A stretch of 37,552 nucleotides of DNA from Acidobacteriota bacterium. Lineage in GTDB: Bacteria; Acidobacteriota; Thermoanaerobaculia; Thermoanaerobaculales; Thermoanaerobaculaceae. Shown piece after piece: positions 1 through 37,552 of the stretch (positions within the stretch are counted from its first letter, which is position 1; every line of letters starts with the position of its first letter). The notes below the pieces were generated by a model. It saw only the letters and a program-made list of their open reading frames with translations. It was not told the DNA's origin and did not search any database. The position numbers were made by a program, and so were the translations under genes. The stretch spans positions 1 to 37,552 of the forward strand of contig SCRJ01000159.1 of NCBI GenBank assembly GCA_004298115.1. Reading direction: 5' to 3'.

Positions 1-637
1 CCCAGTAGCGCCGCGGCAGGCTCGGCCGCAGCGGCCGCGAGCGCAGGCTGGCGTCGTCGGCGTGCGGCTCGCGCACGAGCAGCGCCACCGCCAGCGCGGC
101 CCCGAGACCGGGGACGAGCGTCCAGAGGAAGATGCGCGGCAGGGTCGTGCCGACCGCCAGCAGCCCGACCGCCGCCAGCGGCCCGACGACCGCCCCGGCC
201 ATGTCCCCGGCGCGCTCGAGGCCGTACGCCTTGCCGTAGTTCTCGGGGTCGACCGACTCGGCCATCATCGTGTCGCGCAGCGGGCCGCGGAACCCGCGCG
301 ACGCCCAGGCGACGGCACGCAGGATCAGGAACGGGACGACGCGAGTGACCAGGGCGAACGCGCCGACGCACACGGAGGTGACCGCGTACCCGGTCGCGGT
401 CAACGCCTTCTTGTGCCGCGTGCGCTGGCCGATCGCGCCGCCGACCCACTTCGAGCCCGACGCCGAGAGGTCCGCCACCCCCTCGATCAGGCCGAGGACC
501 GACGCGCCGAGCCCGAGGTGCCTGAGGTAGAGCGGCAGCACCGCCGTGGCCATCTCGTGGCTGGCGTCCGAGAGGAAGCTGGCCAGCGAGAACCCGAACA
601 CCGTCGAGTTGCGCCAGGAACGCCGCGGTCCGCTCAC
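1..637 (-). CDS. MFS transporter, C-terminus cut by window edge
   Basis: Reading the minus strand from a GTG at 637 gives about 212 residues of a polytopic membrane protein before the window ends, so the C-terminal half is missing. The N-terminal part has hydrophobic helices, a loop resembling MFS motif A (GGAIGQRTRHKK, residues 67-78), and segments WASRGFRGPLRDTMM (111-125) and YGKAYGLERAGDMAGAVVGP (134-153), which are typical of the major facilitator superfamily. The GTG is preceded by AGAGGG at SD distance. Substrate cannot be told. The arginine-rich plus-strand frame across this region is a shadow. A palindrome and a TATCAT hexamer lie upstream, suggesting a regulated promoter. The family call is fairly secure; the substrate is unknown. 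Confidence 0.8.
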   Translation of the reverse strand, partial: MSGPRRSWRNSTVFGFSLASFLSDASHEMATAVLPLYLRHLGLGASVLGLIEGVADLSASGSKWVGGAIGQRTRHKKALTATGYAVTSVCVGAFALVTRVVPFLILRAVAWASRGFRGPLRDTMMAESVDPENYGKAYGLERAGDMAGAVVGPLAAVGLLAVGTTLPRIFLWTLVPGLGAALAVALLVREPHADDASLRSRPLRPSLPRRYW

Positions 638-684
638 GCTGTCCCTCTTCGTCGTCCGGTAGGGGTCATCAGCCGGGAGTGGCG

Positions 685-710
685 GTTACGGCGAGCCCCA
701 TCGCCGTAAC
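685..710. promoter_or_regulatory. Perfect 10-bp inverted repeat, candidate operator
   Basis: Arms GTTACGGCGA (685-694) and TCGCCGTAAC (701-710) are perfect inverted repeats around a 6-nt centre. They lie between the divergent MFS gene and the small plus-strand ORF. A TATCAT hexamer on the minus strand (714-719) would place the MFS start of transcription near 707, inside the palindrome, so a repressor bound here would block it. An RNA hairpin at the 5' end of the transcript is the alternative. There is no T-run, so a terminator is unlikely. Confidence 0.5.
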
Positions 711-713
711 TCC

Positions 714-1040
714 ATGATACCCGGCCCCCGGCAAGGACCGGCGGCGGCGCGCCGGATCGCCGCGGCCGACGACTCCTTGGGGCGCAACCTCAACGACGTC
801 GATCAGGCGCTGGTCGCCTGCCTCGACCGGCTCGACACCGGTCTCGACGCCGCGGTGCAGGGACGGCTCGACGCGGCGCGGCGCGAGGTGCTCGACGCGG
901 TGGCCGCGGGGCAGCGCCGGCGCGCGGACGGCGACGCGGCGGTGCGGGCGCGGGTGGACGAACTCGACCGCCAGCGCGCCGACCTGCAGGCTGCGCTGGC
1001 TCTTCTACCGCGGCGCGAACCTGCGCCTGCGGTACGATGA
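714..1040 (+). CDS. Small predicted helical/coiled-coil protein, unknown function
   Basis: A 108-residue frame, rich in Ala, Arg, Asp and Leu, with a heptad-like run from about residue 25 to 100 (for example RVDELDRQRADLQAALALL), so a coiled coil is plausible. No family is recognised. No SD precedes the ATG at 714, which overlaps the putative MFS -10 on the other strand; a TTG near 777 is an alternative start. The stop codon lies at the promoter of the following SCP2-like gene. In DNA this GC-rich many frames are open, so this could be spurious, although its composition is less arginine-dominated than typical shadow frames here. Confidence 0.35.
   Translation: MIPGPRQGPAAARRIAAADDSLGRNLNDVDQALVACLDRLDTGLDAAVQGRLDAARREVLDAVAAGQRRRADGDAAVRARVDELDRQRADLQAALALLPRREPAPAVR
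1033..1038 (+). promoter_or_regulatory. Candidate -10 (TACGAT) for the SCP2-like gene
   Basis: TACGAT sits about 22 nt before the ATG at 1061, and the SD AGGGGG (1051-1056) lies between them. Transcription would start near 1045. No clear -35 is visible. Confidence 0.4.
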
Positions 1041-1060
1041 GGAGCAGACGAGGGGGACGC

Positions 1061-1492
1061 ATGGCCAGCGAGATCATGAGCGAGGCGTGGGCGCAGGCGT
1101 GGAGCGAGGCGCTCAACGCCAGCGAAGGGTTCCGGGCGGCGGCGGCCGGCTGGGAGGGCGCGCTGGCGGTGGCGGTGCGCGGCGAGCCGGCGCGCGGCGT
1201 CGAGGCGAGGGCGGTGTTCCTCGACCTCTCGCACGGGACGTGCCGGTCGGCGCGGGCCGCGAATGAGGCCGACCTGGCGTCGGCGCGCTTCGTCCTCACC
1301 GCCGACGCGGCCACCTGGGTCGAGCTGCTGCGCGGCGGGCTCGACCCTGTACCGGCCGTGATGAGCGGGCGGCTCGAGCTTTCCAAGGGCAGCGTGATGT
1401 CGCTGCTGCCGCACGTGGCGGCCGCGAAGGAGCTGGTCGCGGTCGGCCGCTCGGTCGCCGCGACGCTGCCGCCGGGGTGGCCGGCGGCGTAG
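1061..1492 (+). CDS. SCP2 sterol-binding-like domain protein
   Basis: A 143-residue soluble protein. The order VFLDLSHGTCRSA, then FVLTADAATWVELLRGGLDPVPAVMSGRLELSKGSVMSLL matches the pattern of SCP2-type lipid-binding domains: a beta sheet, then a helix carrying W-x-x-L, the 'G.L...G' turn and a hydrophobic C-terminal helix. In bacteria such small proteins are poorly characterised; a lipid or other hydrophobic ligand is expected. ATG 1061 is chosen over an upstream in-frame ATG at 1037 because AGGGGG stands 4 nt before it and a -10-like TACGAT lies further up. The downstream gamma-glutamyltransferase starts 38 nt after the stop and has its own promoter-like sequence, so an operon link is uncertain. 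Confidence 0.7.
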   Translation: MASEIMSEAWAQAWSEALNASEGFRAAAAGWEGALAVAVRGEPARGVEARAVFLDLSHGTCRSARAANEADLASARFVLTADAATWVELLRGGLDPVPAVMSGRLELSKGSVMSLLPHVAAAKELVAVGRSVAATLPPGWPAA

Positions 1493-1517
1493 TCGATGAT
1501 CGGTTTCACCGACCGGC

Positions 1518-1523
1518 TAGACT
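1518..1523 (+). promoter_or_regulatory. -10-like TAGACT, leaderless start of ggt
   Basis: TAGACT ends 7 nt before ATG 1531, so the transcript would begin at or next to the start codon. The same hexamer and spacing recur before other genes in this window (34678 minus, 35462 plus). No SD is present. Confidence 0.5.
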
Positions 1524-1530
1524 TGCGGAC

Positions 1531-3261
1531 ATGCCACCGCACCCCGACGGACGTGCCCTGCTGATCCCGAAGTCACCACGACTCGTCGCCGTGGTGCTCG
1601 CCGCGGCGGCGCTGCTCGCCGCCGGGCCGTCGCTCGCCGCTCCCGTCGCTCCGGCGGCGCGCGGCGGCGCCGTGGCGTCGGCCGCACCGGACGCGACGGC
1701 GGCCGGCCTCGAGATCCTGCGCGCCGGAGGCAACGCCGTGGACGCGGCCGTGGCCACGGCGCTCGCGCTCGCGGTCGTCCACCCCGAGGCGGGGAACCTG
1801 GGCGGCGGCGGCTTCGCCGTCGTGCGCATCGGCGGCCAGGCAGCGGCGCTCGACTTCCGCGAGACAGCGCCCGCGGCGGCCACCCCGACGATGTATCTCG
1901 GGGCCAACGGCCAGCCGGTCCCCGGCCGTTCGCTCGTGGGCCCGCTTGCCGCCGGTGTGCCCGGGTCGCCGGCCGGGCTGTTCGAGCTGCACCGGCGGTT
2001 CGGGGTGCTGCCGTGGGCGCAGGTCGTGGCGCCGGCCGTGCGCCTGGCAAGGGACGGCTTCGTCGTCACGCCGCGGCTGCGCGGCGAGATCGCGGCGTCG
2101 CGGGCGTTGCTGGCGCGCTTCCCGGCCTCGGCGGCGGTGTGGCTCCCGGGCGGCGTGCCCCCTCCCTCCGGCAGCGTCATGAAGCTTCCCGAGCTTGCCG
2201 GGACGCTCGCGGCGTACGCCGAGCGCGGTCCCGCCGCGATCACCACCGGCGCCGCCGCGGCGGCGATCGCTGCGGCGTCGCGCGCGAACGGCGGCATCCT
2301 CACCGAGGCCGACCTCGCCGCCTACGCCCCGGTGTGGCGCGACGCGCTGCGGTTTGCGGCGTTCGGCTGGAAGGTCGCCGCGATGCCGCTGCCCTCCTCG
2401 GGCGGGATCATCATGGGCGAGAGCGTGGGGATGCTCGAGCGGCTGGGATGGAGGACGCTGCCGGCCGGCTCGGTGCAGCGGATCCACCTGGAGGTCGAGA
2501 GCTGGCGGCGGGCGTACGCGGACCGCTTCCTGCTCGGCGACCCAGCGACGACGCTGGCGGGACCGGCGCAGCTCCTCGACCCGGCGTGGCTGGCGCGCCG
2601 CGCGGCCGAGGTCGACCCGGTGCGGGCGACCCCCTCGACCGCGGTGCGGCCGTGGCCGGGGAGTGCCGGGGCGGAGCGGCGGGAGACGACGCATCTGTCG
2701 GTGGTGGACGGCGCGGGCAACGCGGTGGCGATCACCACGACGCTCAACGGCGCGTTCGGGTGCGGCCTGCTCGTCGGGCCGGTCGGGTTCCTGCTCAACA
2801 ACGAGATGGACGACTTCGCCACCGCGCCTGGGAAGCCAAACCTGTACGGCCTGGTGCAGGGCCTGGCGAACGCGGTCGGCCCCGGCAAGCGGATGCTCTC
2901 CTCGATGGCGCCGACGATCGCCTGGCGCGGAGAGGACGTGGTCGCGCTCGGCTCGCCGGGCGGGGCGTATATCCCGACCGTGACGGAGCAGGTGCTGCTC
3001 GCGGTGATCGTGGACGGCGCGGCGCTGCAGGCGGCGGTCGACGCGCCGCGCGTCCACCAGCAATGGCTCCCCGACGAGGTCGCGGCCGAGGCGGCGGCGC
3101 TCGCCGGCGGTCTCGGCGATACCCTCCGGCGCCGCGGCTACGCGTTGCGGATCGTCCCGCGGCTCGGCGAGGTGAACGCGGTGCGGCGCCACCCGGGCGG
3201 CGTCTTCGAGGCCGCCGCCGACCCGCGCGGGCCGGGTGCGGCCGGGGTGCTGCCGCGCTAG
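1531..3261 (+). CDS. ggt: Gamma-glutamyltransferase (gamma-glutamyltranspeptidase)
   Basis: A 576-residue precursor of the Ntn-hydrolase that cleaves gamma-glutamyl bonds of glutathione and transfers the glutamyl group to water or amino acids, normally in the periplasm. Residues about 1-37 form a signal peptide (positively charged start, Leu/Ala core, SLA-AP cleavage region). GGNAVDAAVA and the glycine-rich GNLGGGGFAVV mark the large subunit. The autocleavage site is TTHLSVVD with the catalytic Thr at 386, followed by GNAVAITTTLN; GSPGGAYIPT is the conserved loop in the small subunit. Length fits the family. ATG 1531 is chosen because the upstream ATG at 1477 would extend back into the preceding gene and disrupt the signal peptide. 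The stop codon TAG is also part of a TAGAAT promoter hexamer for the next gene. Confidence 0.92.
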   Translation: MPPHPDGRALLIPKSPRLVAVVLAAAALLAAGPSLAAPVAPAARGGAVASAAPDATAAGLEILRAGGNAVDAAVATALALAVVHPEAGNLGGGGFAVVRIGGQAAALDFRETAPAAATPTMYLGANGQPVPGRSLVGPLAAGVPGSPAGLFELHRRFGVLPWAQVVAPAVRLARDGFVVTPRLRGEIAASRALLARFPASAAVWLPGGVPPPSGSVMKLPELAGTLAAYAERGPAAITTGAAAAAIAAASRANGGILTEADLAAYAPVWRDALRFAAFGWKVAAMPLPSSGGIIMGESVGMLERLGWRTLPAGSVQRIHLEVESWRRAYADRFLLGDPATTLAGPAQLLDPAWLARRAAEVDPVRATPSTAVRPWPGSAGAERRETTHLSVVDGAGNAVAITTTLNGAFGCGLLVGPVGFLLNNEMDDFATAPGKPNLYGLVQGLANAVGPGKRMLSSMAPTIAWRGEDVVALGSPGGAYIPTVTEQVLLAVIVDGAALQAAVDAPRVHQQWLPDEVAAEAAALAGGLGDTLRRRGYALRIVPRLGEVNAVRRHPGGVFEAAADPRGPGAAGVLPR

Positions 3262-3264
3262 AAT
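3259..3264 (+). promoter_or_regulatory. -10-like TAGAAT for glgP
   Basis: TAGAAT begins with the stop codon of ggt. It would start a leader of about 40 nt carrying AGGAGG (3299-3304) before the glgP start. Confidence 0.4.
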
Positions 3265-3309
3265 CCCGCGGTCGCGGCCAGCGGGCCGCGCGCCCCCGAG
3301 GAGGTGTCG

Positions 3310-5775
<2,466 letters not shown>

Positions 5776-5793
5776 ACCGCGCCGGCCGGGCCG

Positions 5794-6816
5794 TCACGCC
5801 TGGTAGCGGCTTCTGATCGTCGGGATGAGGTACTCGGAGAATGCGCGCTCGAAGTCGTAGCGCGGGCTGTACCCCCAGTCGCGTCGCGCCGCCGCGTCGT
5901 CCACGTCGGCGGGCCAGGCGTCCACGATCCCCTGCCGCTTCGCGTCCACCTGGTACGAGATCTCCGCGCCGGGGAACGCCTGGACCACGACCGCCCGGAC
6001 CTCCTCGGCGGACGGGTTGAACGCGCCGACGTTGTAGACGGTGTGGCCGAGGCTCGCCCGCGGCGCCGCTGCGAGCCGGAGCAACGCCTCGACGCCGTCG
6101 GGCATCGCCATGAACGGGATCCTGGTGTCGGGGCGCACGAAGCACGCGTAGGGCTTGCCCTGGGCCGCGGCGTGGATCATCTCGGGGGCGTAGTCGGAGG
6201 TCCCGCCGGAGGGCACCGTCACCGCCGAGATCAGGCCGGGGAAGCGCAGGCAGCGGAAGTCCACCTTGCCGGCGAGCGGCTCGGCCGCGAGCTGCTTGTA
6301 GTGCTTCGCGTAGTAGCGCCCCATGTGCTCGCAGTAGAGCTTGTTGCAGCCGTACATCGTGGTCGGTTTCGTCCACTCGTTCTCGGTGACCTTGCCGAGG
6401 CTGGTCTTGGTTGCGAGGTCCGGCAGCCCGTACGCCGCGATCGACGACGGATAGAGGAAGCGCACCGGCCGCCCGTGCGACTCGCCCTGCTTCTGCGCGA
6501 ACTCCAGGAGGTTCATCGTGCCTTCGACGTTGACGTGGTGGGCCGTCATCGGCGTGAACTCGCTGCGCGTCGAGAGCAGCGCCGCGAGGTGGAACACGGT
6601 GTCCACCTCGTACTCGGAGAGGATGCGCTCGAGCAGGCCGGTGTCGAGGATCGAACCGATGAACTCCTGCGCCACCAGGCGTCCGAGCTCGGGGGCGAGG
6701 GACTTCACGTCGAGGGTGATGATCGGGCGGTCCGCGTCGGCCGCCAGCGAGTGGATGAGGCCGTGGCCGATCTCGCCGGAGGCGCCGGTGATGAGCACGA
6801 CGGGCTTGCGCAGCAT
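5794..6816 (-). CDS. L-threonine 3-dehydrogenase-like SDR (NAD-dependent epimerase family)
   Basis: A 340-residue extended short-chain dehydrogenase. It has the Rossmann motif GASGEIG (11-17), HLAALLS (76-82), the catalytic S124/S125, Y155 and K159 (MYGCNK), and then RFPGLISAVTVPSGGTSDYAPEM (191-213) and PFMAMPDG (234-241). These last blocks are characteristic of SDR-type threonine dehydrogenases, as is the C-terminal DAWPADVDDAAARRDWG region. These oxidise L-threonine to 2-amino-3-ketobutyrate using NAD. Its usual partner, 2-amino-3-ketobutyrate CoA-ligase (kbl), is not in the window, so a different epimerase or dehydrogenase role remains possible. ATG 6816 is preceded by AGGAGGAA at good spacing. 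A TAATTT hexamer (6869-6874, minus) may be its -10. Confidence 0.82.
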   Translation of the reverse strand: MLRKPVVLITGASGEIGHGLIHSLAADADRPIITLDVKSLAPELGRLVAQEFIGSILDTGLLERILSEYEVDTVFHLAALLSTRSEFTPMTAHHVNVEGTMNLLEFAQKQGESHGRPVRFLYPSSIAAYGLPDLATKTSLGKVTENEWTKPTTMYGCNKLYCEHMGRYYAKHYKQLAAEPLAGKVDFRCLRFPGLISAVTVPSGGTSDYAPEMIHAAAQGKPYACFVRPDTRIPFMAMPDGVEALLRLAAAPRASLGHTVYNVGAFNPSAEEVRAVVVQAFPGAEISYQVDAKRQGIVDAWPADVDDAAARRDWGYSPRYDFERAFSEYLIPTIRSRYQA

Positions 6817-6940
6817 GGGAGTTCCTCCTGTCCACCGGCGGACCGACGGTGCCGCCTCCGGAGCGTGAAAATTAGCACAACCTCGCCCCGCCCCCAACCC
6901 GGCACACACCCGCCTCCCTCTCGCTGCCCCTGCGCCGGGT

Positions 6941-7024
6941 TCCGTCATGCCCGCGAACGCGGGCATCCAGGGTGTGGCCTTTGTGAGGCGGTGGCTGGGT
7001 TCCCGCTTGCGCGGGAACGACGAC
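6941..7024. repeat. REPIN-like pair of 20-bp palindromes
   Basis: Two 20-bp imperfect palindromes, 6947-6966 (arms ATGCCCGCG / CGCGGGCAT around AA) and 6999-7018 (arms GTTCCCGC / GCGGGAAC around TTGC), lie 32 bp apart. Their flanks are inverted: the left one is preceded by CGTC and followed by CCAG, the right one is preceded by GCTGG and followed by GACGAC. Short palindromes of the (A/G)TTCCC-N8-GGGAA(T/C) type are dispersed repeats in several Gram-negative genomes; two in inverted orientation resemble a REPIN. A RAYT transposase, the usual mobiliser, is not in the window. Confidence 0.65.
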
Positions 7025-7048
7025 AGGTGGGCGGCGCGGCCTGCGGCC

Positions 7049-7076
7049 GACCACTGACCACGGACCATTGACCACG
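7049..7076. repeat. Four tandem 7-bp repeats (GACCAYK)
   Basis: Four exact-register heptamers read GACCACT, GACCACG, GACCATT, GACCACG. They end 4 bp before the terminal base of the aldolase stop codon, so they lie just downstream of that gene on the minus strand. The function is unknown. The 264-bp gap between the aldolase and SDR genes holds this, the REP-like pair and a weak SDR promoter, and no gene. Confidence 0.6.
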
Positions 7077-7080
7077 GTCT

Positions 7081-8130
7081 CTACGCGACCGTGACGTCCT
7101 TGCACAGGTAGACGTCCTGGATCGCGTGCAGCAGCTCGACGCCCTGCGCCATCGGCTTCTGGAACGCCTTGCGGCCGGAGATCATGCCGGAGCCGCCGGC
7201 GCGTTTGTTGACCACTGCCGTGAGCACGGCCTGGGCGAGGTCGTTCTTGCCGGACGCGCCGCCCGAGTTGATCAGCGGCGAGCGCCCGAGGTAGCAGTTG
7301 GCCACCTGCCAGCGTGTCCATTCGATCGGGTTGTCGGAGGTGAGCTTGTCGTAGACGAGCGGGTTCGTGTACCCGAACTTGATCGCGCCGTAGCCGTTGT
7401 TGCACTCGGGCGCCTTCTGCTTGATGATGTCGGCCTCGATCGTGACGCCGATGTGGTTGGCCTGGCCGGTGAGGTCGGCGGCGGTCTGGTAGTCCACGCC
7501 GTCCTTCTTGAACGCCGGGTTGCGCAGGTAGCACCACAGCACGGTGAACATGCCGAGCTCGTGCGCGTGCGCGAACGCCTGCGAGACCTCCTCGATCTGG
7601 CGCCGGGACTCGGCCGAGCCGAAGTACACGGTGGCGCCCACGGCGGCGGCCCCCATGTCGAACGCCTGGTCGACGCCCGCGTACATCGTCTGGTCGTAGG
7701 TCAGCGGGTAGGTGAGCGTCTCGTTGTGGTTGAGCTTGAGGATGAACGGGATCCTGTGGGCGTACCGGCGCGCCACCGAGCCGAGCGCCCCGAGCGTCGA
7801 CGCGACCGCGTTGCACCCGCCTTCGAGGGCCAGCTTGACGATGTTCTCCGGGTCGAAGTACGCCGGGTTGGGCGCGAACGAGGCCGCGCCCGAGTGCTCG
7901 ATCCCCTGGTCCACCGGCAGGATCGAGAGGTAGCCGGTGCCGGCCAGCCGCCCGGAGTTGAAGAGCGCGGCGAGGTTGCGCAGCACGTTGACGGGGCGGT
8001 CCGACGCCGCGACGACGCGGTCGATGAAGTCGGGCCCGGGGAGGTGCAGCATGTCCTTGGGGATGCCCTGGCACGAGTAGTCGAGCAGGGCCGCCTTGTC
8101 GCCCAGGTGCGCGCGAATCTCGTCGATCAT
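7081..8130 (-). CDS. fbaB: Class I fructose-bisphosphate aldolase (FbaB/DhnA type)
   Basis: A 349-residue cytoplasmic enzyme that reversibly splits fructose-1,6-bisphosphate into dihydroxyacetone phosphate and glyceraldehyde-3-phosphate through a Schiff base. Recognisable blocks are [27 protein letters not shown], the segment [12 protein letters not shown] (where the family's Schiff-base lysine probably lies), [10 protein letters not shown]-like [19 protein letters not shown], and the C-terminal [22 protein letters not shown]. It resembles the bacterial FbaB group rather than the class II zinc enzymes. The start at 8130 is preferred over the in-frame ATG at 8151 because GGAGG stands 5 nt before it. 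Together with glycogen phosphorylase it belongs to central sugar metabolism, but the two are separately transcribed. Confidence 0.93.
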
Positions 8131-8182
8131 GGTGGCCTCCAGCGATCCCATTCTACCGCCGCCGGTTGGCGCGGGGTCGCCG

Positions 8183-8917
8183 CTACGGTTCCGGCGGCGG
8201 CGCGAGGCCGAGCGCCGCGAGCGCGGCGGCGAAGTCGGCGGGCAGCGGCGCCGTCACGATCAGCTCGGGGCCGGCCGCGGTCGCCGGCAGGTGCACTCGC
8301 CAGGCGTGCAGCAGCGTGTGGCCGGGGTCGAGCAGCCGCCGCAGCGCGGGGTCGCGGACGCCGCGGTGGCGCGGGCCGCCGTAGAGGTCGTCGCCCACGA
8401 CCGGGTGGCCGGCGTGCGCGAGGTGGACGCGGATCTGGTGGGTGCGCCCGGTGGCCGGCTCGAGGCGCACGAGCGCCACGCCGGGGCCGCGGCCGGCGAC
8501 AAGGTAGCCGGTCGCGGCGGCGCGTCCCGCCGCGTCCACCCGCATCCGGCGGCGGTCGCTGCGGTCGGGGCCGAGGGGAGACGTCCAGCACCCCTCGGCC
8601 GGGCGCGGGCGGCCCCACACCAGCGCCAGGTAGGCCTTACCGACCCGCCGCGCCGCGAACGCCCGGACCAGCTCGCGGTGGGCGTCCTCGTCGCGGGCGA
8701 GCAGCACGACGCCGGAGGTGCCGACGTCGAGGCGGTGCACGAGCCGGAGCCCGGCGTCGAGCGCGTTGGCGTCGCGCTCGGCGTCGGGGAGCGCGGCGAG
8801 CAGACGGGCGACCGCGGCGCCCGGCTCGGCCCGGCGCGTGGCCAGGCTGACCCCGGCCGGCTTGGCGAGCGCCACGACGCGCTCGTCCGCATACAGGACG
8901 GATGCCACGGGTTGCAC
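8183..8917 (-). CDS. RluA-family RNA pseudouridine synthase
   Basis: A 244-residue enzyme that isomerises uridine to pseudouridine in rRNA or tRNA. It carries the family signature [19 protein letters not shown] with the catalytic Asp at 64, then [34 protein letters not shown], and a C-terminal LHAWRVHLP block. There is no N-terminal S4 RNA-binding domain, so it is a compact single-domain member, like RluA or TruC. The target base cannot be inferred. GTG 8917 is used; a second GTG at 8907 is possible, and neither has a strong SD. A long N-terminal extension in the same frame is arginine-rich and overlaps the divergent transporter, so it is rejected. Confidence 0.88.
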
Positions 8918-8970
8918 GCACGCAGCATGCCACGGCCGCGGCGGTCCGTCACCAGCGGCGCTGGGGGTGA

Positions 8971-8976
8971 TACCGT
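8971..8976 (+). promoter_or_regulatory. -10-like TACCGT, leaderless start of transporter gene
   Basis: TACCGT ends 6 nt before GTG 8983, so the transcript should start at the GTG itself. No SD is present. Confidence 0.4.
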
Positions 8977-8982
8977 CGCGGG

Positions 8983-10197
8983 GTGGACACCTGGGTCGTC
9001 CTCGTCTTCGGCTTCGTCTACCTGGGTATGGTGCTCGGCGAGATCCCGGGGCTCGCCCTCGACCGCACCGGGGTCGCGCTGCTCGGCGCGCTCGCCTTGA
9101 TCGCCTCCGAACGGGTGACCCCCGAGGCGGCATGGCGCGCCGTCGACGTGCCCACCCTGGCGCTCCTGTTCGGCCTGATGGTGGTCTCGGCGCAGTTCCG
9201 CCTCGGCGGGTTCTACGCGTTCGTCACGCGCAAGGCGGCGGCCGCACGCGTCTCGCCGGCGGTCCTCCTTGGCCTGGTGGTCGGCGTGGCCGGCGGCCTC
9301 TCGGCGGTGCTGGCCAACGACATCGTCTGCCTGGCGGTCGCGCCGCTCCTGATCGAGGGGTGCGCGCGCCGCGGCCTCGACCCGGTGCCGTTCCTGCTCG
9401 CCCTCGCCTGCGCCGCCAACGTCGGTTCCGCGGCGACGCTCATCGGCAACCCGCAGAACATGCTGATCGGGCAGACGCTGCACCTCTCGTTCGTGGGCTA
9501 CCTCGGCGACGCCGCGGTGCCCGCGATCCTCGGCCTCGGCGTGGTGTGGGGGGTCGTGGTGGTCTCGGCGCGCGGCTCATGGTTCAAGTCGACGAGCGTC
9601 CCGCCGGTCGACGAGGCGGGCCTGAACCGCTGGCAGACGGGCAAGGGCATGGTCGTGCTCGGCCTGCTCCTGCTCGGCTTCGTGTTCGCCCCGATGCCGC
9701 GCGAGGTGCTCGCCCTGGCGGCGGCGGCGGTGCTGCTGACCAGCCGCCGGATGGCGTCGCGCGACCTCCTCGGGCTGGTGGACTGGCACCTGCTCGTGCT
9801 CTTCGTCGGCCTGTTCGTCGTGAACTTCGCCCTCGCGGACTCGGGGACGCTGGCGGTGGCGACCCGGGCGCTCGAGCGCGGCGGCGTGGACCTGACGCGC
9901 CCCGGCGTGCTCTTCCCGCTCACGGTTGTGCTTTCGAACCTGGTCTCCAACGTCCCCGCCGTGATGCTGCTGCTGCCGCAGGCGACGCGGCCGGAGGCGG
10001 GGCCGCTGCTCGCGCTCGCCTCGACGCTCGCCGGCAACCTGATCATCGTCGGGTCGGTCGCGAACATCATCGTCGTGGACCAGGCGGCGCGCCTGGGCGT
10101 CCATATCGGCTGGAAGCGGCACGCCCGCGTCGGGGTCCCGGTGACGCTCGCGACGCTCGCGCTCGCGGCCGGCTGGCTCGCCCTCGTCGCCCGCTGA
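8983..10197 (+). CDS. ArsB/NhaD/SLC13-like anion transporter
   Basis: A 404-residue integral membrane protein with about 10-11 hydrophobic segments. It has the two-repeat arrangement of the ion-transporter superfamily: an ANDIVCLAVAPLLIE reentrant-type motif in the first half, matched by SNLVSNVPAVMLLLP in the second half, and NVGSAATLIGNPQNMLIG in between. These motifs are seen in ArsB-type arsenite, citrate/dicarboxylate and Na+/H+ transporters. The specificity cannot be told: no ars, sulfate or dicarboxylate genes are adjacent. It is divergent from the pseudouridine synthase gene. The start is the GTG at 8983, immediately downstream of a -10-like hexamer. Confidence 0.83.
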   Translation: MDTWVVLVFGFVYLGMVLGEIPGLALDRTGVALLGALALIASERVTPEAAWRAVDVPTLALLFGLMVVSAQFRLGGFYAFVTRKAAAARVSPAVLLGLVVGVAGGLSAVLANDIVCLAVAPLLIEGCARRGLDPVPFLLALACAANVGSAATLIGNPQNMLIGQTLHLSFVGYLGDAAVPAILGLGVVWGVVVVSARGSWFKSTSVPPVDEAGLNRWQTGKGMVVLGLLLLGFVFAPMPREVLALAAAAVLLTSRRMASRDLLGLVDWHLLVLFVGLFVVNFALADSGTLAVATRALERGGVDLTRPGVLFPLTVVLSNLVSNVPAVMLLLPQATRPEAGPLLALASTLAGNLIIVGSVANIIVVDQAARLGVHIGWKRHARVGVPVTLATLALAAGWLALVAR

Positions 10198-10229
10198 GCC
10201 GCCGCCTGACCGCGCCGGCGCCCACCCCC

Positions 10230-10257
10230 TTGACAACATCGATTCTTGCCCTATCTT
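10230..10257 (+). promoter_or_regulatory. Consensus sigma-70 promoter of the kamA leader
   Basis: TTGACA (10230-10235), 16-bp spacer, TATCTT (10252-10257). It is one of the two complete TTGACA -35 hexamers noted in the window. Transcription would start near 10264, about 350 nt before kamA. Confidence 0.75.
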
Positions 10258-10328
10258 TTAGGTGAGTATGGATACGGTCGTCTCGCCTGACCAGCCTCCA
10301 AGTAGTACCAACCGCGTGAGGCGTTGTT

Positions 10329-10375
10329 CCGCGGCCGCAGGGAGAGTCTCCCCCAACGCGGCCGCGGTTGCTTTT
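10329..10375 (+). terminator. Intrinsic terminator in the kamA leader
   Basis: Arms CCGCGGCCGC (10329-10338) and GCGGCCGCGG (10358-10367) are perfectly complementary. An inner GGGAG/CTCCC hairpin lies between them, and TTGCTTTT follows. It stands about 65 nt after the predicted transcription start and 240 nt before kamA. Confidence 0.75.
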
Positions 10376-10586
10376 CCCACCACGAGAACGCTCGCCACGA
10401 CGCCGTGCGGCACACCGTCGTCGCCGCGGCTGAGCTCTGGCGGGACTCGAGCCTAAGGGGACGAGAGCCATGCTCCCGTGCCCCTCGAGGGCTTTCCTGC
10501 CGGGCCGGCAGCGGGTGGCCCCTGGAGCAGCAGAGCAGAGAGAGTCCGAGTCCCTGTCCACCCGAACCATGCGCAACGGACGTGAC

Positions 10587-10604
10587 ACCTCCCGATCCGG
10601 AGGT
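10587..10604 (+). promoter_or_regulatory. Hairpin sequestering the kamA Shine-Dalgarno
   Basis: ACCTCC (10587-10592) is the exact complement of GGAGGT (10599-10604), with a 6-nt loop. The right arm is an SD for kamA. A second, weaker AGGAGA (10604-10609) lies 3 nt before the ATG. Folding of this hairpin would lower translation. Confidence 0.6.
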
Positions 10605-10612
10605 AGGAGATC

Positions 10613-11776
10613 ATGAACGAAAACACGGCAGCTGCAGACCCACTGATAGCAGGCGCGCGGCGCGACGAGATTTGCCGGATCTTCGGCGAATCCTACGACC
10701 CCGCGCGCTGGAACGACTGGCGCTGGCAGATGCGCCACCGCTTCATCAAGCCGGAGCAGTTCGAGAAGCTGCTCCGCCTCACGACCTCCGAGCGGCGGGG
10801 TCTGGCGATGACGCACGAAAAGTTCGCGGTGGCGATCACACCGCACTTCGCGGAGCTCATCGACCCGGACGATCCCAACTGCCCGATTCGGCGGCAGGTC
10901 GTCCCGCGCGAGGAGGAGCTGCTGGTCGGCCCGGGGGACATGACGGACCCGTGCGGCGAGGACCACGACGAGGTGGTTCCCGGCCTCGTCCACCGCTACC
11001 CCGACCGCGTCCTCCTGCTCGCCCTCGACACCTGCGCGGCGTACTGCCGCTACTGCACGCGCTCGCGCCTCGTGAGCCAGGGGGAGCTCGACCCGCTGCC
11101 GCGCCGCCTCGACGCCGTGATCGCCTACCTCGAGGCGCACACCGAGGTGCGCGACGTGCTGCTCTCGGGCGGCGACCCGTTGCTGATGTCCGAGGACCGT
11201 CTCGACGAGGTGCTCGGCCGCATCCGCGCGATCCCGCACATCGAGTTCGTGCGCATCGGCTCGCGCGTTCCCTCGTTCCTGCCGCAGCGCATCACCCCCG
11301 AGCTGGTCGCGGTGCTGCGCAAGCACCGCGTCTGGCTGTCGCTGCACTTCTGCCACGCCCGCGAGATCACGCCGGACGTCGCCCGCGCCTGCGACCTGCT
11401 CGCCGACGGCGGCATCCCGCTCGGCTCGCAGACCGTGCTCCTGAAGGGCGTGAACGACGAGGTGCAGACCCTCAAGGACCTCGTCCACGCGCTGCTCAAG
11501 GTCCGCGTGCGCCCGTACTACCTCTACCAGTGCGACCCGGTCGTCGGCACCGGTCACCTGCGCACCAGCGTGGCCAAGGGGATCGAGCTGATCTCGGGGT
11601 TGCGCGGCCACACCACCGGGTACGCGGTCCCGACCTACGTCATCGACGCCCCGGGCGGCGGCGGCAAGGTGCCGATCCAGGCGGAGACGATCGTGTCGTA
11701 CGAGAACGGCCAGGCGCTGCTGCGCAACTGGGCGGGCCGAACCTACTCGTACGTGGACCCGGCGGACCACGCGTAG
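10613..11776 (+). CDS. kamA: L-lysine 2,3-aminomutase (radical SAM, PLP)
   Basis: A 387-residue enzyme of the KamA/AblA family that converts L-lysine to beta-lysine using a [4Fe-4S] cluster, S-adenosylmethionine and PLP. The cluster cysteines are C141, C145 and C148 (CAAYCRYC). GGDPL (186-190) is the usual SAM-region glycine motif. The PLP lysine is K352 in DAPGGGGKVP. The two aspartates that hold the epsilon-amino group of lysine in the clostridial enzyme are present: D308 (YQCD) and D345 (DAPGGGGK). Glutamate 2,3-aminomutases carry Lys and Asn there. There is no EpmB-like shortening. GGAGGT/AGGAGA precede the ATG. The next gene starts 4 nt after the stop, so it heads an operon with two ATP-grasp ligases and probably the GNAT gene. 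Confidence 0.93.
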   Translation: MNENTAAADPLIAGARRDEICRIFGESYDPARWNDWRWQMRHRFIKPEQFEKLLRLTTSERRGLAMTHEKFAVAITPHFAELIDPDDPNCPIRRQVVPREEELLVGPGDMTDPCGEDHDEVVPGLVHRYPDRVLLLALDTCAAYCRYCTRSRLVSQGELDPLPRRLDAVIAYLEAHTEVRDVLLSGGDPLLMSEDRLDEVLGRIRAIPHIEFVRIGSRVPSFLPQRITPELVAVLRKHRVWLSLHFCHAREITPDVARACDLLADGGIPLGSQTVLLKGVNDEVQTLKDLVHALLKVRVRPYYLYQCDPVVGTGHLRTSVAKGIELISGLRGHTTGYAVPTYVIDAPGGGGKVPIQAETIVSYENGQALLRNWAGRTYSYVDPADHA

Positions 11777-11780
11777 GCGC

Positions 11781-12767
11781 ATGGGCCTCGCGATCGGCCT
11801 GACCTACGACCTGAAGGACGACTACCTCGCGGCGGGGTTCTCCCCGGAGGACGTGCTCGAGTTCGACGGCCTCGACACCGTGGCCGGCCTCGAGCAGGCG
11901 CTGGCCGGGCTCGGCCACCGGACGGAACGGGTCGGGCGCGGACGCGAGCTCGCCCGCCGCCTCGCCGGCGGCGAGCGCTGGGACCTCGTGTTCAACATCT
12001 GCGAGGGCGTGTGGGGGCGCTCGCGCGAGGCGCAGGTGCCCGCGCTGTGCGAGCTGTTCGACCAGCCGTACACCTTCGCCGACCCGCTCACCTGCGCGCT
12101 CACCCTCGACAAGGCGATGGCCAAGCGCGTGGTGCGCGACCACGGCCTGCCCACGGCGCCGTTCGCGGTGGTCGCCGCGCCCGAGGACGCGGCCGCCGTC
12201 GACCTGCCGGCGCCGCTGTTCTTGAAGCCGGTCGCCGAGGGCAGCTCGAAGGGGGTGACCGGGCGCTCGCTGGTGCGCGACCGGGGCGAGCTCGCCGCCG
12301 CCTGCCGCGAGCTGCTCGAGCGGTTCCGCCAGCCGGTGCTGGTCGAGGCCTTCCTGCCCGGGCGCGAGGTCACGGTCGGGATCGTCGGCCACGGCGAGGG
12401 CGCACGGACGGTCGGCGTGCTCGAGGTCTCGTTCACCGCGCGCGCCGAGACGGCGGCGTACACCGCGCTCAACAAGGAGGAGTACCAGGAGCGAGTGGCG
12501 TACCGCGTCCTCACCGACGACCCGCTCGCGCCGCCGGCGCGTGCGCTGGCGCTCGCGGTGTTCGCCGTCCTCGGTTGCCGCGATGCCGCCCGCATCGACC
12601 TGCGCTGCGATGACGCCGGGGTCCTCCACTTCCTCGAGGTCAACCCGCTCCCCGGCATCAACCACGTGCGCTCCGACCTGCCGATCATGGCGCGCCTGGG
12701 CGGCATGCCGTACGGCGAGCTGATCGGCGCGATCGTGGAGTCGGCGCGCGCCCGGTACCAGTTGTGA
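11781..12767 (+). CDS. D-Ala-D-Ala ligase-like ATP-grasp enzyme (first of two)
   Basis: A 328-residue ATP-dependent carboxylate-amine ligase. The N-terminal domain has FNICEGVWGRSREAQVPALCE (71-91), which resembles the substrate-binding loop of Ddl enzymes. ATP-grasp motifs follow: FLKP (147-150, ATP-binding Lys149), the glycine/serine loop EGSSKGV (153-159), LVEAFLPGREVTVG (187-200), ARIDLR (270-275) and the metal-binding FLEVNPLPG (284-292). It is not a housekeeping Ddl by context: it lies between lysine aminomutase and another ligase, with no mur or fts genes nearby. I infer that it activates an amino-acid carboxylate and joins it to an amine, perhaps of beta-lysine. It starts 4 nt after kamA and overlaps the next gene by four bases (GTGA). 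Confidence 0.85.
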   Translation: MGLAIGLTYDLKDDYLAAGFSPEDVLEFDGLDTVAGLEQALAGLGHRTERVGRGRELARRLAGGERWDLVFNICEGVWGRSREAQVPALCELFDQPYTFADPLTCALTLDKAMAKRVVRDHGLPTAPFAVVAAPEDAAAVDLPAPLFLKPVAEGSSKGVTGRSLVRDRGELAAACRELLERFRQPVLVEAFLPGREVTVGIVGHGEGARTVGVLEVSFTARAETAAYTALNKEEYQERVAYRVLTDDPLAPPARALALAVFAVLGCRDAARIDLRCDDAGVLHFLEVNPLPGINHVRSDLPIMARLGGMPYGELIGAIVESARARYQL

Positions 12768-13762
12768 GCGCCAGGCCCGAGCGCGCCGTCATCGCGCACA
12801 CCGCCGTCGATCCCGAGGCGGATCCCTCCACCGCGGACGTCCTCGACCAGGTGCGGCTGTTCGAAGAAGGCCTCAGCACTCTCGGCGTCCCCCACACGAC
12901 GGTCGCCGTGGACGCCGGCCGGGTGTGGGCGCACGCCGCCGAGCTGGCGGGGGCGGTGGTCTGCAACCTGCTCGAGGCGCCGCCGGGAAAGCCGCAACTG
13001 CACGCGGCGGCGACCGCGGCGCTCGAGTTGCTGGGCGTGCCGTTCACGGGATCCCCGGCGGGGGCGCTGTGGCTGACCACCGACAAGCTCGCGACTCGGG
13101 CCGTGCTCGCCGCCGAGGGCCTGCCGGTCGCGGCGGGCGGGCGATTCGACCCGGAGCACCCCGTGTTGCTGGAGCGCGTCCCGCCGCCGTGGATCCTCAA
13201 ACCCGCGTGGGAGGACGCATCGGTCGGCCTGGAGGGCGACCCGGTGTGCGCCACCCCGGAACTGGCGATCGCTCGCGGCCGCGCGCTCGCGGCGCGCTTT
13301 CCCGGTCAGCCGGTGCTGGCGGAGCACTTCCTCCCCGGGCGCGAGTTCAACGTCTCGCTGCTCGCCGAAGGTAGAGGCGCCGAGGCGCTCCCGGTGGCGG
13401 AGATCGCGTTCGTCGACTTCCCCGCCGGTGTCCCGGCGCTGGTCGGGTACGAGGCGAAGTGGGCCGCCGGTTCGTTCGAGGAGACGCACACGGTGCGCCG
13501 CTTTCCCGGTCGCGAGGACGCGGCGCTGCTCGGGCGCATCCGCGGGTTGGCGCTGGCGTGCTGGCGGCCGTGCGCGCTCGCCGGCTACGCGCGCGTCGAC
13601 TTGCGCCTCGACGAGGCGGGCGCCCCCGTCATCCTCGAGGTCAACACCAACCCGTGCCTGTCGGCGGACGCCGGGTTCGTCGCGGCGGCGCGGGAGGCGG
13701 GCATGGCGCCGGCCGATCTGGTCGCGCGGATCCTCGCGGCCGCGGTGTCGCCGGCGCGCTGA
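12764..13762 (+). CDS. Second ATP-grasp ligase, divergent from the first
   Basis: A 332-residue ATP-grasp protein, distantly similar to D-Ala-D-Ala ligases and to its neighbour. The motifs in order are CNLLEAPPGKPQLHAA (67-82), PFTGSPAGALWLTTDKLATR (93-112), WILKP (143-147), EDASVGL (150-156), LAEHFLPGREFNVSLL (185-200), ARVDLRLDEAG (276-286) and ILEVNTNPCLS (290-300). The ATP and Mg sites look intact, so it should be active. Its GTG start overlaps the upstream stop (GTGA), indicating translational coupling. Two different ligases after one aminomutase suggest two successive peptide bonds, or one heterodimeric ligase. The substrate is unknown. Confidence 0.83.
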   Translation: MSARPERAVIAHTAVDPEADPSTADVLDQVRLFEEGLSTLGVPHTTVAVDAGRVWAHAAELAGAVVCNLLEAPPGKPQLHAAATAALELLGVPFTGSPAGALWLTTDKLATRAVLAAEGLPVAAGGRFDPEHPVLLERVPPPWILKPAWEDASVGLEGDPVCATPELAIARGRALAARFPGQPVLAEHFLPGREFNVSLLAEGRGAEALPVAEIAFVDFPAGVPALVGYEAKWAAGSFEETHTVRRFPGREDAALLGRIRGLALACWRPCALAGYARVDLRLDEAGAPVILEVNTNPCLSADAGFVAAAREAGMAPADLVARILAAAVSPAR

Positions 13763-13780
13763 GCGGGCGGCGAGCGGTGG

Positions 13781-13786
13781 TAGGCT
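13781..13786 (+). promoter_or_regulatory. -10-like TAGGCT before the GNAT gene
   Basis: TAGGCT lies in the 57-nt gap between the second ligase and the GNAT gene. It could give the GNAT gene a transcript of its own with a leader of about 25 nt. No -35 is evident. Confidence 0.3.
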
Positions 13787-13819
13787 TGGGCGGACGGACG
13801 TGCCGTTGTGGAGGCGTGA

Positions 13820-14305
13820 GTGAACATTCGCACCGATCTGCGTCCCGAAGACCGCGCGCCGCTCGAGGCGCTGCTGCGGGGTACCGGTTTCTTCAACCCG
13901 CAGGAGCTCGAGGTCGCGCTCGAGCTCGTGGACGACCGCCTGGCCCACGGTGAGGGGAGCCACTACCGTTTCCTCGTCCTCGAGGCTGCGGGCGAGGTGC
14001 TCGGCTACGCCTGCTGGGGCCCGATCCCGGGCACCCTCGCGTCGGCGGACCTGTACTGGATCGCGGTCCACCCCGAGCGGCAAGGCGAGGGGTTGGGCCG
14101 GGCGCTGCTCGACGCCGCCGAGACCTGGATCGCCCGCGAAGGGCGCACCCGGGTGTACCTGGAGACCTCGTCGCGGCCGCAGTACGTGCCGACGAGGGCG
14201 TTCTACCTGCGCTGCGGTTACGAGGTCGCCGCCGAGCTCCCGGAGTTCTACGCGCCCGGCGACGGCAAGGTGATCTTCCTGAAGATCCTGCCGCGCGTGC
14301 ACTGA
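13820..14305 (+). CDS. GNAT-family N-acetyltransferase
   Basis: A 161-residue acetyl-CoA-dependent acyltransferase. Motif A is VHPERQGEGLGRALL with the pyrophosphate loop Q88-G89-E90-G91-L92-G93. YWIAV (79-83) is the preceding strand, and RAFYLRCGYE is the typical motif B near the C-terminus. The GTG at 13820 is preceded by GGAGG with 5-nt spacing. It follows the second ATP-grasp gene by 57 nt in the same direction. In archaea and some bacteria, lysine 2,3-aminomutase works with an acetyltransferase (AblB) to make the compatible solute N-epsilon-acetyl-beta-lysine. By analogy this enzyme may acetylate the ligase product or beta-lysine itself, but I see no specific AblB signature. Confidence 0.85.
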   Translation: MNIRTDLRPEDRAPLEALLRGTGFFNPQELEVALELVDDRLAHGEGSHYRFLVLEAAGEVLGYACWGPIPGTLASADLYWIAVHPERQGEGLGRALLDAAETWIAREGRTRVYLETSSRPQYVPTRAFYLRCGYEVAAELPEFYAPGDGKVIFLKILPRVH

Positions 14306-14419
14306 CCCGGAGGTCGCGCCCCACACGTCCGTCGCGGTCGCCCGCCGGTCGGCCGGCCCTTCCCGCACCTGGAGGACCGGTGCTGTCGCCGTTGAGTCTC
14401 CTTTGTTCGCCGGTTGCTC

Positions 14420-14425
14420 TACAAT
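14420..14425 (+). promoter_or_regulatory. -10-like TACAAT, leaderless start of DUF4388 gene
   Basis: TACAAT ends 6 nt before ATG 14432, giving a predicted leaderless transcript. No good -35 at 16-18 bp and no SD are seen. Confidence 0.5.
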
Positions 14426-14431
14426 TACTCA

Positions 14432-15532
14432 ATGAGCCTCGCAGGACACCTGAGCGAACTCGCGCTCCCCGACCTTCTCCAAATCGTCGCCATGGCCGAA
14501 AAGAGCGGCCGCCTCGACCTTTCCAGCCGGGACGGGGAAGGGTTGATCGTCTTCCGCAGCGGGCGGGTCATCTACGCCGCCTCGAACGCGGCGCGGGAGA
14601 CGCTCGGCAGCATTCTGGTCTGCCGCCACCTGGTGTCGGAGGAGGAGCTGCACAAGGCGCTCGAGCACCAGTTCCGCTCACGCGAGGAACGGCGGCTGGG
14701 TTCGATCCTGGTCGAGATGGGTCTGGTGTCGCTCGATGCCCTCGAGGCGGTGCTCTACCAGCAGATCCAGCGGGTGATCGGGGAGCTGGTCAAGTGGCGC
14801 GACGGGTACTTCAAGTTCGAGGCGTTCGAGATCCCCGATCACGGGGAGATCGCCGTCGATGCGCGGGAGTTCCTCGCCGAGGCGGGGTTCAACGCCCACC
14901 GGATCGCGCTCGAGCTCTCCCGCATCGCCGACGAGGCGCGGCAGGCGGGTGCGCCGCCGCGGTCCGTCTTCCCGCTCCCGGTCGAAGGGAGCGCGGGCCC
15001 GGCGGTGGCGCCGCCACGGACGTCGTTGGGCAGCATCCTGGCCGACCGACCCGCCCCGTCGCTGACCGCCGAAACCACGATGAGCCTGCTCCGCGCCGGG
15101 GAGGGGTTCTTCTCGCGCGCGGTGCTCCTGATCGTCGAGCGCTACGGGCTGTCCGGCGTCGGGCAGTTCGGCCTGCGCGCCGGCGACGCGACGGTCGACG
15201 AGAGCATCCGCAACCTCTGGCTGCCGCTCGGCGCCGCCTCGCTGGCTGCGGACGCGGTCGCCTCCGGCTGCACCCGTCGGGGCCGGCCCGAGCCGAGCGA
15301 CGCCAACCAGCTGCTCGTCAGCGAGCTCGGGGGCGAGTGGCCGGTCGAGGCGGCGGTGCTGCCCGTTCACGCCGGCGCGCACCTCGTGGCGGTGCTCTAC
15401 GGCGACACGATGCCCGCCGCCACGCCGCTGCCGGCGCTCGACCGCCTCGAGGCGAAGCTTGCCGAAATCGGCGTCGCGATCGCCGCGGCCGAGCTTCCGG
15501 CCGCCGCCGCGACGGCGCCCCCGGTCGTCTGA
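14432..15532 (+). CDS. DUF4388 (PATAN-like) domain protein
   Basis: A 366-residue soluble protein. Residues 1 to about 100 match the DUF4388/PATAN pattern: an N-terminal SLAGHLSELALPDLLQIVAMAEKSG block, then SGRLDLSS, GLIVFRSGRVIYAAS and a helical linker. A second helical part (about 80-170) carries RLGSILVEMGLVSLDALEAVLYQQIQ, similar to the 'two-component-adjacent' repeats found with this domain, followed by a Pro/Ala-rich linker (175-210) and a C-terminal region that could be GAF-like. Such proteins are associated with gliding, pili or signalling in Myxococcota, Acidobacteriota and cyanobacteria (PatA). The partner is not visible here. It is convergent with aceE, 16 nt away. The start is ATG 14432, downstream of TACAAT. 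Confidence 0.75.
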   Translation: MSLAGHLSELALPDLLQIVAMAEKSGRLDLSSRDGEGLIVFRSGRVIYAASNAARETLGSILVCRHLVSEEELHKALEHQFRSREERRLGSILVEMGLVSLDALEAVLYQQIQRVIGELVKWRDGYFKFEAFEIPDHGEIAVDAREFLAEAGFNAHRIALELSRIADEARQAGAPPRSVFPLPVEGSAGPAVAPPRTSLGSILADRPAPSLTAETTMSLLRAGEGFFSRAVLLIVERYGLSGVGQFGLRAGDATVDESIRNLWLPLGAASLAADAVASGCTRRGRPEPSDANQLLVSELGGEWPVEAAVLPVHAGAHLVAVLYGDTMPAATPLPALDRLEAKLAEIGVAIAAAELPAAAATAPPVV

Positions 15533-15548
15533 CGGCGGGAGCCGCCAG

Positions 15549-18224
15549 CTAGCGCGTCACCGGGTCGGGGCGGTCGGGATCGAGGCCGAGCGCCGAGATC
15601 GCGGCGGCCGCTTCCTCGGGTGGCATCGCTCCGGCGCGGGCGAGCACCGACACCGTCGCCGCGGCGATGTGCTCGGCGTCCACCTCGAAGTGGCGGCGCA
15701 GCGCCACCCGCGTGTCGGAGAGGCCGAAGCCGTCGGTGCCGAGCGGGGTCAGCCCCTGCGGCAGGAAGCGCGCGACCGAGTCCGGGAGCAGCTTCATGTA
15801 CTCCGACGCGGCGATCACCGGTCCCGGGGCGCCGGCGAGCTGCGCCGTCAGATACGGCGTACGCGCCGGCTCCGCCGGGTGGAGGCGGTTCCAGCGTTCG
15901 GCGGCGAGCGCGTCGGCGCGCAGCTGCTGGTAGCTCGTGACGCTCCAGACGTCGGCGCCGACGCCGAAGTCGGCGGCGAGGATGTCGGCGGCGCGCAGCG
16001 CCTCGCGCACGGTCACGCCGCTGCCGAGCAGCTGGGCGCGGCGCGCGTGCTCCCCTCCGGCGCGCCGCAGCGGGTAGATCCCGCGCACGATCCCCTCCTC
16101 GGCGCCCGCCGGCATCGGCGGCATCTCGTAGTTCTCGTTGTACAGGGTGATGTAGTAGAAGACGTCGCGGCCCTCCTCCACCATCGCCTTGAGGCCGTCC
16201 TCGACGATCACCGCGAGCTCGTACGCGTACGCCGGGTCGAAGATGCGCACGTTGGGCACCACGGAGAACAGCACCGGGCTGTGCCCGTCGTCGTGCTGAA
16301 GGCCCTCGCCCTGGAGCGTCGTGCGGCCCGCGGTGGCGCCGAGCAGGAAGCCGCGCCCGCGGGCGTCGCCGAACGCCCACACCAGGTCGCCGACGCGCTG
16401 GTAGCCGAACATCGAGTAGAAGATGTAGAACGGCACCATGGTGACGCCGTGGGTGGCGTGGGCGGTGCCGGCCGCGGTGAACGACGCCAGGGCCCCGGCC
16501 TCGGTGATCCCCTCCTCGAGGATCTGGCCGTCCCTGGCCTCCTGGTAGCGCAGGATCATGTTGTGGTCGACCGGCTCGTACAGCTGGCCGCCCGACGCGT
16601 AGATCCCGAGTTCCTTGAACAGCGACTCCATGCCGAACGTGCGCGCCTCGTCCGGGATGATCGGCACGATCCGGGGCCCTAGTCCGGGGGTCCGCAGGAG
16701 CTTGCGCAAGAGCTGGACGAACGCCATCGTAGTGGAAACCTCGCGCTTGGGCGGCGTCCCCTCGTGAAACTCGGCCCAGACCTCGGCGGCCGGCAGCTCA
16801 GGCGCAGGCGCCTGGGACTTGCGCAGCGGCAGGGTGCCGCCGAGCGCGCGCCGCCGCTCGAGGAGGTACTCGACCTCCGGGCTGTCGGTTCCGGGGTGGA
16901 AGTACGGTGGATCCTCGACCAGCGCCGCGTCGGGGATCGGGAGGTGGAGCACGTCGCGGAACGCCCGCAGCTGCGCCGCGTTGAGTTTCTTCTGCTGGTG
17001 CGTGGTGTAGCGGCCCTCGAAGTCCTTGCCGAGCGCCCACCCCTTGACCGTCTTGACGAGGAGCGCGGTCGGGCGCCCGTTGCTCTCGGTCGCGGCGCGA
17101 TACGCGGCGTACACCTTGCGGTAGTCGTGCCCGCCGAACTTGAGGTTCCAGATGTCGGTGTCGGAGAGGTGCTCGACCATCTTCGCCAGGCGCGGGTCGG
17201 CGCCGAAGAAGTGCTGGCGCATGAACCCGCCGCCCTCGACGTGGTAGCGCTGCCACCAGCCGTCCACGATCGTGTTGAGCCGCTCGACGAGCACCCCGGA
17301 GGCGTCCGCGGCGAGCAGCGGGTCCCACTCCCGGCCGAGGATCACCTTGATCACGTTCCACCCCGAGCCGCGGAACACCGCCTCGAGCTCCTGGATGATC
17401 TTGCCGTTCCCGCGCACCGGGCCGTCCAGGCGCTGGAGGTTGCAGTTGACGACGAAGATCAGGTTGTCGAGGCCCTCGTCGGCCGCGACGTGCAGGGCGC
17501 CGAGCGCCTCCGGCTCGTCGGTCTCGCCGTCGCCGAGGAACGCCCACACCCGTGAGCCGCCGGTGTCCGCCAGAGAGCGGTTCGCGAGGTAGCGGTTGAA
17601 CCGCGCCTGGTAGATCGCGTTGAGCGGACCGAGCCCCATCGAGACCGTGGGGAACTCCCAGAAGTCCGGCATGTTGCGCGGGTGCGGGTAGGAGGGGAGG
17701 CCGTGGCCGGTGGTCTCGCGGCGGTAGGCGTCCAGTTGCGCCTCGGTGAGGCGCCCCTCGAGGAACGCACGGGCGTACATGCCGGGCGCCGCGTGACCCT
17801 GGTAGAAGATCTGGTCGCCGCTGCCGCCGTCCTTGCCGCGGAAGAAGTGGTTGAACCCCACCTCGTACAGCGCCGCGGCGGAGGCGTAGGTCGAGAGGTG
17901 CCCGCCGATTCCCGGGTCGCGGTGGTTGGCGCGGGTGACCATCGCCATCGCGTTCCAGCGCACGATGCGCCGGATGCGCTTCTCCATCTCCTCGTCGCCG
18001 GGGAACGGCGGCTCCTGTTCGGGAGAGATCGTGTTGATGTACGGCGTCTGGATCGCCTCGATCCCGAGGTGCTGCATGCGCGCCCGCTTGAGGACCTTGC
18101 GCAGGAGGAACTTGGCCCGCTCGGGCCCGGCGGTCGCGAGCACGCGGTCGAGCGACTCGACCCACTCGGCCGTCTCCTGGGGGTCGGCGTCGTAGAGCTG
18201 CTGCTTGAACAGAGTGTCGTTCAT
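15549..18224 (-). CDS. aceE: Pyruvate dehydrogenase E1, homodimeric type
   Basis: An 891-residue thiamine-diphosphate enzyme that decarboxylates pyruvate and acetylates the lipoyl domain of E2. The length and single-chain layout match the homodimeric AceE type (about 890 residues), not the alpha/beta type. Visible blocks are IEAIQTPYINTI, HPRNMPDFWEFPTVSMGLGP, the ThDP/Mg motif GDGETDEPEALGALHVAADE beginning at 231 and ending at VVNCN (258-262), and the C-terminal SYQQLRADALAAERWNRLHP region. The ATG at 18224 has GAGGA-rich sequence before it; an arginine-rich extension upstream is rejected. E2 (aceF) and E3 (lpd) genes are not adjacent. TACCCT (18302-18307 on the other strand) could be its -10. 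Confidence 0.95.
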   Translation of the reverse strand: MNDTLFKQQLYDADPQETAEWVESLDRVLATAGPERAKFLLRKVLKRARMQHLGIEAIQTPYINTISPEQEPPFPGDEEMEKRIRRIVRWNAMAMVTRANHRDPGIGGHLSTYASAAALYEVGFNHFFRGKDGGSGDQIFYQGHAAPGMYARAFLEGRLTEAQLDAYRRETTGHGLPSYPHPRNMPDFWEFPTVSMGLGPLNAIYQARFNRYLANRSLADTGGSRVWAFLGDGETDEPEALGALHVAADEGLDNLIFVVNCNLQRLDGPVRGNGKIIQELEAVFRGSGWNVIKVILGREWDPLLAADASGVLVERLNTIVDGWWQRYHVEGGGFMRQHFFGADPRLAKMVEHLSDTDIWNLKFGGHDYRKVYAAYRAATESNGRPTALLVKTVKGWALGKDFEGRYTTHQQKKLNAAQLRAFRDVLHLPIPDAALVEDPPYFHPGTDSPEVEYLLERRRALGGTLPLRKSQAPAPELPAAEVWAEFHEGTPPKREVSTTMAFVQLLRKLLRTPGLGPRIVPIIPDEARTFGMESLFKELGIYASGGQLYEPVDHNMILRYQEARDGQILEEGITEAGALASFTAAGTAHATHGVTMVPFYIFYSMFGYQRVGDLVWAFGDARGRGFLLGATAGRTTLQGEGLQHDDGHSPVLFSVVPNVRIFDPAYAYELAVIVEDGLKAMVEEGRDVFYYITLYNENYEMPPMPAGAEEGIVRGIYPLRRAGGEHARRAQLLGSGVTVREALRAADILAADFGVGADVWSVTSYQQLRADALAAERWNRLHPAEPARTPYLTAQLAGAPGPVIAASEYMKLLPDSVARFLPQGLTPLGTDGFGLSDTRVALRRHFEVDAEHIAAATVSVLARAGAMPPEEAAAAISALGLDPDRPDPVTR

Positions 18225-18436
18225 ATCCTCGTCCTCGCTGCCGCCGGCGTTGCGCTCGACGCAGACGCCGCCTCGCCGGGTTGCGGCGCCGCTCCGCATC
18301 CAGGGTACCCGAACCGAGGCGGGAGCGCGGAGTCGATGGCGGCGCCGGCGGCGCCACAGCACCTAACGTACCTCGGCGCGGCGCTGTTCCCCGGCACCCC
18401 GGCGACGCGCCTCCGCGGTGGCGGGAACGCATCCGG

Positions 18437-18442
18437 TATCCT
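18437..18442 (+). promoter_or_regulatory. -10-like TATCCT for the kinase gene
   Basis: TATCCT would start transcription near 18449, giving a leader of about 37 nt with GGAGG (18476-18480) before ATG 18486. The rest of the 261-bp divergent gap with aceE holds no gene that I can see. Confidence 0.4.
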
Positions 18443-18485
18443 TGCGGAATGGCAGAACGACGTCAGGTGGCGAGCGGAGGGCGCG

Positions 18486-19421
<936 letters not shown>

Positions 19422-19452
19422 GCCCGCGCGGGCGATCTGGACAGAGACGCGC

Positions 19453-19458
19453 TATCAT
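19453..19458 (+). promoter_or_regulatory. -10-like TATCAT before the PaaK/SufS/S51 operon
   Basis: TATCAT stands 32 nt after the kinase stop and about 70 nt before the GTG of the adenylating enzyme. It suggests the trio is transcribed separately from the kinase. The -35 is weak. Confidence 0.3.
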
Positions 19459-19529
19459 GAGCGCCGCGCCGTGGCCGCGAGCGGCAGGGATGACGCTCGG
19501 ACCGGCCCCGGCAGGAAGAGTCGAACACC

Positions 19530-20825
19530 GTGGCTCCCGACCCGTACGCCGCCCGCTGCACCGCCGCCCTCGAGGACGCGCTGGCCGCCGTGCCGTTCTA
19601 CCGGCGGTGGCGCGAGCGCGACCCGGGACCGGCCCGGCCTCTGGCGGAGCGGATGGCCGCGATGCCGGTCCTCTCGCGAATGGACCTGCGGGCGCACGTG
19701 CCGCACGGGTTCGTCAGGAGCGGCCTTTCCACGCACGACGGGTTCGCGACCGGCGAGATCGAGATCGTCACCACGAGCGGAACGACCGCGGACCGCGCCG
19801 CGGTCGTCTGGCACCAGCCGTGGTGGGACCGCTCGCTGCGCGAGGCGGCGCGCGTCCACCCGGCGCTCGAAGCGGTCTACGGCGGGCCGCACCGCGAAGC
19901 CGTCCTCACCTCGCCGATGTGCACCGGGAACCTCTGCCACGTCGGCGAGCTGCCGATGGCGGAGCGCACGCTCGGGAACCTCCTCTTCCTCAACCAGGAG
20001 CTCGACCCGGCGCGGTGGGACGCGGCGAGCGTCCGGCGGATGGCGGACGAGCTGGGCGCGTTCCGGCCGGACGTCATCGAGGCGGACCCGGCGTACCTGG
20101 CCGTCCTCGGGCGCGCGTGTCTGGGCTCGGGCACGCCGCTGCACCAGCCGGCGTGCATCTCGCTGACGTACGAGTTCCCGTCGCGCCTGCACGTGCGCGA
20201 GATCCGCCGCGCCTTCCCGGGCGTGCCGGTCGTGAGCTCGTACGGTTCCACCGAGACGGGCTACGTGTTCACCGAGTGCGAAGCCGGCCTCCTCCACCAG
20301 AACACGGCCTCGTGCCACGTCGAGCTCCAGCCGGTACGGGCGGGGCGCGAGAGTGGGCGGCTCGGCCGCATCCTGGTCACGACGCTCGGCAACCCGTGGT
20401 TCGGGCTGCTCCGGTTCGACGTCGGCGATCTCGCGCGGCTGCACGCCGGCGCGCCCTGCCGGTGCGGCCGGACGGACGGGCTCACGGTGGAGTCGATCGA
20501 GGGCCGCGTCCGCGACCTGACCTTCGACACCCGGGGCGTCGCCGTGACCGTCCGGCAGCTCGACGACGCGATGGCGACGGCGGACGGCCTGCTCGGCTAC
20601 CGGATCGAGCAATCGGGGCCGCGCCGGTACCTGGCGCGCTACGTGGCCGAGGACGGGGCGGGGCGAACGCTCGGCGAAGCGCTGCCGCCGCTCCTGCGCG
20701 GCGTCTACGGCGCCGACGCGGAGGTCGCCGTGCGGCGCGAGCCGGCGCTTGCCCCCGAGCAGTCGGGGAAGTTCAGGCTGGCTCTCACCACGTTCGCGTG
20801 GGACGTCGAGGAGTTGTTCGAGTGA
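19530..20825 (+). CDS. PaaK/coenzyme F390 synthetase-like adenylating enzyme
   Basis: A 431-residue ANL-superfamily protein of the phenylacetate-CoA ligase group, which activates a carboxylic acid as acyl-AMP. Visible motifs are the phosphate loop VTTSGTTADRA (80-90), SYGSTETG (237-244), RFDVGD (295-300), the Cys pair C310/C312 in the CRCGR motif of the PaaK group, and EGRVRD (324-329). A small C-terminal domain is present. It is not obviously in a phenylacetate pathway: no paa genes are near. Its stop overlaps the GTG of a SufS-like gene, so the product probably works with that enzyme, perhaps activating a carboxylate to receive sulfur or an amine. The start GTG 19530 has only a weak AGGAAGAG upstream. 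Confidence 0.8.
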   Translation: MAPDPYAARCTAALEDALAAVPFYRRWRERDPGPARPLAERMAAMPVLSRMDLRAHVPHGFVRSGLSTHDGFATGEIEIVTTSGTTADRAAVVWHQPWWDRSLREAARVHPALEAVYGGPHREAVLTSPMCTGNLCHVGELPMAERTLGNLLFLNQELDPARWDAASVRRMADELGAFRPDVIEADPAYLAVLGRACLGSGTPLHQPACISLTYEFPSRLHVREIRRAFPGVPVVSSYGSTETGYVFTECEAGLLHQNTASCHVELQPVRAGRESGRLGRILVTTLGNPWFGLLRFDVGDLARLHAGAPCRCGRTDGLTVESIEGRVRDLTFDTRGVAVTVRQLDDAMATADGLLGYRIEQSGPRRYLARYVAEDGAGRTLGEALPPLLRGVYGADAEVAVRREPALAPEQSGKFRLALTTFAWDVEELFE

Positions 20826-22045
20826 AGACGGCGCCCGGTCCGCTCGACCCGCTCGCCCGCTCCCGTGCCGACTTCCCGTTGCTGGAACGGACGATCGACG
20901 GCCGGCCGATCGTCTACCTCGACAGCGCCTCCACCACGCCCAAGCCTCGCTGCGTCATCGACGCGGTCGTCGGCGCCTACACCGCCCACACCGCCAACGT
21001 CCACCGCGGCGTGCACGTCCTCTCCGAGGAGGCGACCGAGGCGTTCGAGGGCGCGCGGGCGGAGGTCGCGTCGTTTTTGAACGCGTCCCCGGCGGAGATC
21101 GTCTTCACCCGCAACTCGACCGAGGGCGTCAATCTCGTCGCCCACGGCCTCGGGTTCCGTCCCGGCGACGAGGTCGTGCTGACGGCGCTCGAGCACCACT
21201 CCAACTTCCTCCCCTGGAGGGTCGCCGCGCGCGCGGTCCCGGTCGATCTGGACGGCGACGGGATGCCGCGCTACGACGAGGTCGAGCGCCTGCTGTCGGC
21301 ACGCACGCGCCTGCTCGCGCTCGCCCAGGTCTCGAACACGACCGGCGTCGTCGCCCCGGTGGAGGAGTGGATCGCCGCCGCGCACGCCCGCGGCCTTCCC
21401 GCGCTGGTGGACGCCGCGCAGAGCGCGAGCCACCTGCCGATCGACGTGCGCGCCCTGGACTGCGACTTCCTCGTCCTCTCCGGCCACAAGCTGCTGGGGC
21501 CGTCGGGGATCGGGGTGTTGTACGGCAAGCGCGAGCGGCTGGAAGCGCTCGGGCTCTATCAGACCGGCGGCGGCATGGTGCGCCGCCACGGCGACGACCG
21601 CTTCGACGCGCACGACGTGCCGCTGCGCTTCGAGGCCGGCACGCCCAACATCGAGGGGGCGATCGGCCTGGGGGCGGCGCTGGCGTATCTTCGCGGGCTC
21701 GGCATGGACGCGGTGCGCGCCCACTCCCTCGCGCTCGGCCGCCACCTGGTCGAGGGTCTGCGGGAGATCCCCGGCGTCCGCGTCGTCGCCGGCTCGGCGC
21801 CGCTGGAGCGGCGCATCGGCCTGGCGACGTTTTCCGTGGAGGCCGCCGGGCTGAGCCAGGAGTCGCTCGCCCGGCTCCTGTGCGACCGCTACCAGATCAT
21901 CGCGAGCGGCGGCTACCACTGCGCCCACATCCTGCACGACCGCCTGCAGCTCGCGGGGACGGTGCGGATCTCCACCCACGTCTTCAACACCCACGCCGAG
22001 ATCGAGCGCGCCCTCGAGGCGTTGCGGGAAATCGCGGCGTGGTGA
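20822..22045 (+). CDS. SufS/CsdA-like cysteine desulfurase or class V aminotransferase
   Basis: A 407-residue PLP enzyme. Motifs are ALEHHSN (122-128, His125 stacking on PLP), VDAAQSASHLPIDV (196-209), PLP lysine K223 in SGHKLLGPSG, EAGTPNIEG (271-279), and a catalytic-type cysteine C367 in GYHCAH. SufS-type enzymes take sulfur from cysteine to give alanine and a persulfide. The downstream substrate-carboxylate arginine appears kept (R382, VRIS). The residue five before the cysteine, arginine in classical SufS as I recall it, is Ser362. No sufBCD or iscU genes are adjacent. Context with an adenylating enzyme suggests a dedicated sulfur- or amine-transfer pathway rather than general Fe-S assembly. 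The GTG overlaps the upstream stop. Confidence 0.87.
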   Translation: MKTAPGPLDPLARSRADFPLLERTIDGRPIVYLDSASTTPKPRCVIDAVVGAYTAHTANVHRGVHVLSEEATEAFEGARAEVASFLNASPAEIVFTRNSTEGVNLVAHGLGFRPGDEVVLTALEHHSNFLPWRVAARAVPVDLDGDGMPRYDEVERLLSARTRLLALAQVSNTTGVVAPVEEWIAAAHARGLPALVDAAQSASHLPIDVRALDCDFLVLSGHKLLGPSGIGVLYGKRERLEALGLYQTGGGMVRRHGDDRFDAHDVPLRFEAGTPNIEGAIGLGAALAYLRGLGMDAVRAHSLALGRHLVEGLREIPGVRVVAGSAPLERRIGLATFSVEAAGLSQESLARLLCDRYQIIASGGYHCAHILHDRLQLAGTVRISTHVFNTHAEIERALEALREIAAW

Positions 22046-22058
22046 CCGAGGCGTCTCG

Positions 22059-22760
22059 GTGAGCGGCGGGCCGCGGCCCGTCGTCCTCGTCGCCGGCTCG
22101 CCGGGGAGCGGGGCGAGAGGCGCCGACCCGATCCTCGCGGCGGCCCTCGCCGCGGCCGGCCGGCCGCGCCCGTCGGTCGCCTACATCGGTGTGGCGAGCG
22201 ACGACGACCGCGACTTCCTCCGGTTCGTCACGGCGTACTTGCAGCGCGCCGGGGCGGGGGAGGTGCGCCTGGCCGCGCTCGCCTCGGCGCGCGCCGACGT
22301 CGCCGAGGCCCGCGCCGTGATCGAACGCTCGGACGTCGTGTTCGTGAGCGGCGGCGACGTCGAGGCCGGCATGACCCACCTCGAGAAGCGCGGGCTGCTC
22401 CCGTTGTTGCGGAGGCTGCACGGCGCCGGCACGCCGTTCATCGGCCTGTCGGCGGGCAGCATCATGCTGGCGCGCTGCTGGGTGCGTTGGTCCGACCCCG
22501 ACGACGACGCGACGGCCGAGACCTTCCCCTGCCTCGCGCTCGCCCCGATCCTGTGCGACTGCCACGCCGAGGGGGACGACTGGGAGGAGTTGCGGGCGCT
22601 GCTCGAGCTGACCGGCGAAGGGGTCGGCTACGGGATCCCGGCGGGAGGCGCGCTGCGCGTCGACCCGCGCGGCGCCGTCGCCGCACTCGGCAAGCCCGCG
22701 CAGCGCTTCGAGTACCGGCGAGGCCGTGTCGAGACGCTAACGAAGCTCACCCCGGCGTGA
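22059..22760 (+). CDS. Peptidase S51-like (PepE/cyanophycinase fold) protein
   Basis: A 233-residue protein with the class I glutamine-amidotransferase-like fold of peptidase E and cyanophycinase. SGGD (97-100) and GLSAGS (129-134, nucleophile Ser131) form the nucleophile elbow, and DCHAEGDDW (167-175) supplies the probable catalytic His169. Members hydrolyse Asp-X dipeptides, cyanophycin units or unknown peptides. No signal peptide is seen, so it should act in the cytoplasm. The GTG at 22059 follows the SufS-like stop by 13 nt, making it the third gene of the operon. It may process or detoxify the product of the first two. Its substrate is unknown. Confidence 0.82.
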   Translation: MSGGPRPVVLVAGSPGSGARGADPILAAALAAAGRPRPSVAYIGVASDDDRDFLRFVTAYLQRAGAGEVRLAALASARADVAEARAVIERSDVVFVSGGDVEAGMTHLEKRGLLPLLRRLHGAGTPFIGLSAGSIMLARCWVRWSDPDDDATAETFPCLALAPILCDCHAEGDDWEELRALLELTGEGVGYGIPAGGALRVDPRGAVAALGKPAQRFEYRRGRVETLTKLTPA

Positions 22761-22841
22761 GCGACCGGTCCGGCCGGCGGGTGGGGCCGGTCCCCCGGGT
22801 TCGCCCGCGACCCGCCCGTCCGGCGGCGGCGAGCCGCGAGG

Positions 22842-24125
22842 TCATCCGGTCGAGACGGCGCCCGGTGCCGGTCGCCCGCCTGCGCGACCCGAAAAGCGCA
22901 CGCTCCTGAGCCCGGCCGCGACCGCGATCGGGAGGGCCACGGAGAGCTCCCGGTCGAGGGAAAACCGCAGCACGTGGTCGAGCGGGAGGGGCGAGGTCAC
23001 GTACGCCGCCAGGAGCGCGCCCGCCCACACCCCGACGATGATCCGGACAGGGCGTGCGTCACGGCCGCCGAGCGCCGCGAGCGCCGCCGCCCACGCGAGG
23101 AACAGCGCCGCGTGGATGGGCGTCACGACCGCCCGGAACGCCCCCGGCAGGTGAAGGAACCGGCCTGCCACCCATGCCGGCGAAAGCACGCTCGCGTACC
23201 CGGTCACACCGTGCAGCGCCGCGGCGACGCGCCAGCCGCCCACGGATCCCAGCGTCGCCAGGGCGATCGCGAGCGCGGCGCGCCGCGGCGCCGTCCGCCA
23301 GGCCGCGAGCGTCAGGGCGGCCGCGAGCGCGATCCCCTCGTTCTTGGTCGCCGCGAGGATCGCGCCCGCGGCGGCGGCGGCGATCCATGCGCCGCGCTGC
23401 CCCGAGATCGCGCCGAGCAACGCGACGACGCCGGCGCTGATCCCGAACGCGATCAACGGCTCGGCGTACCCGGAATAGGCGACCGAGGGCGTGAGGATGA
23501 CCGGGACCCACGCGCCCACCGCAGCCGCCAGGGCGCGGACCGGCGCCGGCGCCGGGGTGGCGCACTCCCAGCATGCCGCCGCGATCCCGATCACGAACAG
23601 CGCCTGCCACGCCGCGGCCGCCGCCGCCGGATCGCCGCCGAAGACGACGCCCGAAGCGATGAGATCGGGCCAGAGCGGCGGGTAGTCGGGGTGGGCCAGC
23701 CAGTCCGGGGGCCGCACGAGCCAGGCGAAGTCGTGACCTCCGGCCAGCGCAAACACCTTGGCCTTCAGGCCCCACGAGTAACGAAAGTCCCACCCGAACG
23801 CCGGCACGGCCGCGACCGCGACGGCGCGCGCGGCGACCGCGGCGGCCGCCGCCGCGCCCCACGCCCACTCGCGGCGTCCGGACCGCGGGGCCGTCGGGTG
23901 GGCGAGGAAACCGGCCGCCGCCGCCACGACCGCGGGGAACGCCAGCGCGGCCGGGGTCCAGCGAATCCCCGCGAGGTCGAGGACGGCGAGCGACGTCCCC
24001 ATGAGCGCGACGCCCCAGAGCACCGCTCCCAAGACGGCGCCGGGCGCGCCGGGGAGCCGCCGGTGCCAGCGCGAGATCCCCCAACCCCCCAGCAGCGAGA
24101 GCGCGACCGGAAGCCAGGCGCTCAT
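22842..24125 (-). CDS. Polytopic membrane protein, GT-C/GT39-like
   Basis: A 427-residue protein with about ten hydrophobic segments. After the first helices, FGWDFRYSWGLKAKVFALAGG and HPDYPPLWPDL resemble the luminal acidic loop and following region of GT-C glycosyltransferases (ArnT/PMT/GT39 type), which use polyprenyl-linked sugars. The family assignment is by pattern only. The ATG overlaps the stop of the small upstream gene by four bases (ATGA), so the two are translated together. It is convergent with the S51-like gene, and the 81-bp gap has GC-rich inverted segments but no clear terminator. Confidence 0.65.
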   Translation of the reverse strand: MSAWLPVALSLLGGWGISRWHRRLPGAPGAVLGAVLWGVALMGTSLAVLDLAGIRWTPAALAFPAVVAAAAGFLAHPTAPRSGRREWAWGAAAAAAVAARAVAVAAVPAFGWDFRYSWGLKAKVFALAGGHDFAWLVRPPDWLAHPDYPPLWPDLIASGVVFGGDPAAAAAAWQALFVIGIAAACWECATPAPAPVRALAAAVGAWVPVILTPSVAYSGYAEPLIAFGISAGVVALLGAISGQRGAWIAAAAAGAILAATKNEGIALAAALTLAAWRTAPRRAALAIALATLGSVGGWRVAAALHGVTGYASVLSPAWVAGRFLHLPGAFRAVVTPIHAALFLAWAAALAALGGRDARPVRIIVGVWAGALLAAYVTSPLPLDHVLRFSLDRELSVALPIAVAAGLRSVRFSGRAGGRPAPGAVSTG

Positions 24126-24508
24126 CGGGAGGTCCGCCGAAACAGCCGCACCTGCCCGGATGCCCAGATCTCGCGCCAGCCCGGCGCCGTCGGCCGGTCA
24201 TCGGTCGTCACGACCGTGTCGTCGTGCGAGTCGAGAGGAAAGTCCGGCATCGCCGTCCACGACACGTCCGGGCGGCGCCAGGCGGCCTCGAGGAGCAGGA
24301 ACCTGCAATCGCTGCGGCTGGCCCCGAGCCGGTCGAGTAGCCCCACCGGGGCGCCGTGCGGGAGCGGAGCTCCGGCGAGCGGCGCGATCACGTCCTTCCA
24401 TGCGGGCGTACGGGGGAGGCTGCGGTCCGGCCCGACGAGGGAGGCGACGCCGAGGGCGCACGAGACGACCGCGGCCAGAAGCGCCGCCCCCGTGTGCAGG
24501 GCCTTCAC
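24122..24508 (-). CDS. Small membrane-anchored protein coupled to the GT-C-like gene
   Basis: A 128-residue protein of unrecognised family. Residues about 4-27 are a hydrophobic signal anchor; the rest is soluble and probably periplasmic, ending in WREIWASGQVRLFRRTSR. It resembles the detached C-terminal soluble part seen after the membrane helices of some GT-C proteins, but this is a guess. The start codon is GTG 24508. TATCGT (24515-24520, minus strand) ends 6 nt before it, so the transcript should be leaderless. Its stop overlaps the ATG of the larger membrane protein. Confidence 0.6.
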   Translation of the reverse strand: MKALHTGAALLAAVVSCALGVASLVGPDRSLPRTPAWKDVIAPLAGAPLPHGAPVGLLDRLGASRSDCRFLLLEAAWRRPDVSWTAMPDFPLDSHDDTVVTTDDRPTAPGWREIWASGQVRLFRRTSR

Positions 24509-24514
24509 GCCGGA

Positions 24515-24520
24515 ACGATA
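24515..24520 (-). promoter_or_regulatory. -10-like TATCGT, leaderless start of the 24508 gene
   Basis: On the minus strand TATCGT is followed by 6 nt and then the GTG at 24508. Confidence 0.45.
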
Positions 24521-24621
24521 GCATGCGGCCGAACGGGTCGCCGGGAGCGGCCGCCGCTGGCGCCGTGGCTCGGCGCGCGGCGATCCGCGTCAGTCATGCA
24601 GGGGACACCGGGAGGATGATC

Positions 24622-24677
24622 TGGCTCCGCAGGAGGGGCTCGAACCCCCAATCCCGCCGAGGCGGGATTAACAGCCG
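24622..24677 (-). pseudogene. Truncated tRNA-Asn copy (3' half only)
   Basis: The acceptor 3' strand with encoded CCA and the T arm are identical to tRNA-Asn at 24737-24811: 35 bp perfect, 24617-24651 against 24732-24766. The GTTAA anticodon-loop segment is also kept. The variable-region side is replaced by a TCCCGCC/GGCGGGA hairpin, and no 5' half (D arm, 5' acceptor) can be found upstream. It cannot fold into a tRNA. It may be an att-type duplication or recombination scar. About 60 bp of GC-rich sequence without a recognisable feature separates it from the intact gene. Confidence 0.75.
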
Positions 24678-24736
24678 CCGGCCGCCGAGGCGTCGTGGAG
24701 GAAGCGGCGCACGCCGCGGCTTTTGATTGGGTGATC

Positions 24737-24811
24737 TGGCTCCGCAGGAGGGGCTCGAACCCCCAACCCTCCGGTTAACAGCCGGATGCTCTACCATTGA
24801 GCTACTGCGGA
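24737..24811 (-). tRNA. tRNA-Asn (anticodon GTT)
   Basis: The minus strand gives a 75-nt cloverleaf: acceptor TCCGCAG/CTGCGGA, D arm with AGCTCAATGGTAGAGC, anticodon arm with loop TGTTAAC (anticodon GTT), T arm GGGGGTTCGAGCCCC, discriminator G and genome-encoded CCA. It is transcribed from a consensus promoter just upstream. Confidence 0.95.
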
Positions 24812-24824
24812 GCACGCACACCAC

Positions 24825-24838
24825 CCCTGAAATCAGGG
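24825..24838. promoter_or_regulatory. 14-nt inverted repeat at the tRNA-Asn transcript start
   Basis: CCCTGA (24825-24830) and TCAGGG (24833-24838) are perfect inverted repeats around AA. They coincide with the predicted first bases of the tRNA precursor. They could be a hairpin that marks the 5' leader, or an operator. Confidence 0.4.
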
Positions 24839-24844
24839 CCAACC

Positions 24845-24873
24845 TTTCTACACTGCGGGCGCGGCCGTGTCAA
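24845..24873 (-). promoter_or_regulatory. Consensus promoter of tRNA-Asn
   Basis: On the minus strand: TTGACA (24873-24868), 17-bp spacer, TAGAAA (24850-24845). Transcription would start near 24838. The -35 overlaps the stop codon of the DUF3891 gene, so it lies partly in coding sequence. Confidence 0.75.
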
Positions 24874-25634
24874 TCGGCGGCGCCGGTCGCGAGCAGCGTC
24901 CAGGCGAGGCGCACGGTGGGCGCGGCCGCCCACGCCGCGCGCAGCGCCGCCTCGTCCGCGAAGCGGCCGGCCGGGAGCAGGCGCCCCTCGGCGCTGAGGT
25001 CGAGTCGCCGGCCGACCAGCGGCCACGGGCGCACGCGGTAGGTGCGGTCCGCAACCGACTTCAGGCTCAACGGCGCGAGTCCGCCGCGCCGCGGGAGGTC
25101 CGCGAGCACCGTCGTGCCCTGCATCCCGAGGGCGAGGTGAACGGCCAGGGCGTCGGCCAGGCGGACCACCGCGCGGTTGGTCTGGTCGGCTTCGGGCGCC
25201 AAGGCCGCCCGGTAGCGCGGGTCCGCCGCGAGGTCGTCGCGGAGGCGGCTGCGCAGCGCCTCCTGCGCGGCGAGGAACTCGGGGTGGGGGTGGTGAGGGC
25301 TGAACGCGGCGAGGCTCGAGACGTGGTGCGAGACCAGGTACGCCACGTAGCGGCCGCGCACCCCGGCGCGCTCGACCGCCGCGGCCCAGACCGCCTCGCG
25401 CTCGTCCTCGGGAAGGGTGTCGAACGCCAGGGGGCGGCCGTCGCCGCCCAGGCGCGGCTCCTCGCGTCCGTCCCACCCGGCATCGTGGAGGAGGACGGCG
25501 GCCAGGGTCTCGGCGCGGGGCGACGGCCGCGGCGTCAGCCGGTTGCCCCAGTGTTCGGCGATCTGGAACGCGAGGAAGGCATGGGCGGACTGCGCGATCG
25601 CGACGACGCCGCCGGTCGTGGGGTGAGGGATCAT
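24870..25634 (-). CDS. DUF3891 family protein
   Basis: A 254-residue soluble protein. It has several conserved histidines: H18, H28, the LLHDAGWDG block (H50, D51) and LVSHHVSSL further on, an arrangement that looks like a helical HD-type metal site. The reaction is unknown. The start is ATG 25634: TACACT (25642-25647, minus) ends 7 nt before it, so the transcript is predicted to be leaderless. The in-frame upstream extension is arginine-rich and has no start signal. The N-terminus MIPHPTTGGVVAIAQSAHAFLAFQIAEHWG looks typical for this family as I know it. Confidence 0.75.
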   Translation of the reverse strand: MIPHPTTGGVVAIAQSAHAFLAFQIAEHWGNRLTPRPSPRAETLAAVLLHDAGWDGREEPRLGGDGRPLAFDTLPEDEREAVWAAAVERAGVRGRYVAYLVSHHVSSLAAFSPHHPHPEFLAAQEALRSRLRDDLAADPRYRAALAPEADQTNRAVVRLADALAVHLALGMQGTTVLADLPRRGGLAPLSLKSVADRTYRVRPWPLVGRRLDLSAEGRLLPAGRFADEAALRAAWAAAPTVRLAWTLLATGAAD

Positions 25635-25641
25635 CGCCGTC

Positions 25642-25647
25642 AGTGTA
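25642..25647 (-). promoter_or_regulatory. -10-like TACACT, leaderless start of DUF3891 gene
   Basis: TACACT on the minus strand is followed by 7 nt and ATG 25634. Confidence 0.45.
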
Positions 25648-25674
25648 GCCAATTCCCCGCCCGGCGCGCGCCGG

Positions 25675-27069
25675 TCAGCGCGCCGGACGTTGCGGCCGCG
25701 GGAGGACCCCGCTCGGAGCCGAGGGTGCGCGTCGGGCGACGGCCTCGGCAACCGGGAGGAAGTCCGGCGCGCCGCCGGCGGCGAGCACGAAGACGAGGTC
25801 CGCCACGTTCGTGCCGGTGGGGCCCGTCACGATCGCCTCGGGCAGGCCGGCGAAGAACCCCCAGGCGTCGTTGTCGGCGAGCGCCGCGGCGGCGTCGCGC
25901 CCGCGTTTCGTCGCCCGTCCGATCGTGGCGCCGTCCACGACGGCCCCGGCCGCGGGCGAGACGCCGTCCACACCGTCACTGCCGGCGGCGAGCAGGCAGC
26001 GCTCCGGGACGTCCGCGAGGCCGCACGCGGCCGCGAGCGCGAGCTCGAGGTTGCGGCCGCCGCGGCCGCGCCCGGTCACCCGGACGGTGGTCTCCCCGGC
26101 CAGCAGCAGCGCCGTGCCCTCCCCGGACGTGAGGCTCGCCGCCAGCGCCGCGAGCGCGGTGCCCGCGCTGCGGGCGTCGCCGCGCAGGGTGCGCGTCAGC
26201 TCCCAGACCTGCAGGCCGGCGGCCCGGGCGGTCGCCGCGGCGGCGGCAAGGGCATCGGCGCTCGAGCCGAGGAGGTGCGTGGCCGCGTGGGCGAGCCGGG
26301 GATCGCCAGGCTTCGGCGAATCGGCGCGTTCGCCGCACGTTCCCTCGGCGAGGATGCGAACGGCGTCGGGGAACGTGGCCGCCTCCCCGCTGCGCTCGAG
26401 CACCGCGAGGGCGTCGGCGAAGGTCGTGGGGTCGGCGGCCGCCGGCCCCGAGGCCACGGACGTGAGGTCGTCGCCGGGGACGTCGGAGAGGGCGAGCGCC
26501 AGCACCGCTGCGGGACCCGCCGCCGCGAGCCGGCCGCCGCCGCCGGCGAACAGGTGCTTGCGCACGGTGTTGAGCTCGGCGATCGGCGTCCCGGCGGCGA
26601 GCAGCGCGGCGGTGAGTGCCGCCGCTTCGTCGAGGTCCACACCCGGCAGCGGCGCGGCGAGCAGCGCCGAGGCCCCTCCCGAAAGGAGGAGGGCCACACC
26701 GTCGTCGGGGGTGGTGGCGGCGAGCGCCGCCAGCAAGTCGCGGGTGGCGGCGGCGCCGCGCCCGTCCGGAACCGGGTGCCCCGCGAAGCGGGTGGCGGAA
26801 GCCACCGACGCCGGGGTCGGGGCGCCGTCCGGCGCGAGGACGAACACCGAGTCCGGCGCGCGCCGGCTGCGGCGCAGGAACTCGGCCGCGAGTCCGGGGC
26901 CGGCCTTGCCGAGCGCGACGAGGAGCAGCCGCCCGGGTGGCTCGAGAACGCTGCCGCCGAACTCGATGCCGCCGGGGGTGAACCCGATCCGGCGCGCGAG
27001 CGCGCTCGGGCCGACCGCCGCGACGGCGGCGGCGAACATCGAGCGGGCGAGACGGGCGAGCGGCGTCAC
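25675..27069 (-). CDS. Glycerate 2-kinase (GckA/TtuD, DUF4147-MOFRL)
   Basis: A 464-residue enzyme that phosphorylates D-glycerate, feeding it to 2-phosphoglycerate and glycolysis. The N-terminal DUF4147 domain has the ALGKAG loop, LAPDGAPTP and LLLSGGASALL. The C-terminal MOFRL domain has LLLAGETTVRVTGRGRGGRNLELALA and LAAGSDGVDG followed by AGAVVDG. Length matches the family. The start is the GTG at 27069, which overlaps the stop of the preceding YggX-like gene by four bases (GTGA). The much longer open frame upstream belongs to no recognisable protein. Substrate preference (glycerate against hydroxypyruvate) cannot be read from sequence. Confidence 0.87.
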   Translation of the reverse strand: MTPLARLARSMFAAAVAAVGPSALARRIGFTPGGIEFGGSVLEPPGRLLLVALGKAGPGLAAEFLRRSRRAPDSVFVLAPDGAPTPASVASATRFAGHPVPDGRGAAATRDLLAALAATTPDDGVALLLSGGASALLAAPLPGVDLDEAAALTAALLAAGTPIAELNTVRKHLFAGGGGRLAAAGPAAVLALALSDVPGDDLTSVASGPAAADPTTFADALAVLERSGEAATFPDAVRILAEGTCGERADSPKPGDPRLAHAATHLLGSSADALAAAAATARAAGLQVWELTRTLRGDARSAGTALAALAASLTSGEGTALLLAGETTVRVTGRGRGGRNLELALAAACGLADVPERCLLAAGSDGVDGVSPAAGAVVDGATIGRATKRGRDAAAALADNDAWGFFAGLPEAIVTGPTGTNVADLVFVLAAGGAPDFLPVAEAVARRAPSAPSGVLPRPQRPAR

Positions 27070-27308
27070 TCCGGGCGGTCGGCCGGAACGTTGAGGAAGG
27101 CGCGCAGCTGCCCCTCGAGGGCCTTGCGCGCCTCCGGGTCCACCAGGTTCAAGCGGTACTCGTTGATCAGCATGACCTGGGTGCGCAGCCACTCCTGCCA
27201 GCACGACGGGCAGACGCTGCGCTGGATCTGGATCCCCAGGGCGGTGGGCATCGGCGGCTGCGCCATTTCGTCCGCGGCGCTGCCGCAGCGTGAACAGGTG
27301 ATGGGCAT
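27066..27308 (-). CDS. YggX-like Fe(II)-trafficking protein with zinc-ribbon cysteines
   Basis: An 80-residue protein. The C-terminal half, CWQEWLRTQVMLINEYRLNLVDPEARKALEGQLRAFL, aligns by eye with E. coli YggX (W-x(2)-W, MLINE-x-x-LN, the L-E...FL helix), a protein linked to iron trafficking and protection of Fe-S clusters. Unlike YggX, which has one conserved Cys, it has CxxC at 5/8 and CxxC at 33/36 and so could bind a zinc or iron atom. ATG 27308 is preceded by GGAGG. Its stop overlaps the glycerate kinase start. It is divergent from the HAD gene, with a shared symmetric promoter region. Confidence 0.72.
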   Translation of the reverse strand: MPITCSRCGSAADEMAQPPMPTALGIQIQRSVCPSCWQEWLRTQVMLINEYRLNLVDPEARKALEGQLRAFLNVPADRPE

Positions 27309-27335
27309 CGATCCTCCCCCTCGTGCGGTCACGCG

Positions 27336-27343
27336 TAGAATAG
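27336..27343. promoter_or_regulatory. Symmetric bidirectional -10 (TAGAATA/TATTCTA)
   Basis: TAGAAT (27336-27341, plus) and TATTCT (27343-27338, minus) overlap. They sit 34 nt from the HAD GTG and 28 nt from the YggX-like ATG, so both genes could start from one AT-rich core. The -35s are weak. Confidence 0.45.
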
Positions 27344-27374
27344 CGCGTCGGGACCACGATGGAGGCAACCTCGG

Positions 27375-28085
27375 GTGCGTCAGGACGATTTCCCTGCGGC
27401 GGTTCTGTTCGACGTCGGCGGCACGCTCATCGAGTGCCGCCCGGGCGCCGCCCAGGTGTACGCCGACGCCCTCTCGCGCTGGGGGCCGCCGGTGACGGCG
27501 GCGGAGGTCGCGCCCGTATTCGCCGAGGTGTGGTCGGAGCTCACGCAGGCGCACCCCCGCGGACTGGACCGGTACCACCAGGTCAAGGGGAGCGAGCGGG
27601 AGTGGTGGGGCGAGTTCCTCCGCCGTGTGCTCGCGCGGCTCGGCTGCGCCGCCCCGTGGGAACCGGTGCTCGCGGAGTTGATGGACGCGTTCGCGCAGCC
27701 CGCCCTCTGGCACGTCTTCCCCGAGGTCCCGGAGGTGCTCGAGCGCCTCGCCGGCCGCGGTCTCGGTCTCGCGGCCGTCTCCAACTGGGACTCGCGCCTG
27801 CCGGCGTTGCTCGAGCGGCTCGGGCTCGCGGGCTTCTTTCGCGCCGTGCTCGTCTCCTCGCTCGAGGGGGTGGAAAAGCCGGGGCCGGAGATCTTCCGTC
27901 GCGCCGCCGAACGTCTCGGCGTGGACGCGAAGCGGTGCGTCCACGTCGGCGACTCGCCGCTCGAGGACGTCCGCGGCGCCGAGAGCGCCGGGATGCGCGC
28001 GGTCCTCGTGGATCGTGCCGGGACGTTCACGGACGGCTACGTCCGCATCCGTGACCTGCGGGGGTTGTATGAGCTCATCGGCTGA
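27375..28085 (+). CDS. HAD-superfamily hydrolase (HDHD3-like)
   Basis: A 236-residue phosphatase-like protein. Motif I is D13-V-G-G-T (FDVGGTLIE): the nucleophile Asp is present, but the second Asp of the DxD motif is Gly15. Motif II is SNWDS, motif III is the lysine in EKPGPEIF, and motif IV is GDSPLEDVRGAESAG. The DVGGT version occurs in some HAD-IA (HDHD3-type) proteins; how they supply the general acid is not obvious, so activity could be reduced or different. The start is the GTG at 27375, with GGAGG (27361-27365) before it; an ATG at 27359 is in another frame. The end overlaps the guanylyltransferase start by 17 nt. Confidence 0.8.
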   Translation: MRQDDFPAAVLFDVGGTLIECRPGAAQVYADALSRWGPPVTAAEVAPVFAEVWSELTQAHPRGLDRYHQVKGSEREWWGEFLRRVLARLGCAAPWEPVLAELMDAFAQPALWHVFPEVPEVLERLAGRGLGLAAVSNWDSRLPALLERLGLAGFFRAVLVSSLEGVEKPGPEIFRRAAERLGVDAKRCVHVGDSPLEDVRGAESAGMRAVLVDRAGTFTDGYVRIRDLRGLYELIG

Positions 28086-29163
28086 GACGCGACCTCTGGT
28101 CGCGGTGGTGATGGCGGGCGGCGCGGGCACCCGATTCTGGCCGCTCTCGCGCTGTTGCCGCCCCAAGCAACTCCTCCCGTTCGCCGGCGGCCGTTCGCTG
28201 CTCGCGGCGGCCGTCGAGCGGCTGTCCCCGCTCGTGCCGCCGGAGCGCACGCTGGTCGTCACCTCGTCCCTGGTCGCCGGCGCGGTACGGGACGAGCTGG
28301 CCGGATTGCCGGCCGAGAACATCCTCGCCGAGCCGGAGGGGCGCGACACCGCCGCCTGCGTCGGGTGGGTCGCGTGGCGTCTCGCCCGCACGGCGCCGGA
28401 CGCCGTGATGATCGTGGTGCCCGCCGACCACGTGGTCCCCGACGCCGCGGCGCTGCGCGCGGCGCTCGCTGCGGCCGCCGCCGCCGCGGCCGGCCGCGGC
28501 GGGCTGGTGACGCTCGGGCTGCGCATCACCCGGCCGGAAACCGGCTTCGGGTACGTCGAGCTGGGGGACGCCGCGGGCGCCGCAGCGGGCCACGAGGTGT
28601 ACTCGGTGCGGCGCTTCGTCGAGAAGCCGGACCGCGCCCGCGCCGAGGCGTTCATGGCGGCGGGCAACTTCCGTTGGAACTCGGGGATGTTCGCCTGGAC
28701 CGTGGCGGCGATCGAGGGCGCGATCCGGGAGCACCTCCCGGCGCTGGCCGCCGGCCTCGACGAGATGATGGCGGCCGTCGGCGAGCTGGGCGAGGGCGAA
28801 GCGCTCGCCCGCCACTACCCGCTGCTGCCGCGGGTCTCGGTGGACTTCGGCGTGCTGGAGAAGGCGTCGCCGGTGTGGGCCGTGGGGGTCGATCTCGAGT
28901 GGTCCGACGTGGGGTCGTGGCTCGGGCTCGCGGAGCTGCTGCCGGCGTCGCCGGCAGGCGTGACCATGGGCGACGTGGTGGCGCTCGACAGCGAGCGCTG
29001 CGTGCTGGTCTCGGACGGCCCGCTGGTGGCGGCGCTGGGGGTGCGGGACCTGGTGGTGGTCGCCACCCGCGACGCCGTGCTCGTCGTGCCGAAGGACCAG
29101 GTGCAGCGGGTCAAGGAGCTGGTGGCGAGCTTGCGCGCGGCGAAGCGCGACGATCTGCTCTAG
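28069..29163 (+). CDS. Mannose-1-phosphate guanylyltransferase
   Basis: A 364-residue nucleotidyltransferase that makes GDP-mannose from mannose-1-phosphate and GTP, for surface polysaccharide. The GTP-binding motif is GGAGTRFWPLSR (17-28), followed by PKQLL (32-36), PADHVV, RFVEKPD, FRWNSGMF and WSDVGSW. It is the short monofunctional type, without the C-terminal phosphomannose isomerase cupin. ATG 28069 lies inside the end of the HAD gene, giving translational coupling. It is followed 107 nt later by a lipoprotein and ABC exporter genes, suggesting it supplies sugar nucleotide for the exported glycan. Confidence 0.93.
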   Translation: MSSSAETRPLVAVVMAGGAGTRFWPLSRCCRPKQLLPFAGGRSLLAAAVERLSPLVPPERTLVVTSSLVAGAVRDELAGLPAENILAEPEGRDTAACVGWVAWRLARTAPDAVMIVVPADHVVPDAAALRAALAAAAAAAAGRGGLVTLGLRITRPETGFGYVELGDAAGAAAGHEVYSVRRFVEKPDRARAEAFMAAGNFRWNSGMFAWTVAAIEGAIREHLPALAAGLDEMMAAVGELGEGEALARHYPLLPRVSVDFGVLEKASPVWAVGVDLEWSDVGSWLGLAELLPASPAGVTMGDVVALDSERCVLVSDGPLVAALGVRDLVVVATRDAVLVVPKDQVQRVKELVASLRAAKRDDLL

Positions 29164-29181
29164 GGCGGACGCAGGCCGGAG

Positions 29182-29210
29182 TTGACGACCGCGGGCGATC
29201 TCTCTACCCT
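29182..29210 (+). promoter_or_regulatory. Sigma-70 promoter of the lipoprotein/Wzm/Wzt operon
   Basis: TTGACG (29182-29187), 17-bp spacer, TACCCT (29205-29210). Transcription would begin near 29217, about 55 nt before ATG 29271. Confidence 0.6.
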
Positions 29211-29270
29211 CGGATCACGCCCTGGTGCCCGGGACCATGCGCTCGTGGACGAGGCGGCGGGAGGAATCCG

Positions 29271-30410
29271 ATGATGCGGCGAGCCGCCGCGTTGGCGGTC
29301 CTGGTGGCCGCCGGCGGGTGCAACCCACCCCTCCGGATCGGGGTCGTGGTCCCCGAAACGGGGGAGGCTGCCGTCTACGGCGCCTCCGTCAAGAGCGGGG
29401 TGAAGCTCGCGTTCGACGAGGCGCAGGCCGCGCGGAAGGCCCCGCAGGGGCTGGAGGTGATCTACCGCGACTCCGGGTCCGACCCGACCCGCGCGGCGAG
29501 CGCCGCCGAGGCGCTGTTCGAAGCCGGGGCCGTGATCGTCATCGGTGGCGTCACCTCGGCGGAGGCCAAGGTCATGATCCCGGCGGCCGACCGTGCCGAG
29601 CGCGTGTTGCTCTCGCCGTCCGCATCCGCGCCGAACCTCGCCGGGAGGTCGCCGTTCTTCTTCCGCGTCTACCCCTCGGATGAGCTCGAGGGCGTCAAGG
29701 CGGCGGACTTCCTCGCGACGACGCGCGGCGCCCGGACGGTGCTCGTCCTGCAGGAGGACAACGACTACACCCGCGGGCTCCTGCCGGTCTTCCTGGGCGA
29801 GTACACGAGCCGCGGCGGCCGGGTCACGGGCTCGATCCGCCTCGACGACGCGGGCTGGCACGCCCAGGTGCGCGAGGCGATCGACCGTCGCCCGCCGGAC
29901 GGCGTGTACGTGTGCGGCTACGGGGAGGCGATCCTGGCTGGGTTACGGGCGCTGCGCAGCCTCGGGTTCCGGGGGACGATCTGCACGACCTCGGCGTTCT
30001 CGGCCGCATCGCTGCTCGCGCGCGCCGCGTCGCTCGCGGAGGGCGTGTTCTTCCCCCTCGCGGGCTTCGACGTGACCTCGCGGCGGGAGCCCGTGCGCTC
30101 GTTCGTGCAGAACTACGTGGCGACCTACAACCTCGTACCCGACATCTACGCCGCGCACGGGTACGACGCCGCCCTGGCGGCCTTGGCCGCGCTCGAGGGG
30201 TTGCGGGAACCGACGGGGCGCGCCGTTGCCGCCCGCCTGCACGCCCTTGCCGGGCTCGCCGGGGTGACGACCGGCGCCGTCGCGTTCGACGACGAGGGGA
30301 ACATCGTGCAGAGGCTGCGCGACTACTGGATCCACGACGGCAAGGTCGAGGAGTTCGATGCGTCCGCGCGGCCGGTCGGCGGGTGGCCGTCGGGCGAGGG
30401 CGGGACGTGA
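29271..30410 (+). CDS. Leu/Ile/Val-type periplasmic binding lipoprotein
   Basis: A 379-residue protein of the Peripla_BP_6 (LivJ-like) fold. A signal peptide (MMRRAAALAVLVAAGGC) ends at Cys17, a plausible lipidation site, though -3 is Ala rather than Leu. The mature chain begins IGVVVPETGEAAVYGASVKSGVKLAFDE, typical of branched-chain amino-acid and amide receptors, followed by GGVTSAEAKVMIPAADRA, TVLVLQEDNDYTRG and VPDIYAAHGYDAALAAL. In LIV systems it would deliver ligand to an importer. Here no livHMGF genes are present: its stop overlaps the GTG of an O-antigen exporter permease. It may sense a ligand or act in envelope assembly. ATG 29271 has GGGAGGAA before it. Confidence 0.85.
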   Translation: MMRRAAALAVLVAAGGCNPPLRIGVVVPETGEAAVYGASVKSGVKLAFDEAQAARKAPQGLEVIYRDSGSDPTRAASAAEALFEAGAVIVIGGVTSAEAKVMIPAADRAERVLLSPSASAPNLAGRSPFFFRVYPSDELEGVKAADFLATTRGARTVLVLQEDNDYTRGLLPVFLGEYTSRGGRVTGSIRLDDAGWHAQVREAIDRRPPDGVYVCGYGEAILAGLRALRSLGFRGTICTTSAFSAASLLARAASLAEGVFFPLAGFDVTSRREPVRSFVQNYVATYNLVPDIYAAHGYDAALAALAALEGLREPTGRAVAARLHALAGLAGVTTGAVAFDDEGNIVQRLRDYWIHDGKVEEFDASARPVGGWPSGEGGT

Positions 30411-31225
30411 GCTCCGGCGCGCCGCCGCTCGGCGTGATCGCCTCCCTCTACCGCCACCGCGGCCTCGTCGCCATGCTGGTCGTGCGCGATCTCAAGGCCC
30501 GCTACCGCGGGACGTTCTTCGGCTACCTGTGGTCGCTGTTCAACCCGCTCCTCCTGCTCGCCGTGTACGCGGCGGTGTTCACCTGGGTGATCCCGGCGCG
30601 GGCGACGAGCGACGTGCCGTACCCGATCTTCCTGTTCGCGGGTTTGCTCCCGTGGCTGTTCGGGTCGGGGGCGCTCCTCGATTCCGCGATCGTCCTGGCG
30701 GACAACGGTCCGCTCCTCAAGAAGGTCGTGTGCCCGCCGGAGGTGTTCCCGGCGGTGACGGTCCTCTCGCACCTGGTGCACCACGTGCTGGCGCTGCCGG
30801 TGCTGCTCGCGGCGACCGCCGTGGCGGCCGGGATGGGACTGATGCGCTTCCCCTGGACCGTGGTGCTGGCGCCGTTCGCCCTGGTCCTGTGGGTCGTTGC
30901 GGTGAGCGGCCTCGCGCTCGCGGTGGCGGCGCTGGCCGTTCACTTCCGCGATCTCAAGGACCTGCTCCACAACCTGCTGAACCTCGTCTTCTTCGCCACC
31001 CCGATCATCTACACCCTCGACCGGATCCCGGTGCGGCTGTTGCGGCGCCTGATCCAGGCCAACCCGGTGACGCCGCTGATCGAGGTCTACCGCGACGTGG
31101 TGCTCCTCGGCGTGCTCCCTTCCCTGCTCATGTGGGCGTGGGCGGCGGCGGTCGCCCTGGTTTGCTGGCTGGCCGGCGTGTGGGTCTTTTCGCGCCTGCG
31201 CGAAACGATCGCGGAGACGGTGTGA
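30407..31225 (+). CDS. wzm: O-antigen ABC exporter permease (Wzm-like)
   Basis: A 272-residue ABC-2 type membrane protein with about six helices. MLVVRDLKARYRGTFFGYLWSLFNP near the N-terminus is the family signature of Wzm/TagG/RfbD permeases. The segment VHFRDLKDLLHNLLNLVFFATPIIY is the conserved region near the end of the domain. It forms the inner-membrane channel that exports undecaprenyl-linked polysaccharide with the Wzt ATPase downstream. The start is GTG 30407, which overlaps the upstream lipoprotein stop; its own stop overlaps the Wzt start (GTGA). The three genes are therefore strictly co-translated. Confidence 0.92.
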   Translation: MSSGAPPLGVIASLYRHRGLVAMLVVRDLKARYRGTFFGYLWSLFNPLLLLAVYAAVFTWVIPARATSDVPYPIFLFAGLLPWLFGSGALLDSAIVLADNGPLLKKVVCPPEVFPAVTVLSHLVHHVLALPVLLAATAVAAGMGLMRFPWTVVLAPFALVLWVVAVSGLALAVAALAVHFRDLKDLLHNLLNLVFFATPIIYTLDRIPVRLLRRLIQANPVTPLIEVYRDVVLLGVLPSLLMWAWAAAVALVCWLAGVWVFSRLRETIAETV

Positions 31226-32460
31226 GCGAGCGCCCGGCCGTCCGGCTCACCGCGGTCTCGAAGCGCTACCCCATGCACACGCCGCGGGGGCGGCTGCACT
31301 CGCTCAAGGGGGCGCTGTTGCACGGCGAGCTGTGGCGGGCGCGGCAGGTGGGGGAGGGCTTCCTGGCGCTCGACGGGGTGGACCTCGAGATCGGGCGCGG
31401 CGAGACGTTCGCGGTGATCGGGCCGAACGGCTCCGGCAAGTCGACGCTGCTCAAGCTGGTCGCCGGCATCCTCCGGCCGACCGCGGGGTCGGTCGAGATC
31501 GACGGCCGCGTCACCGCGTTGATCGAGCTCGGCGCCGGGTTCCACCCCGAGATCTCGGGGCGCGACAACGCCATCATCAACGGGATGATGCTCGGCCTGT
31601 CGCGCGCCGAGGTGCTGCGCCGCCTGCCGGAGATCGTCGAGTTCTCGGGGATCGGTCCGTTCCTCGACCAGCCCGTGAAGACGTACTCCTCCGGGATGTA
31701 CGTGCGGCTCGGCTTCTCGGTCGCGGTGGCGGTGGAGCCGGACGTCCTGGTCGTGGACGAGATCCTCGCGGTCGGGGACGAGGCGTTCGCGCACCGCTGC
31801 CTCGACCGCATCGCCAGGTTGCAGCGGCGCGGCACCGCGATCCTGCTCGTGAGCCACGACCTCGGCCTGGTGGAGCAGCTCGCCCAGCGCGCCCTGTACC
31901 TGCGCGGCGGCACGCCGGTGATGACCGCGCCGGCCGGCGTCGCGGTGGCCCGCTACCGATCCGACGTCGCCGGCGAGGAGGCGGGCGCCGGCGCGCCGGC
32001 CGGCAGCGCGCGCCGCTGGGGCAACGGCGCGGTCAGCCTCGACGCGGTCGATCTGGTCGACGGCGCCGGCCGCTCGCTGCGCATGCTCTCGAGCGGCGAG
32101 AGCGCCGCGATCCGCATCGCGTACACCGTGCGCGTGCCGCAGGAGGACTTCGTCTTCGGGGTGGCGATCAACCGCGAGGACGGCGGCCCCGTCCTCGGCA
32201 CCAACACCGAGCTCGACGGGTGGACGGCGGAGCGGCTCGCGGGCAGCGGTGAGATCGCCCTCGAGTTTCCGCGCCTCGAGCTGGCGCCGGGGCGTTACCT
32301 CGTGGATGCGGCCGTGCACGCCAAGGGGGGCCTCGCCTACGACTACGCCTGCGAGGCGCTCGCGTTCACGGTCACGGCGCCGGTGGGGTGGCCGGGCTCG
32401 TACGCGCCTCGCCATCGCTGGACGCCGCGCGGCCCCGCGATGAGCCCGCCGCCCGGCTGA
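31222..32460 (+). CDS. wzt: O-antigen ABC exporter ATPase with C-terminal carbohydrate-binding domain (Wzt-like)
   Basis: A 412-residue ATPase. The N-terminal ABC domain has Walker A GPNGSGKST (67-75), signature YSSGM (155-159), Walker B VLVVDE (175-180) and switch H212. ALIELGAGFHPEISGRDN (99-116) is characteristic of Wzt and TagH ATPases. After residue about 255 comes a C-terminal domain (to about 400) of the Wzt_C type, which binds the modified non-reducing end of the glycan. So the exported polymer is probably end-capped and needs this domain for recognition. The last 89 nt overlap, on the opposite strand, the YfhO-like gene. Confidence 0.92.
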   Translation: MSERPAVRLTAVSKRYPMHTPRGRLHSLKGALLHGELWRARQVGEGFLALDGVDLEIGRGETFAVIGPNGSGKSTLLKLVAGILRPTAGSVEIDGRVTALIELGAGFHPEISGRDNAIINGMMLGLSRAEVLRRLPEIVEFSGIGPFLDQPVKTYSSGMYVRLGFSVAVAVEPDVLVVDEILAVGDEAFAHRCLDRIARLQRRGTAILLVSHDLGLVEQLAQRALYLRGGTPVMTAPAGVAVARYRSDVAGEEAGAGAPAGSARRWGNGAVSLDAVDLVDGAGRSLRMLSSGESAAIRIAYTVRVPQEDFVFGVAINREDGGPVLGTNTELDGWTAERLAGSGEIALEFPRLELAPGRYLVDAAVHAKGGLAYDYACEALAFTVTAPVGWPGSYAPRHRWTPRGPAMSPPPG

Positions 32461-34678
32461 GGGCGGCGAGGAGCAGGAGCAGAGGCGGCCCCGCGAGTCC
32501 GGCCCGGTACGGTCCGCGGCCGAGGGCGAGCTCGACGCGGTGGCGGCCGCCGGGAACGGGGATGCCGATGCACACCGCGTTGGCCGGCTCGACCGCGACC
32601 GGGCGGCCGTCCACGCGCGCCCGCCAGCCGCCCATGACGCTCTGCTGCACCACGAGCAGACCGCCACCGTCGGCCTCGACGTCGAAGCGGCGGTCGTGCG
32701 GCGGCCCGGGAAGCTCGCGCAGCGAGCCGCCCCCGGTCGCGATCGCGCCGCCGCCTCCGGCCACGACCGCATCCTCGCCCGGACGGAAGCTCGCGGCGGC
32801 CATGATCGCGCCGGCGGTGACCATGGAGTCGGCGGGGAGGAGGCGGCGGGCGAGGTACGCGCGGGGGGAGGGGTGCGCGACCGTGCCGACCCAGAGGCCG
32901 TCGACCGAGGCGCCCTGCCATCCCGGAAGGGGGACCGTGCCGATCACCGCGTTGGCGCCGAGCGCGGCGGCGAGCCGGGCGCGGTCGCTCGGGCCCATGT
33001 GCGCCGTGGCGGCGGCGAGGAGCTCCTGGCGCACCGGCTCGAGGCCGTCCGGGCCGCGCGTCAGCACGTACGCCACCCCCCAGCGCGTGCCCCCCTCGGG
33101 GACGAGCTCGCGGTGCTGGCGCCGGAACCTGGCGAGCGGCGACGGCTCGTCCAAGGGCGGCTCGGGGAGCCGCACGATCGCGACGACCGGGCGGGAGGGG
33201 AGAGCGGCGCGGATCGGCGGCGGCGCCGCCCACGCCGCGTCGCCGGCGAACAGCAGCACGCCCGCGGCGGCGGCGGCGCCGGACGCGAAGGAGGCCGCCG
33301 TGACGGCCAGCGCGGCAGGCCCGGCGACCGCCACCGTCGCCAGCGGCACGGCGAGCGCCGCCCAGTCGGTCAGCGCGGCGCGGCGCAGCGTCGCGGCCGG
33401 GACCTGGGCGAGCGCCCGGCGTGAGGCCGGATAGGCCGCCGCGAGGGCGGGGCGGAGCACGGTGTCGGGGGCGAGCGCGGCCGGGGCGAGCAGGAGCGCG
33501 CCGAAGGCCGCGGCGCGCGCGGCGCGGCGGCCGGACGGGCGCCACCGGCGGGCCATCTCCTCCCAACCTGCGGCCACCAGCGGCGGCAGCGCGAGCACGA
33601 CGAGCAGCAGGAACTTGACGGCGTAGCGCATCCCCGCAAGCCCGGGCACGCCCTGGCCCCAGGCGGCGAGCGTGGGGAACCCGAGGACCGTGGCGCCGGC
33701 CGCGCCGGCGGCGGCCAGCCCCCACCACGGCGCCAGCTGCGGGCGCCGCGCGGCGAACGGGAGGCAGAGCAGCGGCACGGCGCCGAGGAAGACGAGCGGG
33801 AAGTAGCGCTGCCAGGGGAACGACGGGGCCGCCCAGAAGCCGGTCGCGAGGTCGCCGAGCGGGGCGCCGAGGAGGTTGGGGAAGAGCAGCTCGAGGAAGC
33901 GGCGGGGGGCGAGCGCGTCCGCCGCGAGCGCCCCGGGTGCGGGCAGCAGCCCGCCGCGGACCGTTTCGGGGAAGATGGCGAGGAGCGGCGCCAGCACCGG
34001 CGCCGCCAGCAGCGCCGCCGCGCCCGCGGTGACGGCGACGCCGACCCATGGGCGGGGCCGCCACCGGGCCAGCGTCACGACGGTGCACGCGACCGCCCCG
34101 AGCGCGGCGGTGACCGGCTCCCCGGCGAGGAACGCGAGGCCGAGGAAGGCGCCGGTCGAGAGCGCGCGAGCGCGCGCCGGCCGCCCCGGCGCCGGCGCCC
34201 GGGCGGCCGTTCCCAGCGCCCACACCGCCCACACCAGCGACGCCTGCAGGTTCAGAAACGTCAGGCTCGACCACGCGACCCCGCCGGCGCCGGCGGCGGC
34301 CGCGGCCACCGCCGCCGCGCCCCGGTCCGCGCCGGTCCGGCGCGCGAGGCGGTAGCAGCCGAGGAGGAGGAGCAGGTGGTGGAGGGCGAGGTGCCATGCG
34401 GCCGCCGCCTCGGGGGACATGAGGAGGAAGAGCAGCGTCCCGGGGTAGGCGGCCATGGTGTTGGGGTTGGCGAGGAGGGGCCGGCCGCCGTTCGAGTCCG
34501 GGTCCCAGAGCGGGGCCCACCCCGAGGCGACCTGCGCCCGCCACACCGTCCGCCAGGGGATCTGCGTCGCGCCGACATCGCGGGCGGGAAGCGTCCGGCC
34601 GGCGAACAACGGCGGGAGGTAGAGCGCCGCCCACAACGCCACGAGCACGGTCAGGGGCAGCGCCTTGCGCCTCGGCAT
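32372..34678 (-). CDS. YfhO-like polytopic membrane protein
   Basis: A 768-residue protein with around a dozen hydrophobic segments in the first 520 residues, an aromatic/acidic loop early (DVGATQIPWRTVWRAQVASG, near the first external loop), and a soluble C-terminal domain. The block LLVVQQSVMGGWRARVDGRPVAVEPAN matches the YfhO family pattern (GW-x-A-x-VDG-x-P). YfhO proteins are GT-C-like and have been linked to glycosylation of teichoic acid or other polymers; substrate here unknown. ATG 34678 is chosen because TAGACT (34686-34691, minus) ends 7 nt before it, a predicted leaderless start. Its C-terminal tail overlaps the end of wzt by 89 nt, tail to tail. Confidence 0.82.
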   Translation of the reverse strand: MPRRKALPLTVLVALWAALYLPPLFAGRTLPARDVGATQIPWRTVWRAQVASGWAPLWDPDSNGGRPLLANPNTMAAYPGTLLFLLMSPEAAAAWHLALHHLLLLLGCYRLARRTGADRGAAAVAAAAAGAGGVAWSSLTFLNLQASLVWAVWALGTAARAPAPGRPARARALSTGAFLGLAFLAGEPVTAALGAVACTVVTLARWRPRPWVGVAVTAGAAALLAAPVLAPLLAIFPETVRGGLLPAPGALAADALAPRRFLELLFPNLLGAPLGDLATGFWAAPSFPWQRYFPLVFLGAVPLLCLPFAARRPQLAPWWGLAAAGAAGATVLGFPTLAAWGQGVPGLAGMRYAVKFLLLVVLALPPLVAAGWEEMARRWRPSGRRAARAAAFGALLLAPAALAPDTVLRPALAAAYPASRRALAQVPAATLRRAALTDWAALAVPLATVAVAGPAALAVTAASFASGAAAAAGVLLFAGDAAWAAPPPIRAALPSRPVVAIVRLPEPPLDEPSPLARFRRQHRELVPEGGTRWGVAYVLTRGPDGLEPVRQELLAAATAHMGPSDRARLAAALGANAVIGTVPLPGWQGASVDGLWVGTVAHPSPRAYLARRLLPADSMVTAGAIMAAASFRPGEDAVVAGGGGAIATGGGSLRELPGPPHDRRFDVEADGGGLLVVQQSVMGGWRARVDGRPVAVEPANAVCIGIPVPGGRHRVELALGRGPYRAGLAGPPLLLLLAALSRAAGSSRGRAASSDGEARTSPATPPAP

Positions 34679-34685
34679 CGCGGCC

Positions 34686-34691
34686 AGTCTA
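34686..34691 (-). promoter_or_regulatory. -10-like TAGACT, leaderless start of yfhO-like gene
   Basis: TAGACT on the minus strand, 7 nt, then ATG 34678. It is the same hexamer as before ggt and the O-antigen-ligase-like gene. Confidence 0.5.
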
Positions 34692-34801
34692 ACGAATCCA
34701 TGGCGAGCGCCGGCGAGGTCACCCCAGGACGGCGGGCGCACGATCCCGCCGCCGCAACCGGGACCTCGAGTGCCCCGGGCAGGCACATCGGTCGGCCGCG
34801 G

Positions 34802-34818
34802 GTGACGCTGGGCGTCAC
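34802..34818. promoter_or_regulatory. Palindrome upstream of the pilin promoter, candidate activator site
   Basis: GTGACGC (34802-34808) and GCGTCAC (34812-34818) are perfect arms around TGG. The centre is about 63 bp upstream of the predicted pilin transcription start, so it could bind a sigma-54 activator such as PilR. Confidence 0.45.
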
Positions 34819-34846
34819 CGGCGACCGGGCAAACACCCCCTGCACA

Positions 34847-34862
34847 TGGCACGACCCTTGCT
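34847..34862 (+). promoter_or_regulatory. Consensus sigma-54 promoter of the pilin gene
   Basis: TGGCACGACCCTTGCT fits the sigma-54 consensus TGGCACR-N4-TTGCW at every conserved position (-24 GG and -12 GC). Transcription would start near 34873, and the pilin ATG follows at 34890. Confidence 0.9.
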
Positions 34863-34889
34863 ATGAAAGCGAGCGACAGGAGGATACAT

Positions 34890-35351
34890 ATGAAAAGACA
34901 AAAGGGCTTCACGCTGATCGAGTTGCTGATCGTGGTCGCGATCATCGGCATCATCGCCGCGATCGCGATCCCGAACCTGCTGAACGCCATCAACCGCGGC
35001 CGTCAGAAGCGGACGATGGCCGACATGCGCTCGATCGCCACGGCGCTCGAGTCGTACTCGGTGGACTTCAACTTCTACCCGAAGGTCGCGGTCAGCGGCG
35101 ATCTGGGGACGACGATGAACTCCTACCTGACGCCGACCTACATCAAGCGGATGCCGACGAACGACGGGTGGAACCAGGCGTTCCAGTTCATCGACACGAT
35201 TGGTGGCACCAGCTACACCATCTGGTCGAAGGCCAAGGGGAACGGGGGTACGATTCCAGCCGCGGGCGGTCCCACGACCGATTTCACCGCCGCGATCGTC
35301 TTCTCCAACGGCCAGTTCTACTCCTGGCCGGAAGGCATGCAGACCAACTGA
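34890..35351 (+). CDS. Type IV pilin / GspG-like pseudopilin
   Basis: A 153-residue prepilin. The short basic leader MKRQKG is cleaved before Phe7 by prepilin peptidase, and GFTLIELLIVVAIIGIIAAI is the conserved helix, including Glu11 (E5 of the mature chain). The remainder has ADMRSIATALESYSVDFNFYP, similar to major pseudopilins (GspG) and to short pilins. C-terminal cysteines for the usual disulfide loop are absent. AGGAGGA (34878-34884) precedes ATG 34890; the in-frame ATG at 34863 would place charged residues before the leader. It has its own sigma-54 promoter and its own terminator, so it is a single-gene unit. It could be the major pilin of type IV pili or a type II secretion pseudopilin. 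Confidence 0.92.
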   Translation: MKRQKGFTLIELLIVVAIIGIIAAIAIPNLLNAINRGRQKRTMADMRSIATALESYSVDFNFYPKVAVSGDLGTTMNSYLTPTYIKRMPTNDGWNQAFQFIDTIGGTSYTIWSKAKGNGGTIPAAGGPTTDFTAAIVFSNGQFYSWPEGMQTN

Positions 35352-35374
35352 CGTCGCCGTCCTGTTGCACGCCC

Positions 35375-35405
35375 AAGGGGGACCCAGCGTCCCCCTTTTC
35401 TTTTC
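35375..35405 (+). terminator. Intrinsic terminator after the pilin gene
   Basis: Stem GGGGGAC (35377-35383) with GTCCCCC (35389-35395), 5-nt loop, flanked by AA and a T-rich run TTTTCTTTT (35396-35404). It lies 24 nt after the stop. Confidence 0.9.
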
Positions 35406-35449
35406 CCTCGATCCGGCCCGCGGGACCGAAGGGGGCCGGCGATCCACGC

Positions 35450-35455
35450 TAGACT
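35450..35455 (+). promoter_or_regulatory. -10-like TAGACT, leaderless start of O-antigen-ligase-like gene
   Basis: TAGACT, 6 nt, then GTG 35462. No SD is seen. Confidence 0.5.
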
Positions 35456-35461
35456 GCGGCG

Positions 35462-37033
35462 GTGAGGGCGCGGGGGCTCGCGATCGTCGCGGCGTGCGCC
35501 GGCGTGGCGGCCGGATGGTGCGCCGCGTCGTTCGCGGGGTTTGCCCCGCTGCTCTGGGCCGCGCTCCTGCTGGCGCTCCTGGCGGTCGCGCCCGAGCGGC
35601 GCCGCATCCTCGACCCCGGCTGGCCGCTCGCCGGCGCCGTCCTTCTCGCCCTGGGCTGGCTCGTCGCCGCCGACCACGAGCTGGCGCTGCAGCACACGCT
35701 GCTGTTCGCCGCCGCGGCGCTGCTGTTCGGGATGGCGCGGATCGCGCCGCCTTCCGACCGCCTCCTCGGCCTCGTCGCGGCCGGCCTCGCCCTGACGGCG
35801 CTGGTGGCCATCGGCCAGGCGTGCGGGGGACTCGAGCGCGCCAGCGCGCTCGTCGTCGCGCTGCCGCCGGGGTGGCAGGAGGCGGCGGCGGTGCGGCTCG
35901 CGTCGGGGCGGGTGTTCGGCACCGCCGCGCTCCCCGGTCACTTCGCGATCCTGATGGTGATGACGGCGCCGCTGCTCGCAGAGCGGGCGCTGCGCGCCGG
36001 CGGCCGGCGGCGGGCGGGTTGGGCCTTCCTCCTCGCGCTGGCGGTCGCGGCCGTGGCGCTGACCCGTTCGCTGGCCGCGGTCGGGATCGCGGCCGTCCTG
36101 TTGCTCCCCTGGCTGGCGCGAAGGCGGCGTGGGCGCGCCTGCCTCGCGGCGGTCGCGCTCGCCGCGGTGGCCGTGCTCGCCGCCGTGGTCGTCGCGGCGC
36201 GCGGCGACCTCGGGCGGCTGGAGCCGCTGCAACTGCGCTGGGTCAACTGGCGCACCACCGCCTGGGTGTTCCGCCACCACCCCTGGCTCGGCGTCGGCCT
36301 CGGCGGGGTCGGGCAGGCCGGGCTGGCGGCGCCGACCGGCGCCGCGAACATCACCCCGTACGCCCACTGCACGCCGCTCGAGCTGCTCGCCGAGGTGGGC
36401 GTCGCCGGCATCCCGCTGCTCGCGGCGGGGGCGTGGGCACTCGCGCGCCTGTTCCGCCTCGGGTGGCGCGAGCACCCGGCGCTGACGCTCGCGGTCGCCG
36501 CGGTCGTCCTCCACAACCTCGTGGATTTCTCCGCCTACAGGCCCGAGGTGCTGCTCCCCTGGGCGGTGCTGGCGGGGACGCTCGCCGGGCGGGTGTGGCC
36601 CGCACCCCGCCAGCACGTCCCCGCATTCGCTCTGACCGCCGTCCTCGCCGCCGGGTCGATCGTGTCGGCGCTGTCGTGGCGGAGCGAGGCGGCGGCGACG
36701 AGCGCCGCGGCGCTGCCTCCGGCGGCGGCCGTGGAGGCGGCGCTCGCGGCCGCGCGCTGGGCCCCGTGGACCGTCACGCCGGTCGAGATGGCGGCCGGCT
36801 TCGCGCTCGTGCCGGGGGCGCCGCGCGCAGCCCGCGAGCGCGTCGGCGACGAGCTCGCGGCGCGGTGGTGGGTGCAGTCGCGCTCGGCCCGCTGGGCGGA
36901 GGCGCGAGCGCGCCTCCTTCTCGCCGAGGGGCGGCCCGGCGAGGCGTTCGTGTGGGCTCGCGAGGCGCGCCGGCGAGCGCCGTGGCGCACCGAGCTCGAC
37001 CAACTGGAGGCGGCGTGCACCCGGCCGCGCTGA
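35462..37033 (+). CDS. O-antigen ligase/polymerase-like membrane protein
   Basis: A 523-residue protein with about a dozen hydrophobic segments in the first 415 residues. WRTTAWVFRHHPWLGVGLGGVGQ and the following AHCTPLELLAEVGVAGIPLL form the family hallmark (large periplasmic loop then helix) of Wzy_C O-antigen ligase and polymerase proteins. The C-terminal ~110 residues are a soluble Ala/Arg-rich helical tail (about 415-523) that could be a TPR-like domain. It joins a lipid-linked glycan to an acceptor or polymerises it. The start is the GTG at 35462. The gene downstream starts 19 nt before this stop, so the pair is coupled. Confidence 0.85.
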   Translation: MRARGLAIVAACAGVAAGWCAASFAGFAPLLWAALLLALLAVAPERRRILDPGWPLAGAVLLALGWLVAADHELALQHTLLFAAAALLFGMARIAPPSDRLLGLVAAGLALTALVAIGQACGGLERASALVVALPPGWQEAAAVRLASGRVFGTAALPGHFAILMVMTAPLLAERALRAGGRRRAGWAFLLALAVAAVALTRSLAAVGIAAVLLLPWLARRRRGRACLAAVALAAVAVLAAVVVAARGDLGRLEPLQLRWVNWRTTAWVFRHHPWLGVGLGGVGQAGLAAPTGAANITPYAHCTPLELLAEVGVAGIPLLAAGAWALARLFRLGWREHPALTLAVAAVVLHNLVDFSAYRPEVLLPWAVLAGTLAGRVWPAPRQHVPAFALTAVLAAGSIVSALSWRSEAAATSAAALPPAAAVEAALAAARWAPWTVTPVEMAAGFALVPGAPRAARERVGDELAARWWVQSRSARWAEARARLLLAEGRPGEAFVWAREARRRAPWRTELDQLEAACTRPR

Positions 37034-37552
37034 AGCTCGCCGCCGCCCCCCTCGTCGCGCTCGCCGCGGCATGGACGCTGGCGGCCGACGGGCCCGCGCT
37101 GCGGCCGGCGGTCGCCGTCGCCGCCGTCGCCGCTGCGCTGGCGCTGGCGTGGACGAGCGGGGCGGGCGCGTGGCGCCGGGGGCCGGCCCTCTGGCTGACG
37201 GCGATCCTGGCGTGGGCAGCGCTCGACGCGGTGCTGCGCCCGGTGGCGACGTTCGCCGCGGCCCGCGACGTCGCGGCGGGTGCGGTGGCGCTCGGCCTGC
37301 TGCTCGTGGCGGCGCGGCCGCGGGCGGCGGCGTGGGGACGGCTCGCGGTCGTGACGGGCGGCGCGTGTGCGGCCGTCTGGATGGTGACCGAGCGCGCCGT
37401 TCATGGGGTCCGGCCGGGCGGCCCGTTCGGCAACCCGAACGGCTCGGCCACGGTGGTCCTCCTCGCCCTCGCGCTCGCCCCGTCGCTGCGTGTGGCGCTC
37501 GCGGCGCGCGTGTCCCTGATGGCGCTGGCGGCCGCCGGGGTCGCGGCCTCGG
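37015..37552 (+). CDS. Second O-antigen-ligase-like membrane protein, 3' end beyond window
   Basis: The frame from GTG 37015 stays open to the window end, giving about 179 residues with several hydrophobic helices. GGPFGNPNGSATVVLLALALA near residue 138-158 resembles the 'FGNPN' motif that precedes a transmembrane helix in O-antigen ligases. The start lies within the upstream gene, with GTG 19 nt before its stop. Because the C-terminal catalytic loop is missing, the family call is tentative. Confidence 0.7.
   Translation, partial: MHPAALKLAAAPLVALAAAWTLAADGPALRPAVAVAAVAAALALAWTSGAGAWRRGPALWLTAILAWAALDAVLRPVATFAAARDVAAGAVALGLLLVAARPRAAAWGRLAVVTGGACAAVWMVTERAVHGVRPGGPFGNPNGSATVVLLALALAPSLRVALAARVSLMALAAAGVAAS

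Follow-up and report, generated by a model that had tools for sequence, protein, structure and literature searches.

A conserved gene cassette of lysine 2,3-aminomutase, two Ddl-fold ATP-grasp ligases and a GNAT acetyltransferase as a candidate operon for an acetylated beta-lysyl peptide

Lysine 2,3-aminomutase and a GNAT acetyltransferase together constitute the AblA/AblB pathway, an established route to Nepsilon-acetyl-beta-lysine. Beta-lysine is also a constituent of antibiotics such as streptothricin and viomycin. Beyond these, surveys by Iyer, Burroughs, Aravind and colleagues have dealt with predicted ATP-grasp non-ribosomal peptide systems, operons in which such ligases are combined with enzymes that modify amino acids (PMC2922099). 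We analysed a stretch of 37,552 nucleotides from an Acidobacteriota genome (contig SCRJ01000159.1; hereafter the window). The features concerned are as follows.

8983-10197, + strand: CitMHS-type transporter gene, upstream of the cassette
10230-10257, + strand: sigma70-like promoter match TTGACA-16-TATCTT, a consensus match only
10270-10612, + strand: long non-coding leader of kamA, highly conserved within the genus
10613-11776, + strand: kamA, lysine 2,3-aminomutase (radical SAM, PLP), ATG start, 387 aa
11781-12767, + strand: lig1, Ddl-fold ATP-grasp carboxylate-amine ligase of a cassette-specific clade, ATG start, 328 aa
12764-13762, + strand: lig2, second Ddl-fold ATP-grasp ligase of a separate cassette-specific group, GTG start, 332 aa
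13820-14305, + strand: GNAT N-acetyltransferase of a cassette family, relative of structure 2r7h, GTG start, 161 aa

A sequence-only reading of this DNA had placed kamA, two Ddl-like ATP-grasp ligases and a GNAT in line, and its coordinates were confirmed. Inspection of the sequence shows a 4-nt gap between kamA and lig1, a 4-nt GTGA overlap between lig1 and lig2, and a 57-nt gap ahead of the GNAT gene. A family search assigned radical SAM and LAM_C domains to kamA, Dala_Dala_lig_C to both ligases and GNAT to the fourth gene.

kamA is preceded by a good ribosome-binding site (GGAGG). The sigma70-like match lies ~355 nt upstream of the gene (1 found vs 0.1 expected in a consensus scan) and is identical in a same-genus locus, L051. 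Within the leader, the 19-nt core GACGAGAGCCATGCTCCCG is present exactly at this place in 9/9 same-genus genomes, while only mismatched copies occur elsewhere. The leader, a possible regulatory element, gave a folding z of -2.05, no Rfam match, and no compensatory pairs in the alignment, so that any RNA structure in it is putative. Riboswitch control was considered and rejected: Rfam returned no match in window positions 8000-16000 at E up to 1, and only tmRNA among 11 related loci. These searches also revealed no regulatory link to salt. Long antisense ORFs in the window were set aside as expected from GC-rich DNA and otherwise without support.

KamA aligns with the C. subterminale lysine 2,3-aminomutase 2a5h over 357 residues (E 2e-130). 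In this alignment KamA C141/C145/C148, K352, D308 and D345 correspond to 2a5h Cys125/129/132, Lys337, Asp293 and Asp330, which we take to be the cluster cysteines (CxxxCxxC), the PLP-binding lysine and the pair of aspartates holding the side chain of the substrate lysine, respectively. The full set expected of a lysine 2,3-aminomutase is therefore present, and is invariant in 23/23 cassette KamAs. Among the specific KamA models, the highest score is for the AblA model TIGR03820 (455 bits, below the cut-off of 525), followed by glutamate (380), arginine (378) and EpmB (249 bits), every one sub-cut-off; the cut-off of the general KamA family model TIGR00238 is exceeded. The conserved binding residues support the earlier assignment of KamA as lysine-type, and lysine is a well supported prediction for its substrate. 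A truncated kamA in genome G201 was discounted as biological evidence, as both copies are cut by assembly runs of N.

Both ligases fall far below the curated Ddl cut-off of 243 bits (best scores 150 for lig1 and 102 for lig2) and miss every other Ddl or Van cut-off, while a separate canonical Ddl in the same genome passes. We constructed a ligase tree by quick search from 219 sequences, including 120 lig1, 90 lig2 and Ddl rows. A single branch (SH-aLRT 93) sets off all 120 lig1 rows, and the 90 lig2 rows lie apart both from lig1 and from a clade of seven Ddl rows; two long-branched Ddl-like rows (L202, L207) sit loosely among lig2. Column counts were made for the equivalents of DdlB Lys97, Lys144, Glu187, Lys215, Arg255, Asp257, Glu270 and Asn272, which we assume to be the ATP/Mg catalytic residues. 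Lys97, Lys144, Lys215, Arg255 and Asn272 have counterparts in 120/120 lig1 and 90/90 lig2, and Glu187, Asp257 and Glu270 in 120/120 lig1 and 89/90 lig2. The ATP-binding lysines, Mg-binding Asp/Glu/Asn and catalytic Arg of an ATP-grasp carboxylate-amine ligase are thus retained in both.

A different picture is obtained for DdlB Glu15, Ser150, Tyr216 and Ser281, presumably the D-Ala pocket residues. At the Tyr216 position 90/90 lig2 have Trp, and Glu is the commonest residue of lig1; the Ser150 position is Ala in 86/90 lig2 and Ser/Thr in lig1. Ser281 is lost in lig2, while the corresponding lig1 loop is changed by an inserted, nearly invariant D299; judged from the alignment, Ser298 beside this insertion may replace Ser281 by a one-residue shift. 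Glu15 is shifted in lig1, with an invariant-like acidic Glu27 beside it. The D-Ala pocket set is therefore absent from both ligases, with caveats for lig1 at Glu15 and Ser281. AlphaFold models of lig1 and lig2 (pLDDT 94) find Ddl structures as their best PDB matches. Given retained catalytic residues, a changed pocket and Ddl-fold models, both appear to be competent-looking ATP-grasp ligases with a pocket unlike that of D-Ala ligase. The earlier expectation that they differ from D-Ala ligases is thus borne out by scores and pocket residues, as far as sequence comparison goes.

The cassette is retained in the close relatives of the window genome, with lig1 found in 9/9 genus genomes searched (the window's own counted) and in 7/8 further genomes of the family. 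Of 297 genomes sampled over the whole phylum, 51 contain lig1. With the own genome counted, strong kamA genes are present in 50/51 genomes with lig1 vs 12/247 without, and kamA lies <4 kb from lig1 in 45 of the 51. The Fisher p for co-occurrence is 5e-44, a value that overstates independence since the sampled genomes are related. One of the 12 (G319) actually has the cassette, at a contig end, and several ligase-free kamA genes adjoin KCE-like or POR genes. Five lig1 genomes carry kamA away from the cassette (three of f28, two of f18). A further genome, G084 (95% complete), has lig1-lig2-gnat with only a weak kamA relative, and perhaps draws the amino acid from another source; its cassette is found at L069:3235-5703 in the reversed order gnat-lig2-lig1. 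Elsewhere in the phylum the order lig1-lig2-gnat-kamA is seen.

Scanning named genomes with a lig1 alignment retrieved at least 80 loci. Among the matches listed, 80 lig1-retrieved loci comprise 71 with kamA, 65 with lig2, 55 with GNAT and 52 with all four. With few exceptions the genes are arranged as kamA-lig1-lig2-(HDAC)-gnat, and several incomplete loci stop at a contig edge. The pair of kamA and lig1 spans at least 14 named phyla and the complete set at least 10, including Thermodesulfobacteriota, Bacteroidota, Myxococcota, Pseudomonadota, Planctomycetota, Acidobacteriota and Nitrospirota. Across 65 loci, the four proteins show correlated pairwise distances (Spearman 0.52-0.79). Cassette relatives were found neither in viral contigs nor, at E 1e-30, in plasmids. 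As the same set recurs through the genus, family and phylum of the window and in many other phyla, the cassette is more than a chance arrangement. A neighbourhood check set beforehand asked whether kamA is kept with merely unrelated neighbours; instead, ligases and GNAT recur. On the grounds of co-occurrence, adjacency and gene fusions, they form a genuine functional unit of deep conservation, as had been proposed.

In the tree, window lig1 groups with that of a Thermoanaerobaculia MAG (L101), which makes the window genome a probable member of this class of Acidobacteriota. Cyanobacterial lig1 is nested within the lig1 clade of the window's family. No lig2 ortholog was found in the cyanobacterial genomes with kamA-lig1. 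This combination suggests transfer of a kamA-lig1 core to cyanobacteria, where it would work alone. Since cyanobacteria retain these two genes only, kamA and lig1 look like the minimal core, and the end product must differ between genomes.

The cassette is widespread and often accompanied by a fifth, HDAC-type partner. Among the matches listed, 19/80 lig1-retrieved loci encode a protein that combines an HDAC domain with a weak GNAT match at its N-terminus, as do a few loci of the window's phylum. Nearest relatives of the HDAC part are acetylpolyamine amidohydrolases, a likeness that would be fitting for an acetylated linear amine. The window genome itself contains partial HDAC-domain matches only and no full-length GNAT-HDAC, and one same-genus genome carries the full-length form away from the cassette. 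Fused open frames join HDAC to GNAT in nine loci and lig2 to GNAT in six (among the matches listed), their make-up being based on tblastn placement and open frames. The lig2-GNAT fusions, which recall the fused enzyme used in NAGGN synthesis, suggest that the lig2 and GNAT steps are coupled.

With moderate confidence, we interpret the locus as a compact operon whose product would be an acetylated beta-lysyl peptide. The partnership of the genes, the fold, the catalytic residues and the fused open frames are observed, while every substrate and the succession of reactions are inferred. KamA would convert L-lysine to beta-lysine, the step best grounded in conserved residues. Using ATP, lig1 would then activate a carboxylate as acyl phosphate and form an amide of beta-lysine with a second amino acid (the ligase partner could also be something other than an amino acid), following which lig2 would add a further residue. 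The GNAT would acetylate a free amine, most likely on the beta-lysyl residue. In many other genomes, the acetylpolyamine-amidohydrolase-type enzyme probably takes the acetyl group off again, for deprotection or recycling. The product is best read as an N-acetylated di- or tripeptide of beta-lysine that remains in the cell. By analogy with acetyl-beta-lysine and NAGGN, which are osmolytes, it would most likely, though this is tentative, serve as an osmolyte or stress solute.

The alternative that survives best, which we nonetheless rate as unlikely, is that the ligases, instead of making a free peptide, tag a protein, lipid or wall acceptor with beta-lysine, much as EpmB/EpmA do with EF-P, and that the GNAT, HDAC-type and SET enzymes modify the lysine-like amine of the tag. 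All three are known modifiers of lysine side chains, and a single ligase is enough in cyanobacteria. Small SET-domain proteins adjoin kamA/lig genes in two cyanobacterial and two alphaproteobacterial loci (L097:5473-5910, L098:5525-5923, L139 about 10310-10750 and L167:10316-10759). However, the EpmB score of KamA (249 bits) does not reach the cut-off of 369, no conserved acceptor protein gene was found among the neighbour families of the cassette, and the ligases have the fold of Ddl, which joins free amino acids. SET-domain proteins are surprising neighbours for a small-molecule pathway.

An AblA/AblB-like arrangement, in which KamA and the GNAT make Nepsilon-acetyl-beta-lysine and the ligases serve a separate role, appears improbable. 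It draws on established chemistry, and AblA is the best-scoring model for KamA. Yet the cassette GNAT had no match to AblB-type models in the curated model search; its matches are RimI-like and others only, all sub-cut-off. The fusion partners of the GNAT are lig2 and the HDAC-type enzyme, not KamA, and in their pairwise distances lig1 and lig2 follow kamA no less closely than the GNAT does.

More doubtful still is a beta-lysine-containing secondary metabolite made for export, whether antibiotic, siderophore or signal, for which the antibiotics mentioned above provide precedent. In three Nostocaceae loci, genes that by sequence are MATE-like efflux genes adjoin lig1 in convergent orientation (L098:6993-8390, L099:7346-8722 and L100:7798-9183). 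Elsewhere the cassette has no conserved transporter neighbour, and retention in the genus and most of the family is atypical of secondary metabolism. As the neighbour families include no conserved transporter family, the acetylated beta-lysyl peptide that we favour probably stays inside the cell rather than being exported.

Several flanking genes were considered as cassette parts and rejected. The CitMHS transporter is a neighbour in some members of the family and otherwise in a single Desulfobacterales locus, and the downstream DUF4388 gene is a neighbour in the genus only; YkgJ-like (7 loci), SET (4 loci) and NUDIX (1 locus) genes are too rare to be core members. PF16980-type transporters adjoin lig1 in L081 and L088, and a window-like transporter is located near the L175 cassette. 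A CxxCxxCC (YkgJ-like) protein gene lies between kamA and lig1 at L121:5394-6023, with similar genes in L122, L132, L133, L168 and L173. Directly upstream of kamA, L133 has a KCE/BKACE-like gene (L133:1480-2340) alongside the full ligase cassette, and the same protein family adjoins ligase-free kamA in L176-L178. Lysine 5,6-aminomutase and KCE genes, as looked for in connection with lysine fermentation, were absent from the window neighbours scanned.

That lig1 and lig2 are extra D-Ala-D-Ala ligases for the cell wall or glycopeptide resistance, with accidental kamA adjacency, is very improbable: both carry Dala_Dala_lig_C and the Ddl fold, but scores lie far under all Ddl/Van cut-offs, the genome has a canonical Ddl that passes, pocket residues are altered in both, and the kamA linkage is conserved across at least 14 named phyla.

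More tentatively, the cassette could stand for a widespread and previously undescribed class of acetylated di- or tripeptides of beta-lysine that are kept inside the cell. Two dedicated Ddl-derived ligases would make them, with reversible GNAT/HDAC-type acetylation, in at least a dozen phyla. A four- or five-gene pathway conserved over so many phyla must yield something useful. Such a class would widen beta-lysine chemistry past a simple osmolyte and a few antibiotics, assign a function to many genes probably auto-named D-alanine-D-alanine ligase, and link a small-molecule substrate with HDAC-type and SET enzymes of bacteria.

Comparison with known systems places the cassette between several of them. 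The GNAT belongs to the same family as PDB 2r7h (E 5e-58), 'Putative D-alanine N-acetyltransferase of GNAT family', a structure only, with function putative; a full-text literature search gave no functional paper, and the single paper naming 2r7h concerns an unrelated toxin. No curated family model searched covers lig1, lig2 or the GNAT. The full-text search also returned no description of the cassette, the survey of Iyer et al. 2009 being outside its reach, and the cassette may already be listed there among the predicted ATP-grasp non-ribosomal peptide systems. The ATP-grasp systems of PMC2922099 differ in that both an aminomutase and a deacetylase are unmentioned there.

With NAGGN synthesis, the cassette shares the idea that ATP-grasp and GNAT activities yield a small acetylated peptide. 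The differences are another ATP-grasp subfamily, no conserved asparagine-synthase-like partner among the neighbour families, and no match of the four cassette proteins to the NAGGN fusion type TIGR03103. The comparison with AblA/AblB and NAGGN drawn in the sequence-only reading did not hold up in detail, because neither AblB nor NAGGN-type models were matched; both are thus chemical analogies and not systems to which the cassette belongs. Lig1 and lig2 share with the Ddl family the fold and the ATP/Mg catalytic residues, and depart from it in the D-Ala pocket, their separate tree groups and their failure to reach any curated cut-off. The AblA/AblB pathway has the aminomutase and a GNAT acetyltransferase in common with the cassette, which in contrast adds two ATP-grasp ligases, employs a GNAT of another family and has a KamA that scores under the AblA equivalog cut-off.
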